Notes under the pieces: model-generated
Database searches by the model: none
Told to the model about the DNA's origin: nothing
Seen by the model: only the letters and a program-made list of their open reading frames with translations
From: Phycisphaerales bacterium
GTDB taxonomy: Bacteria; Planctomycetota; Phycisphaerae; Tepidisphaerales; Tepidisphaeraceae
DNA: 64,000 nt
NCBI GenBank assembly: GCA_020847375.1
Contig: JADLCB010000015.1
Span: 86,752 to 150,751, forward strand
Direction of reading: 5' to 3'
Shown: piece by piece, positions 1-64,000 of the stretch
How positions within the stretch are numbered: the first letter of the stretch is position 1
Layout: every line of letters begins with the position of its first letter
Made by a program: the position numbers and the translations under genes

Positions 1-1024
1 AATCAGCGCGCGTCAGGTCGCTGAGTTCAACCCGAATCGGGAAACGCCCCTGCAACTCGGGCATCAGATCGCTGGGTTTGCTCGTATGAAACGCGCCGGC
101 AGCAATGAACAGAATATGATCGGTTTTTACCGGCCCGTGCTTGGTGATGACCGTGCTGCCTTCAACAATGGGCAACAGGTCGCGCTGCACCCCCTGGCGA
201 CTGACATCGGCACCGTGTTTGGAATCAGCCGCCGTCACCTTGTCAATCTCATCCAGAAAAACGATTCCCCCCTGCTCAACCCGCTTGATCGCTTCATCGG
301 TAATTTTGTTGCGGTCGATCAGCTTGTCAGCCTCCTGCTGCAGCAACACCTTGCGCGCCTCAGCCACGGTCAACCGGCGCGTCTCCCGCCGTGTCGGCAG
401 CATCTTCTCGAACATGGTCTGAAACTCGATATCCATCTCCATCCCCGCCTGCCCCAGCACCCCCACCACATTGCCGCGCTCTTCCACGGCAATCTCGATC
501 GACCGATCCTCCAACTCGCCGGCGCGCAACTGCTCGAGCATTTTTTCGCGCGTACGCTTGCGCTTCTCCGCAGCCTCATCATCAATCGTGCCAATTGACT
601 GCATATCAGCCGATGGCAGCAGATAATCCAGCAGGCGCTGCTCGACCTGTTTCTCCGCAGGTTCCTTGACCTGTTCGATCATCTCGCCGCGCACCAGGCC
701 AATCGCCAGGTCAACCAGATCACGAATAATGCTTTCCACATCGCGGCCGTGATACCCCACCTCGGTGTACTTGGTGGCTTCGACCTTGATAAACGGCGCG
801 CCGGTCAGATTGGCCAGCCGCCGGGCAATTTCGGTCTTCCCCACACCGGTCGGACCACTCATGATGATGTTTTTCGGCCAGATATCCTGACGCATCTGCT
901 CGGGCAGTTGCTGACGACGCCAGCGATTGCGCACCGCAACCGCGACGGCGCGCTTGGCATCGCCCTGACCAATGATGTATTTATCCAGCTCCGCAACAAT
1001 TTGTCTCGGTGTCATGCTCTGCAT
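1..1024 (-). CDS. hslU: HslU, ATPase subunit of the HslUV protease (3' end cut by window edge)
   Basis: AAA+ unfoldase that feeds substrates to the HslV peptidase in the cytoplasm. About 341 codons are visible; the family is usually near 440 residues, so the C-terminal sensor region lies outside the window. The N-terminus reads [20 protein letters not shown], closely matching the E. coli form MSEMTPREIV, which is why I start at 1024 rather than the second ATG at 1015. Walker A (GPTGVGKT) and Walker B ([11 protein letters not shown]) are intact, and the I-domain lies between them. The last visible part ([20 protein letters not shown]) contains the conserved pore-2/arginine-finger stretch. hslV normally precedes hslU, but here the upstream gene is a VWA membrane protein, so hslV is either downstream or elsewhere. 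No strong ribosome binding site is seen. Confidence 0.95.
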
Positions 1025-1160
1025 AAGAACGACGATTGTAGCGCCTTAGCTCCTGACAGTTAAGCCCTCAAACATGAATTCGCCCATGAATTAGCCCGTC
1101 GCGTCATAATTCCCCTCATTACACAATGGATGGTTGATGCCCCTGCAACGGCGAACGCCT

Positions 1161-3563
1161 TCACACCATTCTTATTTTTTTACGGATCACCCATTCCGCC
1201 ATGATCAAAACCGCGAACAGAATCATGACCAGCGGCGCGCTGCCAACCGGTTGCTCACTCTCCAAACCGATATTCAAAGCAGCACTGGGAATCAGCTGCG
1301 GCAATGTCCTGGCGGCGTCATTGAACTCAACCACCGCTCCGCCGCTGCGTCGGGCCAGCTCATTCAAAAAACTTCGATCCGCCTCCGATTGCTGCAACTC
1401 CAGCCGCGGCGCCAGTACCTGGATCGGCAGATTCATCGCCGTCGTCTGCGGCAGAACTTGATTCAGATGCGCGCGAAACCGCCCATTGCCATCGGCGATC
1501 CAACTCGCGCGATATTCATCCTGATTCTGTTGGCGCGCAAGCGTTTCGCGTCGAATCACCTGTCCGTGCTCGTCAACGATCTCCACCGGCAATTGTTGCG
1601 GTAATTGCTGACTCATGACCGGATCGAGCACACGCAACGTGAGTTGAATCTGCTGGCCCAGCTCGTACGTCGGCTGTGATGCACTGAACAGCAGCTTGCG
1701 CTGGCCCAGTTTTCGGCCTCGCGCCAGATAACGAAACTGCTGAATCCAGTACGTATTGAAAATCGACTCCCCCGTATAAAAACGCCAGCGCCACGAATCG
1801 TCGATCGCGCTGAAAAGCGTGCGCCCAGCTCCGTACCGCCCCAGCACCAATAACGGCGCCGGATGACCATCCGGGCCAATTTCACTTGGATGCCGGGCGT
1901 AGACTTCACCTGCTGCGGGTTTGACGCTGATCCCCTTTTGATACCAGAAAATCGGCTGCCACTGTTGATCCAAAAATTGCTGATTACGCTGGCGGTCGGC
2001 AAAAAATCGGAAGATCGAACTTTGCTGACCCTGAACAGTGACAACCGGCCGAAACCCGCTGGTAATTGGCTGACCGTTATCCGTCGAGGCTTGGTCGATC
2101 CGCACCGGCAGAATCGCAGCAAGCGCCGTATCGCGGTACTGCCCTGGCGCGTAATATGGCCCGGCCACCATCGCCAGCCCCCCGCCGCGATTGGCCACAA
2201 AATCGCGCATCAATTCCAACTGCTGGTCGCTGAAATAACGCGGATCAACATCACCGATCAGCACCACGTCATATTCCAGCATCTCCTGAATCGTTTCCGG
2301 AAACCGATTGATCGGTCGGTCTGACTCTTGCAGCGCTGCGGGATCCGCGCTCAAGAGCAGCGCTGAAATATTGACCGTCGGTTCGCGCATCATCTGTGTT
2401 CGCAAATACCGAAAATCCCATCGTGGATAACCATCCACCGCCAGTACATTGATCTGCCCCTCCAGCACGTCGATCCTGGCGCTGCGCGCATTATCTTCCG
2501 TATCAATCTCACCCGGCTGGGCTTGCGCCTGCACCGCCAGATTCAACTCCCCCGCCCGATCAGCACGAAACGGCAGCTCCACGTCCTGCCATTGTCCGTC
2601 ACCGGCTGCAAACATCTGCTGGACAGATTGACCATCAGCCCCTGTCAACGGTGCATCGGTTTGTTCGTCCATCAATCGCAGCGGCAGTAATTGTCCTGCG
2701 GGAAACCCGCTGGCCCGCACGTGCACGCGCAGATTCACCACATCCCCCTTGAATGCGCTCTCCTGCAGATTGATCGAACCAATTTCAATATTCCGCGGTG
2801 CCTGAGTCGATCCCACCGGTACGGCAAAAATCTTCGTCTGCCAATCATTCCGGTTGTCGGCATCATCATGGCGCGCTGCAGCGGGTATTTGACGGCCATC
2901 GCTCAATAACACCACGCCGGCCAGACTCTGCCCCTGCAAATCCTGCAAAACCGTCTTGATTGACGCCGTAATCTGCGTGCGGGTCGATTGGGCTGTAAGA
3001 TTTTTGATCTCCGGCCAATCACCCGCGCTTCCGTGGGTTTCATCCTGATCAGCCGCAACTGATCCTGTCTGTGCCAGCGGAAGGGCTTGGGATCCAAAAT
3101 GATACAGGCGCAGTTCATGATCGCGGCCCAGATTCGCCAACAGCGCCGACGCTGGATCGGTAAGCAGATATTTCACTGCATCGAGACGCGGCTGTTCCAC
3201 TCCTGCCACAGGCTGATCCGCCACCTGCATCGACTGGCTGTCGTCGATCATCACCGCCAGCACTGAAGGCTGTTCGCGGATCTGTTGCAGGTGGATCACC
3301 GGCTGATTCAGTGCAGCAATCAACAACAGGAAAAGCATCAGCCGTAAACCCGCTGCCGCCCAGCGCCATGATCTGGCGCCTCCCGCCTGGCGATACACAT
3401 AAACCACCAGCGCGATACTGGCTGCGATCAGCAACACGTTATACAACCCAGCGCCAATCCACTCCTGACCGGGAAACGACGGATGAAAGCGCAGCGAAAA
3501 TCGTCCTTCCCCAGCCAGAAAGCCTTTGTTCAATCCGAGGATGGTTTCCCATAAATGCTGCAT
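1161..3563 (-). CDS. Membrane-anchored VWA protein with glutamine-amidotransferase-like domain
   Basis: 800 residues. The sequence shows two N-terminal membrane segments (about residues 40-58 and 70-88), a von Willebrand A-like domain beginning with the metal-site motif DDSQS, a beta-rich middle region, then a class I amidotransferase-like fold (INVLAVDGYPRWDFRYLR, later VANRGGGLAMVAGP). A final membrane helix sits near the C-terminus and is followed by a basic tail. No catalytic cysteine is seen in the amidotransferase-like part, so it is probably non-enzymatic. It is the last member of the moxR-DUF58-batA-like row on this strand, 93 bp after the previous gene. Related gene sets are linked to envelope stress or metal insertion into protein partners; the exact role here is unknown. 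Confidence 0.8.
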   Translation of the reverse strand: MQHLWETILGLNKGFLAGEGRFSLRFHPSFPGQEWIGAGLYNVLLIAASIALVVYVYRQAGGARSWRWAAAGLRLMLFLLLIAALNQPVIHLQQIREQPSVLAVMIDDSQSMQVADQPVAGVEQPRLDAVKYLLTDPASALLANLGRDHELRLYHFGSQALPLAQTGSVAADQDETHGSAGDWPEIKNLTAQSTRTQITASIKTVLQDLQGQSLAGVVLLSDGRQIPAAARHDDADNRNDWQTKIFAVPVGSTQAPRNIEIGSINLQESAFKGDVVNLRVHVRASGFPAGQLLPLRLMDEQTDAPLTGADGQSVQQMFAAGDGQWQDVELPFRADRAGELNLAVQAQAQPGEIDTEDNARSARIDVLEGQINVLAVDGYPRWDFRYLRTQMMREPTVNISALLLSADPAALQESDRPINRFPETIQEMLEYDVVLIGDVDPRYFSDQQLELMRDFVANRGGGLAMVAGPYYAPGQYRDTALAAILPVRIDQASTDNGQPITSGFRPVVTVQGQQSSIFRFFADRQRNQQFLDQQWQPIFWYQKGISVKPAAGEVYARHPSEIGPDGHPAPLLVLGRYGAGRTLFSAIDDSWRWRFYTGESIFNTYWIQQFRYLARGRKLGQRKLLFSASQPTYELGQQIQLTLRVLDPVMSQQLPQQLPVEIVDEHGQVIRRETLARQQNQDEYRASWIADGNGRFRAHLNQVLPQTTAMNLPIQVLAPRLELQQSEADRSFLNELARRSGGAVVEFNDAARTLPQLIPSAALNIGLESEQPVGSAPLVMILFAVLIMAEWVIRKKIRMV

Positions 3564-3656
3564 AATTCCGACAATTCTGCGATCTTTCCCCTGCTTTGAC
3601 TTCCAATGCGGCGAATTTCGCCAGCAACCGTCACCTGCGATTGCAACCAGGGACTG

Positions 3657-5879
3657 CTACCGACGACCATAACCAAACCGCATCGCCAGATAACTTTCCA
3701 GTCCGGCGACCAGCAGCACAACCACCAGAATTACCCGGCCATAATCCCGCTGTTCCTGTTGAGCAAGCAAAGGTGACTCGATCGTGTCACCCAGTATCCG
3801 CATCTCGGCATCGCCCAGGGCGGATCGAATGGCGCTGGCGTCAAGGCTGCGCACATCCGCTTCATCCGGCGAAACATTCACGGCGATTGCACGTTTATTG
3901 GCGCCGGTATCGAGCTGATAAATCCCCGGCTGCCTGATCGGATCACTGATGAACGCGATTGCTGCATCATCGGCCGTTGCCGTCAGGGCGATTTGCCCTC
4001 CCGCGCCATCGAGCAACTGCGGCTCGGCGGTGACAGCGATTCGACGCGGAACCGTCAATTGCTGACCTGCCTCCAAGTTCATCCAGCCATCTTCACTTTT
4101 AATACTCCCCTTCAGCAGCTCGTGCATGAGTACCACATACGCTGGCTTGGCTGGCAACGTACTCCAGCGGGCATCGACGGAAGTAGCCAGAACAATAACC
4201 TGCCCCTGCCCCAACTGATGCGCTGTGATGGCTGGATCAACCACGTGCGTCATCTGATCATCCGACGCCTGCTTTGCGCGAAAATTCAACACCCGCTCGA
4301 CTGGGCTGTTCTCCGGCAAATCCAGTTTCAGATAACTGTAAATCTGCGCCGTCTCCAGACCGCTGGCGGGTTGATTGGCAAACACCTTCAGAAAATGCGA
4401 GGTAATGTGAGCAGCGTCGAAATCAAATCGGAATGCTGGCCGTCCGCCATCCGCGTTCATCTGTTGCACCAATTTCCCCGGCATCAACTGGCGCGGCCAC
4501 AGCACCTGATTATACGCCTGCATCTGCACCTGATCCCCCATGACAATCATCAGCGCCCCGCCGCTGCGCACATAACGCTGAAGTTGATCGGCAATCGTCG
4601 GTGGCAGTTGCGCCACATTGACCAGAACCACCGCGCGATAATCACTCAGCACCTGGTTGCCCAGTTGCAGATCGTTGATCAGTTCTGTCTGAAACTCGCT
4701 GATAGAACGCCGGCTGCCCTCACGATCAACTGGCGCTGGTGGCGCTAGCGCAAGTTGCAAAAATCCCGCCGAGCCATCCAATCTTTCCCCCGACTGATCG
4801 CCCTGGTTATACCCCTGGACAATCAGTGTCTTGAGCTGCGAATCGACCGACACCACGCAGCGCCGCGTGTCATCCAGCTTCAACGGATCAAGTGGATCGA
4901 TTGTCACTTCAACCATATGCACCCCGGGTTCGTGAATCAGAATTTTGCGCCATTGCGCCGACGCTGCTGAATCGTCGCCGTTGGACGCGGATGCCCCGAG
5001 AATCTGTCCGTCCAGTTTCCACTGCGCCGACGCCTGCTTTTCAGTCGCGAATCCTTTGATAACCGCCCAGAAATCACACTCCTGCCGCGTGGTTAAGACG
5101 TTTGTCGCTGGCTGTAATTCCAGCACCGCCTGATTCCACTGACCGGCAACAGAAACATTATGCAAGACCAACGAAAATTCACTGGCCAGCTTCTGCGCCA
5201 GTGCCGGCAGTTCACTGGCCTGACGGCCCATCAGTGCGCTGCGCGTTGCATCGGTGATCAGGTGAAGATCACGACGCGGCAAAGATGATTCATCAGCGAT
5301 CGTCTTCGCCAGCCGCAGCGCCCCGGCCAGGTCTGTGTTGCCATAACTTTGCCCAATACGATCAATGGCCAGTCGCGCCGCCTGTCGATCGTACGTCGGG
5401 ATTCTGATGATCGCCTGACTGGGCGCAGCCGCCGTGATAACAACCACCGCTTCCTGCCCGCTTAACTGATCGATCAACCGTCTGGCGATGAGTTTAGCCT
5501 GATCCAGATGCGTGCGCGCTGACGGGCGATTCGCCTCATACGCCATCGAATAACTATTGTCGATAATCAGCACCTGCAGGCCGGTGCGCTGACCGATACT
5601 GCCCGCCACACCGCCCCCGCAACCCAGCGGTCGTGCCAGCGCCAACCCCAGCAACCCCAGCACACAACAGCGCACAATCAGCAACAACCACTGCTCAAAT
5701 TTCAACCGTCGGCGGTTCTGGTGCATCGCCGCCAGCAGATAGTCCATCGCTGCCCACGGCATGACCGTAAAACGGCGCCGATTGAACCAGTGAATCACAA
5801 CCGGCAGCGCCATCAGCCCCGCGCCTGCCACCGCCAGCCAGGGGTTTATCAACGAAATGGCCAGAACATTCATCATCAT
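3657..5879 (-). CDS. BatA-domain VWA membrane protein
   Basis: About 740 residues. The N-terminus has the aerotolerance-regulator (BatA) signature: a first membrane helix, then LPVVIHWFNRRRF, then a second helix ending LLGLALARPLGC. A VWA domain follows with metal-site motif DNSYS. The middle and C-terminal parts resemble an amidotransferase-like fold (YRAVVLVNVAQLPPTIADQL and RSGGALMIVMGD). A last membrane helix precedes a short basic tail. The longest reading begins at a TTG (5888), but three consecutive ATG codons at 5879, 5876 and 5873 are more likely, so I use 5879. It lies 32 bp after the DUF58 gene, in the same direction, and is expected to work with the MoxR ATPase encoded upstream. 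Confidence 0.85.
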   Translation of the reverse strand: MMMNVLAISLINPWLAVAGAGLMALPVVIHWFNRRRFTVMPWAAMDYLLAAMHQNRRRLKFEQWLLLIVRCCVLGLLGLALARPLGCGGGVAGSIGQRTGLQVLIIDNSYSMAYEANRPSARTHLDQAKLIARRLIDQLSGQEAVVVITAAAPSQAIIRIPTYDRQAARLAIDRIGQSYGNTDLAGALRLAKTIADESSLPRRDLHLITDATRSALMGRQASELPALAQKLASEFSLVLHNVSVAGQWNQAVLELQPATNVLTTRQECDFWAVIKGFATEKQASAQWKLDGQILGASASNGDDSAASAQWRKILIHEPGVHMVEVTIDPLDPLKLDDTRRCVVSVDSQLKTLIVQGYNQGDQSGERLDGSAGFLQLALAPPAPVDREGSRRSISEFQTELINDLQLGNQVLSDYRAVVLVNVAQLPPTIADQLQRYVRSGGALMIVMGDQVQMQAYNQVLWPRQLMPGKLVQQMNADGGRPAFRFDFDAAHITSHFLKVFANQPASGLETAQIYSYLKLDLPENSPVERVLNFRAKQASDDQMTHVVDPAITAHQLGQGQVIVLATSVDARWSTLPAKPAYVVLMHELLKGSIKSEDGWMNLEAGQQLTVPRRIAVTAEPQLLDGAGGQIALTATADDAAIAFISDPIRQPGIYQLDTGANKRAIAVNVSPDEADVRSLDASAIRSALGDAEMRILGDTIESPLLAQQEQRDYGRVILVVVLLVAGLESYLAMRFGYGRR

Positions 5880-5911
5880 GACGATCAACCCACCACAATT
5901 ATCCGCACCGA

Positions 5912-6865
5912 TTATTTCACGCCGCTGGCCCGACGGGTCAGCAAATTGCGCAGGGGTATATCCAGACCCTGGCTGGTGTTGACCCGTTCACAATCAATGC
6001 CCAATCCGCGGCAGGTACGTTTCAACTGTTCGGTCGCCCGCGTCAGCTCCTGCAGATACCCCGCCCGCACGCTGCGCGGGTCTATCAGAAGCTCGCCCGT
6101 CTCTTCCAGACCTTGAAACATCTGAACATCTTCAAATGGAAATTCGATCTCCGCCGGATCCAGAACCTGCAGGGCAATAATCTCGTGCTTCTTGTAACTC
6201 AGAAAACTCAGCCCGCGGGCGATGCTGGTCAGATCATCAAAAAAATCCGACAGGATGACGATCAGACTGCGATGGCTGACCGTCTGCCCCAATTGCTCAA
6301 GAATACGCCCCATATCAGTCTTGCTACGTCGCGGCTGCATCTGCAATTCATGGACAACCGCTTTCCAATGCCCCGGCGAATTGCCCGGCCGACAATAGCG
6401 CCGAAGTTGATCGTCAAATATCGCCACCCCGGCAGCATCCTGCTGACTGATTGCCAGATAAGACAGCGCCGTCGCCACTGCGGTGGCGTGATCATACTTG
6501 CTCCAGCCCGGCCCAACCGATGTCTCCTGCACGCTGGCGATGCCGCCGCGACCAACCGTGCCAAAACCCATCGACTGGCTGGCATCGACAACGCAGATCA
6601 ACTGCAGATTCGTCTCCTGGAGATACTGCTTGAGATACACCTTGTCGGTCTTGCCATACACTTTCCAATCAACATGACGAATGTCATCACCAGCCACATA
6701 TTGACGATGCTGGGCAAATTCAACCGAAATCCCCTGATATGGCGAGCGGTGCATACCACTGACCAGACCCTCAACAATCAACCGCGCGCGCAGATCCAGC
6801 GAGGTGATTCGCGCCAGGGTCGCTGGATCGAGATAACGACGATAATCAACCGCATCAGTATCCAT
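5912..6865 (-). CDS. DUF58 domain protein with degenerate VWA fold
   Basis: 317 residues, no membrane segment. The DUF58 hallmark is clear: an N-terminal helical part (ARITSLDLRARLIVEGLVSG), then GDDIRHVDWKVYGKTDKVYLK, followed by a VWA-like core with the metal-site motif DASQS. Proteins of this family are nearly always encoded next to a MoxR ATPase, as here (43 bp gap), and are thought to be its cytoplasmic partner in a chaperone-like assembly. The following batA-like gene completes the usual trio. Function beyond this association is not established by the sequence. Confidence 0.9.
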   Translation of the reverse strand: MDTDAVDYRRYLDPATLARITSLDLRARLIVEGLVSGMHRSPYQGISVEFAQHRQYVAGDDIRHVDWKVYGKTDKVYLKQYLQETNLQLICVVDASQSMGFGTVGRGGIASVQETSVGPGWSKYDHATAVATALSYLAISQQDAAGVAIFDDQLRRYCRPGNSPGHWKAVVHELQMQPRRSKTDMGRILEQLGQTVSHRSLIVILSDFFDDLTSIARGLSFLSYKKHEIIALQVLDPAEIEFPFEDVQMFQGLEETGELLIDPRSVRAGYLQELTRATEQLKRTCRGLGIDCERVNTSQGLDIPLRNLLTRRASGVK

Positions 6866-6908
6866 TGCAGTTATTTTCCATCCCCGCCCGTCAGAGCCAG
6901 CCTCCCTG

Positions 6909-7997
6909 TTATTTTTTCAGATTCTCCTTGATAAACCGCGCCGCCATGCGGTCCTGCGCCGCGTCCTGCCGGTCGGGAATATGATCGATCAGTTGCTGGA
7001 TGATCCGCTGACTGGTGATTCCCTCAGCTTCAGCGTTGAAATTCGTGACAATGCGGTGGCGCAAAACCGGCGCTGCCACGCTGCGGATGTCTTCCGTGCT
7101 GACGTGATAGCGCCCCTTGAGCAGCGCCCGTGCCTTGCCGGCCAGAATCAAATACTGGCTGGCCCGCGGCCCCGCCCCCCACGCGATAAACTGCTTCACG
7201 AAGTCCGGCGCGCGATCCTCATTGACGCGCGTCAATCGCGTCAGTTGCAGCGCATAGCGGATCACATGATCCGCCACCGGAACTTTGCGAACCAGCTCCT
7301 GCAGATGCAGAATCGCCTGGGCACTGAGAACCTCATTGAGCTGCGCCTGGGTCGGCGCGGTTGTGCGCCGGACAATATCAAACTCCTCATCCTCGGTGGG
7401 ATAATCAACGTTGATGTTAAACATAAACCGATCGAGCTGGGCTTCAGGCAGCGGGTAGGTTCCCTCCTGTTCGATCGGGTTCTGGGTTGCCAGAACAAAA
7501 AACGGCTCAGGCAGTCGATGTTGCTCACCACCGGCGGTCACCTGATGTTCCTGCATCGCCTCCAATAGCGCTGCCTGCGTCTTGGGAGGCGTGCGGTTGA
7601 TCTCATCCGCCAGAACAACATTGGCAAAAATCGGTCCGCGCACAAACCGCAACTGCCGCTGACCGGTGGTTTTATCCTCCTGAATCACCTCCGTACCGGT
7701 AATGTCTGATGGCATGAGATCGGGGGTGAATTGAACCCGGCTGAAACTTAATCCCAGACAACGGCTCAGGGTCGAGATCAGCAGCGTCTTGGCCAGCCCC
7801 GGCACGCCCACCAGCAGCGCATGACCACGGCAAAACAGCGCGATCAACAATTCATCTATCACCGCATCCTGCCCAATGATCCGCTTATGCAACTCGGATT
7901 TTATTTTTTGATACCCTTGCTGCAACTGATCGGCCGCCGCCAGCTCATCCTCGGCCAAATCACCAGCACGGTTGTCCACGTCAGGATTGGTTGACAT
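6909..7997 (-). CDS. MoxR family AAA+ ATPase
   Basis: 362 residues from the chosen start. Walker A (GVPGLAKT, about residues 64-71), Walker B ([15 protein letters not shown]) and the sensor-1 asparagine motif ([20 protein letters not shown]) are all present; these are diagnostic of MoxR. The ORF opens upstream at 8078, but the ATG at 7997 gives [13 protein letters not shown], has a GGAG 10 bases upstream and matches the usual family length, so I prefer it. It is the first gene of the moxR-DUF58-batA-VWA row. MoxR ATPases act with VWA proteins as chaperones for maturation of protein complexes; the client here is unknown. Confidence 0.93.
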
Positions 7998-8115
7998 ACG
8001 ATTTCGACTCCGGTTGGCGGCTATTTTCAAAGTAGTATAACGTCTTGCGCTGCCATCATGGTTGACTTGTGGCAGCAACTAAAACATACAATGCCCAGTC
8101 TGAAGGAATAAGATC

Positions 8116-8949
8116 ATGCCTGAACTGCCGGAAGTCCAGACGGTCGTAAACACCATCGCCGGGCAACTGATTGGTCGCCGGATCGCTGGTATTGCGCATC
8201 ACCGTCAGACAATCATTCATCCACGCAACTTCAATCTTGCCGGCCATCTGGTCGGGGCACGCATCCAAAGCGTCCACCGCCGCGCCAAGCGCATCATATT
8301 CGAGCTGAATGATAATCGATATTTTTATATTCATCTGGGAATGACCGGACATTTATCGGTGCAAAACAGCGACGCTCCCGTTCTGAAACATACCCATCTG
8401 ATGATTGATCTGGCGCCGAAATCGCGACGACGTTCCGAAAAGCCCGCCCAGCTGCGCTTTTGTGATCCGCGCCGGTTTGGCGGATTGTTCTGGCTGGGGG
8501 GTCAGCCGGATACCGGCGATCTTGGCCCGGAACCGCTGACCATGACTGCCCGGCAACTGGCCAAACGCCTGCATCAAACCGCTCGTCCGATCAAAAATGC
8601 CCTCATGGATCAAAAACTCATCGCCGGGCTGGGCAATATCTACGTCGATGAGTCCCTGTTTGCCTCCCATATACACCCCCGTGATTGCGCCAATAGGCTC
8701 AGCCTCGCGCAGATCACCGAACTTTTAAGCTGTATCAAACGTATTCTGCGCAGCGCCATCCGTCATCGCGGCAGCAGCGTGCGCGATTATCGTGATGGCC
8801 ATGGCCGAGCAGGTGAATATCAGAATCTACACCGTGTTTACGGCCGAACCGGCGCCGCTTGTATCAAATGTTCCACCCCCATCCAGCGTATGATCCTGGG
8901 CGGTCGATCAACGCATTTCTGCCCACAATGCCAAAAATTACGCCAATAA
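8116..8949 (+). CDS. mutM: Formamidopyrimidine-DNA glycosylase (Fpg/MutM)
   Basis: Base-excision repair enzyme that removes 8-oxoguanine and other oxidised purines, with AP-lyase activity. 277 residues, normal length. The catalytic N-terminus MPELPE is intact (Pro2 nucleophile, Glu3), as is the conserved lysine at 58 in RRAKRIIFEL. The helix-two-turn-helix region includes QKLIAGLGNIYVDESLF. A C-terminal zinc finger is formed by Cys249, Cys252, Cys269 and Cys272. An AGGA ribosome binding site lies 8 bases before the ATG. It is divergent from moxR, with about 118 bp between starts. Confidence 0.97.
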   Translation: MPELPEVQTVVNTIAGQLIGRRIAGIAHHRQTIIHPRNFNLAGHLVGARIQSVHRRAKRIIFELNDNRYFYIHLGMTGHLSVQNSDAPVLKHTHLMIDLAPKSRRRSEKPAQLRFCDPRRFGGLFWLGGQPDTGDLGPEPLTMTARQLAKRLHQTARPIKNALMDQKLIAGLGNIYVDESLFASHIHPRDCANRLSLAQITELLSCIKRILRSAIRHRGSSVRDYRDGHGRAGEYQNLHRVYGRTGAACIKCSTPIQRMILGGRSTHFCPQCQKLRQ

Positions 8950-9029
8950 TTTTTTAATCGCCCGGTTGCGCCTGTTTCAGCCTGTCTTGCTCGCTGGCAA
9001 TATGGCTGCGCGACTTTCGCAACGGCTGT

Positions 9030-11105
9030 TTGTCGCTACAATTTGCCCGCGTGCTTTCAGATCGGCGGCCCGATCCGGTTAATCTGCGCAGCGTGCTCCT
9101 GGGCATCATTGGAGTGGTGTTCATTTGCGCCCTGACGCCGTATAACGATTACGCCCTGAACAATACCTTTCTGATCGGTAACAACCTGCCCCTGGGGGTG
9201 GTGTTGTTGACGTTCGTATTTGTCGTTTTTATCAACGGCCCGTTGCACCGATTTTTCCCCCGTCGCGCCTTTTCTGCCGGCGAAATCACCGTCGCTTTTT
9301 CCATGACCCTGGTCGCCTGTGCCCTGCCTTCCAGCGGACTGATGCGCTATTTCCCCAGCTCGCTGGTCATGCCGTTTTATCATGCCCGCGAACAAAACCA
9401 GTTCGCCTGGGAGTTTTTCCAGTTCACGCTGCCCAAATGGCTGTTCCCCACGTTTGAAGGCCGCGATATTTATTCCTGGATGAACGACCCTGTCGTCACC
9501 GGTTACGAAAACCGCTGGCTGCAGGATGGCCCTCCTCCTTATCGCGCCTGGGTCACACCCGCCATTGCATGGGGGGTTTTTCTGATGGCACTTTACGGCG
9601 CGATCATCTGCATGATGACAATCGTCCGCCGTCAGTGGAACGAAAACGAGCGCCTGCCCTTCCCGCTGGCCCAGATCCACCTGGCGTTGATCGACGAACC
9701 CAAACCCGGGCGCTGGCTCAATTCTGTCATGCGGGCACGCTCTTTCTGGGTTGCCTTTGCTGGGATTTTTCTTTTGCACCTGTGGAACGGTCTGGCCAAT
9801 TATCAACCACAGTTCTTCCAGCGCATCCCCGTCGAGTATAATTTTGAAAATCTGCTGGCTGATCCGCCGCTGAGTTATGTCGATTTCCACTTCAAGCAGG
9901 CTGCGGTCTACTTCACCGTGGTCGGAGTCACCTATTTTCTGACCACCAGCGTGGCGTTCAGTCTGTGGTTCTTTTTCATTCTGTTTCAGATCGTCAAAAT
10001 GTGGAAAGGCTCGCTGACCGGCGACCCAATCATCTACGGCCAGGGGGACCAGCATTTCGGTGGCATTCTCGCCTACGCGCTGGCCATTTTGTACATCGGT
10101 CGCCACCACTGGGGAATCGTGGTCGCCCAGGCATTTCGCGGCGCCAAACCCGGCGAACCGACCGGCCGTTATCTTTCCTTCCGCTGGGCTTTCTGGGGTT
10201 TGTGTCTGTGCGTCATGGTCATGACCGGATGGATGACCTACGCCGGGGCTGACGTGCTGACCAGCTTCACCACCGTCATGTTGTTGCTGCTGCTGTTTCT
10301 GGTCATCAGCCGGATCATTGCCGAAACGGGCATTGTCCACGGTCAGTTGCAGGCGCCACTGTATCGCCCGTGGCAACTGCTGGATCAGGCCGGTTTCAGC
10401 CACCCCATCACCAACCAGAGCTACTACCTGGTCACGCTGGTCAACGCCCATCACTACGACTTCCGCGAGCCGCTGAGCGTTTATGCTTCGCATACCTTCA
10501 AAGTGGCCGACAGCACGATTTACCACAACGCCTCCGATGACACCCCGGAAAATCGGCGGACAGGCAGGCGGTTTGTCATGGCGCTGGCGCTGGCGATTGT
10601 CCTGGCGTATGTCGTCAGCCTTGGTTCCACCCTCTGGATGGAGTATCGCTACGCCTACACCGAAGATATTTCCGAAAGCCGTGTCAACGCCTGGGGGGCT
10701 GACAGCGTGCCGCGCTGGATGATTATCGAATCGACCGTGCAATATGAGGCTGGGTATTACCAGTCGCCCCACAACCCGGCCATCTCGCTGAGCATGGGAT
10801 TTGGGATCACCGCCGCCCTGAGCCTGTTGCGCTTGCGTTTTGCCGGCTGGCCATTTCATCCGGTCGGTTATTTGATGCTCTCCACCGCGCCCGGCGGTTA
10901 TCTGTGGTTCAGTTTTCTCATCGGCTGGCTGGCCAAGGTGGCGATTCTGCGCTGGGGCGGAGCGTCATTGTACGTTCGCGCCAAATCTTTTTTCTTTGGT
11001 CTGATCGTCGGCGAATCAATGGCTGCAGCCTTCTGGCTGGTGCTGGGGTTCGTACTCAACGCCATGGACATCGCCTATCGTCCGCTACACATCATGCCGG
11101 GATAA
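9030..11105 (+). CDS. Polytopic membrane protein, DUF6785/DUF6784-like
   Basis: 691 residues with roughly a dozen hydrophobic segments spread along the whole length (for example SVLLGIIGVVFICALTPYND near the start and SFLIGWLAKVAILRWGG near the end). The overall pattern and motifs such as GEITVAFSMTLVACALPSSG resemble the large uncharacterised membrane proteins labelled DUF6785/DUF6784, which are common in Planctomycetota and have a transporter-like layout. The reading frame has no ATG near its beginning: the longest form starts with TTG at 9030 and a GTG at 9051 is an alternative. No substrate can be named. The family assignment is from memory of the style and is moderately certain. Confidence 0.7.
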   Translation: MSLQFARVLSDRRPDPVNLRSVLLGIIGVVFICALTPYNDYALNNTFLIGNNLPLGVVLLTFVFVVFINGPLHRFFPRRAFSAGEITVAFSMTLVACALPSSGLMRYFPSSLVMPFYHAREQNQFAWEFFQFTLPKWLFPTFEGRDIYSWMNDPVVTGYENRWLQDGPPPYRAWVTPAIAWGVFLMALYGAIICMMTIVRRQWNENERLPFPLAQIHLALIDEPKPGRWLNSVMRARSFWVAFAGIFLLHLWNGLANYQPQFFQRIPVEYNFENLLADPPLSYVDFHFKQAAVYFTVVGVTYFLTTSVAFSLWFFFILFQIVKMWKGSLTGDPIIYGQGDQHFGGILAYALAILYIGRHHWGIVVAQAFRGAKPGEPTGRYLSFRWAFWGLCLCVMVMTGWMTYAGADVLTSFTTVMLLLLLFLVISRIIAETGIVHGQLQAPLYRPWQLLDQAGFSHPITNQSYYLVTLVNAHHYDFREPLSVYASHTFKVADSTIYHNASDDTPENRRTGRRFVMALALAIVLAYVVSLGSTLWMEYRYAYTEDISESRVNAWGADSVPRWMIIESTVQYEAGYYQSPHNPAISLSMGFGITAALSLLRLRFAGWPFHPVGYLMLSTAPGGYLWFSFLIGWLAKVAILRWGGASLYVRAKSFFFGLIVGESMAAAFWLVLGFVLNAMDIAYRPLHIMPG

Positions 11106-11136
11106 CGCCGGCCACCCGCTCGCCCCGATTTCATGC

Positions 11137-12330
11137 TTACTTGGCCACGAATATGATCGGGATGGAATGTTCCGCGACCCGATTCGCCTGCTGATCGACA
11201 ACCGTCACCTTCAGCCAGTACCGCCCCACCGGTATGTTGCCCGGCAGGCGCAATTTGCGAACAAAGAAAAAATCATGCCGTCGATTGCGACACAAATCCG
11301 TATAGATCGGCGGTTTATCCCGCAGGATGGGCAGGCCATCGCTATCAGTATAAATCACCACTTCTGCGCTCAGCTTGGTCTGCCACTGATTGTTGTCCAG
11401 ATACTGCGACATGAAATTTTCCACTTCGCAGTAAATAACCACATCACGCTCCTGTCCGGAAACAAACTGGTGTTCGACCGGTTCATACCTCCCATACCCA
11501 TCAACCCGCCGGCATAGCTCGACAATCGGCAACTCCAGGTCAGCCCGCGACCGCAGCCGCTCGCCCGCATCGATCAGTGGTTTGACCTTGCGACTGAGCA
11601 GCAGATTTGGATCAATGCTGATGGCATTGCGAAAATTCGTCAGTCCGTCAATCACCGCTGTGATAATTTCCTGATCTTCATCCGCCAGTGCTGCCAGACG
11701 CGCCAAATCCGGCGCTGGCTTGTTCGCGATAAACTGCAGCAACTGGTAATCAAGCTGGGCGGCCAGATCCTTGGGATAATCCATCGATCTTTTATCAATC
11801 TGCTGATCAAAATTCGGTTCAGCCGCAGCCTGCTGCCCCGCCCGTGGGGGCACACGCACAACCGTTTGGGATTGGGTTGCTGGTTTATCATCGATGCTGA
11901 TCGGCGTATTGGCGGTGCTGGTCTGTTCGTCCGTATCCGCCGAATCAGCTGCGGAGGCACTGACATCGGACGATGGTGCCGTCGTTGGTGAAGATTGAGA
12001 CTGGCCCATCTGATACGCCTGCGGCTGCATCCAGTCGTTCACTGAAGGCGACGGCGGATGCTTGGCGGCTTCTTCCAGCGTACCACTGCGCTCCATTTCG
12101 TTGGTGACACGCTGGGCATGCGACTCAGCCTTGCGGACCAGCAGCTCCAGATCATCCGGCACGGAGGGATCCGTCTGACTCTGGGCTGATTCATCCGGTT
12201 TTTCCGCCGCCGGTTGGGCCAACTGGCCCGCCTGATCCGATGGCTGGGTCGTCGGCGGTTGCTGATTCTGACAACCCGCCACAGTCAATGTCAGCCCTGT
12301 CGCTGCGAATAAAAGAAGGTGTGAACGCAT
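11137..12330 (-). CDS. Putative lipoprotein, unknown function
   Basis: 397 residues. The N-terminus is a lipoprotein signal peptide (MRSHLLLFAATGLTLTVAGC) with the cysteine at residue 20. Residues from about 25 to 180 are low-complexity, rich in Q, P, S, T and D, and look like a disordered stalk. The C-terminal half is folded (conserved-looking PIVELCRRVDGYGRYEPVEH and a final beta-rich part ending IPIIFVAK). I do not recognise a family. It converges on the membrane protein gene with only about 30 bp between the stop codons. Confidence 0.75.
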   Translation of the reverse strand: MRSHLLLFAATGLTLTVAGCQNQQPPTTQPSDQAGQLAQPAAEKPDESAQSQTDPSVPDDLELLVRKAESHAQRVTNEMERSGTLEEAAKHPPSPSVNDWMQPQAYQMGQSQSSPTTAPSSDVSASAADSADTDEQTSTANTPISIDDKPATQSQTVVRVPPRAGQQAAAEPNFDQQIDKRSMDYPKDLAAQLDYQLLQFIANKPAPDLARLAALADEDQEIITAVIDGLTNFRNAISIDPNLLLSRKVKPLIDAGERLRSRADLELPIVELCRRVDGYGRYEPVEHQFVSGQERDVVIYCEVENFMSQYLDNNQWQTKLSAEVVIYTDSDGLPILRDKPPIYTDLCRNRRHDFFFVRKLRLPGNIPVGRYWLKVTVVDQQANRVAEHSIPIIFVAK

Positions 12331-12458
12331 GATACCATCCTTGGTATTTCAACTTTGGTGCTGATCTCCAATCAGCCTTTTCCCGCTCCCCTCCTCAGTG
12401 AATCATATCCCGATCACCTTGACTTGCAATTCAAATCGATCAGCTCCACCACCGATGT

Positions 12459-12536
12459 CAGGGCAAACGCAAGTAGGCGTCCGACAGGCAATCTCTTACG
12501 AGCCGCGACCGTCAGGGAGCGGTTTTTGAGCCGATC
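12459..12536 (+). repeat. Partial copy of the dispersed repeat found complete at 23987-24088
   Basis: The left arm 12459-12497 starts CAGGGCAAACGCAAGTAG and is followed by a 39-bp core at 12498-12536 that is identical to 24026-24064. The left arms of the two copies have equal length (39 bp), so the copies align without gaps over 78 bp. The first 26 bases here match, at 25 positions, the reverse complement of the right end of the other copy, which shows that the parent element had long terminal inverted repeats. The right arm is missing or degenerate here, and I see no flanking duplication. It lies between two lipoprotein genes. Confidence 0.8.
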
Positions 12537-12572
12537 ATCGCTCCAGACTGGTCTTCTCACGCCAGTGTTGGT

Positions 12573-13250
12573 TTAAGGCTGGTTCGGCGGCTGATTCTCC
12601 GCTGCCGGAGCGTCGGGTAGACGGATATTGACCGGTGTTTGCGCACTGAACGTGCGCCCGGTCAGTTCGTCAACAAAACTTATCTTCAGAGTCAATTGCG
12701 TATGAGCCGGTGCTTGCTGCCAGGGAAGCTCAAAGGCATAGGCGCTGATCAAACCCGAATCAATCCAGCGGTTCATCGCATCCGTCGTGGAAAATTCCCA
12801 CCGGCCAATGCGCTGATCACCCTGTAAGGACAGATCAAACAGCTCGATCTGCACGGATCCCGCCGCCTTAAGATTCTGCTGGAACTGATCCTGCGGCGTA
12901 AAGACAACCCGCAACGCCTCATCGCCACCGTGATCCGAATCCGTATCACTGCCACCACACAAACGGCTCAGTGCAATCCCGTGAACTGTAAACAGCTTTT
13001 CCAATCGCTGATCCGGCAGATAGGAAACCGTGTCGCGCTGCGCCTCCAGCGTCTTGATCGTCGCTTGATCTCCGGTTCGTTGTCGCTGAAGCAGATCGAT
13101 CTGTTCTGTCAGTTCCGCATTGCGCTTGCGCAGCTCAATATTGGCACGGGAAGGGCCTTGGCACGCCCCCACGACCAGCATCGGCAACAGGCCGAGCAGC
13201 ATCCAAGCTCGACGAGATCGATGATGTTGCTCACTGACGCACTGACTCAC
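12573..13250 (-). CDS. Putative coiled-coil lipoprotein
   Basis: 225 residues from the chosen GTG. The start at 13250 has GAGG six bases upstream and gives a basic n-region (HHRSRR) before the hydrophobic stretch and lipobox VVGAC; the longer TTG reading at 13283 has no such support. After the lipid-attached cysteine comes a heptad-like helix (ELRKRNAELTEQIDLLQRQR), then a beta-rich domain of about 120 residues and a proline-rich tail. No family recognised. It follows the two clpP genes closely (39 bp) on the same strand and may be co-transcribed with them, though a functional link is not evident. Confidence 0.75.
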   Translation of the reverse strand: MSQCVSEQHHRSRRAWMLLGLLPMLVVGACQGPSRANIELRKRNAELTEQIDLLQRQRTGDQATIKTLEAQRDTVSYLPDQRLEKLFTVHGIALSRLCGGSDTDSDHGGDEALRVVFTPQDQFQQNLKAAGSVQIELFDLSLQGDQRIGRWEFSTTDAMNRWIDSGLISAYAFELPWQQAPAHTQLTLKISFVDELTGRTFSAQTPVNIRLPDAPAAENQPPNQP

Positions 13251-13289
13251 GATCGGCCTCGATTTTTCCCGGCTGCACGCCAAACACAG

Positions 13290-13931
13290 TTATTCTTTTT
13301 CGGTTTCCTTGGCGGGGCGCACCTGCGACTGCGGAACCGCATCCAGCACCTTGTCCACACAGCCGTACTCCACCGCTTCTTCCGAGAACAACCATTTATT
13401 GCGGTCGAAATCACGATGAATGGTTTCCGCCGGTTTGCCGGTAAATTCCGCCATCAATTTGTACAACCGATCACGCAGACGCAGCATATGGCGCGCTTCA
13501 ATTTCCAAATCCGTCGCTGGCCCCTGCAGCACCCCGCCGATCAACGGCTGATGCAACATCACCTGTGCATTAGGCAGGGCGAAACGCTTACCCTTGGTCC
13601 CCGCCGCCAGCAGACAGGCGCCCATGCTCGCCGCCATACCCACGCAATAGGTCGCCACATCACAGCGCAAAAACCGCATCGTGTCCATAATCCCCATCCC
13701 GGCGCTGACACTGCCACCGGGGGAGTTGATGTAAAAATTGATGTCCGCTTCCGGGTCTTCGCTGCTGAGAAACAGCATCTGCGCCAGAATCAGGTTCGCT
13801 GAATCATCCGTCACCGGGCCGGTCAGCATGATCACGCGATCCTTGAGCAGGCGCGAATAGATATCGTAAGCCCGTTCACCGCGGCCGGTTTTTTCAATGA
13901 CGATGGGGACAAGTTGGTTGATGGCAGTCAT
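13290..13931 (-). CDS. clpP: ClpP protease subunit (canonical copy)
   Basis: Serine peptidase that forms the tetradecameric chamber of Clp proteases. 213 residues. The catalytic triad is intact and correctly spaced: Ser102 (in [16 protein letters not shown]), His127 ([10 protein letters not shown]) and Asp176 (HRDFDRNKW). The N-terminal [20 protein letters not shown] is the axial-loop and Clp-ATPase docking region typical of canonical ClpP. It follows a second clpP by 62 bp on the same strand, suggesting one operon and possibly a mixed two-ring protease. No clpX or clpA gene is adjacent in this window. Confidence 0.97.
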
Positions 13932-13993
13932 ATCAGTTCTCTATAGACAGTCATAAGTCAGGCACGGAAATTATCTGCTGGCGCTCACCAAAA

Positions 13994-14770
13994 TTATTCG
14001 GATTTTTCGGCGCCGGCCTTATCGTTGTGGGCATCTTCGCCAATCACTTCATCACAGATCCCATAGGCAACAGCCTCTTTGGCATCGAAAAAGCGATCAC
14101 GCTCGCTGTCCTGACGCACCTGATCCGCCGTTTTGCCGGTATGATGCGCCATGATGTTGATCAGGGTGCGCTTGGTTTTCAGGATTTCTTCCGCTTGGAT
14201 TTCAATATCCGCAGTCTGACCATAAACCCCGCCGTAGGGTTGATGGATCATCACCTTGGCATGAGGCAGGATAAACCGTTTGCCCTTGGTCCCGGCCATG
14301 AACACAATCGCCCCGCCGCTTTCAGCCCGGCCAATACAGTAGGTGGCAATCGTGCAGTTCATGAACCGCATGATGTCATACATCGCCAGCGTATCATCCA
14401 CCACACCACCGGGACTGTTGATATAAAAATTGATCTCCTGATCGCGTTTGACACTCTGCAGGTACAGCATCTGCATGATGACGCGCGACGCCGAAACGTG
14501 ATTGATCTCGCCGATGAGGAAAACGACACGGTTCTCCAGCAACATCTCTTCCAGCGTCATCTCACGATAACGGTTGTAACCGCCGGAGGAGCTGGGTCCC
14601 GGGGCGCTCATCGGCATGGAAACCGGGCCGCGACCGGGGATGAACTGCGGGCTGGGCGACTGGAGCGTCGCCGCAGTTTGACCAGCCATCTGGTCAAATT
14701 TCGGTCCCACATACTCAGCCACCCGCGCCACTGTTCGCGGATCAAGTTTATTCAGATCAATTTCGTGCAT
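13994..14770 (-). CDS. ClpP-like protease subunit with N-terminal extension
   Basis: 258 residues, about 50 longer than typical ClpP because of an N-terminal extension of some 68 residues rich in P, S and G. The triad is present with family spacing: Ser151 (in CIGRAESGGAIVFMAG), His176 and Asp225. Its nucleophile region has AESGG in place of the usual AASMG, and the N-terminus lacks the canonical IPIVIE axial loop; it instead has YREMTLEEMLLENRVVFLIG. This is the divergent second ClpP often found beside a canonical copy. A GAGG sits 6 bases before the ATG. First gene of the clpP2-clpP1-lipoprotein row. Confidence 0.93.
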   Translation of the reverse strand: MHEIDLNKLDPRTVARVAEYVGPKFDQMAGQTAATLQSPSPQFIPGRGPVSMPMSAPGPSSSGGYNRYREMTLEEMLLENRVVFLIGEINHVSASRVIMQMLYLQSVKRDQEINFYINSPGGVVDDTLAMYDIMRFMNCTIATYCIGRAESGGAIVFMAGTKGKRFILPHAKVMIHQPYGGVYGQTADIEIQAEEILKTKRTLINIMAHHTGKTADQVRQDSERDRFFDAKEAVAYGICDEVIGEDAHNDKAGAEKSE

Positions 14771-15062
14771 GCACTACCTCGTCGGGTCGATACGGTTTTC
14801 GTCGGGTTCTCAAAAATACAAAACAAACGTTAAATCCACAGTTTGGGCGATGTTACGCACCAAGACCGATGCGGTCAAACACCCGGCCAACCCTTTGCGG
14901 AACTGTCCACTGGTCAGTTTTGTCAAAATTATATGCCATTCCGCCCTTGTTTTGCATTCGTCAATCGATTAGATTGTGTCGCTCGACTGAACGGGATTGT
15001 TCCGACAGACGTATTGTTTTTGAGTGAGTTTATTCTTTTGGTTTTTGCAGGCAGGATTTGTC

Positions 15063-15317
15063 ATGGCACATAAGAAAGGTCAAGGTTCAACCCGTAACGG
15101 TCGCGATAGCAATCCGCAGTACCGCGGTGTCAAGGTTTACGGTGGCCAGTTCGTACCCGCCGGCGGAATTATCATCCGTCAGCGTGGAACACAGTTTCAC
15201 CCGGGTTTTAATGTCGGATTGGGCAAGGATTACACGATTTTCGCCCTGACCGACGGCCAGGTTGAATTCCAAGGCCGCAAAGTACATGTCCGCACAGCTC
15301 AGACCGCCAGCAACTAA
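15063..15317 (+). CDS. rpmA: 50S ribosomal protein L27
   Basis: 84 residues, normal length. The start [16 protein letters not shown] is the diagnostic L27 N-terminus that reaches the peptidyl-transferase centre, followed by [21 protein letters not shown]. The longer in-frame reading from 15024 adds a hydrophobic peptide foreign to L27, so I start at 15063, which has AGGA upstream. In most bacteria rpmA follows rplU (L21); no rplU is next to it here. It has its own terminator downstream and appears to be a single-gene unit. Confidence 0.97.
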
Positions 15318-15663
15318 TTCCGCTCTGGCGCGCTCATTCACCCACCAAGTTGGGGCAGCCCGAGGCGGCCAACATCGAAATATCTCATAAACCCGGCGCA
15401 GCCCAGCGTCGGGTTTTATTTTTCCTTCTCTTATCTGCAATCCGGCGATAGAATCCCCCCTGCTGCGTGTCGTAATGGAGCTGTTTGCACTCGTCAGCCA
15501 CATAATCCCTATAACCCGAACCTGATCGGCCATTTTACGCCCCATAAGCAACTAATGTTTCTATCTGAATTTTGGTTTTGTTTCCGTCGAAGAACAATAT
15601 ATAGATTAGACCTGAACCTGTCGGGATCGTCCCTATTTCATCACTTGTCAAAGGAGCCAGACT
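15318..15663. other. Intergenic region between rpmA and glmS
   Basis: 346 bp without a convincing gene. It holds the rpmA terminator near its left end. The remainder is the presumed leader and promoter of glmS, with an AT-rich stretch around 15593-15609 (AACAATATATAGATTAG) and a good ribosome binding site (AAAGGAG) just before the glmS ATG. I looked for the conserved core of a glmS ribozyme and did not recognise it. Confidence 0.6.
15389..15424 (+). terminator. Rho-independent terminator after rpmA
   Basis: Stem AAACCCGGCGC / GCGTCGGGTTT (11 pairs including one G-U) with loop AGCCCA, followed by TTATTTTT. Confidence 0.88.
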
Positions 15664-17535
15664 ATGTGCGGAATCGTTGCCTATGTGGGTCGAAAAATTG
15701 CCCAGCCTCTGCTCATTGAAGGACTCAAGCGCCTGGAATATCGCGGTTATGACTCAGCCGGCATCGCGGTCATCGACCAATCCGGCGATTTGTTCATCCG
15801 TCGGGCCGTTGGACGCATCAGCGTGCTGGAATCGGTTCTTCAGCAGGACAAGGTTCAATGTCAGGCCTCCATCGGCATGGGTCATACCCGCTGGGCCACC
15901 CACGGTACGGTGACGGAACTCAACGCCCACCCGCATACCGATGACAGCGGCCACATCGCCCTGGTTCACAACGGCATTATTGAAAACTACGCCGCGTTGA
16001 AAAAGTTTCTGACGGAAAAAGGGCATACCTTCCGCAGCCAGACCGACACCGAAGTGCTCGCCATGCTCATCGGCGATGTCTACAACGACATCAAAGCGCG
16101 CAATCACCTGGCCGCTGGTACATCGCTGTTGCAAAAGGCGGTTCAGGCTGCCTTGCATGAAGTCGAAGGCACGTACGGCATCGCTGTCATCTGCAAGGAT
16201 GAACCTGACACGCTCATCGTCGCCCGCAAGGGCAGCCCCCTGATCATCGGTGTGGGTCAGGATGAATACATCGTCGCTTCCGACGCCAGCGCCATTGTTG
16301 GCCACACCGCCCAGGTGATCTACCTCAATGATAACGAAATGGCTGTGTTGCGGCCGGACAGTTTCCGCACCACCACCATTGATGATGTCGATGTGCATCC
16401 GGTTGTCACCCAACTGGAAAACAAGCTCGAAGAATACGAACTGGGCGACTATCCCCACTACATGCTCAAGGAAATTTTCGAGCAGCCCCATGCCATTGAA
16501 AACTGCACGCGCGGCCGACTGGAGCTGCGCGAGAATCGCGTTGTTCTCGGTGGTCTGGCCAATTTCACCAAAGAGCTGTTGCACGCCCGGCGCATCATCC
16601 TGACCGGTCAGGGAACCGCCTGGCACGCGGGGCTGGTCGGTGATTACCTTCTGGAAGATCTGGCCAAAATTGTCACCGAAGCAACCTACGCCAGCGAATT
16701 TCGTTATCGCAATCCACTGGTCGAAGACAACACGGTCGTCATCGCCATCAGCCAGTCCGGTGAAACAGCCGACACCCTGGCCGCCATGCGCGAAGCCAAG
16801 GAAAAGGGCGCACTGAGTCTGGGTATTGTCAACGCCGTCGGCAGCACCATCGCCCGCGAAGTCGATGGCGGTGTCTACCTGCACGCCGGCCCGGAAATCG
16901 GCGTGGCCAGCACCAAAGCCTTCACCTGCCAGTGTGTCGTGCTGACCATGCTGGCGTTGTATCTCGGGCGCCGCCGCTTCATGAGTCCACAAATCCATCA
17001 GGAATTGATCGACGGTCTGGCCAGTATCCCCGAGCTGATGAACCGCGTCCTGCAGCAAAGCGACCTGGTTCGGCAAATCACCGAGGAATACTGCGAACGT
17101 GAAAACTGGCTGTTCCTAGGCCGCGGTTATCAATATCCCGTCGCCCTGGAAGGCGCCTTGAAACTCAAGGAAATCAGCTACATCCACGCCGAAGGCATGC
17201 CGGCTGCGGAAATGAAACATGGCCCCATCGCCCTGATCAGCGACGGCATGCCCGTGGTCTTCCTGGCAACACGGGGTTATCAGTACGACAAGGTCATCAG
17301 CAACATCGAGGAAGTCCGCGCCCGCGGCGGCAAGATCATCGCTGTTGCCACCGAAGGCGATGAAAATATCAAGCGTTATAGTCAGCACGTCATCTACGTG
17401 CCGGATATTCACGAAAGTCTTCAGCCCCTGTTGACGGTCGTGCCGTTGCAGTTGATCGCCTATCACGCGGCGCTGCATCGTGGCTGCAACGTGGATAAAC
17501 CGCGCAATCTGGCCAAGAGTGTGACGGTGGAATAA
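15664..17535 (+). CDS. glmS: Glutamine-fructose-6-phosphate aminotransferase (isomerising)
   Basis: Makes glucosamine-6-phosphate from fructose-6-phosphate and glutamine, the first step towards UDP-GlcNAc. 623 residues, slightly over the usual 610. The N-terminal glutaminase starts MCGIVAYVG with Cys2 as nucleophile and contains GHTRWATHG. Two SIS sugar-isomerase domains follow, with ISQSGETADTLAAMREAK and GRGYQYPVALEGALKLKEIS, and the C-terminus ends with NLAKSVTVE as in the family. AAAGGAG lies 6 bases before the ATG. It appears to be transcribed alone. Confidence 0.98.
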   Translation: MCGIVAYVGRKIAQPLLIEGLKRLEYRGYDSAGIAVIDQSGDLFIRRAVGRISVLESVLQQDKVQCQASIGMGHTRWATHGTVTELNAHPHTDDSGHIALVHNGIIENYAALKKFLTEKGHTFRSQTDTEVLAMLIGDVYNDIKARNHLAAGTSLLQKAVQAALHEVEGTYGIAVICKDEPDTLIVARKGSPLIIGVGQDEYIVASDASAIVGHTAQVIYLNDNEMAVLRPDSFRTTTIDDVDVHPVVTQLENKLEEYELGDYPHYMLKEIFEQPHAIENCTRGRLELRENRVVLGGLANFTKELLHARRIILTGQGTAWHAGLVGDYLLEDLAKIVTEATYASEFRYRNPLVEDNTVVIAISQSGETADTLAAMREAKEKGALSLGIVNAVGSTIAREVDGGVYLHAGPEIGVASTKAFTCQCVVLTMLALYLGRRRFMSPQIHQELIDGLASIPELMNRVLQQSDLVRQITEEYCERENWLFLGRGYQYPVALEGALKLKEISYIHAEGMPAAEMKHGPIALISDGMPVVFLATRGYQYDKVISNIEEVRARGGKIIAVATEGDENIKRYSQHVIYVPDIHESLQPLLTVVPLQLIAYHAALHRGCNVDKPRNLAKSVTVE

Positions 17536-17720
17536 CGATCGAATCCAGCCACCGCCTTTGGACAACAACCGCCATAGCGAATGGCCGGATAAGGGCTGGA
17601 CTACGGTCGCACCATCATGGCGTACGATTGATTGCGCTGCAGCGTTGGCTGCGATCAATTCGCCAATTCTCACGGGCGTACGTCGCTCTTGCGCGGCAAC
17701 TGCGGTACAGTAGTTCTTCT

Positions 17721-18587
17721 ATGAAGCAGCGTATTCAGAAGGTGCTGGCCAATGAAGGCATCGCATCGCGTCGCAACATTGAACAAATGGTGCAGCAAGG
17801 GCGCATCAGCGTAAACGGCACGGTACAGACCGAACTGCCAATTCTGGTTGATCCTGAATTTGATAAAATTTCCATCGACGACCGGCGTATCAAACTCAGC
17901 CCCACGCCTACGGCTGGCCGGTTGTATTTCATCATGAACAAACCGACTGGGGTTTACAGCACCAACGTCGCCCAGGGCGAGCAGCGCCGCGCCATCGATC
18001 TGCTGCCGCCGCATCTGCCGCGACTCTACCCGGTTGGCCGGCTTGATGCTGAATCGCGCGGCCTTCTGCTTTTGACCAATGACGGTGAATTGACCAATCA
18101 ACTGACCCATCCGCGTTTCGGAGTAGCCAAAACATACCGCGCGGTCGTCGATGGGTATATCGCTCCCGAGCAGACCCAGACCTTGATCAAAGGATTGTGG
18201 CTGGCTAATCCCAAAACCGGCGTCGGGTTCAAGACCGGTCGCAGCCAGATCAAACTGATCAAGCGTTCACGCCAGTTCAGCGTGCTGGAAATCACCATCC
18301 GTGAAGGACGCAACCGCCAGGTTCGGCGCATGCTGGCCAAGGTCGGGCACAAGGTACGCGAGCTGACGCGCATCCGTTTCGGGCCGCTGGTTCTTGGTCG
18401 GTTGCAACCGGGCGAATTTCGTCCGCTGACCTCCGTCGAGCTGCGCCAATTAAAGGCGTCGGCGCACGACCAGGGCGCGCCGGTGGCGTCCAAGAATCGA
18501 ACCGGCGTCAGAACCGCTGGAAAACATCCGCGTCAATCAGGCCAGACTGAAAAGCAGGTAGGCAAAGGGAGAGGCCAGCAGGGGTGA
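17721..18587 (+). CDS. Pseudouridine synthase, RluB/RsuA family
   Basis: 288 residues from the chosen start. It has an N-terminal S4 RNA-binding domain (MKQRIQKVLANEGIASRRNI) and a catalytic domain with the nucleophilic aspartate in VGRLDAESRGLLLLTNDGEL, plus REGRNRQVRRMLAKVGHKV, typical of RluB-type enzymes that modify rRNA. The frame opens at 17628, but the ATG at 17721 begins the S4 domain directly. The last 40 residues are a basic, low-complexity tail, and the final 51 bp overlap the 3' end of cdsA on the other strand. RluB is more likely than RsuA from the overall pattern, but the target base is not certain. Confidence 0.9.
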   Translation: MKQRIQKVLANEGIASRRNIEQMVQQGRISVNGTVQTELPILVDPEFDKISIDDRRIKLSPTPTAGRLYFIMNKPTGVYSTNVAQGEQRRAIDLLPPHLPRLYPVGRLDAESRGLLLLTNDGELTNQLTHPRFGVAKTYRAVVDGYIAPEQTQTLIKGLWLANPKTGVGFKTGRSQIKLIKRSRQFSVLEITIREGRNRQVRRMLAKVGHKVRELTRIRFGPLVLGRLQPGEFRPLTSVELRQLKASAHDQGAPVASKNRTGVRTAGKHPRQSGQTEKQVGKGRGQQG

Positions 18588-19460
18588 GTCCATCACATCC
18601 AGAATGCCGCCAAAACCAGGGATCAACCCGCTGGAATCCTTGACCCCCGCGTCGCGCTTCATCAGACTTTCCAGCAGATCGCCCAGTTGCCCGATCGCGC
18701 CCAGGACGGCGCCGAAAATGAAGCCTTGATACCAGTAGAGCGCATGAGGTGTTGTGTGAATGCGGCTGATCGTCGGCGCCAGGGCAATACCAACCAGCCC
18801 GGCGGTCAACACGCCAATAATCAAACCTTCCCATGTTTTCCCCGGCGACAACCAGGCAATCAGCTTGTGTCGGCCCAGTAATCGACCGCCGAAAAATGCC
18901 CCGATGTCCGTGAACTTCACCGTCAGCAGGATGAAGACCACTTTCATCGCCTGACCTTCAAAAAAAGCGGATTGCTTGACACGAATCGCCAACAGAAACC
19001 AACCCAGCCCGCCGAGATACAACGTGGCTAGAATCGTACCGGCCATGCGCACAATCGCGTCGCTGGATTGCCGCTGCATCGCCCGGCGCAGCGCCGCAAA
19101 AAGCATCACAAAAACGATGATGAACGCCAGCGTCGAAGCCGCCAGCGGTTTGAAGGCGGGAAACTGCGTCATGAACGCATGGATCATCAGACAGGCACAG
19201 CCAATCGACGCGATTGATCGGTAGGGTCTGACATTTTCCGCGGTAAAAAGCTGGGCCAGCTCCGCCACCCCCATCGGCAACACCACCAGCAGGATGATCA
19301 AAAGCCCCGCCCCGCCAATACCATGGGTCATCCCCCGGATGGTGGTTATCGCCCAGTCATAGGTCCAAATCTCGATGGCATGGTCCAGCCACAGCATCCC
19401 TGCCAGCACCGCCAGCATGATCGGCCCGAACGTCAGACGTTTGCGTAAAGATGATTCCAT
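18537..19460 (-). CDS. cdsA: Phosphatidate cytidylyltransferase (CDP-diacylglycerol synthase)
   Basis: Inner-membrane enzyme forming CDP-diacylglycerol from CTP and phosphatidic acid. 307 residues with about eight hydrophobic segments. The C-terminal catalytic region is recognisable: TDIGAFFGGRLLGRHKL, LSPGKTWEG and SLMKRDAGVKDSSGLIPGFG then GILDVMDS. The last part departs from the classic signature, which has H-G-G and D-R-x-D, by carrying F-G-G and D-V-M-D. The catalytic aspartates remain. The 3' end overlaps the pseudouridine synthase gene by 51 bp, tail to tail. Confidence 0.92.
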   Translation of the reverse strand: MESSLRKRLTFGPIMLAVLAGMLWLDHAIEIWTYDWAITTIRGMTHGIGGAGLLIILLVVLPMGVAELAQLFTAENVRPYRSIASIGCACLMIHAFMTQFPAFKPLAASTLAFIIVFVMLFAALRRAMQRQSSDAIVRMAGTILATLYLGGLGWFLLAIRVKQSAFFEGQAMKVVFILLTVKFTDIGAFFGGRLLGRHKLIAWLSPGKTWEGLIIGVLTAGLVGIALAPTISRIHTTPHALYWYQGFIFGAVLGAIGQLGDLLESLMKRDAGVKDSSGLIPGFGGILDVMDSPLLASPFAYLLFSLA

Positions 19461-19561
19461 CGATGAGTTTGTTGCCCGATTATTTCACCCATGACCAGCC
19501 CAACCAGATTCTCGCCATCAGGGTTTTGGCTGGTAATCCAACACGACACACGGCTGCGTAT

Positions 19562-20671
19562 TCACCGCACCTGGAGTGTACCGCCTTCAAAGACGATCCC
19601 CAACGGTTCGATGATCACCGCCTTACGATCGCCTTCCTTTCGCACGGTTCCCGCCTGCCAGGCAATATGGTTTGTCTGTCGGGCGATTTCCAGGCAGCGT
19701 TGGGCGTCGTCGGGGCGGACATAAACCGCCCACCCCGCGCCCATGTTGAACGTCGCGTACATCTCGCGCGTTTCAATCGGCCCGGCCTGCTGCAAAAACG
19801 CGAAAATAGGCAGAGGAGGTGCCAGTTGATCCAGATGATAAACAAACGGTTCATCCAGACGCATCACCTTTCGCCAGCCGTGACCGGTCAAATGTGCCGC
19901 GTAATGCAGATCAATGCCCGCCTGCTGACAGGCGGCAATGTAATCGACATAAATGACACTGGCATCGAGCAGCGCTTCGCCGTAGCTGCGTCCATCGGGC
20001 ATTGGGGTCAAATACCCCTGCGGCAGGTGCTGGGCGATACTGCGACACAGCGTCAACCCGTTGGTCTGCACACCGCTGCTGGCCAGCATGATAATCGCAT
20101 CGCCATCGGCCACCCGCCCGGTGATGCGGTTTGATTTTGGTGTAATCCGACCAAAAGCACTGCCCGCCAGCACGATCGTATCAGGCTCCACAATTCCTTT
20201 CAGCGCCGGCGTCTCACCACCACCCCAGACCGCGCCAGCCAGACGGCAACCCTGGGCAAAACCATCGGCCAGGTCCTGCGCCCGCTGGTTGTCAGCAAAC
20301 CACGCGCCATCACCAACGGCAGCGTGCATCGCCACACTGATCGGCATGGCTCCGGTGGTCACCAGGTCGTTGACGATGGTCGCGACCGTATCAATACCGA
20401 TGTTGCGGTAATATGACCGGCCGGTCAGTTTGAACATCGCATCGGCGATCAGATTCTTCGTGCCCAGCCCTTCCTCCACATGCGCCCAGTAGGCATCGGC
20501 CCCTTCGATCAGATAAGCGCTTTCGCCGCGGATGGACGCCGGTTCAGCCAAACCGTGGGCAAAGAGCGCATCGGCAGTACCGGCGGCGGCTTTCTGGCAG
20601 ATCCGCTTGAACGTATCCAGAGGTCCGTAATCCACTCCAGCTTGTTCGTATGTCACTGACTGCTGCTTCAT
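19562..20671 (-). CDS. purM: AIR synthase (PurM)-like protein, phosphoribosylformylglycinamidine cyclo-ligase
   Basis: 369 residues. The start MKQQSVTYEQAGVDYGPLD matches the PurM N-terminus, so I use the ATG at 20671 rather than the longer frame at 20731. Conserved family elements are GIDTVATIVNDLVTTGAMPI, GGGETPALKG and SSGVQTNGLTLCR. However, the usual glycine-rich HITGGG...N motif is HLTGHGWRKVMR here, and the region after the Asp-rich motif is also unusual. It therefore belongs to a divergent PurM branch. No other purine gene is adjacent, although guaA is in the window. It probably makes 5-aminoimidazole ribotide, but a related ATP-grasping role cannot be excluded. Confidence 0.82.
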   Translation of the reverse strand: MKQQSVTYEQAGVDYGPLDTFKRICQKAAAGTADALFAHGLAEPASIRGESAYLIEGADAYWAHVEEGLGTKNLIADAMFKLTGRSYYRNIGIDTVATIVNDLVTTGAMPISVAMHAAVGDGAWFADNQRAQDLADGFAQGCRLAGAVWGGGETPALKGIVEPDTIVLAGSAFGRITPKSNRITGRVADGDAIIMLASSGVQTNGLTLCRSIAQHLPQGYLTPMPDGRSYGEALLDASVIYVDYIAACQQAGIDLHYAAHLTGHGWRKVMRLDEPFVYHLDQLAPPLPIFAFLQQAGPIETREMYATFNMGAGWAVYVRPDDAQRCLEIARQTNHIAWQAGTVRKEGDRKAVIIEPLGIVFEGGTLQVR

Positions 20672-20749
20672 GGCTGGGCTTTTGTAGACCGGCGCGGGCC
20701 AAAACGCAAAACCCTGCGCTATTTTCACCAAATCAGGTTTGTCCCCGCG

Positions 20750-22843
20750 TTACGGATGATGCCCCACCACGATCGTCCGACATGGCGGCAATGCCTCAAG
20801 AAACAATCGTCCGTAGTATTTCGTTTTAATCCGTCCATCCAGAATGACAACGATTCCCGTGTCGCGGTGCGAACGAATCAACCGCCCGAAACCCTGTTTC
20901 AATTTGATGATCGCCTCCGGCACGGAATAGTCCATGAACGGATTGCCACCCGCCTGTTTTATCGCCTCCAAACGCGCTTCGATCAGTGGTTCATCAGGAA
21001 CCGCAAAAGGAAGCTTGACAATAATCACATTGCGCAGCGCTTCGCCCTGCACATCGATCCCCTGCCAGAAACTGGCTGTGCCAAACAGCACCGCATTGGG
21101 TGTCGTGCGAAATTGCTCCAGCAGTACATTGCGCGATTTACCCTGACCTTGCACCAATAACGGCAAGGCAAGCTCCTCCAGCGCCGAACTGACCCGGCTG
21201 GCCATATCCAGCATCATGTTGTAACTGGTAAACAGCACAAACGCCCCACCGTGCGTCTGCTTCAGATAATTGACGACTTTTTGAGCTGCTGCCGGAATAA
21301 ACCGCATCGTATCCGATGGATCAGGCAGATCGGTCTCGATAAACAAACTCACCTGCTGGGCATAATCAAACGGCGAACCAAGCTGCAGCGTCCGGGCATC
21401 AGCGCAGCCCAGGCGCGACTGGATATAGGTGAAAGGAGTGCGCGGCGGTTCGGTTGCCGCGTCAGCTTCATTAACCACCTCATTGGCCGGTGCTTCGATT
21501 TCAACTGCATCAGCAACATCCGTTGCGCGCCGGCGCGGACGTTTGCGCGCCCGCCGGGTTGATACGCCTGTGCAGAGGGTGGCACTGGTCATCACCACAC
21601 TGGGCAGTTTATCGAACAAATGACGTTTGAGTCCCACAGCAATATCGATCGGCGCCGCATGCAGACTGATCCGCCGCGGAGTGCGGGCAGACACATCCAT
21701 CCAGTAAACCGCGTCCGTCATCGCCTGCGATAAAATCGCCTCCGCCGTATCAGCCAATAAACCAATCTTGCCCGCTTGCGCGGTAATTTCCGCTGTTTCC
21801 TCATCTCCCCTGATTTCCGTCAGCATTGCCTTGAGATGAATCGCCAGATCGCGCAACTTGGGCGTCAGGATATTTTCCACCACCCCCGGCCGGTGAATAC
21901 GACCAGCCCCCGACCGATTCTCCTGGTGCCACGCCAGACAATCCGCAAAAAATACCTCGCTGCGCTGATGCAACTCCTCCACATCTTCGATGGCGCGATT
22001 AGCGCAACTTCCATGCACGCTCAACAGTCCGCGCCCTCGTTTGACATCAAATAGCTGCCGCAACTGATAACGCAGGCCCGCCTCGGTCAACTTGAGTCCA
22101 AAATGCTGACCTGCCACATCCTCAATCGTGTGCGCCTCATCCAGAATGACCAGATCATACTTGGGCAGATACTGCACGCCCGCCATGCGCAGCGCCAGAT
22201 CACTGAAAAACAGGGCATGATTGACCACCAGCAAATTGGCGCTGTTCATCCGTCGGCGCGCCGCCTGCCAGTAACAATGGTCATAAAACGGACATTTTTT
22301 CCCCAGACAATTACTCTGCTCGGCACAAACCTTGTCCCAGACATCCGGTTCGGGCACAACCGGAAGGCTGGAGAGCGAACCATCATGATCGTTACGCTCG
22401 GCCCACTGCGCAATCATCTGCAGGGATTCAAACTGACGATTGTTTTCAAACAGCGTCTGCTGACGAGCCATCGCCTTGGCCAAACGTCGCCGGCAGAGAT
22501 AATTCCCCCGCCCCTTGGCCAGCACTGCGGTAAATTCCTGCGGATAAACCGCGCGCAGCAGCGGAATATCCTTTTCGATCAACTGCTCCTGCAGGCTGAT
22601 GGTATGCGTCGAAATGACGATGCGTTTTTTATGCTGAACCGCGAAATCAATCGCCGGCAACAGGTAGGCAAATGATTTACCCACGCCCGTACCTGCTTCC
22701 ACCAGCAAATGATGACCGTGCTTGAACGCATCCTCAATCGCTCCGGCCATTTTCAACTGCTGCGGGCGCTGTTCGTAGCGATCCCCCAGACGCCGGGCAA
22801 TAGCGCCTTGTGGACCGAGAATATCCTGCAAGGTGGAGGTCAT
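20750..22843 (-). CDS. DinG/XPD-type ATP-dependent DNA helicase
   Basis: 697 residues. Superfamily 2 helicase with Walker [18 protein letters not shown], a DEAH box ([17 protein letters not shown]), and C-terminal motifs [19 protein letters not shown] and [14 protein letters not shown]. Between motif Ia and the DEAH box are four cysteines ([18 protein letters not shown]) placed as in the iron-sulphur cluster of DinG/XPD helicases. A low-complexity insertion (around residues 425-470, with [19 protein letters not shown]) interrupts the second half. Expected to unwind damaged or structured DNA. It precedes purM on the same strand by 78 bp. Confidence 0.92.
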
Positions 22844-23171
22844 GGGTTTCCCCCGGCTATGTTAGCAACAAGTTCGATACGCGCACAAAGCAGCAGGTGA
22901 TAATTATTGGCTGGTGTCACTCCCATTTCCCCTTCAATGAAAATAATACACCCCTGCGCCTCATCGTGCGTCAGCATGCGCCTTGCTGTCGATTCGATTT
23001 TATGCTTGTTTTGGTCTTATTTCTGCCGAATTTTTATTTTAATGATCCTCATCGACCTCCAGAACGCACAACAGGTTGACAGCCGTCGCCAATCAGTGAA
23101 GATTGCCCGATAAATACCCTTTTTCGCTACCCGACAGTGCGTATCTCGCGATGCGCTGGAGCATTGTTGTC
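22844..23171. other. Intergenic region between dinG and the PAP2 phosphatase
   Basis: 328 bp between divergent genes. A perfect -35-like TTGACA is at 23076-23081, but no good -10 hexamer follows at the right spacing. I see no gene or strong secondary structure. Confidence 0.45.
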
Positions 23172-23948
23172 ATGATACAACCTAAACCTGCAAACTGGCG
23201 CTTTAACGGCTTGTTGATTGCGCATCTGCTGGCCGGGCTGCTGATTGGCAGTTGGTGGCTGGCGCCGACGCGCCAAATCTGGGACAGCATCGACGAATGG
23301 GTCGCCATCAACCTGAATGGGTTGCTGGCGCACGGTCACGGGTGGCAGATTTTCTGGGCGATCACCAACGCCAGGATTTTTGATCTGGTCGCTGCCGGCA
23401 TCATGATGGGGTTGCTGCTGTTGTATCTTTGGCGCGGCGGTGCAGCCGAACAGTTCAATCAACGTCTTGCCCAGATCACGTTTATCGGTATGTACCTGCT
23501 GGTCGTCGTCACGATCAGCCATAAATTTCTTTTCAAAAACGTCGGACGGCACAGCCCATCTTTGATGCTCGAACCCTTTTATCTGCTTTCGGATCTGCTG
23601 GATGATCTGCGGATCAACTACAAAATTTCGTCAAAAAATTCCTTCCCTGGCGATCATGCCACCGTCGTCGCGGTATTCGCCGGTTTGTTCTGGACGATTG
23701 CCAACTGGCGCTACGGGCTGGCCGCAGCCGTTTTGGCGCTGCTGTTCATTCTGCCCCGACTGGTCGGTGGTGCGCATTGGTTGACCGATACGCTGGTCGG
23801 CGGTGGTGCAATTGCGCTGATTGCCGTCAGTTGGGCCGTGGCAACGCCGCTGGCAGCGACGATCATCCAACGCCTGACTGATTTTTTCGATGCCCTAGCC
23901 AGACGAATCGACCGCCGGCGTCAAGACCAGCGCCAACCCAGCAGTTGA
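23172..23948 (+). CDS. PAP2-family membrane phosphatase
   Basis: 258 residues from the ATG at 23172, which has GGAG ten bases upstream; in-frame ATGs at 23103 and 23151 are alternatives. Several membrane segments carry the three PAP2 motifs: KFLFKNVGRHSPS (C1), SFPGDHATVV (C2, with PGDH replacing the common PSGH) and RLVGGAHWLTDTLVG (C3, with the catalytic histidine). Such enzymes remove or transfer phosphate on lipid phosphates, undecaprenyl diphosphate or lipid A at the outer face of the inner membrane. Which substrate applies cannot be read from the sequence. Confidence 0.88.
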   Translation: MIQPKPANWRFNGLLIAHLLAGLLIGSWWLAPTRQIWDSIDEWVAINLNGLLAHGHGWQIFWAITNARIFDLVAAGIMMGLLLLYLWRGGAAEQFNQRLAQITFIGMYLLVVVTISHKFLFKNVGRHSPSLMLEPFYLLSDLLDDLRINYKISSKNSFPGDHATVVAVFAGLFWTIANWRYGLAAAVLALLFILPRLVGGAHWLTDTLVGGGAIALIAVSWAVATPLAATIIQRLTDFFDALARRIDRRRQDQRQPSS

Positions 23949-23986
23949 TCCCCTATTCTCAAAGACGAAAAATCGTTCTGCCAATA

Positions 23987-24088
23987 CAGGGCAGTCGCAA
24001 ATAGCCCGCGAAGGTCGATGTATTAACGAGCCGCGACCGTCAGGGAGCGGTTTTTGAGCCGATCGGACGCTTACTTGCGTTTGCCCTG
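23987..24088. mobile_element. 102-bp miniature inverted-repeat element (MITE-like)
   Basis: Begins CAGGGCAG and ends TTGCCCTG. The two ends form imperfect terminal inverted repeats, with 14 of the first 17 positions matching. A perfect 10-bp direct repeat, TCTGCCAATA, flanks it at 23977-23986 and 24089-24098, as expected for a target-site duplication. The interior 24026-24064 is identical to 12498-12536 in a second, partial copy and contains a hairpin (CCGC-GA-CC, loop GTCA, GG-GA-GCGG). It has no coding capacity, so it would need a transposase in trans. It sits between the PAP2 gene and the dehydrogenase gene. Confidence 0.85.
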
Positions 24089-24153
24089 TCTGCCAATACG
24101 ACTACCGCCCGGTATTGTATTGCAACATAACGGTTCGTGTTATACTCGCGACC

Positions 24154-25134
24154 ATGCCCACAAATCAGCCCGCCATCTGGTCAAATGTGCATTACAACCC
24201 CGAAGCCATCGCCCAATTTGAACAGGGAATTTCGGCGTACCGAATATTGTGGGCGCAAGTGCGCCATGCTTCCAATCTCGTCGAAGTCAGTGCCGATCCG
24301 AAACTGGCTGATGCCAATATCGTCTTTGGTCAACCCGAAGTTGCCGGTGCAATGGCAGCTGAAAATTTGCGCTGGATTCATCTGACTACCGCCGGTTACA
24401 CCCGTTTTGACACGCCGGAATTTCGTCAATTCGCCAAAAAGCGCAACCTCGTCTTAACCACCAGCTCCAGCATCTACTCCGAACCATGCGCTCAACATGT
24501 GGTTGCGTATATTTTCGCCCAGGCGCGGTTGTTGGGGGAGACTTTTCGTATTCAGTTATCCGAGCGCAGTTGGAACAGCCTGCCCCTGCGTCAGCGCTGC
24601 ACCCTGCTGGGCGGTCAGCGTGTTCTGATTTACGGTTTTGGTGCCATTGCCCAGCGCGTGGTTGAGCTGCTGGCGCCATTGCAACTGGACATCATTGGTG
24701 TGCGCCGTCAGCCCAGCGGACAGGAATCAGTTAAAACGATCACCGTCGCAGATGCCGAAACCCTGATCGGCGAAGCGGATATTATCGTCAATCTTTTACC
24801 AGCCAACGCTGACTCCAACGGGTTTTTCAATGCTGAACGAATCAGCAAAATGAAATCCACTGCCCTGTTCATCAATATTGGTCGGGGGGCGACGGTCGAT
24901 CAGGCAGCCTTGCACGATGCCTTGTCCCGCGGAAAACTCGCAGCAGCCTACCTGGATGTCGCCACACCCGAACCACTGCCACCGGAAAACCCGCTGTGGA
25001 CACTATCAAACTGCCACATCACCCCGCACAACGCCGGCGGTTTCAGCGGCGAAGGCCAAGCCATTGTCCAGTATTTTCTGGAAAATCTGCGACGCTTTGA
25101 AACGGGTACACCGCTGGCCGATCGCGTGCTCTAG
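24154..25134 (+). CDS. D-isomer 2-hydroxyacid dehydrogenase
   Basis: 326 residues from the ATG at 24154 (MPTNQPAIWSNVHYN); the longer frame from 24115 adds a peptide unlike the family. The NAD(P)-binding motif is VLIYGFGAIAQRVVELL. Catalytic residues fit the family: Arg in FINIGRGATVDQAAL, Glu in VATPEPLPPENPL and His in CHITPHNAGG. These enzymes reduce 2-keto acids to D-2-hydroxyacids or the reverse. The specific substrate is not evident. Glycerate or hydroxypyruvate-type activity is possible. Confidence 0.88.
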   Translation: MPTNQPAIWSNVHYNPEAIAQFEQGISAYRILWAQVRHASNLVEVSADPKLADANIVFGQPEVAGAMAAENLRWIHLTTAGYTRFDTPEFRQFAKKRNLVLTTSSSIYSEPCAQHVVAYIFAQARLLGETFRIQLSERSWNSLPLRQRCTLLGGQRVLIYGFGAIAQRVVELLAPLQLDIIGVRRQPSGQESVKTITVADAETLIGEADIIVNLLPANADSNGFFNAERISKMKSTALFINIGRGATVDQAALHDALSRGKLAAAYLDVATPEPLPPENPLWTLSNCHITPHNAGGFSGEGQAIVQYFLENLRRFETGTPLADRVL

Positions 25135-25184
25135 GCCACTGGGATAACAATCACAACTAATGAAATTGCGACACTACGACGGGT

Positions 25185-25829
25185 TCAGCGCATCACCCAA
25201 TGCTCGTCAATAGCTTTGATGTGGTTGTTCGCTGGGTCATTGCTGGCCCCGATGGTCTGGTAGTTCAGTTGCAAAGTTTTCTGCAGCGTAAACTCCTTGT
25301 CGCCCACCTTGAACGATGCGAATTCGCCGCTCAAACCCGTAACAAAAATGCTGAACTGCCCCATGGTCGGCGAGGGTTCGCGCCAGATCGCCACGCCGTC
25401 TTTGGCTTGATCATCGCCCAGCAGAAGCTGGCCGCCGATCTGGATCGATGTTTGCAGAAAACGGGAGTCTTCGCGCAACTTGATCGCTTGGAAAACCGCA
25501 TCGGGAATGGCATTGTCCGAACGGATCACCGCACCTGCATCTGTGAGCATCTCAAAGACCGGCAGGAACATCCGCTCGCGGTCGGTGTTGTTGGTCACGG
25601 TATAGGTGATGTACCAGAACGCCTCGGCGTTGGCTTGACCGGGCACTTCGACAATCACACGTTTGGGTGAAGCGTGGGTGAAATCAAACTGCCAGGCAAT
25701 CGGAAAAACGCTGGGGGTTGGAAAAGCCGGCGCCTGCCCCTGTCCCGGTGCCGCGGAAGGCTGCTCCTGAGCACTGACAACCGCTGCACTGACAACAAGC
25801 AAACCAGAGGCAAGCAGAATACGAAACAT
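25185..25829 (-). CDS. Secreted protein of unknown function
   Basis: 214 residues. Start chosen at the ATG at 25829, which has GGAG six bases upstream and gives a clean signal peptide (MFRILLASGLLVVSAAVVSA, cleavage after SA-Q). The mature protein begins with a Q/P-rich linker and continues with a beta-rich domain containing FWYITYTVTNNTDRERMFLP, which reads like an immunoglobulin-like or similar beta-sandwich fold. I do not recognise a family. Confidence 0.7.
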   Translation of the reverse strand: MFRILLASGLLVVSAAVVSAQEQPSAAPGQGQAPAFPTPSVFPIAWQFDFTHASPKRVIVEVPGQANAEAFWYITYTVTNNTDRERMFLPVFEMLTDAGAVIRSDNAIPDAVFQAIKLREDSRFLQTSIQIGGQLLLGDDQAKDGVAIWREPSPTMGQFSIFVTGLSGEFASFKVGDKEFTLQKTLQLNYQTIGASNDPANNHIKAIDEHWVMR

Positions 25830-26033
25830 GATGCAACTCCGAGATAGTAACTGATTGATCGCCATTGGCGTGTCGTCTTACAGCCTTACGGGGCAGCAGG
25901 CGTCCACAATACTTTTCCGACCGCTTCTGTTCAGTCGGCCAATTGCCCTGCGGCGCAGCTGTGTTATTCTCAATGCAGGTATTGGCTGTGTCAAATTTGC
26001 CTGCTTGTCACGACCACCAAGCCACGAACACCC

Positions 26034-26978
26034 ATGTACGATTTTCGCCCTGCCCATCCTGACGAAACCCAACCGGCGCTGCGGATTATCCTCGGACATA
26101 ATGGCCAACTGGCTGATAATAATGAAGTTCTGAGCTTCCTGCGCCTGACGGTCAAACGCCATATTGACCTTGGTCAGCTCTGGCTGGCCACCGACCAATC
26201 CCAGCAGATTATCACGGCCGCCCTGCCCATTGTCTCGCCGGGCCGAACGGTACAGCTGATGCTGCCCACCGCTGTACCCGCCGCTGCCGGTCAACCCCAG
26301 GTACTGGACAAACTGATCCAGAGACTCTGCAGCCACTATCGCAGCCAGGGCATTATCCTGGCGCAGGGGCTGGTTGGTCCCGATGACAAACGGTTGATCG
26401 AGTGTTTGAGTTGCTGCGGTTTTTCCAAGGTGGCGGAATTGATTTATCATCGCCATTCCTCGCCCCAGACCTACCGCCGCTACCAACTGCCCCCCGGGCT
26501 GCAGGCGATTCATTACAGTCCCCAGAATCACAATCTATTTGCCGCCACCGTGCTGGCTAGTTATGAAAATACGCTGGATTGCCCGTCCATGGATGGAATC
26601 CGCCCGATCGACGATGTGCTGACCGGTCATAAGGCGGTTGGCCCGTTCGATCCGCAGCTCTGGACATTATTGATGGATGGCCAACAGGCGGTCGGCGTTG
26701 CGCTGATTTCCCGGCTTTACGACGGCAACGCTGGCGAGCTGGTTTACATCGGTCTGCCCGCGCCGGCGCGCGGTCGAGGCTTGGGTCATGTTCTGCTTCA
26801 GTACGCACTGGGGCAACTGGCGCGGGCCGGAATGAAACAGATGTTACTGGCTGTCGATTCAATCAATACGCCGGCATTGCGTCTTTATGAGCATCACCAG
26901 TTCGACACCTTCAGCCGAAAACTGGTGCTGATGCGTCATCTGGCGGCCGAAAAACCGACCGATACTTGCGTCAGCTAG
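26034..26978 (+). CDS. GNAT family N-acetyltransferase (tandem-domain)
   Basis: 314 residues. The C-terminal half has the acetyl-CoA loop motif PARGRGLGHVLLQYALGQL and the LAVDSINTPALRLYEHHQF segment typical of GNAT enzymes. The N-terminal half looks like a second, degenerate GNAT domain, a layout seen in mycothiol-synthase-like proteins. The substrate is unknown. No strong ribosome binding site is seen; the neighbour upstream is divergent. Confidence 0.82.
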   Translation: MYDFRPAHPDETQPALRIILGHNGQLADNNEVLSFLRLTVKRHIDLGQLWLATDQSQQIITAALPIVSPGRTVQLMLPTAVPAAAGQPQVLDKLIQRLCSHYRSQGIILAQGLVGPDDKRLIECLSCCGFSKVAELIYHRHSSPQTYRRYQLPPGLQAIHYSPQNHNLFAATVLASYENTLDCPSMDGIRPIDDVLTGHKAVGPFDPQLWTLLMDGQQAVGVALISRLYDGNAGELVYIGLPAPARGRGLGHVLLQYALGQLARAGMKQMLLAVDSINTPALRLYEHHQFDTFSRKLVLMRHLAAEKPTDTCVS

Positions 26979-27009
26979 ACAAAATCGCCGTGCTGATCAA
27001 ACCACTGTA

Positions 27010-28182
27010 TCAGCTGGCGCGGGTCACAGGTTTGGTATAGCGGGCAAAATGCCTGGCGGACGCCGCCGGCAGCCGCCAGCCCGATGAAGATTGCGGCGCT
27101 GACACTGACTCGCTTTCCTGTCCAGCATCGCTCGCCGCAGGAACATTGCGCAACGCCAGCGGTCGCGTCATCACCATGGCTGAACGCCGATGACCGGTAC
27201 TGGCCAGGCGCGGACGGGCATCGTGCATGAACTGACTGATCGAAGCCAGCACCGACGGATCATCCAGAAGCTCCGCCCCATGTCGTTGCGAAGACTCGAC
27301 AAGCATGGTGCGGCAGACCGAGCGCGTGCTCATCGCCAGCTCCTGCGACATCGACGCCGGGACAATCTGATCATCGCTGCCATGAACCAGTAGAATTGGA
27401 CAGCGTACAGACTTGATGTGGCGGCTGGCGTCAAATTTATGGCGCACCAGAATATCCACCGTCCGCTGCGGTAAACGCCAGTGCAACAATTCGGGCATGC
27501 TGGTAATCGGGCTGAGGCCGATCAGCCCAGCCGCTTCATGACTGGCCGCCAGTTCCGCCGCCACCGCAGCGCCCATCCCGCAACCCATCAAAATAATGCG
27601 CCCCGGTTCGATATCCGGTCGATCCAACAGATATTCCAAAGCCGCTTCGGCCGTGGCATAACAACCCTGCTGACTGGGATCACCACTGCTTTGACCATAT
27701 CCGATATATTCAGGCACGACGACATTCACGCCGCAACGATTCAGGTGTTCAACAACTGGCAACATGGTCGCCAGATACATTTCCGCCCCGTAAAAGAACA
27801 AAACCGTCGGCTGCGAATGATAATCATCCAGCGGCAAGCCTTGCGAATCGCAGGCCCGCGAGATCAGGATCGCCACCTGCTGAGCCGGAACGGGCGGAGC
27901 GCCGCTCTTGCCCGCCTGCACCAGCGCGTCCTCATCGTAAACAGGCAGACGAAGCAGCTCCTGATCATTGGTTATTTTAACCGCTGCCCGACCCGTTCCC
28001 TGGGAAAGATGACCCGGAAAAATAATCTGATCCTGATGGCGAAAGTCGCGGATGGCACGCATCGTGCACATCGCCCGATTCAGTTGATCGGTCAGTTGCT
28101 TCCAAGAGCCACTGATGATCCCCGCCGGGGCTGGCTGTTGGACAGAATCTTCCGACAATCCCCTGGAGTTGAGTAAACTCAT
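27010..28182 (-). CDS. Alpha/beta hydrolase with Cys at the nucleophile elbow
   Basis: 390 residues from the ATG at 28182 (MSLLNSRGLSEDS); a TTG at 28281 with GAGG nine bases upstream is a plausible alternative that adds 33 residues. The hydrolase core spans about 115-310: PTVLFFYGAEMYLATMLPVV (oxyanion region), VVVPEYIGYGQSSG, RIILMGCGMGAAVAAELAAS (nucleophile elbow with Cys instead of Ser) and HGSDDQIVP (acid). The histidine is probably in SSQRHGAELL. Both termini carry disordered S/A/R-rich segments. The layout resembles exported or cytoplasmic lipase-like proteins and dienelactone hydrolase (which also uses Cys), but substrate and location are unknown. Confidence 0.78.
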   Translation of the reverse strand: MSLLNSRGLSEDSVQQPAPAGIISGSWKQLTDQLNRAMCTMRAIRDFRHQDQIIFPGHLSQGTGRAAVKITNDQELLRLPVYDEDALVQAGKSGAPPVPAQQVAILISRACDSQGLPLDDYHSQPTVLFFYGAEMYLATMLPVVEHLNRCGVNVVVPEYIGYGQSSGDPSQQGCYATAEAALEYLLDRPDIEPGRIILMGCGMGAAVAAELAASHEAAGLIGLSPITSMPELLHWRLPQRTVDILVRHKFDASRHIKSVRCPILLVHGSDDQIVPASMSQELAMSTRSVCRTMLVESSQRHGAELLDDPSVLASISQFMHDARPRLASTGHRRSAMVMTRPLALRNVPAASDAGQESESVSAPQSSSGWRLPAASARHFARYTKPVTRAS

Positions 28183-28632
28183 GCGCACACCGTTTCCCTT
28201 CGTGCTGAAGCTTCCATCCCCATCGACCGACTTGCCTCGGATGGAACAGCCAAAGCGATCGTGCTCCTGTAAATAATTCAACGAGAACTACCTCAGAGCG
28301 TACGGATTATAGGCTGCAAGGTTTTTATCGGACTTGTTGACTATCGGACCTTCGCACCAGAACGAACGGATCAGCGCTTCGGTGAGCTGCCACACGAAAT
28401 AAAGATGAAGAAAATGTAATGCACTGCGTCACAATGCCGAAGTTGCGCACCGAAGCACTGACGATAATCAAAAACTTGTTCCTGCCGTGACCAAAAGTTG
28501 AAAAAGACACGCGAGGAATCGTATGCTTCATCTATTGCAGAATTATCGCGTGTAAACTCGGCGGCACTATTGCATTCGCCGGAGCGTTCAGTCAGAATTG
28601 GCCGACTTAAAAGAATCAGTCTGAGTTCAATA
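28183..28632. other. Intergenic region between the hydrolase and the STAS gene
   Basis: About 450 bp between divergent genes (350 bp if the hydrolase starts at its TTG). It must hold both promoters. Short reading frames exist on both strands but none resembles a protein or has a good ribosome binding site. No repeat or strong hairpin is seen. Confidence 0.4.
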
Positions 28633-28992
28633 ATGCCGTCAAACGCCCCCTTTAATGTACAAACAATTCAAAATGCGACCGTCATCGAGTTCACAATCTC
28701 GTCGTTGATGGATCCGCTGGAACTGGAAATGATCGGTGAGGCGCTCTACCGGCTGGTTGATGAGCAGGATAAACGAATTCTCATCCTGGATTTCGAGCGT
28801 GTTGAATTCCTCAGCTCCCAGGCCATTGGTATTTTGCTCGCCTTGCACAAAAAACTGCGTACGCTCAAGGGATCCAAATTCATTCTCTGCGGCGTGGGGG
28901 AGCGCTTGCGCGAGCTGTTGCGCATCACCCAGCTCGATCGCCTGCTGACAATCAAACCCTCGCAGAGAGAAGCGGTTAAAAGCATCTCTTAA
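28633..28992 (+). CDS. STAS-domain protein, anti-sigma-factor-antagonist type
   Basis: 119 residues from the ATG at 28633; the frame is open further upstream (28498) but that part does not look like protein of this family. The STAS fold is evident: VIEFTISSLMDPLELEMIGE, RILILDFERVEFLSSQAIGI and LLALHKKLRTLKGSKFILCG. The serines in FLSSQ occupy the position that is phosphorylated by anti-sigma kinases in SpoIIAA-like proteins. No kinase or phosphatase partner is adjacent, so its pathway is unknown. Confidence 0.87.
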   Translation: MPSNAPFNVQTIQNATVIEFTISSLMDPLELEMIGEALYRLVDEQDKRILILDFERVEFLSSQAIGILLALHKKLRTLKGSKFILCGVGERLRELLRITQLDRLLTIKPSQREAVKSIS

Positions 28993-29189
28993 GCCCGCCC
29001 TGACAATTTCGGCCATCAACGCGATTCGGTACGACGCCGGCCAACAAAGTCACACTTTTTTCATTGCCCAAACGCCCACGACTTTCGACAATGAGCATTG
29101 TCTGATCGACGACGATCGACCGCGCGCAACCGTTTATCATCCTGAATCGGTCTGCGCGCTCTGATCCACAGGTTTTAACCGGAGCTGCC

Positions 29190-29642
29190 ATGTCTGAAAT
29201 TCGCGTCGAGACACAGTTCAGCATCTTTCTGGTCAACAAACCGGGTGTGCTGGCACAAGTGACACGGGCACTGGCTGATGCCAAAGTCAATATCGTCGCC
29301 ATGACGCTTGTCGATTCGCAGGAACACGGTGTCCTGCGGTTGGTGAGTATGCAAAGTGGTCTGGCCCGCGAGGTTCTGGCCAAACTCAATCTGCCCATGA
29401 CTGAAACCGATGTCCTGGCGATGGAGTTGAGTAATCGCCCCGGCGCACTGGCTGATGTCGCCCAGCTTCTGGGCACGAACCATGTCAATATCAATTACGC
29501 CTACAGCACCGGCGGTGCGCCGGGCGGCAAGACCACTGCCATTTTCAAAGTGGCGGATCGAACCAAAGCGCTCAAAACTCTGAAACAGGTCAAACCCAGC
29601 AACAAGCAGCCGGATCTCGGTCGTCGGGCGCGCCTGCGCTAG
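29190..29642 (+). CDS. Tandem ACT-domain protein
   Basis: 150 residues with two ACT domains: residues 8-70 (FSIFLVNKPGVLAQVTRALA and NIVAMTLVDSQEHGVLRLV) and 75-135 (AMELSNRPGALADVAQLLGT and NINYAYST). The last 20 residues are basic. ACT domains bind amino acids and regulate enzymes; free-standing two-domain proteins like this are usually annotated as amino-acid-binding regulators. A GGAG five bases upstream supports the start. No partner enzyme is adjacent. Confidence 0.9.
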   Translation: MSEIRVETQFSIFLVNKPGVLAQVTRALADAKVNIVAMTLVDSQEHGVLRLVSMQSGLAREVLAKLNLPMTETDVLAMELSNRPGALADVAQLLGTNHVNINYAYSTGGAPGGKTTAIFKVADRTKALKTLKQVKPSNKQPDLGRRARLR

Positions 29643-29671
29643 ACCGGGCAACGGGCTGATGGGTTTGACGT

Positions 29672-29692
29672 GTGCGCTTTCGATTTGCGCAC
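29672..29692. terminator. Possible bidirectional hairpin between convergent genes
   Basis: GTGCGC and GCGCAC form a six-pair stem with a nine-base loop, lying between the ACT gene and the convergent receiver-GAF gene. There is no run of T on either side, so termination is only a possibility. Confidence 0.3.
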
Positions 29693-29709
29693 GTATCTTG
29701 GAATTGGTT

Positions 29710-30894
29710 TTAGAACGGTGGTGGTTCGCCACGTTTCCACCAGTCGGAATCATCCGCTTTTTTACGTTTACGATGATTCTTTGTCTGCTCGCCGGTGGAA
29801 TCGTCGCCGTCAGAAAATTCTGCATCGTCGCCCTGTTCGTCGGGCGTCTGGGCAGCGAAGTTGTCGCCATCCTTGACGATGCTGGCCAATATTCCGGCGA
29901 AAATCGGCGCAATCGAACGCAGTGCGGCGGCATGTTCCGCCGTCAGTGGCTGGGAGTCGGGCCGGAACAGGGTAATCACGCCCAGCGCCTCGCCCAGGTA
30001 GGTGCAACTGATCGCCATGATCGATTGATCGGCCATGAACTCCAGTTCCGCCGGCGATAACTGCTCACCGGCTTCATCGGCGGTCAGATGGACCAGCCCC
30101 TTGCGATTGGTCATGGGGATCAGGCTGTTGCGCATCGCCTGGGTCAACTGACGCTCACCGGCGATGGTGTATTTCATGTACGCGCCAAGTTGAAAATCAT
30201 TGTCGTCCGCTGCCAGCCAGATCGCGATATTGCTGTATCCGAACTGCCGCAGCATCCAGTCCATGACATGACACAGCACCTGTTCCAGATCATGCGCCTG
30301 GGCCAGATACTTGCGGAACGAATCCTGCACGCGCACATCTTCCAACTGGCGCGTCAGCTCGCCGTACGCCGTCACCAGATCATTGCAAAGCAGGTCAACC
30401 TTGCGGCTGACAACCCGCCTGGCCTGGCTGAGACGTTTCACCGCGTTTTGCAGGCGCTGCATGCGTTTTTCGCGTTTGGCGCCCGTCGCCTGATGTTCCA
30501 GCGCTTTGCGCATATGGTCGGTGAGCTGGCGGACATCAAATGGTTTGGATAAGAAATCCAGTGCCCCGGCTCGCAACGCGGTTACCGCGCGCTCGATCGT
30601 CGGGTCGCCGGTAATGACAATGGCACTGGCACCGGGATGACGCTGACGCAACTCATTGACCAGGCTGGTTCCGTCACCATCGGGCAGGTGAACGTCGGCC
30701 ACCAGCAATTCGACCGCCTGCTGAGTCATCACCTGACGTGCCTCATCCAGATTCCGCGCAGCGACAAAGCGGCACGGAAGCTGCGGGCCGACCAGATCAC
30801 GGATCATCTCGATGAGATCAGGTTCGTCGTCCACCACCAGAACCTGGGGGCGAACGCCAACCGACGAAATATTGTTGGTTACAACTGTGGACAT
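29710..30894 (-). CDS. Response regulator: receiver domain plus GAF-like domain
   Basis: 394 residues from the ATG at 30894, which has GGGAG nine bases upstream. Receiver domain, residues 15-135: acidic pocket VVDDEP, phospho-acceptor Asp67 in LLVADVHLPDGDG, and the conserved lysine in FLSKPFDVRQL. A helical linker follows (RMQRLQNAVKRLSQARRVV), then a GAF-like sensory domain (about 175-335, with NIAIWLAADDNDFQLGAYMK). The tail is acidic, then basic, ending KRGEPPPF. There is no DNA-binding or enzymatic output domain, so it probably acts by protein contact. It is the last gene of the three-gene signalling cassette, 57 bp after the kinase. Confidence 0.88.
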   Translation of the reverse strand: MSTVVTNNISSVGVRPQVLVVDDEPDLIEMIRDLVGPQLPCRFVAARNLDEARQVMTQQAVELLVADVHLPDGDGTSLVNELRQRHPGASAIVITGDPTIERAVTALRAGALDFLSKPFDVRQLTDHMRKALEHQATGAKREKRMQRLQNAVKRLSQARRVVSRKVDLLCNDLVTAYGELTRQLEDVRVQDSFRKYLAQAHDLEQVLCHVMDWMLRQFGYSNIAIWLAADDNDFQLGAYMKYTIAGERQLTQAMRNSLIPMTNRKGLVHLTADEAGEQLSPAELEFMADQSIMAISCTYLGEALGVITLFRPDSQPLTAEHAAALRSIAPIFAGILASIVKDGDNFAAQTPDEQGDDAEFSDGDDSTGEQTKNHRKRKKADDSDWWKRGEPPPF

Positions 30895-30951
30895 CGTTAT
30901 GATCTCCCTTCCAAATAAAACCCGCTGCCAGCGCGGTACAACAAACTGCAA

Positions 30952-33243
30952 TCAGGTGGCAGCCTTGCGCTGCGGCACGGGCGTTTCAACCCTCTCCGGC
31001 GTTGCCGCCGGTAGCAGGATGATGACCCGCGTGCCCTGCTCGGGCTGGCTTTCCAGGCGGATCGATCCACCGCTGGATTCCACCCATCGCATGGCTTTGG
31101 CCAGACCCATCCCACGGCGGCGACCCGCCTTGAGATTGCTGAAAAACGGATCAAAAGCCTGTTTCAGCGTCCGTTCATCCATCCCATACCCATTATCGGT
31201 GACCGTCACAGCCACCCGGGCGGAATAAGGGTCAAAAGCAGCATGAATCTCGATCTGCCCCTTGGCTGGATCGGTGGCATGGATGGCATTGGCGATAATC
31301 TCCGCCAGTGCCGAACCAACCTGCTGCCCATCGACATTGACCGGCGGCACATCCGCCAGTGTCAACTCGATATTCCTATCAGCTACATCGGCTTGTTGGC
31401 GGGCCTCATCAAGGGCGCGATCGATTAAATCGGCAAAATCGTTAGAAACGGGCTGGGCGGGCACTGGTTTGGCATAATGCATCAGCTCGGTGATCAGGTC
31501 GCTCAAACGATGGGTCTGCTCATAAATCTGCCGGGCCGAGCCTTTGAGTTTTTCATCCTGCAGGCTGCTGGCCAGTAATTGCGAGCGACCGCTGATAATC
31601 GCCAGCGGATTGTTCATTTCATGAGCGGCACCCGCCGCCATTTCACCGATGCTGATCAACATCTTGCTGCGCAGAATCTCATTTTGAGCATTGTGTAACT
31701 GACGATTGGCTTCAGCCAGTTGTTCCGACAAGGTGCGCGCTTCTTCGCGGATTTGAGCCGTACGCAGCGCCAGACTCCACCCACCGGCGATGGCGACCAA
31801 TTCCTGCGCCTGGCTGCTCAGCCGCTGCGCTTCACCGCTGGGCGCACCCCAGACAATTCCGCCGATGCACTGACCATCGGCTTCCAGGCAGATCCAGTAA
31901 CGCTGATCATGTTCAAGACGCGGACTGACCGCACTGACGATCCATTCCATCTCATCGCCACAGGCCAGCACCGGCCCGTCGCCGCCTTCGGGCTTGTTCG
32001 GATGGTTGGAACAATCAATCAACGTATTGGCAAAGACCGTTCCCTGGTCATCAAACAGCAGCGCCTCAGCAAATGCCTGCCCGGGAGGCAGCGAAAAGGC
32101 ACACACACTTTTCACGCCCAGCACGCCAACCGCCGTCTGCCCCACCGCCTGCAGAACAACCTGCGGCGGCGCATCAGGACGCAGTTCCGCCTGAAATCCC
32201 GACAGCGCATCGAAAAACTTGGCCCGAATCGCCAGGCGACGATTTTTGGAAACCAACTGTTCGCTGACCCGGCCCAGCTCCTTGTTGGCCCGCGTCAACG
32301 CCTGCTGATAAAGCTCGTTGCTGCTGGCGCGGTTCAGACCCAGCGACGCAGCCCGCGGTTCAATGCGCCCCACCAGCTTCAACAGCGCCTCTTTGACATA
32401 TTCATCCGTCAACCCAACGGCGTCGAGCAAACTCTGACGCGAAACGGTGTAGGTGTAATTGCCGCTGTAACCAATGTGCTGACCGCGCACCAGTTGGTCG
32501 GCCAATGTGATCAGATTCACCAGCCGCGGGTTTTTCACCGTTGCCGGCAGGGCCTGCGGTAATTGACCATGCAGCCAGATCGCATCACGCAGCACGGCGG
32601 GCAACTGCCAACGTTCGGCCAGTCGCTTGCCCACGACCATATGATCCAGACCAATCACCTTGCGCTCGATATCAGCGATATTGCCCCGCAACATCTCCAC
32701 GGCCTCGACCACACGATCAAAACTCTTGGGCAAACACGCATCCAGTGCCACTTTCCCCAGGTCGTGCAGCAGACCTGCCACGAACGCCTGCGACGGATCA
32801 ACGCCGCTGTCCTTGCCGAATACCGTGCTTAATTGTTCGGCCAGCAATTCGGCGCAGCACGCAACGGCAATCGAATGTTTCCAGAAATCATCGCGGGCAA
32901 AATGTCCAAACCGACGCGCCGGCCCCGTGCCAAATGTTTCAAAGACGCTCACCGCCAGGACCGTGCTGCGTACGGCGGCAAAACCCAGCAGCACCACCGC
33001 CTGTTCGACGCTGTTCACCTCGCCGCGCACTTTCATATCCGGCCGGTGCACCAGTTGCAGGATGCGCGTGGTCAGCGCCATGTCCGATTCAATCAATTTC
33101 ACCACATCGCGGGCTGAAGACTGATCATTGCCCGTCACTTCCAGAAGCTGCATGGCAATCGTGGGCAGGGTTGGAAGCTGTTCCAACTGCTGCAGGATCA
33201 ATTCCGTGCGTTTCTGGTCGAGTTGTTCGGGCGCGATTGTCAT
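30952..33243 (-). CDS. HDOD-domain sensor histidine kinase
   Basis: 763 residues, cytoplasmic (no membrane segment). The N-terminal HDOD domain (about 15-285) includes LPTLPTIAMQLLEVTGNDQS, EQAVVLLGFAAVRSTVLAVS and FVAGLLHDLGKVALDACLPK. A coiled linker and a GAF-like domain occupy about 310-500. The kinase core has the H box AAGAAHEMNNPLAIISGRSQ (His541), N box EIIANAIHATDP, and G boxes VTDNGYGMD and RRRGMGLAKAMRW. HDOD modules are signalling output or sensing domains; fusion to a kinase suggests an internal signal controls phosphorylation. The neighbouring receiver proteins on either side are the likely partners. Confidence 0.92.
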   Translation of the reverse strand: MTIAPEQLDQKRTELILQQLEQLPTLPTIAMQLLEVTGNDQSSARDVVKLIESDMALTTRILQLVHRPDMKVRGEVNSVEQAVVLLGFAAVRSTVLAVSVFETFGTGPARRFGHFARDDFWKHSIAVACCAELLAEQLSTVFGKDSGVDPSQAFVAGLLHDLGKVALDACLPKSFDRVVEAVEMLRGNIADIERKVIGLDHMVVGKRLAERWQLPAVLRDAIWLHGQLPQALPATVKNPRLVNLITLADQLVRGQHIGYSGNYTYTVSRQSLLDAVGLTDEYVKEALLKLVGRIEPRAASLGLNRASSNELYQQALTRANKELGRVSEQLVSKNRRLAIRAKFFDALSGFQAELRPDAPPQVVLQAVGQTAVGVLGVKSVCAFSLPPGQAFAEALLFDDQGTVFANTLIDCSNHPNKPEGGDGPVLACGDEMEWIVSAVSPRLEHDQRYWICLEADGQCIGGIVWGAPSGEAQRLSSQAQELVAIAGGWSLALRTAQIREEARTLSEQLAEANRQLHNAQNEILRSKMLISIGEMAAGAAHEMNNPLAIISGRSQLLASSLQDEKLKGSARQIYEQTHRLSDLITELMHYAKPVPAQPVSNDFADLIDRALDEARQQADVADRNIELTLADVPPVNVDGQQVGSALAEIIANAIHATDPAKGQIEIHAAFDPYSARVAVTVTDNGYGMDERTLKQAFDPFFSNLKAGRRRGMGLAKAMRWVESSGGSIRLESQPEQGTRVIILLPAATPERVETPVPQRKAAT

Positions 33244-33341
33244 TTCAAAATCATCCGGCAGCGGATATCACGGTTTCCTGACAGACCTCCAGGGCAGACG
33301 CCGCCAATCAACAGCGCAGCGCCCAGCAACGGCGCGCTGCT

Positions 33342-33905
33342 TCATACACCCAGCAACTGCCCGATACGTTCGATCAGTTTTTCGATATTGAAGGGCTTCT
33401 TCACAAATTCATCGGCACCGGCGCGAAGCAGGTCGTCAATTTCATCCTGATTGACCACACCGGAAACAATAATGATCTTGGTGCGTTCAAACGCAGGATT
33501 GGAACGGATCGTCTTGCAGACCACATTGCCGTTGATGTCCGGCAGCATGTAATCCAGGATGATCAGATCCGGGATAAACTCGTGCGTCATGATGCCGGCG
33601 TCATAACCGGTGGCAGCGGTCTTGACCTCGAAGCGGCCATCACGCTCCAGCACATCCACGAATAATTCCACAATTTCCGGATCATCGTCCACCACCAGAA
33701 TGCGCGATTTCCCACTATCCAGCGCATCGGACGGAATACCGTTGTCCTTCATGAAGGCGATTAACGCCTCGCGCGGTATCCGGCGAAAACGGCTGCCCGG
33801 TACGCGAAATCCTTTCAAACGACCAGAGTCAAAACAGCGGATGATCGTCTGCTGGGAAACCTTGCAGACATCCGCGGCTTCTCCTGTGGTAAAAACACTC
33901 TTCAT
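33342..33905 (-). CDS. Excisionase-type HTH fused to a receiver domain
   Basis: 187 residues from the ATG at 33905, which has GGAG eight bases upstream. Residues 1-53 are a MerR/excisionase-like helix-turn-helix (FTTGEAADVCKVSQQTIIRC and GSRFRRIPREALIAFM). Residues 67-187 are a receiver domain with acidic residues Asp73-Asp75, phospho-acceptor Asp118 (LIILDYMLPDINGN) and Lys170 in EFVKKPF. The order, DNA-binding part first and receiver last, is the reverse of most response regulators. It is the first gene of the cassette with the HDOD kinase and the receiver-GAF protein, 98 bp before the kinase gene, and may control the palindrome-containing region upstream. Confidence 0.92.
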   Translation of the reverse strand: MKSVFTTGEAADVCKVSQQTIIRCFDSGRLKGFRVPGSRFRRIPREALIAFMKDNGIPSDALDSGKSRILVVDDDPEIVELFVDVLERDGRFEVKTAATGYDAGIMTHEFIPDLIILDYMLPDINGNVVCKTIRSNPAFERTKIIIVSGVVNQDEIDDLLRAGADEFVKKPFNIEKLIERIGQLLGV

Positions 33906-33961
33906 GATGGTTACTCCACGGTCATTGTCGCGGCTCGCCACCCGGCGAAGTCTCGCTCGAA

Positions 33962-33967
33962 ATTATA
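33962..33967 (-). promoter_or_regulatory. Candidate -10 element for the signalling cassette
   Basis: A perfect TATAAT on the minus strand, placed to give a 5' leader of about 50 bases for the HTH-receiver gene. No good -35 hexamer is present at 16-18 bases, which would suit activator-dependent transcription. Confidence 0.4.
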
Positions 33968-34063
33968 ACCCTCAATGTTTAGCAGGGTTATCTATTTTCT
34001 CTATTTGAACATCGGCCCCTCGCCTTTGCAACTTGAAATAGATCGTCAAAACGCGAATTTTGA

Positions 34064-34087
34064 GTCCGATAAATTAAATTTACGGAC
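34064..34087. promoter_or_regulatory. Imperfect palindrome upstream of the signalling cassette
   Basis: 24 bp with perfect arms GTCCG and CGGAC around an AT-rich centre; 18 of 24 positions are symmetric. It lies in the AT-rich region between nadC and the HTH-receiver gene, about 160 bp before the latter, and could be an operator. Confidence 0.35.
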
Positions 34088-34165
34088 ATTACGCAATAAA
34101 CAATAATTTATAATGGCGATATGCCCGCCAGCCAGCAGATAGTGAGTCAAACCGATGGTGGCCGA

Positions 34166-35095
34166 CTACGTGGTCAATTCAATGTCCAGCCCAATATCCA
34201 GCGCAGGAGCTGAATGGGTGATGGCGCCAACAGCGATACGTTCGACGCCGGTTTGTGCCACGGCCGGCGTTGTCTCCAGCGTAATGCCCCCTGAAGCCTC
34301 AAGCTGGGCATGATTACCCGATTCATCACGCAGACGCACCGCCTGCTGCATAGTCGGGCAGTCCATGTTATCCAGCAAAATCACGTCTATCCGATCAACT
34401 TTCAGTACCTGGCGGAGTTGATCCAACGTATCGACCTCAATTTCCACCAGCCGGTTGGGCGCTTCGGCGCGACTACGCTCCACGATCGGACGCAAATAGT
34501 CCGTCAACTGCGCCAGCGGCACGCCAGCCAGATGATTGTCCTTAACCAGCAGGCCATCGTACAAACCAATTCGATGGTTCATCCCACCGCCAGCCCGAAC
34601 GGCGTACTTCTCCAGCAGGCGATGGCCAGGGATGGTTTTGCGCGTATCGAAGATTTTAGCGCGCGTGCCACGGGTGGCTTGGACAAACTTATTGGTCAGC
34701 GTCGCAATCCCCCCCATGTGCTGAAGGAAATTAAGAATCACCCGCTCAGCCGACAACAATGAACGCATTGGCCCGCGCACGCGAAGTAGCGGCGTGCGCG
34801 GTTGATAGTTGAACCGCCCTTCAATCTGATCGACAGGCCAACCGGTAATCGGCTCGGCGATCAAGCGCTGATCGTAGCGATTGCAGATCATTTGAACCAT
34901 TGGCAAACCGCAACTCACCCCCGCGCCACGCTGCACGAGGGTTCCCACGCCAACCTGATCCTGCGGCACGAGAAAACGGGAGGTGACATCGTCTCCGTTG
35001 AGATCTTCCCGCCACGCCAGATCGATCAGGCTGGCCAGTGTTTCAAAAGGTGGAAAAGTATTGGCCAGTTGGTTCACGCCGTGATTGTACGCCAC
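34166..35095 (-). CDS. nadC: Nicotinate-nucleotide pyrophosphorylase (carboxylating)
   Basis: Converts quinolinate and PRPP to nicotinate mononucleotide in de novo NAD synthesis. 309 residues. Family motifs are clear: WREDLNGDDVTSRFLVP, SAERVILNFLQHMGGIATLT, FDTRKTIPGHRLLEKYAVRA, GGGMNHRIGLYDGLLVKDNH and LEASGGITLETTPAVAQTGV. The start is a GTG at 35095. It follows uvrB on the same strand; nadA and nadB are not in the window. Confidence 0.95.
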   Translation of the reverse strand: MAYNHGVNQLANTFPPFETLASLIDLAWREDLNGDDVTSRFLVPQDQVGVGTLVQRGAGVSCGLPMVQMICNRYDQRLIAEPITGWPVDQIEGRFNYQPRTPLLRVRGPMRSLLSAERVILNFLQHMGGIATLTNKFVQATRGTRAKIFDTRKTIPGHRLLEKYAVRAGGGMNHRIGLYDGLLVKDNHLAGVPLAQLTDYLRPIVERSRAEAPNRLVEIEVDTLDQLRQVLKVDRIDVILLDNMDCPTMQQAVRLRDESGNHAQLEASGGITLETTPAVAQTGVERIAVGAITHSAPALDIGLDIELTT

Positions 35096-35165
35096 AACCC
35101 GGCAGAGGTTCCACCGGCGCGCACAAGCGCCTGCCTGGAAGTTTGATGGTGACTGTGATGGGTGA

Positions 35166-37244
35166 TCAATGCGCCGGTTTGCGGCGCGGTTTACCCTTGG
35201 AACGTGGCTGCCAGATGCGCTGACGTTCCTGATCGCTGCCCGTTGCCGTCGGGCTGAAAACCGGCGAACCGGAAATCATCGGCGCGCCTTTGATCTCGTT
35301 AATTTTGTCACGCAGACGCGCTGCCTTTTCAAACTCCAGATTGCGGGCAGCTTCGAGCATTTCCTCCTCCAGCAGGCGCACGGTTTCAGTCTGATCGAAC
35401 TGACTTTCATCGGCGTGAATTGCGTCCTGCGCAGCTTTGCGCGCTTTGATTTCCGATTCAATGCCGCTGCGAATGGCTTTGACGACGGTGGCCGCCGTAA
35501 TCCCGTGCTGACGGTTGTACGCCAGTTGCAATTCGCGGCGGCGGGCCGATTCGTCCATCGCCTTGCGCATCGCCGGTGTAATAGTGTCGCCGTACAGGAT
35601 GACCTTGGCGTTGATATTGCGCGCCGCCCGGCCAATCGTCTGAATCAGCGACGTTTCACTGCGCAAAAACCCGGCCTTATCCGCGTCAAGAATGCAGACC
35701 ATCGACACTTCCGGCAGATCCAACCCTTCGCGCAGCAGGTTCACCCCGATGAGCACATCAAACTCCCCCTTGCGCAGATCGTTGAGAATCTCCACACGCT
35801 CGATCGTCTGAATCTCACTGTGCAGATAGCGACCACGGAAACCCGCTTCCTGGATATAGCTGCTCAAGTCTTCGGCCAGCCGCTTGGTCAACGTGGTCAC
35901 CAGCACGCGCTCATTACAGCCGACACGCTGCTTGATCGATTCCAGCAGGTGCGGCACCTGCCCCTGGGCGCTGTGTACTGCGATTTCCGGGTCAACCAGA
36001 CCCGTCGGGCGGATGATCTGCTCCACCACCTGACCTTCGGTTTTTTCCAGTTCCAGCTTGCCCGGCGTGGCTGAGACAAAAATCACCTGATTCCACATCT
36101 GCTCAAATTCTTCATACTTCAACGGGCGGTTATCCAGCGCGCTGGGCAGGCGGAAACCATGATCCACCAGCACCTCCTTGCGCTGGCGGTCGCCGTTGTA
36201 CATCGCCTTGATCTGTGGCAGCGTCACATGCGATTCATCAATGATCAGCAGGTAATCCCTGGGAAAATAATCGATCAGGGTGTACGGCTTTTCCCCCGGT
36301 TTACGCCCATCCAGATGGCGCGAATAGTTTTCAATGCCCGAGCAATATCCCACTTCCAGCATCATCTCCAGATCGTATTTCGTTCGCGCCAGCAAGCGCT
36401 GGGCTTCGAGCAGTTTTCCCTGACCACGCAGTTTCATCACCTGGATATCCAACTCCTGCCGGATATGTTCAACTGCGGAATTCAGATGATCCTCGGGCAT
36501 CACATAATGCACGGCGGGATACAGAAAGACTTGATCGTGGCTGGTCAGGATTTCTCCGGTCAGTGGGTTGATGACCAGAATTTCCGTGATCTCATCACCG
36601 AAAAATTCGATGCGATAGGCGAATTCTTCATAGCTGGGGCGGATTTCCACCACATCACCGCGCACACGAAACGCACCTCGTTTGAAGTCAATGTCATTGC
36701 GCGCATATTGCAGTTCGATAAATCGGCGCAACAGTTCATCGCGATCGGTCTGAATGCCCTTCTGCATCGGGATGACACTTTTTTTGTATTCGGCGGGCGA
36801 ACCCAATCCGAAAATACACGAGACACTGGCCACCAGCAGCACATCGCGGCGCGAAACAAGGTTGCTGGTGGCACTGAGGCGCAGACGATCCAGGTCATCA
36901 TTGCGGCTGGCATCTTTTTCGATGTAGATGTCGCGCTGGGGGATGTAGGCTTCGGGCTGATAGTAGTCGTAGTAGCTGACGAAATAGCCAACCGCATTAT
37001 GCGGGAACAGCTCCTTGAACTCCTCATAAAGCTGGGCGGCCAGGGTTTTGTTGTGGCTGATGACCAGCGTCGGCCGGTTGACCTGGGCAATGGTGTGCGC
37101 CATGGTGAAGGTCTTGCCCGAACCGGTGACGCCCATCAGCGTTTGAAACTTTTTTGCTTCGTGCAAGCCCGCGACCAACTGCTTGATCGCCTGTGGCTGA
37201 TCTCCCTGCGGTTTGAACGGGCTAACCACCTCAAAATCAGGCAT
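35166..37244 (-). CDS. uvrB: Excinuclease ABC subunit B
   Basis: Damage-verifying helicase-like subunit of nucleotide excision repair. 692 residues from the ATG at 37244, which has GGAG eight bases upstream; an in-frame GTG at 37253 is less likely. Walker A is [19 protein letters not shown], the beta-hairpin region [19 protein letters not shown] is intact, and helicase motifs [20 protein letters not shown] and QTIGRAARN are present. The C-terminal UVR domain that binds UvrC ([20 protein letters not shown]) is complete and is followed by a basic tail. A TATAAT at 37285-37290 on this strand could be its promoter. Confidence 0.98.
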
Positions 37245-37284
37245 TTGCGACACTCCATACTATGATAAGGAAGAACTAAAGCCC

Positions 37285-37290
37285 ATTATA
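37285..37290 (-). promoter_or_regulatory. Candidate -10 element for uvrB
   Basis: TATAAT on the minus strand giving a leader of about 34 bases before the uvrB ATG. The -35 region is poor, and I see no recognisable SOS box. Confidence 0.35.
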
Positions 37291-37361
37291 CATCTGGCAA
37301 ACTATTTCCGGTCGTCCACCGATGGGGTTGCAACATGCGCCGATAAAAGTACCTTCGCGAT

Positions 37362-40300
37362 ATGCCCGCAGCCACCTCGTCTGATTTTGTTCATCTGCAT
37401 GTTCATACGCACTATTCCATGCTGGATGGTGCGTGCAAAATCAAGGACCTTGTCGCCCGGACCAAGGAACTGGGGATGAACTCCATCGCCATCTCCGACC
37501 ATGGTTGCCTTTTCGGCGCGATCGAATTTTATAATGAATGCGTCGCCGGCGGTATTAAACCAATTCTAGGCATGGAAGCATATATGGCGCCGGGCGATCG
37601 GCGCGAACGCTCGGTGGCCTCGGGCAATGCCGGCGATGCCGCCTACCACCTGCTGCTGCTGGCTCAGAATCTTGATGGTTACAAAAACCTCATGAAGCTG
37701 GCCAGTATCGCCTATCGGGAAGGGTTTTATTACAAACCGCGCATCGACAAGGAGGTTCTGCGCCAGTTCAGCAGCGGCCTGATTGCCACCAGCGCCTGTC
37801 TGGGCGGTGAGATCCCCTCCGCCTTTCTTCGTCATGACGCGAAAAAAGCCAAAGAAATCGCCGAAACCTATCTGGATATTTTCGGCCCCGACCGCTTTTA
37901 CATCGAAGTGCAGAAACACGTCAGGGATCAGGATCTGGTAAACCCTGAGCTGGCGGATATCGCCCGCAAAAGCGGGGTTGGTCTGGTTGCCACGAATGAT
38001 GTTCACTTTCTCAAGGCGGACGATCATTTCGCCCATGATTGTCTCTGCTGCATCAGTATGGGGCGGCTGGTCAGTGACGAGAACCGGTTGAAGTATCCCA
38101 CGGAGCTGTATCTCAAAAGTCCGCAGGAGATGCGTCAGGCGCTGGGGGAATTTGATCAGGCGATTGAGAACACCGCGCGCATTGCGGATATGTGCAACAT
38201 CGAGCTGGATTTTTCCCGCCGATTTGCCCCGGTCTACCGCGTACCGAAGGAAAAACTGCGCGATGATTTACTGACGCCGGTTAGCGCAGCCAATCCGCCA
38301 ACCACCAGAACCAAGGCCACCGCCAAAACCGATAACCCAGCGGCTGCACCAATGGCCGATGATGAGCGCTATTTGCGCCAGCTTTGCGAGGAGGGCCTGA
38401 TCTGGCGTTATGGCAGCCGCGAAGTCGCCGCGGAAGTTCGCCAGCGGCTGGAAAAAGAATTGACCGTCATCATCGGCAAAAATTTCTGTTCCTACTTTCT
38501 CATTGTCTGGGATTTCTGCAATTTTGCCCGCGATCATGGTATTCCCGTGGGCGCCAGGGGTTCAGGGGTGGGAACACTGGTGGGTTATCTGCTGGGCCTG
38601 TGCAATGTCGATCCGATCCGCTACGGACTGTTATTCGAGCGGTTCATGGACGCCAGCCGTAATGAAATGCCCGATATCGATATTGATATCTGCCAGGATG
38701 GGCGCCAGAAGGTGATTGAGTATGTCCGCAACAAATATGGTCATGTCGCACAAATCATCACCTTCGGCACGCTGGCCGCCAAAGCCGCATGCAAGGATGT
38801 GGGGCGCGTGCTGGGAGTGCCGCTGGCCAAGGTTGACGCGCTGACCAAACTGATCCCGGGCGTGCCGGGAATGACGCTGAAAAAAGCGATGGATCAGGTG
38901 CCTGATCTGGTCAAGCAATACAAGGAGGATGCGCAGATTCAGCAGGTGATCGACATTGCCAAACGATTGGAAGGGCTGTGTCGCAATGCTGGCTGTCACG
39001 CTGCGGGGGTGATCATTGCCGATCAACCTCTGGATGAAATTGTCCCGCTTTATCGCGATTCCGACGGCAATATCCTGACCCAGTTTGAAGGGCCTATCGC
39101 CGAAAAATGCGGCCTGTTGAAGATGGATTTTCTCGGTTTGCGCACGCTGTCGATTCTGACGCGCTCGCTGGAGCTGGAATATCAGACGCGCTCCGCCCGC
39201 CAGGTGGACCAACCGGAGCAAGGCACTGCGCCGCTGGATTCAAAGGGGTGGATCGATATTGAAAAGATCGATCTGTCGGATCGCAAGGTGCTGGACCTGT
39301 TCTGCCGGGGCGCAACCCGCGGCATTTTCCAGTTTGAATCCGGCGGCATGCAGGATCTGCTGATGAAGATGGCCCCTGATCGCATCGAAGACCTGATCGC
39401 GGCCAACGCGCTGTATCGTCCCGGGCCGATGGAACTGATCCCGCTTTACTGCAATCGCAAGCACGGCCGCGAGCCAGTTCCTTCGGTTCATCCGATCATG
39501 GATGAGATTCTCAAGGACACCTACGGCATTATGACGTATCAGGAAGACGTCATGAAAATCTTCAACCAACTCGGGGGAATTGAGCTGGCGTCGGCGTACA
39601 AATTGATCAAGGCGATCAGCAAAAAAGCGGTTGCGGTTATCGCCAAATTCCAGCCACAATTCATTTCCGGCTGCCAGAGCAAGGGTGTCGATAAAGCTGA
39701 AGCGGAGGAAATTTTCGATCTGATTCTGAAATTCGGCGGATATGGTTTCAACAAATCGCACAGCACGCGCTACGCCATCGTCGCGTTCCAGACGGCGTAC
39801 ATGAAAACCTATCACCCGATCGAGTACATGGCCGCCCTGCTGAGCTACGAAAGCGTCAGCACCGACAAGGTGGTCGAGTACATCGACGAGTGCCGCAAGA
39901 TGCAAACCAGCTGGGGTCAGGGAATTCATGTCATGCCGCCTGACATCAATATCTCCAATGTCGATTTCACGCCCGTTTATAAAATGGAACCGGGTTCCAA
40001 GCGTAAAAAGAAACAGGTGCAGGGATATATTCGTTTTGGTCTGGGCGCAGTAAAGGGTGTGGGTTCCAAGGCCGTCGAAGCCATTATCACCGAACGACAA
40101 AAGGGGGGGGATTTCACCAGCCTGTACGACTTCTGTGAGCGCATCGATTCGCGCCAGGTCAATCGATCCACCCTGGAAGCATTGATTAAGTGCGGCGCGT
40201 TTGACGGCACGGGCGGACATCGCGCCCAGTTGATGGCAGCCCTGGACAAGGCCATTGAAATCGGCCAGCAGGCACTGACCGACAAACGCAACGGCCAGCT

Positions 40301-41192
40301 CAATATGTTTGCTGCCCTGACACCGGCGGCGACGGGTAAAACAGTCGTTGGCGCCGTCAGCAATCTGCCGGATGTGCCCCCTTTTTCCAATGCCGATCAA
40401 CTCAAACTGGAAAAGGAAGTGCTGGGATTCTACATCACCAGCCACCCGCTGACTGAGCATCAGGCTTCGATCGAGCATTTCAGCACCGATTCCACCCGGC
40501 AGGCCATGAACCGCAGTGCCGACACCGTGGTCACCATCGGCGGCATGCTCAGTTCCGTGCGAACGCGCATCGCCAAAAGCGGGCGCAGCGCCGGCCAGAA
40601 ATGGGCGATTATCCAACTGGAAGATTTGGAAGGCAGCATCGAAGGAATGCTTTTTGCTGAAAAATTCGCCGAATTGAGTCAGCGCGATCCGGCCCTGGTC
40701 AGTGCTGAATCCATTGTTTTTGTGCGCGGCAAGGTGGATCGCAAACGCGAGACACCCTGCCTGGTGGTCGAGGATATTATCAGCATTAACGATGCTGCTG
40801 CGAAACTGACCACAGGCCTGCTTATCCAACTGGATGGCGCGACGCATACATCGTCCACCATCGCCCAGATCAAATCCCGACTGGCTGCCAGTACCGGCGG
40901 AACACCGGTCTATATCGAATTGATGACCAGCCCAACGCGCAAAGTGCTGATGCGGGCTGATTCACAGTTGTCAATAAGACCGAGCATTGTTCTGCGACAG
41001 GATCTGGAGCAGATCGTCGGTTCCGGCAGTGCCACGCTATGCGGGGTGGGGACCAAACGCTTGCGCCGGGCACAGCAGGCACAACAGGCACGGCTGTTCG
41101 CGGATGATTCGGCCGAGAGTGGCAGTACATACAGCCTTTCCAGCGAAAATAACGCCATTGAGACAATGGATGCGGAAATGAATGAGACCTGA
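37362..41192 (+). CDS. dnaE: DNA polymerase III alpha subunit
   Basis: Main replicative polymerase. 1276 residues. The N-terminal PHP domain begins FVHLHVHTHYSMLDGA. The polymerase active site has MPDIDIDICQDGRQKVIEYV with Asp438 and Asp440, and ARGSGVGTLVGYLLG upstream. The fingers and little-finger regions follow (MTYQEDVMKIFNQLGGIELA, FGGYGFNKSHSTRYAIVAFQ). Near residues 1060-1130 is an OB fold (VVTIGGMLSSVRTRIAKSGR). A short insertion rich in T, P and A (about residues 305-330) separates the PHP and polymerase domains. It is divergent from uvrB, and nnrD follows 88 bp downstream. Confidence 0.98.
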   Translation: MPAATSSDFVHLHVHTHYSMLDGACKIKDLVARTKELGMNSIAISDHGCLFGAIEFYNECVAGGIKPILGMEAYMAPGDRRERSVASGNAGDAAYHLLLLAQNLDGYKNLMKLASIAYREGFYYKPRIDKEVLRQFSSGLIATSACLGGEIPSAFLRHDAKKAKEIAETYLDIFGPDRFYIEVQKHVRDQDLVNPELADIARKSGVGLVATNDVHFLKADDHFAHDCLCCISMGRLVSDENRLKYPTELYLKSPQEMRQALGEFDQAIENTARIADMCNIELDFSRRFAPVYRVPKEKLRDDLLTPVSAANPPTTRTKATAKTDNPAAAPMADDERYLRQLCEEGLIWRYGSREVAAEVRQRLEKELTVIIGKNFCSYFLIVWDFCNFARDHGIPVGARGSGVGTLVGYLLGLCNVDPIRYGLLFERFMDASRNEMPDIDIDICQDGRQKVIEYVRNKYGHVAQIITFGTLAAKAACKDVGRVLGVPLAKVDALTKLIPGVPGMTLKKAMDQVPDLVKQYKEDAQIQQVIDIAKRLEGLCRNAGCHAAGVIIADQPLDEIVPLYRDSDGNILTQFEGPIAEKCGLLKMDFLGLRTLSILTRSLELEYQTRSARQVDQPEQGTAPLDSKGWIDIEKIDLSDRKVLDLFCRGATRGIFQFESGGMQDLLMKMAPDRIEDLIAANALYRPGPMELIPLYCNRKHGREPVPSVHPIMDEILKDTYGIMTYQEDVMKIFNQLGGIELASAYKLIKAISKKAVAVIAKFQPQFISGCQSKGVDKAEAEEIFDLILKFGGYGFNKSHSTRYAIVAFQTAYMKTYHPIEYMAALLSYESVSTDKVVEYIDECRKMQTSWGQGIHVMPPDINISNVDFTPVYKMEPGSKRKKKQVQGYIRFGLGAVKGVGSKAVEAIITERQKGGDFTSLYDFCERIDSRQVNRSTLEALIKCGAFDGTGGHRAQLMAALDKAIEIGQQALTDKRNGQLNMFAALTPAATGKTVVGAVSNLPDVPPFSNADQLKLEKEVLGFYITSHPLTEHQASIEHFSTDSTRQAMNRSADTVVTIGGMLSSVRTRIAKSGRSAGQKWAIIQLEDLEGSIEGMLFAEKFAELSQRDPALVSAESIVFVRGKVDRKRETPCLVVEDIISINDAAAKLTTGLLIQLDGATHTSSTIAQIKSRLAASTGGTPVYIELMTSPTRKVLMRADSQLSIRPSIVLRQDLEQIVGSGSATLCGVGTKRLRRAQQAQQARLFADDSAESGSTYSLSSENNAIETMDAEMNET

Positions 41193-41280
41193 GAACCGAT
41201 TAACCCTGAAAGTGGATCAGCGCGTTGTTAAGGCCATTGCCTGTCCAATTTGATTATGGTCATGCGTAGGCTGGCAAAAC

Positions 41281-42129
41281 ATGAACATTGAACCCGTCAT
41301 AACCCTGCCGAAATTACCCCCGCGACCGGCTGACAGCCACAAGGGGACGTTCGGGCGCGTGCTGATTGTTGGTGGTCAGGAGCAGATGATCGGCGCACCG
41401 GTACTGGCTGGGGCAGCAGCCCTGCGCATGGGCAGCGGGCTGGTGCAGATCGCCATGCCGCATCAGGTGCTGGCAGCAGGATTATCGGTTGTCCCCGAAC
41501 TGATCGGTCTGGCACTGGATGAGGATTCGGTTGACGCATTGCAACACGCTGCCGGGCAGGCGGATGTCATCGCCATTGGCCCGGGCATGGGCACTGGCCC
41601 CGGCGCGCAACGGTGGCTGGATGCGCTGATCGGTCTGGACAAGCCAATGGTGATCGATGCCGATGGGCTGAATCTTTTGGCGCAAAAAAAACATTGGCCC
41701 GGTTCATTCAAGGCCCGTGCGGTACTGACGCCCCATCCGGGAGAGATGAAACGATTAGCGCATTTGTTTGATTGCGATTGTATTCCCAGCGACGACACGG
41801 GGCGCATTGCCGTAGCAAGCCAGGCAGCCACCGCGCTGAGACAGGTGATCGTACTCAAAGGGGCGCGCACCGTTATCAGCAACGGCACACACTATCGCCT
41901 CAACACCAGCGGAGATAATTCATTAAGCAAAGCCGGCAGCGGCGATGTATTGACAGGAATAATCGCCTCATTGATCGGTCAGGGGATGGACAATTTCCAG
42001 GCCGCGATGCTGGGCGCCTATTTGCACGGTCTGGCCGGTCAGGCGGCTGGTCGGCGCATCGGCCCACGCAGCGTTCTGGCACGCGACGTAATCGATGGCA
42101 TTGCCGCAGCACTGGCTGAATATCAATAA
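41281..42129 (+). CDS. nnrD: ADP/ATP-dependent (S)-NAD(P)H-hydrate dehydratase
   Basis: Repairs hydrated NAD(P)H. 282 residues, corresponding to the C-terminal (dehydratase) half of the bifunctional Nnr protein; the epimerase domain is absent. Motifs: HKGTFGRVLIVGGQEQMIGA, AIGPGMGTGPGAQRWLDAL, VIDADGLNLLAQ, LTPHPGEMKRL and the ribokinase-like SKAGSGDVLTGIIASLIGQG. No obvious ribosome binding site precedes the ATG. It follows dnaE in the same direction and may share its transcript. Confidence 0.93.
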   Translation: MNIEPVITLPKLPPRPADSHKGTFGRVLIVGGQEQMIGAPVLAGAAALRMGSGLVQIAMPHQVLAAGLSVVPELIGLALDEDSVDALQHAAGQADVIAIGPGMGTGPGAQRWLDALIGLDKPMVIDADGLNLLAQKKHWPGSFKARAVLTPHPGEMKRLAHLFDCDCIPSDDTGRIAVASQAATALRQVIVLKGARTVISNGTHYRLNTSGDNSLSKAGSGDVLTGIIASLIGQGMDNFQAAMLGAYLHGLAGQAAGRRIGPRSVLARDVIDGIAAALAEYQ

Positions 42130-42253
42130 TGGTCGTTCCAGACAGACCACGTCATATTACCCGTTTTCAAAAACATCAATAATCGCATTTTTAACGTGCA
42201 ATACAGCACAGGCTGGTTTACAGTAATAAGCAACCTTTAACAATGGAGTGAAT

Positions 42254-43504
42254 ATGGCATTGTCGTGGCTACGGGCGCACAAGTGTGGACGAGTTTTGCT
42301 GATGACTGTCGCTTTAACTGCGGCGACGGCAGCGGCTCAGTCCGTCACGTTTCAGCAAACCTACCAGGTTGGCGAACAGATACAGTTTGACCGGCAGATG
42401 AACACGCAGATGAACATCAACATCACCAGTCAAGGTCAGACCCTGCAGAACATGAGTCAGAAAATGACCCAGCGGCGCCTCGGCGTGATGCAGGTGCTGG
42501 AAGTGCAGAACGGGACGCCGTCGCGTATCCGCGTTACCTACCACCCCGGCACCGGCGGAACCATGGAAGCAAATGGTCAGAGCCAACAGGTACCGTTCGC
42601 CCTGGCTGGCCAGAGCCTGACCGCCAGCAAAGGCTCGATGGGTGAATTGACGATCGATCACAATGGCAATCTGGATGATGCAACAACCAATGAAATCAAG
42701 GAACTTCTCAACCCGGGGCCGACGCTGTTCCCCAAGCGCCCGCTGCAGGTTGGTGAAGACTTTGAAGCCGATACGCAGGCAATGCGCACCGCATTTTCAC
42801 TTGACCCCAGCAGCCAGGTCGCTGCCCGCGGGCGGATCCTGGCCGTGCGTGATGCGGGCGGTCGCCAGCAGGCTCAGGTCAGTATAACCGGAACGATTCA
42901 GACCAAACTGGAGGGTGCTCTGGACATGAACCTGCAACTGAACGGGCAGGGTTGGTTCGATGTACGGACCAGCGAGATGGTGGAGGGGCAGATTCAAGCA
43001 CCGATGAGAATCAGTGGTCAGCAGCAGCAAACCGATCAAAACGGAACGCCCATGATGATTACCTTTGACGGTAACGGTCAGCTCAATCTCAGCCAGCAGG
43101 CCACGATCAGCACGGGTGGTGGTTTGTCGATGGATCCCAATCAGCAGCCCGCTGGGCCGCCCCCCACCGCCAACCCCTTCGGTGGCGGCCAAACCAATAA
43201 TCCGGCTGCTGCTTCGCTGGCTGGTCAGTACAGCGGCGATGGCATGACACTGACGCTCGCGCCGTCTGGATATGGCGCGTATGATGGCAACATTCAAATG
43301 AGTGGCCAGCAGGCGCAGTTCTCGCAGCTTCAGCTCAGTGCCAACGCGCCGGCAGCGGGTAAATTCATGATCGGCAACAATTCATTCGATTTCACCCTGG
43401 CTGTCCAAGGCAATGGTTTGGTCTTCCAGACCGGCCGGTCTACATACAATTTGCAGCGAGCACAGGGGCAGGGGCAGGGAAATCCCAACCCGTTTGATCA
43501 ATAA
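42254..43504 (+). CDS. Secreted protein of unknown function
   Basis: 416 residues. The ATG at 42254 has GGAG five bases upstream and is preferred to the in-frame GTG at 42248, which overlaps that site. An N-terminal signal peptide (CGRVLLMTVALTAATAAAQS) leads to a beta-rich protein with many Q, G, N and T residues (for example ELTIDHNGNLDDATTNEIKE) and a proline/glycine-rich linker near 290-310 before a second small domain. The general layout resembles the exported beta-rich proteins frequent in Planctomycetota, but I cannot assign a family. A clear terminator follows. Confidence 0.72.
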   Translation: MALSWLRAHKCGRVLLMTVALTAATAAAQSVTFQQTYQVGEQIQFDRQMNTQMNINITSQGQTLQNMSQKMTQRRLGVMQVLEVQNGTPSRIRVTYHPGTGGTMEANGQSQQVPFALAGQSLTASKGSMGELTIDHNGNLDDATTNEIKELLNPGPTLFPKRPLQVGEDFEADTQAMRTAFSLDPSSQVAARGRILAVRDAGGRQQAQVSITGTIQTKLEGALDMNLQLNGQGWFDVRTSEMVEGQIQAPMRISGQQQQTDQNGTPMMITFDGNGQLNLSQQATISTGGGLSMDPNQQPAGPPPTANPFGGGQTNNPAAASLAGQYSGDGMTLTLAPSGYGAYDGNIQMSGQQAQFSQLQLSANAPAAGKFMIGNNSFDFTLAVQGNGLVFQTGRSTYNLQRAQGQGQGNPNPFDQ

Positions 43505-43532
43505 TTCATACGGCGAATCATGCGTAATTCCG

Positions 43533-43568
43533 ACCCAGGCTGTGGCACTGCTGTAGCCTGGGTTTTTT
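43533..43568 (+). terminator. Rho-independent terminator after the secreted-protein gene
   Basis: Perfect nine-pair stem ACCCAGGCT / AGCCTGGGT with a 13-base loop, followed by TTTTT. Confidence 0.92.
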
Positions 43569-43708
43569 ATTGCCACCACTGGTCACCATCGGGCGAGGCT
43601 GCAATGAAATAACCGGTGAGTCCGAACGTCAATGCCTGAGAATGATGGGGTGCGCAAGGTTGGATCAACAAGAGTTGCGCTCAGATGGGGCGCGTGGTCC
43701 GAAGCGTG

Positions 43709-44701
43709 CTAGCGCATCAAAATGCCAAGACGGTGAATTCGACGGTTGAGTCGCTGGACATTGATACCCAGCAATCGACTGGCGGCAGCCTTGCAATGGC
43801 CGGTACGTTCAAGGGCTTGGGTAATCGTGTTGCGCTCGATTTCTTCGAGGAACAGCGACGTATCCGCCGGCTCGATCACTACCGGAGCCGATGGACTGAC
43901 CTGCCGGAAATGCGGCGGAAGATCATCAATCGTGACCATGCGGCCGCTGGCCAGAATGTGAACCTGTTCAATCGTATTGGACAGCTCACGCACATTGCCC
44001 GGCCAGTGCCAGTTGCACAACGCTTCGGATGCTTCGGGCGACAACATGCACGGACGTTCATCGTACAATCGCGCCTGTTGATCAATGAAGTATTCAACCA
44101 GGGGAATAATATCCTGCGGGCGGCGGCGCAGCGGCGGTACATGCAGCGAGACAACATTCAGACGATAAAACAGATCCGCACGGAACGTGCCGGCGTCAAC
44201 CATGTCCAGCAGGCTGCGATTGGTCGCAGCAACAAAGCGAACATTGACCGGATAACGCTTGGATGAACCCACCGGTGTAACCAGCCGCTCCTGCAACACG
44301 CGCAGAAGTTTGGCCTGCATGGACAGCGGCAATTCACCAATTTCATCCAGGAAAACCGTACCGCCATCACCGCAGCGGATAAAACCGAGCGTGTCGCGCA
44401 TCGCGCCGGTAAACGCACCGCGCACATGACCGAACAATTCGCTTTCAAACAGCGTTTCGCTGAGGGTGGAACAGTCAACGGGAATAAATGCGTTACTGGC
44501 ACGATCCGACCAGGTATGCACGAAACGGGCCAGCATTTCCTTGCCACTTCCCGTTTCCCCGGTAATCAACACCGTGCTGCGACGTGGCGCTGCCCGCTTG
44601 GCGCTTTGCGCCAAGGCCCGCATTGGAGGCGAGCAGCCAATCCATCGATCCGTCGTATGATCGGATAGATCGATGGAGGATGATTCAGCATCTGGTGTCA
44701 T
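43709..44701 (-). CDS. Sigma-54-dependent transcriptional activator without receiver domain
   Basis: 330 residues from the ATG at 44701 (GGGAAG just upstream); frames extend to 44761. The AAA+ core is complete: Walker A ITGETGSGKEMLARFVHTW, the sigma-54-contact loop GAFTGA, Walker B GGTVFLDEIGELPLSMQAKL and RFRADLFYRLNVVSLHVPPL-like arginine-finger region (here TFRADLFYRLNVVSLHVPPL). The C-terminal Fis-type HTH ends AASRLLGINVQRLNRRIHRL. There is no N-terminal receiver or sensor domain beyond about 35 residues, so control must come from elsewhere. This implies that the organism has sigma-54. Target genes are unknown. Confidence 0.94.
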   Translation of the reverse strand: MTPDAESSSIDLSDHTTDRWIGCSPPMRALAQSAKRAAPRRSTVLITGETGSGKEMLARFVHTWSDRASNAFIPVDCSTLSETLFESELFGHVRGAFTGAMRDTLGFIRCGDGGTVFLDEIGELPLSMQAKLLRVLQERLVTPVGSSKRYPVNVRFVAATNRSLLDMVDAGTFRADLFYRLNVVSLHVPPLRRRPQDIIPLVEYFIDQQARLYDERPCMLSPEASEALCNWHWPGNVRELSNTIEQVHILASGRMVTIDDLPPHFRQVSPSAPVVIEPADTSLFLEEIERNTITQALERTGHCKAAASRLLGINVQRLNRRIHRLGILMR

Positions 44702-45381
44702 TTTTCTTCCCATTGTCAGCGCACAGCACCAACTGCCGCCAACACCAACCAAGGCGGCCATCGCCCGCTGCCATGAGAAGACAACTACCCTGCGCTCCTC
44801 AGGATCAGACGAACGGATTGGCTCTCACCCCAATCACATTTCGCAACACAATCTCCATCAGACAACCTCCGCCAGCTTGGTCATCACGCTGCTATAAATT
44901 AGCGCAACCAACCACGCTTCGGCTGTCTGACGCCAAAACGCCATGCGCACTTGTCACCAAATACGCAGCCACATAATCGAAAATCGCACCGCGCAATTTT
45001 CAATCAGGCCTATTCACTTAATTTCAAAATCTACTGACGCAAAGCCTCTCACCGCTCTACGCAGTATTCACTTGGGGCAGAAAAATTTCGCATTTTCCAC
45101 CGCCTGCCCGAGGAAACCGCTGCATTTCTTAATTAATTCGCAGCAATTGCCTCAACACGTGCTTAAGTATATACCGATAATCTTTTTTTGCAACAATTTT
45201 TTATCTTTTAATGTTCAATCCGTCGATAACTCCGATTTTTGATCAGCTCCTCCGGTCCCCCCTCTCCACAGTCTCCATCCGCCGGGTAGAGTGAATCACG
45301 CCGCAAATTTCATCTATTTTCGCCATTTTCACCCCGTGCAGGCTATCGTTAACACCGCTTATCCGGCATACAATACGCGGC
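44702..45381. other. Long intergenic region between the sigma-54 activator and the S41 protease
   Basis: About 680 bp between divergent genes, AT-rich in its right half (for example TCTTTTTTTGCAACAATTTT near 45180). It presumably carries both promoters. Short frames on both strands (such as 44943-45242 plus) have no ribosome binding site or protein-like character. I found no RNA gene, repeat or clear sigma-54 site in it. Confidence 0.45.
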
Positions 45382-46869
45382 ATGAATCGAGAACGTTTTG
45401 CCTGGATTGCGTCGCTGACTTTAATCTGCCTGTTGGCTTTTAATCTTCCCGGCACGCTGGCGCAGCGCGATGATGAATATTCATTTGTTCGCGTCCTGGT
45501 GGATATCCAGCGCCAGGTCACCAATAACTACGTTGATACTGTCGATGTCAACCAACTCCGCGAAGCAGCCATCAATGGCATGCTCTCGCAACTGGATCCC
45601 TATAGTGTTTATGTCCCGCCAGCCCAGCAGGAAAGTTTTGACCGGATGCTCGACGGTTCCTTCCGCGGCGTGGGGATACAACTGGATCAACTCAACGACG
45701 GGACGATTGAAGTTGTCAGCCCGATCGACGGCAGCCCCGCTTTTGAAGCCGGCGTCATGGCTGGCGATGTTATTCTCAAGGTCAACGGCGAAGCCATTGC
45801 CGGCCAGCGCCTGGAAGACGTTATAAAAAAAATCACCGGCCAGACGGATAGCACCGTCACCTTGACCCTTCGTCACACAACAGGGGAAATCGTTGATTTG
45901 ACCATGAAACGACAGGAAATCATGGTTCCCACGGTCAAAGGCTATGCACGTAATAGCGAAAACGCCTGGGATTATTTCGTCAACGATCAGCCGAAGGTCG
46001 CTTATCTGCGTATCACCCAGTTCACCTCCGACACGGGGGACAAATTGCGCTCCGCCATTAATGAGGTGCTGAGACAGGGGATGGAAGGTTTGATTCTGGA
46101 TTTGCGTTTCAATCCGGGTGGTCGGCTGGATCAGGCGGTGCGTATTATCGACGATTTCATCACGGATGGCGTGATCGTCAGCACGCGCGGACACAATCGT
46201 CCCGAGCGCGTGGAACGCGCCACGGTTCCAGGAACCCTCCCGCCGTTTCCGCTGATTGTGCTGGTTAATGAACATTCCGCCAGCGCCGCTGAAATCGTAG
46301 CCGGTTCATTGAAGGACAATCACCGTGCCCTGGTGATCGGCGAGCGAACCTATGGCAAGGGGAGTGTGCAGGAGCTGATCCCGCTGGATGGCGACAACGG
46401 CGAACTGAAATTGACCGTGGCCTATTACTATCTGCCCAGCGGGCGGCTGGTGCATCGCAAGAAGGATGCCACCGACTGGGGTGTTGAACCGCAAATTATC
46501 GTCCCGATGGACGACCAGCAGGAACAGGAGATGATGCGTCAGCGATTTCAGCAGGAGCAGTATCATCGCCCGGTAGCCAACGGGGCATCGACCCAGCCGG
46601 CAACCGCAGCAACGACGCAGGACGTGGTTGATCCACAACTGCATCAGGCGGTTACAACCATGGTTGGCCTGATTATTTTACAGAGAACACCGCAGACACC
46701 GGCGCAAGCGGTTCAGCCGCTGGCGACCACCCAACCAACCGCTGCCGCACCGGAGACAACCGATGATTCAACCGATGTTCCTGCAACGGCGCCGGTCGAA
46801 TTACCGGCGGAAACCGAAAGGCCCACAACGGCGCCAACTGACAGCCCGTCAACCGCGCCCCAACCTTGA
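45382..46869 (+). CDS. Carboxy-terminal processing protease (S41 family)
   Basis: 495 residues, periplasmic. Signal peptide MNRERFAWIASLTLICLLAF then a PDZ domain (GVGIQLDQLNDGTIEVVSPI and AGVMAGDVILKVNGEAIAGQ). The catalytic dyad is Ser301 in NEHSASAAEIVAGSL and Lys326 in ERTYGKGSVQEL, at the family spacing of 25. The last 90 residues are a disordered T/P/A/Q-rich tail not found in most CtpA proteins. S41 proteases of this kind degrade or mature exported proteins. It appears to be a single-gene unit. Confidence 0.95.
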   Translation: MNRERFAWIASLTLICLLAFNLPGTLAQRDDEYSFVRVLVDIQRQVTNNYVDTVDVNQLREAAINGMLSQLDPYSVYVPPAQQESFDRMLDGSFRGVGIQLDQLNDGTIEVVSPIDGSPAFEAGVMAGDVILKVNGEAIAGQRLEDVIKKITGQTDSTVTLTLRHTTGEIVDLTMKRQEIMVPTVKGYARNSENAWDYFVNDQPKVAYLRITQFTSDTGDKLRSAINEVLRQGMEGLILDLRFNPGGRLDQAVRIIDDFITDGVIVSTRGHNRPERVERATVPGTLPPFPLIVLVNEHSASAAEIVAGSLKDNHRALVIGERTYGKGSVQELIPLDGDNGELKLTVAYYYLPSGRLVHRKKDATDWGVEPQIIVPMDDQQEQEMMRQRFQQEQYHRPVANGASTQPATAATTQDVVDPQLHQAVTTMVGLIILQRTPQTPAQAVQPLATTQPTAAAPETTDDSTDVPATAPVELPAETERPTTAPTDSPSTAPQP

Positions 46870-47094
46870 ACAGGCTCAGGCAATCATCTGGCAGAAATGA
46901 GGATGGCTGACGTTTGACGAACAATCTCGTACCGATGACTTCCAACACGTCAACATTTTGTTAATCTTTCGGCTTCTGTATATTGGTCAGCATGCCACGG
47001 GGCTGCTGGTCACTACGGATTGATTTCAACGGACAATCGAAAATTCTGGTAACCCAGCATCGCTCAACTACTCATCTATTTGAAGGACCGTGTA

Positions 47095-47952
47095 ATGTCA
47101 GACCCAGCCACCCCTGTTAATAAATCCATGGATCGTAATGATCTGTTCGCGCCCGAAGCACGCCCCACGGTGCAGGCGATTCACCAGCTCATCCGCGATA
47201 TGTACGCCAATGATGTCACGATGACCAGTTGGTATGGTTCTCTGGATAAACCCAATACCGGCGTTGGCATGGATAATCGCGGACCTGACTACCAGAAACT
47301 GCCCGATGCGGTGGATGATGAGCGCATCCCCTGGTTTTTATACTGGGAAATCGAGTGGATCGTCCGCCAATTCAAGGGAAAACTGGGCAAAGGCGTGCGC
47401 GTGCTCGATGCAGGCGGAACTTCGTCGCTGTTCAGCTTTTATCTGGCCAGCCTGGGCTGTGAGGTTCACTCCATCGATATCAACCCGACCTTGATCAAGA
47501 ACAGTAACAAGGTCGCTGAGAAAATGGGCTGGTCCTTGCATGCCTACGCCATGGATATCAGTCGCCTGGAGTTCAACGAAGGGTTTTTTGATCACGCATT
47601 CAGCATCTGCGTCTTTGAACATCTGGATTTTTACCTCAAGCAGCGCGCGTTTGTCGAATTCCATCGAACGCTCAAACCCGAAGGGCAGGTGGGCATTACG
47701 TTTGATTATGACAACCCCGCTCCCTATGTCTTTGACTGCATGGCGTTTGATGATCGTTATCGCAATCAGCTCAATAACCCCAAGCGCGTCAAGGAAGTGT
47801 TTCTGGCCAACGGTTTGTTCGATCTGGTTGGCAATCAGGAGTTCATTGACAACGGTCTGCGCTATCTCTCGCCACCGGTGGAGGCGCACGTGAAACATCC
47901 GCGCGACTATTCCTTTGGCGCTCTGGTGATGAAGCGGCGTGAATTGTGGTAG
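47095..47952 (+). CDS. Class I SAM-dependent methyltransferase
   Basis: 285 residues from the ATG at 47095, which has AAGGA seven bases upstream (the frame also opens at a TTG at 47080). The SAM-binding motif I is VRVLDAGGTSSLFSFYLASL followed by GCEVHSIDINP, and the motif IV/post region is FDHAFSICVFEHLDF. The N-terminal 100 residues and the C-terminal region are not typical of well-studied methyltransferases. The substrate is unknown; nothing nearby suggests one. Confidence 0.85.
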   Translation: MSDPATPVNKSMDRNDLFAPEARPTVQAIHQLIRDMYANDVTMTSWYGSLDKPNTGVGMDNRGPDYQKLPDAVDDERIPWFLYWEIEWIVRQFKGKLGKGVRVLDAGGTSSLFSFYLASLGCEVHSIDINPTLIKNSNKVAEKMGWSLHAYAMDISRLEFNEGFFDHAFSICVFEHLDFYLKQRAFVEFHRTLKPEGQVGITFDYDNPAPYVFDCMAFDDRYRNQLNNPKRVKEVFLANGLFDLVGNQEFIDNGLRYLSPPVEAHVKHPRDYSFGALVMKRRELW

Positions 47953-48107
47953 TCAGCAGCCTGGTTGCGGCTGAATCGAGTCTTGTTGCCGCTGTAACCG
48001 AATAACAGCGCAACTTTTCCGCATCGGCGGCATTGATCGGCCCTGTGCATCCGTGGTGCGGTCATGGTGTGGTGCAACAGAGCTGCTGATGCGACGGATA
48101 CCCGGAT

Positions 48108-48644
48108 ATGAAGGTTACCCGCCAACAATTCGAGGCCCTGGCGCTGGAGCAGATCGACCTGCTCTATCGCGTGGCTCGCCGCTTGGCGCGTGATCCTCAT
48201 CGGGCTGAAGATCTGGTGCAGGAAACGTATGTTCGCGCCATCGGGGCTTGGGAAAGTTTTGATCTTCAGGCGCACGGAATTAAACCGTGGCTGCTGCGCA
48301 TTTTGCACAATCTGCATTACAGCCAGTCCTTGCGCGATCGGCGTCATCCCGTTGCAGTCGAGCCCGATCATCTGGATGCTGCCAGCGCAGTTGAATCGAC
48401 TGCCCTGGATCAATTTGACCCCGACTTGCTCGATCAGAACGTCGCCAGTGCCCTGAACGATCTGCCGGGGGAATATCAGAACGTGCTGATGCTCTGGGCG
48501 ATTGACGGCCTGAGCTATAAAGAAATCGCTCTGGCGGTGGATATCCCCATCGGCACCGTCATGAGCCGCCTGCACCGAGCCAGACAGAAATTATCGGACC
48601 AACTCAAAACCTACGCTAAATCAGAGGGGATCATTCGGAAATAA
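48108..48644 (+). CDS. ECF RNA polymerase sigma factor
   Basis: 178 residues. Sigma region 2 (YRVARRLARDPHRAEDLVQE then TYVRAI) and region 4 (LNDLPGEYQNVLMLWAIDGL and SYKEIALAVDIPIGTVMSRL) are clear. Regions 1 and 3 are lacking, as in all ECF factors. The next gene, 123 bp downstream, encodes a single-pass membrane protein that is the likely anti-sigma factor. Confidence 0.94.
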   Translation: MKVTRQQFEALALEQIDLLYRVARRLARDPHRAEDLVQETYVRAIGAWESFDLQAHGIKPWLLRILHNLHYSQSLRDRRHPVAVEPDHLDAASAVESTALDQFDPDLLDQNVASALNDLPGEYQNVLMLWAIDGLSYKEIALAVDIPIGTVMSRLHRARQKLSDQLKTYAKSEGIIRK

Positions 48645-48767
48645 TTTCTCCGTGACGATTGTTTACCCGTTGGAGCACAGATATTTCCACCCGATGAGTG
48701 AACTATAAAACAATATCGGTGGATCAATTTAACCCAGTAATTCATTGTTTTTCAGGATTTTTTGACT

Positions 48768-49679
48768 GTGAACGCCTCACAACCCTCTGAATTTCACGAT
48801 CCGCTGCTTCAACAAGCCGTACAAAGTGCTTGGGGCAGCGAAAAAGCGCCGGCCGGACTGACGGATCGCTGTCGCGCGGCGATGAAATCGATCGATTCCG
48901 CACAAATCAGCCCCGCCCCTCTTCGCCTGCTTCAACCCACCACCGCAACTCAACCTGTTACAAATGCAAAAAATTCTCTTCGCGCCAGTCTCCCACGCTG
49001 GGGCGGCTGGGCGATTGCAGCAGCGGTTCTGCTGTTTATTGGTGTAACGGGTTCCCTGTTTTATAAAAACCTGTCCAGCCTTGGTGGAGAAAAGGCAACG
49101 ATCGCCGGTGGCATTCCAGTCAGCTTTATTCAGGATGTCATCGGCACCCACGACTACTGCAGCACGTATAAGATGGAGCAACATCACAACGTAAATTGCC
49201 CCAAGGATGATTTCTGGCAGATCAAACAACAACTGGAAGCCGAGCTGGGATATCCCATCTGGTCAACGCCGGTGGCTGGTTGGGAGTTTTGCGGAGCTTC
49301 GCGATGCTACGCCGGCGCCGACCGCCAGCAGTGCAGCCACCTTCTTTTCTGCAAACCCGACCACAAGCAGCAGACCCTGTCTGTCATTTCCATCGCTTAT
49401 AACGACCCCAATACGCTAAAAGCGGATGAAATGTTCGCGGAGCAGATTCAGCATCACCCGGTTGTCGGATTTATCGAAGGAAAACAAATGTATTGCCTAG
49501 TCGGCCATGATCCGGACGACGCGCTCTCATTGGATGAACTCCGCGCTGCGGCCAAGACCTACCGCCACAATCTCCACGACCAACTCCCCATTGCAACACA
49601 GCCTCTGTTCATTCAGCCCAGCCACGAACCCAATGCCCCGCCGGTTCATCTGGCTGCCTCGTCCATCGCCACCCACTGA
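48768..49679 (+). CDS. Single-pass membrane protein, probable anti-sigma factor or sensor
   Basis: 303 residues from the GTG at 48768 (AGGA ten bases upstream); a TTG at 48762 is an alternative. Cytoplasmic N-terminal part of about 80 residues, membrane helix (about 79-98, GGWAIAAAVLLFIGVTGSLF) and an outer domain of about 200 residues. The outer domain is unusually rich in Cys and His: HDYCSTYKMEQHHNVNC, then WEFCGASRCYAGADRQQCSH. That gives at least seven cysteines and could bind a metal or haem. Gene order makes it the partner of the ECF factor. The cytoplasmic part lacks the usual zinc anti-sigma motif, so the role is inferred. Confidence 0.72.
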   Translation: MNASQPSEFHDPLLQQAVQSAWGSEKAPAGLTDRCRAAMKSIDSAQISPAPLRLLQPTTATQPVTNAKNSLRASLPRWGGWAIAAAVLLFIGVTGSLFYKNLSSLGGEKATIAGGIPVSFIQDVIGTHDYCSTYKMEQHHNVNCPKDDFWQIKQQLEAELGYPIWSTPVAGWEFCGASRCYAGADRQQCSHLLFCKPDHKQQTLSVISIAYNDPNTLKADEMFAEQIQHHPVVGFIEGKQMYCLVGHDPDDALSLDELRAAAKTYRHNLHDQLPIATQPLFIQPSHEPNAPPVHLAASSIATH

Positions 49680-49768
49680 TTTTTCACCTGCTGCTGGCAA
49701 GTACATACACACATAATTACACCCCGCTGTTTTGCCTCTTTTCGTGCAACACTTTACCATAGCCCACC

Positions 49769-51427
49769 ATGTCCGATTCGACCGCCAGCACCACAACTGC
49801 CCCCTCCGCGCCGACTGCTTCTTCCAGCGGTGTCAAGGAGACGATCGAATCCATTCTAATCGCTTTTATCCTCGCCTTTATTTTCCGTGCTTTCATTGTT
49901 GAAGCCTTTGTAATTCCCACCGGATCAATGGCACCAACCCTGCTTGGGGCGCATGTCCGCGAAACCTGTCAGGACTGTGGTTGGGTTTACGATGTCAACG
50001 TTTCCAGCCCCACCAACCAGACCAGCGACGACCCCCAGGTTCCCCCCTATCTCTCGCAGGCGTCCCAAAGCCTCTGCCCCAACTGTGGTTATATCAACGA
50101 ATCGCCGCGCGGCACGCCCGTACGCTACGGCGACCGTATTCTCGTGTTGAAATATCTGGATACACTTAGAAGTTTTGGTCTGATTGACTACCCACACCGC
50201 TGGGATGTGATTGTCTTCAAAGCACCGTTCAAAGCCCCTTATCAGCAAAACTACATCAAACGGCTGGTTGGCCTTCCCGGCGAAAGCGTGTTGATCCTGG
50301 ACGGCGATATTTACACCGCGCCAGTCCACGCGACCGACATCAACCAATTTCACATTCAGCCCAAAACCGAGGAAGCGCAAACCGCTCTTTGGCGCATTAT
50401 TTACGACAACGATCATCTGCCGCGCGGGTTGGGATCAGGCCGGACGGCTGGCCTGGCGTCGCGTGGTTTCAATCAACCCTGGAAAGTACGCAGCGGCGAT
50501 AGCTGGCAGCTCACTCACGACGCCAAACCTGCCCGCCAGTTCACCTTCGATGGCGCTGACCAGACCGGCGTCATCTATTTCGATCGTGACGCCAACCGCC
50601 CTGACGATCGTGATGAGTTCAATTATCCGTTGACCGACTGGCTGGCGTATGACTTCAGCGATACCGGCTATCGCCGCTCCCTTCGCCCTTACGTCAGCGA
50701 CTTGAAACTCGATCTTTATTACACCCGCCAATCAGGATCAGGCCCGTTGGAATTGCGCCTGACCAAGCGCGACGACACGTTTGTAGCGCAGATCACCACC
50801 GATGGCGTGCGATTGCTGCGCCGCAGTGCTCCGGGGCACGAACAGATCCTTTCTGAATCCTCCCAGCCCCTGTCAGCCAACCGTACGGTTCATCTCCAGT
50901 TCAGCAATTGTGATTACGTCGTCAAACTTAAAATCGATGACCAGACGGTGCTGCAAACCACGCCCGCCCAATACGCCCCGGACACGGCCCGCCTGCTCAG
51001 CGAATTTCACGCCGGCCTGACGGCTCCGGCTCCGATGGTGGAAATCGCCGCCAGCAACCAGCAGGCGCAGATTCAACATCTATCACTCTGGCACGACATT
51101 TTTTACATTAACCAAAGCAATTCCCACAGCCTGTTGTGGGCGGTTCCCAGCCAGTTCCCCAACCATGTCGTTCATCTGAATGACACCCCCGGACGCGAAG
51201 AATATTTTGTGCTGGGCGATAATTCCCCCATCAGTTGGGACGCCCGTTACTGGTCGGATCCGGTCAGCCTGCCGGCTGAGGATTTGCCTCTGGTCGAAGC
51301 CGGACGGGTTCCCCAGCGGTTCCTGCTCGGTCGCGCGTTCTTTGTCTACTGGCCCGCGGGATATGCGTTCCTACAAGGCAGCCCTGCCCTTGTACCCAAC
51401 TTCGGCGAGATGCGCTTTATTCACTGA
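49769..51427 (+). CDS. lepB: Signal peptidase I with zinc-ribbon and large insertion
   Basis: 552 residues, about twice the usual size. N-terminal membrane helix (ESILIAFILAFIFRAFIVEA) precedes the catalytic serine Ser53 in IPTGSMAPTLLG; Lys164 in YIKRLVGLPGE completes the dyad. Between them is a zinc-ribbon insertion with Cys67, Cys70, Cys103 and Cys106. After the lysine box comes a beta-rich insertion of about 270 residues. The conserved signature GDNSPISWDARYW follows near residue 485. The mature peptidase fold is thus kept, with two insertions. It probably cleaves Sec signal peptides like other LepB enzymes; the insertions may bind other envelope components. Confidence 0.93.
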   Translation: MSDSTASTTTAPSAPTASSSGVKETIESILIAFILAFIFRAFIVEAFVIPTGSMAPTLLGAHVRETCQDCGWVYDVNVSSPTNQTSDDPQVPPYLSQASQSLCPNCGYINESPRGTPVRYGDRILVLKYLDTLRSFGLIDYPHRWDVIVFKAPFKAPYQQNYIKRLVGLPGESVLILDGDIYTAPVHATDINQFHIQPKTEEAQTALWRIIYDNDHLPRGLGSGRTAGLASRGFNQPWKVRSGDSWQLTHDAKPARQFTFDGADQTGVIYFDRDANRPDDRDEFNYPLTDWLAYDFSDTGYRRSLRPYVSDLKLDLYYTRQSGSGPLELRLTKRDDTFVAQITTDGVRLLRRSAPGHEQILSESSQPLSANRTVHLQFSNCDYVVKLKIDDQTVLQTTPAQYAPDTARLLSEFHAGLTAPAPMVEIAASNQQAQIQHLSLWHDIFYINQSNSHSLLWAVPSQFPNHVVHLNDTPGREEYFVLGDNSPISWDARYWSDPVSLPAEDLPLVEAGRVPQRFLLGRAFFVYWPAGYAFLQGSPALVPNFGEMRFIH

Positions 51428-51534
51428 ACCAGCCGCCGACGCTGGATGAAGCAACGTTTCATCTATCCAGCCAAACCATCGCCAATCGAGGCAAGCTCCA
51501 TTGGTCGCTGCTCTCAAAAATAAATGGGGGAAAC

Positions 51535-51606
51535 AGCGGGAGACGGGACTCGAACCCGCAACATCTAGCTTGGAAGGCTAGAGCTCTACCATTGAGCTAC
51601 TCCCGC
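51535..51606 (-). tRNA. tRNA-Gly (anticodon TCC)
   Basis: Read on the minus strand: acceptor stem GCGGGAG / CTCCCGC, D-arm GCTCAATGGTAGAGC, anticodon stem CTAGC / GCTAG with loop CTTCCAA (anticodon TCC), T-arm GCGGGTTCGAGTCCCGT. The discriminator base is U, as is usual for bacterial glycine tRNA. CCA is not encoded. It lies downstream of rpmE on the same strand. Confidence 0.97.
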
Positions 51607-51748
51607 GCATCAAAGTCACGGCAAGCACCTGCGCTGCAAGCACCGCGCCACCTGGAATCACGCGCAATCAATCCCATCACGCTGATTCACTGCCGCAGCG
51701 CGTCATGGAAACACCCACCAGCCGCGCCTCTGCCCGCTCAGCCGATGA

Positions 51749-51976
51749 TTACTTGGTTGCCGTTTTCTGGAACGAATAAGTTCCCCCGAACTTACGGGCA
51801 AACTTATCCAGACGACCGGCAGTATCCACAAACTTCTGCTTACCCGTAAAAAACGGATGGCATTCCGAACAGATATCGACATTAATTTTGGCACTGGTGC
51901 TGCGCGTGACAAAGGTGTTACCACAGGCGCAACGAACCGTGCATGTCTGATAGCGGGGATGAATCTTGGTTTTCAC
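51749..51976 (-). CDS. rpmE: 50S ribosomal protein L31 (zinc-binding type)
   Basis: 75 residues starting at the GTG at 51976, which has GGAG eight bases upstream; the longer ATG frame at 52015 adds 13 residues foreign to the family. The sequence [20 protein letters not shown] and [20 protein letters not shown] is diagnostic of L31, and the four cysteines mark the zinc-containing form. Followed on the same strand by tRNA-Gly. Confidence 0.96.
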
Positions 51977-52412
51977 GTTTACTACTCCTTGCTTCCGATC
52001 GTGCGACCTGGCCACAAGCGTCAGTCGTCAGCCGGAAGATGATTATCAATCTGATCGATCAACGGCAGAATCATCCTCGACACCACGCCCGCTAATACGG
52101 GCACAACGCCAGATCATCCTGCCAGAATCAAGCAGAACACTGTACTCATCTTTTCAGTCAGATTCAACCACCACCTTCATTACACGCCCTATTTATTGAA
52201 TTATTGCCAATTGATCGGGCATTAAAAATGCCTCGTCGCCCCCGCGTCCGTTCAGTTCATATCTTGTTATCTGAGCAGGAATTCGATCAATCTCATCTCG
52301 TGAAAATCATGGCGATACGAAAATGTCCAAAACTTCACAAACCACCTCATCAGCGCGTACAATAACTGCTGTTAAATTTTCAACTCTATTTCCACAGCAC
52401 GGGAGTGTGATT
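51977..52412. other. Divergent intergenic region between rpmE and acs
   Basis: 436 bp. Near the right end is a candidate acs promoter (52334-52363). For rpmE a weak TTGAAT-17-TACAGT pair exists on the minus strand at 52139-52167. No gene or repeat is seen. Confidence 0.5.
52334..52363 (+). promoter_or_regulatory. Candidate sigma-70-type promoter of acs
   Basis: TTCACA, 18-base spacer, TACAAT; each hexamer has five of six consensus bases. The predicted leader is about 43 bases. Confidence 0.45.
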
Positions 52413-54389
52413 ATGTCGTCCGATCATGTTGCGATTGAATCGTCTCTGCAGGAGAACCGTTTATTTCCCCCGTCCGCGCAGTTCAGTGCTCAGTCGCATA
52501 TCAAATCGCGTCAGCAGTATGAGCAGATGTATCGTCAGTCGATTGATGATCCCGACACCTTCTGGGGCAATGTCGCCAAGGAGCTGAGTTGGTCGCGCCC
52601 ATGGGACAAGGTGCTGGACTGGAAAAGCCCCTACGCCAAGTGGTTCGTCGGCGGACAGACCAACATGGCCGTCAACTGCCTCGACCGTAACATTGAGCGC
52701 GGCTTGGGTGATAAAGTCGCCATTCTCTGGGAAGGCGAACCGCTAGCCCAGGGCAAATCCCCCGAAATCCGCCGGATCACCTATCGTCAGCTTCATCAGA
52801 TGACCAATCGCTTTGCCAATGGTCTGCGCAAGCTGGGCGTAAAAAAGGGGGATCGCGTCACCATCTACATGCCCATGGTTCCCGAAGCTGCCGTCGCCAT
52901 GCTCGCCTGTGCCCGTATCGGTGCACCGCACAGCGTCATCTTCGGCGGTTTTTCCTCCCAGGCGATTTCTGACCGTGTGATCGATGCCCAGTCGCAATAT
53001 CTGATTACATCCGACGGCGGCTGGCGGCGCGGCAGTGTTGTTGAACTCAAGAAAAATGTTGATGAGGCGTTGACCAAGACCGACCTCATCAAGAAAGTGA
53101 TCGTTCTCAAACATACGGGTCAGCAGATCCCCTGGATCGAAGGTCGCGATGTTGACTGGAAGGATGTCATTGATGGCGCATCGGATCAGTGCGCGGCCGA
53201 ACCGATGGACAGCGAAGACCTGCTCTATGTGCTCTATACGTCAGGATCAACCGGAAAACCCAAGGGTATCATCCATACCACCGGCGGTTACATGGTCGGT
53301 TGCTATCTGACCACCAAATACACGTTTGATCTGCACGACAATGATGTTTACTGGTGCACCGCTGACATCGGCTGGGTGACGGGCCACTCCTATGTTGTCT
53401 ACGGGCCTTTGTGTAACGGCGCAACCACCTTCATGTACGAGGGAGCGCCAAACTTCCCCGATTTCAGCCGTTTCTGGGACATCATCGAGCGTCACAAAAT
53501 TACGATTTTCTACACCGCCCCCACCGCCATTCGCGCATTCATGAAAGCCGGCCGCGAACTGGTCGACAAGCACGATCTGTCCAGCCTGCGCGTACTGGGT
53601 AGTGTGGGCGAACCGATCAACCCCGAAGCCTGGATCTGGTATCAGCAGGTCATCGGCCACGGCAAATGCCCGATTGTCGATACCTGGTGGCAGACCGAAA
53701 CCGGTTGCATCATGATCACGCCATTGCCCGGTGTCACCGCCACCAAACCGGGCACGGCAACGCTGCCGTTTTTCGGAATCGATGCCGCCGTGGTCGATCG
53801 CACGGGCAAGGAATTGCCGCCCAATCAAGGTGGCTTGCTGGTGATGCGCAAACCCTGGCCCAGTATGCTCCGTGGCATTTTCAATGACCCGGATCGCTAC
53901 GTCCGCCAGTACTGGAGTGACGTACCGGGATGCTATTTCAGCGGTGACGGCGCCCGCCGCGATTCGGACGGTTACTTCTGGATCATGGGCCGCGTGGACG
54001 ACGTGCTCAACGTCTCAGGCCACCGCCTGGGCACGGCTGAAATTGAAAGCGCCTTGGTGTCGCATGAGGCTGTGGCTGAAGCAGCCGTGGTCGGCGTACC
54101 GCATGAAATGAAGGGGCAGGGCGTGGCCGCCTTTGTCACCCTCAAAGCTGGCTACCATGCCAGCGACGACTTGAAGAAGCAGTTGCTAAACACCGTCGTC
54201 AAAGCCATTGGCGCTATTGCCCGGCCGGATCAGATTCGCTTTTCCGAGGCGCTGCCCAAGACGCGCTCAGGTAAAATCATGCGGCGTCTGCTCAAGGAGC
54301 TGGCTGGCACGGGCGATGTCAAAGGCGATGTGACCACGCTGGAGGATTTCAGCGTGATTGCCCGTCTGAAGGAGTCCGACGAAGGCTGA
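52413..54389 (+). CDS. acs: Acetyl-CoA synthetase (AMP-forming)
   Basis: 658 residues from the ATG at 52413, which has GGAG seven bases upstream; the frame is open from 52323. It activates acetate to acetyl-CoA through acetyl-AMP. Motifs in order: [39 protein letters not shown] (P-loop), [57 protein letters not shown] and [16 protein letters not shown], with the lysine that is acetylated by Pat-type enzymes. Length is normal for Acs. It appears to be transcribed alone. Confidence 0.97.
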
Positions 54390-54597
54390 TGGTTGATTCA
54401 GCGTTCCAGTCGATCCGTGCGCTGGCTGATCATGAGCAATAATCGGCGCTGATGAGCGCACGTCACGCGCACGGTGGTATCGTCTGATGCAGCGATCCGA
54501 CGCGGTGATTGCACTTTCGTCGGCACTGCCACAGTACTGTTGCCGTACACTCAGACGGATCGATTGGTTGGTTCGGATCAGAGGTGAGGGTTATGCC

Positions 54598-55179
54598 ATG
54601 AAACGGATCGTGGTGACCGGTGGCCCGGCTGCCGGCAAGACTTGCATTACCAGCAAGCTCGCCAGCGATCAGCCGCAGCGCATTGTTCGTGTACCCGAAG
54701 CGGCAACGCAGGTCTACGAACTTTTGCGCACGCGCTGGGATCAGCTCGAACCCGCCGGGCGTCGTCTGGTGCAACGTAAAATCTATGATCTCCAGCGCCA
54801 GCAGGAAGCTGAGCTGGCGATGAACGCCGGCGAAAAAATCCTGCTGCATGATCGTGGCACGATCGATGGCGCTGCCTATTGGCCCAACGGTGCGGATGAT
54901 TACTGGTCGGCCCTGAACACCACGATGGCTGATGAAATCGCGCGCTACGATGCGGTGATCTGGTTGGAGAGCGCCGCGGCGGTGGGGTCGTATGACGGTG
55001 AACAATCCAACCCCCATCGCCATGAAGATGCGCAAACCGCCATCGTCACCGGTGATCTGTTGCGGCGGCTATGGGGTGAGCATCCCCGTCTGTATCTTGT
55101 CGCTGCCACGCCACGGCTGGAAGACAAACTCAGCCGCGTCGAACAAATTCTCGATTCCCTGATGCCGCAACACAATTGA
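54598..55179 (+). CDS. Small P-loop ATPase/kinase-like protein
   Basis: 193 residues from the ATG at 54598 (GAGG eight bases upstream). Walker A is MKRIVVTGGPAAGKTCITSK. A second conserved part is ILLHDRGTIDGAAYWPNG, where DRG followed by an aspartate recalls the LID or lid-like arginine region of deoxynucleoside kinase-like AAA_28 proteins. Such proteins are often kinases of small molecules, but the substrate is not known. It precedes rsfS by 143 bp in the same direction. Confidence 0.75.
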   Translation: MKRIVVTGGPAAGKTCITSKLASDQPQRIVRVPEAATQVYELLRTRWDQLEPAGRRLVQRKIYDLQRQQEAELAMNAGEKILLHDRGTIDGAAYWPNGADDYWSALNTTMADEIARYDAVIWLESAAAVGSYDGEQSNPHRHEDAQTAIVTGDLLRRLWGEHPRLYLVAATPRLEDKLSRVEQILDSLMPQHN

Positions 55180-55322
55180 TCTGCGGCCAGATGCGGGACA
55201 ATCAGCCTTTGAGTGCGTAAACTGGATCGACCGGAAACAAGTGGATTTGGAGGTGTACCATCGCTCCGCGGACTCGTAAAAGCTCATCCAAAAACAAATC
55301 TGACCCCGCCCGCCCTGCGGCC

Positions 55323-55688
55323 ATGAATTTTGCCATCGCCGCCGCCCGCATGGCTGCTCACACTCACTGCCGCCAGGTCATGGTCCTGGATGTGCGCGGG
55401 CTTTCGCCTGTGGCTGATTTTTTCATCATCGCCACCGGCACCAGCCCCCGCCAGATGCGCAGCGTCTGCGACGACATCGACGAACTGGCGCATCAGCACA
55501 ATTACAAATTACTCCATCACGCCGGTCTGGACAGCGAATCCTGGGTGGTCGCGGATTATGTCGAGGTCATCGTACACGTTTTCAGCGCCGAGGCCCGCCA
55601 GTTTTATGACCTGGAAGGTTTGTGGGGCGACGCCAAGCTCGTCTCCTGGGAAGACCCGACAACCCCGACCGACGCCGCCAGCCGGTAA
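55323..55688 (+). CDS. rsfS: Ribosome silencing factor RsfS
   Basis: Binds L14 on the 50S subunit and blocks subunit joining during starvation. 121 residues from the ATG. Family motifs: VMVLDVRGLSPVADFFIIAT, GTSPRQMRSVCDDIDELAHQ and SWVVADYVEVIVHVFSAEAR. There is no ribosome binding site before this ATG. The frame stays open upstream to 55221, and a strong GGAGG at 55249-55253 lies six bases before an in-frame ATC at 55260. Starting there would add 21 residues (IAPRTRKSSSKNKSDPARPA...), so the real N-terminus may lie upstream. Confidence 0.9.
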   Translation: MNFAIAAARMAAHTHCRQVMVLDVRGLSPVADFFIIATGTSPRQMRSVCDDIDELAHQHNYKLLHHAGLDSESWVVADYVEVIVHVFSAEARQFYDLEGLWGDAKLVSWEDPTTPTDAASR

Positions 55689-55808
55689 GGCCTGAATACG
55701 AACGGCACACGCAGTTACGCGCAATTGCGCCAAGTCATCGCCGCATCACGCGCCGAACGTGCACAAACACCGGCCGGTCGCACCCGATTGACCAACTTGC
55801 CCATGCGC

Positions 55809-58800
55809 TCAGGCAACACCAGCCCCGTGACATTTCTTGTACTTCTTACCGCTGCCGCAGGGGCATGGATCATTCCGGCCCACCTTGGGCGTTTGACGAA
55901 CGATCGTCTTGACAACCGCAGGCGCCGATTCCTGATCCTGGGCGCTGGATGTATTCGTCTGCGCTTCTCCCGGCGTGGCCAGCCCTTCAACACCATAACC
56001 CGCCACTTCCTGATGTGTCGCCGATGTCACCTGATAAGCACTGCGCCGCGCCGGTTCCTGCTGTGCAACATTCAGCCGCACCTTGAAGATGATGTCCGTC
56101 ACCTTGTCACGGATACCCGAAAGCATCTGCTGGAAATATTTATACCCTTCCTGTTTGTAGGCAATGCGCGGATCACGTTCCGCAAAGGCCTGCAGACCGA
56201 TACCGCTCTTGAGCGCATCCATCGCATACAGGTGATCCTTCCACGCCTGGTCAAATATCTGAATCAGCACCGCCTGCTCCAGACTGGTCAGCTCCAGGCG
56301 CAGCACCTGCTGGCCGCGCGCCAGTAAAAGCCCGCGCAGGTTCGCACCCTCTGCTGCAGCATCCTTCGCTGGTTTATGCCGCCCGGTGCGCTGCTGATCC
56401 TGCTGATCATCACCATCCTGTCCGCCTTGCAGATCAGCCAGGGTGAACCGCGTGCCAAAACGCTGATTGAACAGCGTGACTGCCTGCGCCTGATCCGCCC
56501 CGGCCGCGCTCACGATGGTGTCAATATCCTGTTCCAGTTTACCCTGACGCAGATACTGCTGCTGATAACCAAGCAATTGATCTCGCAGACTTAGCGCATC
56601 GCGCCCCTGCAATTCCTCCAGCGTCAGGTCAACATTCCATTTAGCTTTGATCCAGCCGCGCAGTTGGTTGAGCACATACGGATCATCCGCCGCGGCAACT
56701 CCGCCAAAAACCATCGCTAGAACATGATCAATCGGGTAACTCAATTCACGTTCGTGATAGACCTGGCGCGCCTTTTCTTCGATCAGCGCAATAATCTGAT
56801 CGGCGGGTTTGTTGATCCCGCGGCCAGGATCGACCACCAGTTGCTCAGGCGCAATGTCAATGCCGAATTTGTCGTGCGCCCATCCAGCCAGCTCCCGCTG
56901 GGCATAAAGCGGCTCCAGATATCGCATCAACCCCCCACAGTCACGCTGATTGATCTTTTCGACCGCTGAATCGATCAACGGATCACGCAACTGCTGGGGC
57001 GTCATCGAGCGAATTTCGCTGGCTTTGATCTCCACGCCATATTTGCTTTGCGCCCAGCCCACCAAACCTTTGACATCCCAATCCGTCGAATCCTCATCGC
57101 TTTCGCCGGTAAACTCGCCCAACGTGGAGGTGATGTTCTGTTTGGCATCGTTGCGGGCATGACCCTTGATGTAATCCTCCAGATCCAGCGGCTCACGCAT
57201 GCCCTTGAGATCTTCGGTGTCGATGTTCACATCAAAATTGGTGCGCGCCCACTCCGCAATCGAAGCCGCCACATAATCCTGGGTAACGTATTTCTCCACC
57301 GCATCGGCAATCGATGCGCCGATCATGTCCCAGATGATCTGATCCACCTGGCGGCCTTCCAGAACCTGCTGGCGCAACCCGTAAAAATGCGTGCGCTGAT
57401 GATCCATCACCTCGTCATAATCCAACAGACTCTGGCGGCCCAGATAATGACGTTCCTCCACTTTCTTCTGGGCGCGCAAAATACCCTTGCTGATCCGGCG
57501 GTCTTCAATCGCCTGGCCTTCTTCCATACCCAACCAGCCCAGCACCTTGATCGTCCAGTCGTTCATGAACATCGCCATCAGCGGGTCCTTCAGACTGACA
57601 AAAAAGCGCGATGAACCCGGATCGCCCTGCCGGCCTGAACGACCGCGCAACTGGTTGTCGATGCGGCGTGAAGTATGCCGCTCCGTTCCGATCACATGCA
57701 GCCCGCCCACCACCGGCGCGCCGCTGGTCAGTTGCATCACACCATCCAGCGGATCATCCCTCCCGATCTCCGTCACCTTGCCGCTCTTGCGCTGCTTGAT
57801 TTTCGTCTTATCGCCGTCCTTGTCTGACTGGATTTCCCAGAACGCCTCCTGGGCTGGTTTAATATCCGTGCCGCGCCCGGCCATATTGGTGGCGATGGTC
57901 ACATTGCCCACCAGCTCGCCGTGCGCATTGACATGCTGCTGACCGGCCAGGGTGACGATCTGCGCCTCACGCTCGTGCTGCTTGGCGTTGAGCACTTCAT
58001 GATCAATTCCGTATTTGCGCTTGAGCATCTGCGAAAGCATTTCGCTTTTTTCCACGCTGGTTGTACCCACCAGCACCGGTCGGCCAGCCTCGCTGTACGT
58101 TTTGATCTCCTCGATAATCGCGTTCCATTTTTCGGCCTCGGTGCGATAAACAAGGTCTTCGCTGTCGCGGCGGATCACCGGACGGTTGGTCGGGATGTTG
58201 ACCACCTCCAGGTGGTAAATCTTCATGAATTCTTCACTCTCGGTCATGGCGGTACCGGTCATGCCCGCCAGGCCCTTGTACAACTTGAAGAAGTTCTGGA
58301 GCGTGATGGTGGCCAGTGTCTGCGTCTCCTGCTTGATCGGTACGCGCTCCTTGGCTTCCACCGCCTGGTGCAGGCCATCAGACCACTGCCGACCCACCAT
58401 CTTGCGGCCGGTATATTCATCAACGATCACCACTTCCATCTCGCCGCTGCGCTGACCGGGTTCCACCACGTAATCCTTGTCGCGCTCATACACCACGTGG
58501 GCGCGCAGCGACTGTTCCATCAAATGCGGCCATTCCATGTTGTCGCCGACATAAAAGCTGCCCACGCCGGCGGCTTCCTGCGCGGCGGTAATGCCTTCGT
58601 GTGTGAGTTGTACGCTTTTACGATCAAGCTCAACTTCGTAATACTGGGTCAATCCCTCCTTTTTCGCCTCGGCATCGGCCAGTTGCTGCTGCGCTTTATT
58701 CACGCGCTGGCGGGCGGTCTCCTTGTCTTCGCGGCTGCGGGCATTTTCCTCATCGCCCTGGGCGGCCTTGATGGCACGCATGGCTGCATCGACCTCTTTT

Positions 58801-59774
58801 TCCACCGCATCCCACGGACGATTCAGCTCCAATACCTTGCGCGCAACGGCATCGGCTGCCCGATATTTTGGCGCATCATCATGTGCCGCACCGCTGATAA
58901 TCAATGGTGTGCGCGCTTCGTCGATCAGGATCGAGTCCACCTCGTCCACGATGGCAAAATCCAGCGGCCCCTGCACCTGCAGCTCCAATCGTTCTTTCAT
59001 ATTGTCGCGCAGATAATCAAACCCGAACTCGCTGTTGATCCCGTAGGTGATGTCGCACTGATACGCCTCCTTGCGACCCTGCCCGCCCGGATCCATCTGC
59101 TGCTGAATATAGCCAACCGTAACCCCCAGATTTTCAAACGCCGGCGTCACCCACAGCGCATCGCGGCGCACCAGATAATCATTCACCGTCACCACATGGC
59201 AATGCTGGCCTTCCAGCACCTTCATGAAACACGCCAGCGGCGCAACAAACGTCTTGCCCTCACCGGTCGCCATTTCCGCAATCTTGCCCTCATACAACAC
59301 CAATCCACCGATGATCTGCACATCAAAACAGCGGGCACGGAACGGCGGGCGGCTGTCCGGGTAGAGTTTGCGCACCGCATCGTACAGCTCCTGCGGAATC
59401 GCCACCTGGCGATAACTTTCGCCATTCTGAATCATCCGCTGCTGCACCTGGTCATAAATGTTCAGCGTGGCATCATCGAACTGATCCGGGTCAAAGTTCT
59501 GGTCAGGATTAAAAATTTCCCGAATGCCGATATGGCGGTCCATCGACTCGCGGATAATGGCAAAGGCTTCCGGCTGAACCTGCTGTGGGGTTATTTTGCC
59601 CTGGCGGATCTGCTCGCGCAGCTCCTGGGTGCGCTGACGCAGCTCAGCATCGGTCCGGCTGGAAACCTCTTGTTCCAGTTGATTGACCTGCTGCACGATG
59701 CGCGAATAGCGCTTGATCAAACGTTCATTACGCGAACCAAAAACTTTGGTGAGTGCTTTACCGAAAACGGCCAT
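55809..59774 (-). CDS. secA: Protein translocase ATPase SecA, enlarged form
   Basis: Motor of the Sec export pathway. 1321 residues against about 850-900 in most bacteria. Walker A MATGEGKT at 168-175, DEVD box at about 277, the helicase half [18 protein letters not shown], and [20 protein letters not shown] are all intact. A charged coiled-coil insertion lies at about 320-375. The helical-wing region at 836-1120 is expanded and contains repeated modules (see findings). The scaffold resumes at [20 protein letters not shown] (about 1163), and the C-terminus has the zinc motif [14 protein letters not shown]. It converges on rsfS. Confidence 0.97.
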
Positions 59775-59889
59775 GATAAATTCCGCTCAAAACAGACGAC
59801 AATGAAATTGACAGACGCATTGATACTGCCGGTGCGCCAGTTCTGCTTGATTGATCCAGTTTGGGGCAGGGCAGTTGTAAGAAAGGGCT

Positions 59890-60186
59890 TTAAACCAGTG
59901 GTGGCGGCAGGCGGAACCAGTACGACGGCATGGGCATACGATGAATATGCGCCTGGTTCACCGCCACCTCATCACGCTCAACTCCGGCGGAAAACTCGTG
60001 ACGCTGCTGGCGCAGCGCCGTGGCGGGAATAATCTGACGCAAGTTGCGGGTCAGGCGGCTGCTCAAGCGCCGGGCGGTCTGGGCGATCTGTGGGCGCAGC
60101 ACCGGTGCCGCCGTCGTGGCGATGCGATCCGCCGCCAGCGCTGCCGCCAGCAGGATCACTGCAATTATCTGGTGCCGTTTACACAT
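59890..60186 (-). CDS. Small putative secreted or membrane protein
   Basis: 98 residues. The N-terminus MCKRHQIIAVILLAAALAAD looks like a signal peptide or membrane helix with a basic n-region. The rest is rich in Arg and Ala (QTARRLSSRLTRNLRQIIPA). It occupies the gap between secA and the flagellin terminator on the same strand. No family is recognised and there is no clear ribosome binding site, so it may be a chance frame. Confidence 0.45.
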   Translation of the reverse strand: MCKRHQIIAVILLAAALAADRIATTAAPVLRPQIAQTARRLSSRLTRNLRQIIPATALRQQRHEFSAGVERDEVAVNQAHIHRMPMPSYWFRLPPPLV

Positions 60187-60288
60187 CGTGAACTTGAATC
60201 AAACCGCTCAGACTACACTCGATTTACGACTGGAGTCAAGGATTTGTTCGTGCAAATTGCTGTATTTTGCGAATTCCTGCCCGCGTCT

Positions 60289-60327
60289 AAACGAAGAAAG
60301 GGCGATCCCTGGTTAAGAATCGCCCTT
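60289..60327 (-). terminator. Rho-independent terminator after flagellin
   Basis: Perfect nine-pair stem AAGGGCGAT / ATCGCCCTT with a 12-base loop, followed on the minus strand by TCTTCGTTT. It lies about 25 bp after the flagellin stop codon. Confidence 0.82.
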
Positions 60328-60351
60328 CCCGGTTTATCCCGCTGTCAGCGG

Positions 60352-61752
60352 TTATTGCACTAAACTCAAAACACTCGTGGGCAACTGATTCGCCGTCGCC
60401 AGAACCGCAGTATTGGCCTGCACCAGAATCTGGGCGCGGGTCATTTCCGACGTTTCCTGGGCGAAATCGGTGTCACGAATCTTGCTCTCCGATGCCACCA
60501 CATTTTCCAGGGCAATCGAGAGACTGTTGACGTTGCTGTCCAGCACGTTCTTCTGGAACGCACCCAGACGGCCGCGCAGATCAGCCACCTGTTTGATCGC
60601 CTTGGTCAAAATCTTCTGGGCCGCAACCGTGTTACCCGACACCAGCGAAGAATCGCCGCCGCTGGCCAGTTCCGACAGGTAACCGGTCACTTCATCACCC
60701 AGCTGGGTTGTCGTCACACTGGTAACGCCAATGTGATACTGCCCCTGCCGGTTGACTTCCGAACCAAGCTGGAACTTGGCTCCGCCGCCGGTGATGGCAA
60801 AGGTCTGATCGGTATTGAGCGTCTGGGCAAAAGAGTTGGACAAGGTCAACTCGATATCCATGTTGCCCGTGCGCAAGGTGGCGACGGTCCCGCGCACATC
60901 AGCCTTGGAACCGTTGATATTCACCTCGGCATCAACGCCGGAATCCTGACCATTGAGGAAACTGCCCTTGAGCGTCTTGACGGAAACAAACTGATCCGAT
61001 CCAAACGCCGTGGAGTTGAAAACCAGATCCGAACCACTCACGTAGGCGCTGACACCGGTGGCATCGCGCAGCGCCGTGACCGCCAGGGCCACCGAGCTGG
61101 TCGTGGTTCCAGCCGCGAACGTCAACTGTTCGGTACCAGCATTGCCGGCGATTGAAACCGTCACGGCACTGGTTCCCACGGTCGCTCCATTGAACAGCAT
61201 CTGGCCCAGCTCAGCTGAGGCCGTCACGGTGACCGTGACGTTCATCGCTGCTTTGTCGGGCAGTTTGGCTGAGAAGATTTTGGCTGTGCTGATGGCGCTG
61301 GCTGCAACGCCACTGGTGGTGTAATCCAGCGAGCCATTGAGCAATTTCACGCCGTTGAACTGCGTGGTGTTGGAAATACGGTTGATGCTGTTGAGAATCG
61401 CGTCAACCTGAAGCTGGTTGGCCTGAATTTCCTGCGGGCTTAGCGCTCCTTCGTTGGCTGCTTCATTGGTCAAAGACTGCACTTCCAGGAGCAATGCGCT
61501 GACTTCCGACAGCGCTCCCTCAGCCGTGCTGATGACGTTGTTGGCGCGCTGCGAATTGTCAATCGCCTGACGAATGCCACCGATTTCACTGCGCAGCGTT
61601 TCGCTGGCAATCAGGGCCGCCGGTGCATCCTTGCCACTGTTGATCCGCAGTCCGCTGGACATGCGCTGCAGACTGGTGGCCAGTGAAGCCTGGTTGCGAT
61701 CCAGACGATTGCGGGCTTGTAACGACGAGATATTGGTATTGATTCGACTCAT
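60352..61752 (-). CDS. fliC: Flagellin
   Basis: 466 residues. The N-terminal D0/D1 region is canonical (MSRINTNISSLQARNRLDRN and QRMSSGLRINSGKDAPAALI), as is the C-terminal one (SKIRDTDFAQETSEMTRAQI, ending in LPTSVLSLVQ). The middle, about residues 150-380, is a variable beta-rich domain with many T, S and V residues. GGAGG lies five bases before the ATG. Flagellin is the filament subunit exported through the flagellar type III system. No other flagellar gene is in the window, so the filament gene stands alone with its own terminator. Confidence 0.97.
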   Translation of the reverse strand: MSRINTNISSLQARNRLDRNQASLATSLQRMSSGLRINSGKDAPAALIASETLRSEIGGIRQAIDNSQRANNVISTAEGALSEVSALLLEVQSLTNEAANEGALSPQEIQANQLQVDAILNSINRISNTTQFNGVKLLNGSLDYTTSGVAASAISTAKIFSAKLPDKAAMNVTVTVTASAELGQMLFNGATVGTSAVTVSIAGNAGTEQLTFAAGTTTSSVALAVTALRDATGVSAYVSGSDLVFNSTAFGSDQFVSVKTLKGSFLNGQDSGVDAEVNINGSKADVRGTVATLRTGNMDIELTLSNSFAQTLNTDQTFAITGGGAKFQLGSEVNRQGQYHIGVTSVTTTQLGDEVTGYLSELASGGDSSLVSGNTVAAQKILTKAIKQVADLRGRLGAFQKNVLDSNVNSLSIALENVVASESKIRDTDFAQETSEMTRAQILVQANTAVLATANQLPTSVLSLVQ

Positions 61753-62346
61753 AGTATCCTCCGTGATACGGAAAATTAATTGCCTCGGACATCCGTGCCC
61801 GGGTGCATAAAACCACTGTTACCGATAAACCTTGGGTTGCCGGCTCAGCTCCATATGTAATACATTAAAACTGGATACGATCACCGCTTCCTGACGGTCA
61901 TCGCCTGCTGGTCAACCGGATGAAACATATTTTACCAAACACAAGCCGGCGCTCCGCCGGCGCGAAGATGTGGATTGAAGGGGTGACGAACCTCCTTGTT
62001 CGAGTATCGCGGCCAACGAATCCGTTCGCTGGTCGGTCGTGTCCACCATGGCCTGCATGGGGCACGAACATGCTTGTCGAAGATCAATTCGGCCAAACAA
62101 TCGCGCAAACTTGAACATCCTGCCCGCGCAGCAACTGCGCCGCCAATGCTTCCAATAATAACGATGCTGGCCGGCGACCAACCCCGACGGGCAATTTTTG
62201 CGCTGCTGGAATCATTTTTTTCACATCCACTGCCGTCGAATCCATTGGATCAGCGCCAATGTCCGATAACCGCCCTGCCGGTGCTGCAAATCGACATCCC
62301 GTAATCGACATTTGGCGTCCATCGACGGTCTCGTTATCATTCCGCG
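61753..62346. other. Intergenic region between flagellin and guaA
   Basis: 594 bp between divergent genes. It contains the flagellin leader, and a GC-rich inverted repeat near 61945 (GCCGGC, spacer GCTCC, GCCGGC). Three frames of 75-102 codons on both strands have no recognisable protein character. No clear sigma-28 or sigma-54 promoter is found on the flagellin strand. Confidence 0.4.
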
Positions 62347-63891
62347 ATGCTCCACAATGAAGTCATCGCGATTCTCGACTTCGGTTCACAGTACGCCCAG
62401 CTCATTGCGCGCCGCGTGCGCGAAGCGGGCGTCTATTCTGAATTGGTCCGACCTGACATCACGCTGGATCAACTGCGCAAGTTGAATCCCAAGGGTCTGA
62501 TCTTCTCCGGCGGGCCAGCCAGTGTTTATGAACCGGGTGCTCCCAAGTGTGATCCGCGCATTTTTGAACTGGGCGTGCCCGTCCTGGGCATCTGCTACGG
62601 TATGCAGATCGGTGCCCAGCTTCTGGGCGGACAGGTCAAACCCGCCAGTGCCCGTGAATATGGCCGCACCAAGCTGACCGTGATCGAAAACGATGCGCTG
62701 GTCAAAACGCTGCCGCAGGAAACCACCGCCTGGATGAGCCACGGCGACCAGATTCATGAGCTGCCCGATGATTTTATCGCCATCGCCAAAACGCCCACCT
62801 GCCCCTACGCCGCTGCCCGTCACCGCACCCGCCCGTTTTACGGCGTTCAGTTTCACCCTGAAGTCACCCACACACCGCGCGGCGAAACCATTTTCCGTAA
62901 TTTTCTCTATGAGATCTGTCACTGCAGCGGCAAGTGGACGATGGGCAACTTCGTCGAGCAGGCGGTTGCCACCATTCGCCAGCAGGTCGGCAGCAACAAA
63001 GTGATCTGCGGTCTGTCTGGCGGGGTTGATTCATCCGTCGCCGCCGCACTGATCCACAAAGCCATCGGCGAACAACTGGTCTGCATCTTTGTTGATAACG
63101 GCTTGTTGCGTAAACATGAGCAACAGCTCGTCGAAAACACCTTCCGCGGGCATTTCAAGATCGATCTGCGCCTGCATGACGCCAGCCAGGCGTTTTTGCA
63201 ACATCTCCGCGGTGTGACCGATCCGCAGGAGAAACGCAAAATTATCGGCGCCCAGTTCATCGAAGCCTTCAAGCGTGAAGCCGCCAACATTCACGACGTG
63301 CGCTTTTTGGCACAGGGCACGCTTTATCCGGATGTCATCGAATCAGGTCATGGTTACGCCGGTACCGCTGCCAACATCAAACTACACCACAATGTCGGCG
63401 GTCTGCCCGAACAGCTCGGGTTTGAGCTGGTCGAACCCTTGCGCAATCTGTTCAAGGATGAAGTGCGCAAAGTCGGTGAAATGCTCGGCTTGCCCGAAGA
63501 AATTGTCTGGCGTCACCCCTTCCCCGGCCCGGGGCTGGCCGTGCGGATCATCGGTGAGATCACCGAAGAGCGGCTGAAGATTCTGCGCGATGCCGATGAG
63601 ATTGTCATCGAAGAACTATACGCCAATCATCTTTATCGCAAGACCGCGCAGGTTTTTGCGGTGCTGCTGCCCATCGGCACGGTCGGCGTCATGGGCGATG
63701 CCCGCAGCTACGACAGCGTAATCGCCATTCGCGCCGTTGAAAGTCAGGATTTCATGACCGCCGACTGGGCCAGAATCCCCTACGATGTCCTGGCGACCAT
63801 GAGCAACCGCATCATCAATGAAGTCCGCGGCGTCAATCGCGTCGTTTACGACATCAGCACCAAACCACCAGCGACGATCGAGTGGGAATGA
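62347..63891 (+). CDS. guaA: GMP synthase (glutamine-hydrolysing)
   Basis: Converts XMP to GMP. 514 residues, normal length. The glutaminase domain has the nucleophile in [17 protein letters not shown] and the His-Glu pair in [10 protein letters not shown]. The ATP-pyrophosphatase domain starts [20 protein letters not shown], and the C-terminal dimerisation domain ends KPPATIEWE. No strong ribosome binding site is visible before the ATG. It is followed by a terminator and appears to be a single-gene unit. Confidence 0.98.
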
Positions 63892-63937
63892 TTCCGCGTC
63901 TGGCACAGCCAGGCACCTGATGGCATGAAATGCCGCT

Positions 63938-63967
63938 AAGCCCGCGTAATTGCGGGCTTTTTTTTGT
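63938..63967 (+). terminator. Rho-independent terminator after guaA
   Basis: Stem AGCCCGC / GCGGGCT, loop GTAATT, followed by a run of at least eight T. Confidence 0.93.
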
Positions 63968-64000
63968 TTGTGTTTGGCACGATCTGGCAACGGGAGGAAG

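Follow-up and report, generated by a model that had tools for sequence, protein, structure and literature searches.

What is the short element that lies between a PAP2-family gene (23103–23948) and a 2-hydroxyacid dehydrogenase open reading frame (24115–25134), both on the + strand, in a 64,000-nucleotide stretch of a Phycisphaerales contig (the window), and which enzyme moved it? The sequence-only reading had described a 102-bp element at 23987–24088 with CAGGGCA/TGCCCTG ends and an exact 10-bp flanking duplication. These coordinates proved exact, with TCTGCCAATA on both sides, and the parts of the element, together with those of a second copy in the window, are as follows.

23977–23986, no strand: left 10-bp target-site duplication, TCTGCCAATA
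23987–24088, + strand: MITE of 102 bp, shorter by 41 bp than the 143-bp form
23987–24004, + strand: left terminal inverted repeat, CAGGGCAGTCGCAAATAG, with the perfect 7-bp core CAGGGCA
24028–24050, + strand: REP hairpin, GAG followed by CCGCGACCGTCAGGGAGCGG, with tandem G-A mismatches and a GTNA loop
24051–24064, + strand: spacer, TTTTTGAGCCGATC; the junction of the 41-bp deletion is an ATC microhomology at 24062–24064
24070–24088, − strand: right terminal inverted repeat, CAGGGCAAACGCAAGTAAG on the − strand
24089–24098, no strand: right 10-bp target-site duplication, TCTGCCAATA
12459–12544, + strand: second, truncated copy with one end, CAGGGCAAACGCAAGTAGGC (12459–12478), and one REP (12503–12522), after which similarity is lost

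On the + strand of the window, TCTGCCAATA occurs only at these two positions, and the direct repeat around the element can be extended to 11 nt via a shared first C. CAGGGCA and TGCCCTG form a perfect 7-bp inverted repeat within a pair of 18-nt arms with 83% complementarity; the common family form of the left terminal inverted repeat is CAGGGCAATCGCAAGTAG. The CCGC-GA-CC-GTCA-GG-GA-GCGG hairpin is located at 24031–24050. Compared with a 143-bp copy (L002), the window copy lacks 41 bp between two ATC trinucleotides and has one REP, whereas full-length copies have two in inverted orientation. A 101-bp copy elsewhere in the genome (G000:C3:263830) has a junction similar to that of the window copy.

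A search of the genome that holds the window (G000; 3.02 Mb in 31 contigs, 94.8% complete) with a 122-bp query from the window returned 106 matching pieces, and a search for the ends with up to three mismatches returned 82 matches, versus 28 for a reversed control pattern. The family comprises 41 whole or partial places with an element length of 102–143 bp, and 26 of the 30 two-ended copies are 142–144 bp long. It is thus a MITE family by its short length, its many copies without a transposase gene, its terminal inverted repeats and its target duplication of fixed length. The full-length order is left end, subterminal stretch, GAGCCGCGACCGTNAGGGAGCGG, short spacer, inverted REP, second subterminal stretch and right end, with two inverted copies of the hairpin CCGCGACCGTNAGGGAGCGG in the 143-bp form. 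The variable loop base N is identical in both REP arms in 21 of 24 readable copies (three differ), all four bases being represented. In six of 33 distinct stretches the spacer has the opposite orientation with respect to the ends (five of the six rows were left unclassified by the script and called by eye; one is truncated). The agreement of the arms and the inversion of the spacer would fit repair or recombination between REP arms. A separate observation concerns C2:65907–66292 (L051), where a 63-bp unit of one element half is repeated six times head to tail beside a single element end; this small tandem array looks to have grown from the MITE.

Target-site duplications were scored in the 30 two-ended copies, the other 11 of the 41 places being excluded because one end is missing or was not recognised. 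Left and right flanks agree best at length 10, with a mean identity of 0.677, against 0.233–0.370 at lengths 5–9 and 11–15. The 10-bp flanks match at eight or more positions in 17 of the 30 copies and exactly in 10; when left and right flanks from different copies were paired as a swapped-flank control, one of 870 pairs reached 8/10 and none was higher. Thirteen copies fall below 8/10 and are without a clear in-register duplication, and shifts of up to 2 bp reveal a near-register repeat in five of these (C3:263830, C5:163724, C2:107901, C2:37642 and C8:56662). The sequence-only reading had held that its flanking match would be chance if other copies lacked duplications and shared ends; in G000 the 17 copies at 8/10 or better show otherwise, and the multi-copy ends and 10-bp duplications support its proposal of a non-coding MITE moved in trans.

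These data also bear on the idea that the flanking match is accidental and surrounds a structured RNA or a terminator hairpin. The hairpin does fold better than its shuffles as RNA (−14.8 kcal/mol, z −3.4), and less clearly so as DNA (z −1.5); the REP core on its own, in which four stem pairs, a G-A/G-A internal loop and two further pairs lead to a loop of four bases, gives z −2.75 as RNA and z −1.5 as DNA. However, there are about 40 related copies, many with duplications, an Rfam search of 23900–24200 returned no match, and a scan for intrinsic terminators (hairpin plus T-run) made no call at the hairpin, its sole call being on the − strand at 23978–23994. A chance repeat is therefore hardly credible here, and we proceed with a transposed element.

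Candidates for the enzyme that moved it were sought among relatives. PF13808 (ISAs1-family) genes are present in five of 14 chosen genomes, and the ISAs1 elements of relatives combine PF13808 with PF01609. In G254, which belongs to the same family as G000, all six examined ISAs1 copies (of nine) are 1313 bp long with exact 10-bp duplications, their ends being GAGGGCAATCGCAT and CAGGGCGATTGCAT. G111 carries a 1328-bp IS with a 10-bp duplication on C94, a 1495-bp IS on C76 with the right flank CGAGAAAATG, identical to the left flank on contig C17 (a 10-bp duplication if C17 is the left neighbour), and an IS on C193 with no duplication. For G302 and G260 a single end near a PF13808 gene was read, with no duplication read, and a right end sought for G260:C237 was not found. 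The best identity with any of three MITE end forms over 20 bases is 19 in G302, 17 in G260 and 13 in both G254 and G111:C94; for C76 and C193 of G111, identity to the best MITE end form is 18 and 17 at the left ends and 16 and 16 at the right ends. No IS with exactly the MITE ends was found. ISAs1 elements in general make 8–10-bp duplications. The excerpts of two papers on Paracoccus/Pseudomonas transposons (PMC3281130; PMC4133298) hold nothing on duplication lengths.

Similar ends and 10-bp duplications in the ISAs1 elements of relatives make a DDE transposase of the ISAs1 type the most likely and best-supported mover of the family, ahead of a RAYT. Like the ISAs1 family (PF13808/PF01609), the MITEs have CAGGGC-type ends and the 10-bp duplication length that was read in IS of the same bacterial class (G111:C193, which has none, excepted); they differ in having no transposase gene, a length of 102–143 bp, a REP pair inside and no cognate IS in the assembly. 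The PF13808 search of G000 gave no matches at 94.8% completeness, the G254 transposase as a single protein query gave none in a search without a positive control, and no transposase gene with the MITE ends was found in the assembly. Near lone ends on contigs C2, C3, C17, C25 and C27 no autonomous copy was seen (in the sequence of all five and the ORFs of three); an integrase-like frame on C27 near a weak end match was dismissed by eye as unrelated. Since no ISAs1 transposase was found in its own assembly, the MITE family looks orphaned in G000. The check proposed by the sequence-only reading, a search for a transposase or RAYT-like gene bearing these ends, gave none in the G000 assembly; similar ends occur on the relatives' ISAs1 elements.

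The missing cognate transposase could also be read as pointing to another DDE transposase family, one making 9–11-bp duplications, with the likeness to ISAs1 ends a coincidence; the end identity of just 13/20 for the best-sampled ISAs1 element (G254) agrees with this. We consider it unlikely, given the 17–19/20 matches to the MITE ends near a PF13808 gene in G302, G111 and G260 and the 10-bp length of the readable ISAs1 duplications (G254, G111:C94 and G111:C76). In a class-wide search for the ends with up to one mismatch, 22 of 298 genomes match, only G000 (59) and G111 (9) exceed two, and single matches in the other genomes are no commoner than with a reversed pattern. This last result counts against the ISAs1 reading, as do the failure to find an ISAs1 transposase in G000 or an IS with exactly the MITE ends, the IS on G111:C193 and the 13 copies below 8/10. 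Across the order, three of 26 genomes match, the 25 genomes other than G000 being of other genera.

Granted an ISAs1-type mover, the hairpin inside the element requires its own account. It had been suggested to act as an RNA or protein-binding structure; the tandem G-A hairpin itself was confirmed, and it is best read as the REP of a separate, RAYT-linked system carried within the MITE. The exact core CCGCGACCGTNAGGGAGCGG is present in four of 199 genomes of the phylum (60 copies in the own genome, 299 in G081, 62 in G198 and one in G104), with no match in any of the 199 for the reversed pattern. A scan of species genomes found at least 116 stretches with the core, which among the matches listed come from Planctomycetota, Acidobacteria, Myxococcales, Gammaproteobacteria including Legionella, Anaerolineae and Ardenticatenia, and IMG/VR holds 69 stretches with the core.

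Core-rich and core-poor genomes alike carry PF01797 genes (32 of 34 searched), and exact cores lie within about 1.5 kb of four of the 30 first-scanned PF01797 loci (L249, L263, L266 and L270). Among 40 hand-chosen PF01797 loci, REP cores (up to two mismatches) lie on both sides within 1 kb in seven of nine class-3-like loci, all seven in other genomes, versus none of 31 others (Fisher p = 1.9e-6), a test that is partly circular, since class-3-like denotes frames with motifs like HGSTRY and YGTWLHG and the motif was picked after the flanked proteins had been seen. Two of the 31 other loci have a REP core on one side. Five loci (L352–L355 and L357) were included since they were already known, and without them the counts are four of five versus none of 30. 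G081 has the most cores (299), yet each of its three examined PF01797 loci falls outside the class-3-like group and is not flanked by the core. In L352, on a contig of the gammaproteobacterium Legionella shakespearei, a class-3-like RAYT gene is surrounded by 12 REP copies (up to three mismatches), a locus that hints at transfer across phyla.

The class 3 assignment follows Quentin et al. (2018; PMC6006769), in excerpts of which class 3 TnpA_Y1 proteins have the motifs NHVH, W[TA] and Y....Q and class 3 hairpins have the foot CnGA and number about 600 in Solibacter usitatus. Six REP-flanked or own-genome proteins with the class-3 pattern (L331, L335, L343, L352, L354 and L357) all have W[TA] and Y....Q; four have NHVH, and L343 and L357 have THVH. 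The 5′ foot of the REP is CCGA, CAGA, CGGA or CTGA among other genomes and ACGA in G000; the excerpts give CnGA. Protein motifs, high-copy hairpins and occurrence in Planctomycetes, Acidobacteria and Proteobacteria are thus shared with class 3 as far as the excerpts describe it, whereas the hairpins here sit within a terminal-repeat element with target duplications. The sole PF01797 match in G000 is a class-3-like 188-aa frame (G000:C29:14041–14604; L357:3042–3605), and this RAYT-like gene is flanked not by the window REP but by a variant REP, GAGCCGGAAGCGTTAGCGACGG, of which G000 has 12 copies (up to two mismatches), six of them on C29:12751–14735 around the gene. The variant has a similar fold, its internal loop being three-by-two, and folds no better than its own shuffles.

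A link to RAYT genes raises the alternative that the family is a REPIN, a REP pair amplified by a RAYT, with the outer ends and duplications secondary or chance. Full-length copies do consist of two inverted REPs with a short spacer, and the same REP surrounds RAYT genes in other genomes. Yet Y1 transposition is not known to leave a duplication, and the family has outer inverted ends and 10-bp duplications; 67 of the 71 REPs in G000 lie beside a terminal repeat (no more than 90 bp from an element end), and the remaining four are those of the 63-bp tandem array at C2:65907–66292; and the only PF01797 gene found in G000 is flanked by a different REP. Amplification as a REPIN is accordingly very improbable, and the REP pair is better regarded as cargo of an ISAs1-type MITE.

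Known systems share single features with this arrangement. REPINs (Bertels and Rainey 2011; PMC3116915) share the inverted REP pair with the full-length copies and differ in the outer ends and duplications found here and in the single REP of the window copy, which by that token is no REPIN. QMITE2 of Coxiella burnetii (PMC10969869, in excerpt) is a REP-containing MITE and so a precedent for an internal REP; its REP is of the GTAG type, however, and the likeness concerns the internal REP. TIRtrons/TIRYT, according to excerpts of Di Nocera et al. (2013; PMC3733652), likewise combine terminal inverted repeats with tyrosine transposases, but have the tyrosine transposase gene itself between these repeats, whereas here the 10-bp-duplicated ends enclose a REP. 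Among the matches listed in a search of open-licence papers, none concerned ISAs1 MITEs with REPs.

REP pairs also occur between other ends. In 17 examined stretches of G198 (62 cores), the pair lies between ends other than those of G000. Ends of the form TAGAGCGGTTTCA...TGAAACCGCTCTA are intact in L036, L421 and L422, changed by one base in L325 and more altered in L039 and L424, and a second type, CGTGTGTGAGAAG...CTTCTCACACACG-like, occurs in L321, L420 and L324. L418 pairs an end of the first type with one of the second, and the remaining examined stretches show neither clearly. The two terminal-repeat types have unrelated sequence, and TA at both ends may point to IS630-like elements.

RAYT domains also turned up inside enzyme genes. 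In G198, G216 and G222, a class-3-like RAYT and its REPs lie in frame within valS, and the one Val_tRNA-synt_C match of each genome is in the RAYT-bearing frame. Three further frames, two IleS-like and one MmeI-like, also contain PF01797 stretches, with no core-encoded peptides found in them.

L354:762–4790: RAYT-bearing valS frame
L318:417–4265, − strand: RAYT-bearing valS frame
L353:634–4953, − strand: RAYT-bearing valS frame
L372:1484–6001 (− strand), L346:808–5106 (− strand) and L371:713–5170: the IleS-like and MmeI-like frames with PF01797

A protein search with the ValS insert returned 123 proteins, including the query's own. The best 120 of these (P0001–P0120) are 752–1768 aa long, with Pfam matches mostly to ValS, AlaS and DNA methylases, and the RAYT part could be located by motif in 91. 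REP-like peptides, such as the REP-encoded PLPHGRGS and TSRDRxGA, lie on both sides of the RAYT part in 69 of the 91, on one side in 18 and on neither in four; the same loose patterns give 84 matches in 80,491 aa of the remaining host parts, so that a single flank is expected by background in about one in eight. Sixty-four of the best 120 match a ValS reference in two parts, with the insert at about reference positions 350–400 in 63 and near 478 in P0073, the insert boundaries against this reference being blurred. A model of P0040 (37 rows; mean pLDDT 82.6, pTM 0.71) predicts the ValS parts with confidence and scores the RAYT core (residues 490–590) at about 74–91, with values below 50 at 414–434, 448–470, 600–621 and 700–712. 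REPs alone within genes, tRNA synthetase genes among them, are described in excerpts of Di Nocera et al. (2013; PMC3733652); among the matches listed in the open-licence literature, no paper concerned RAYTs inside tRNA synthetases.

Taken together, the window element is, with good probability, an ISAs1-type MITE in which a class-3 REP pair travels as passenger, moved in trans by an ISAs1-family DDE transposase. In the mechanism that we infer, a small transposon that encodes no transposase, bounded by CAGGGC inverted ends and flanked by a 10-bp target duplication, would move by a cut-and-paste reaction catalysed in trans by a DDE transposase of the ISAs1 family, an enzyme absent from view in the G000 assembly. 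The MITE would have captured a REP pair, which was then presumably amplified as a passenger, and the REP hairpin would belong to a class-3 RAYT (HUH) system whose RAYT may recognise it. A wider and more doubtful proposal, which we offer tentatively, is that the class-3 REP is a universal passenger, riding in ISAs1-type MITEs here and in other terminal-repeat elements elsewhere, while its RAYT persists in frame inside essential genes (valS, alaS), the REPs being translated as linkers.

The repeat family is thereby explained as a chimera of two mobile systems, with DDE-type ends outside and an HUH-type hairpin inside, which offers a route by which REPs may multiply without their RAYT, and a hairpin of several phyla is now tied to a gene partner. 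If the wider proposal were true, this would be a mobile system with borrowed vehicles for its repeats and an unlosable hiding place for its enzyme, and the RAYT domains within the sole ValS matches of three genomes make the persistence of the RAYT directly testable.
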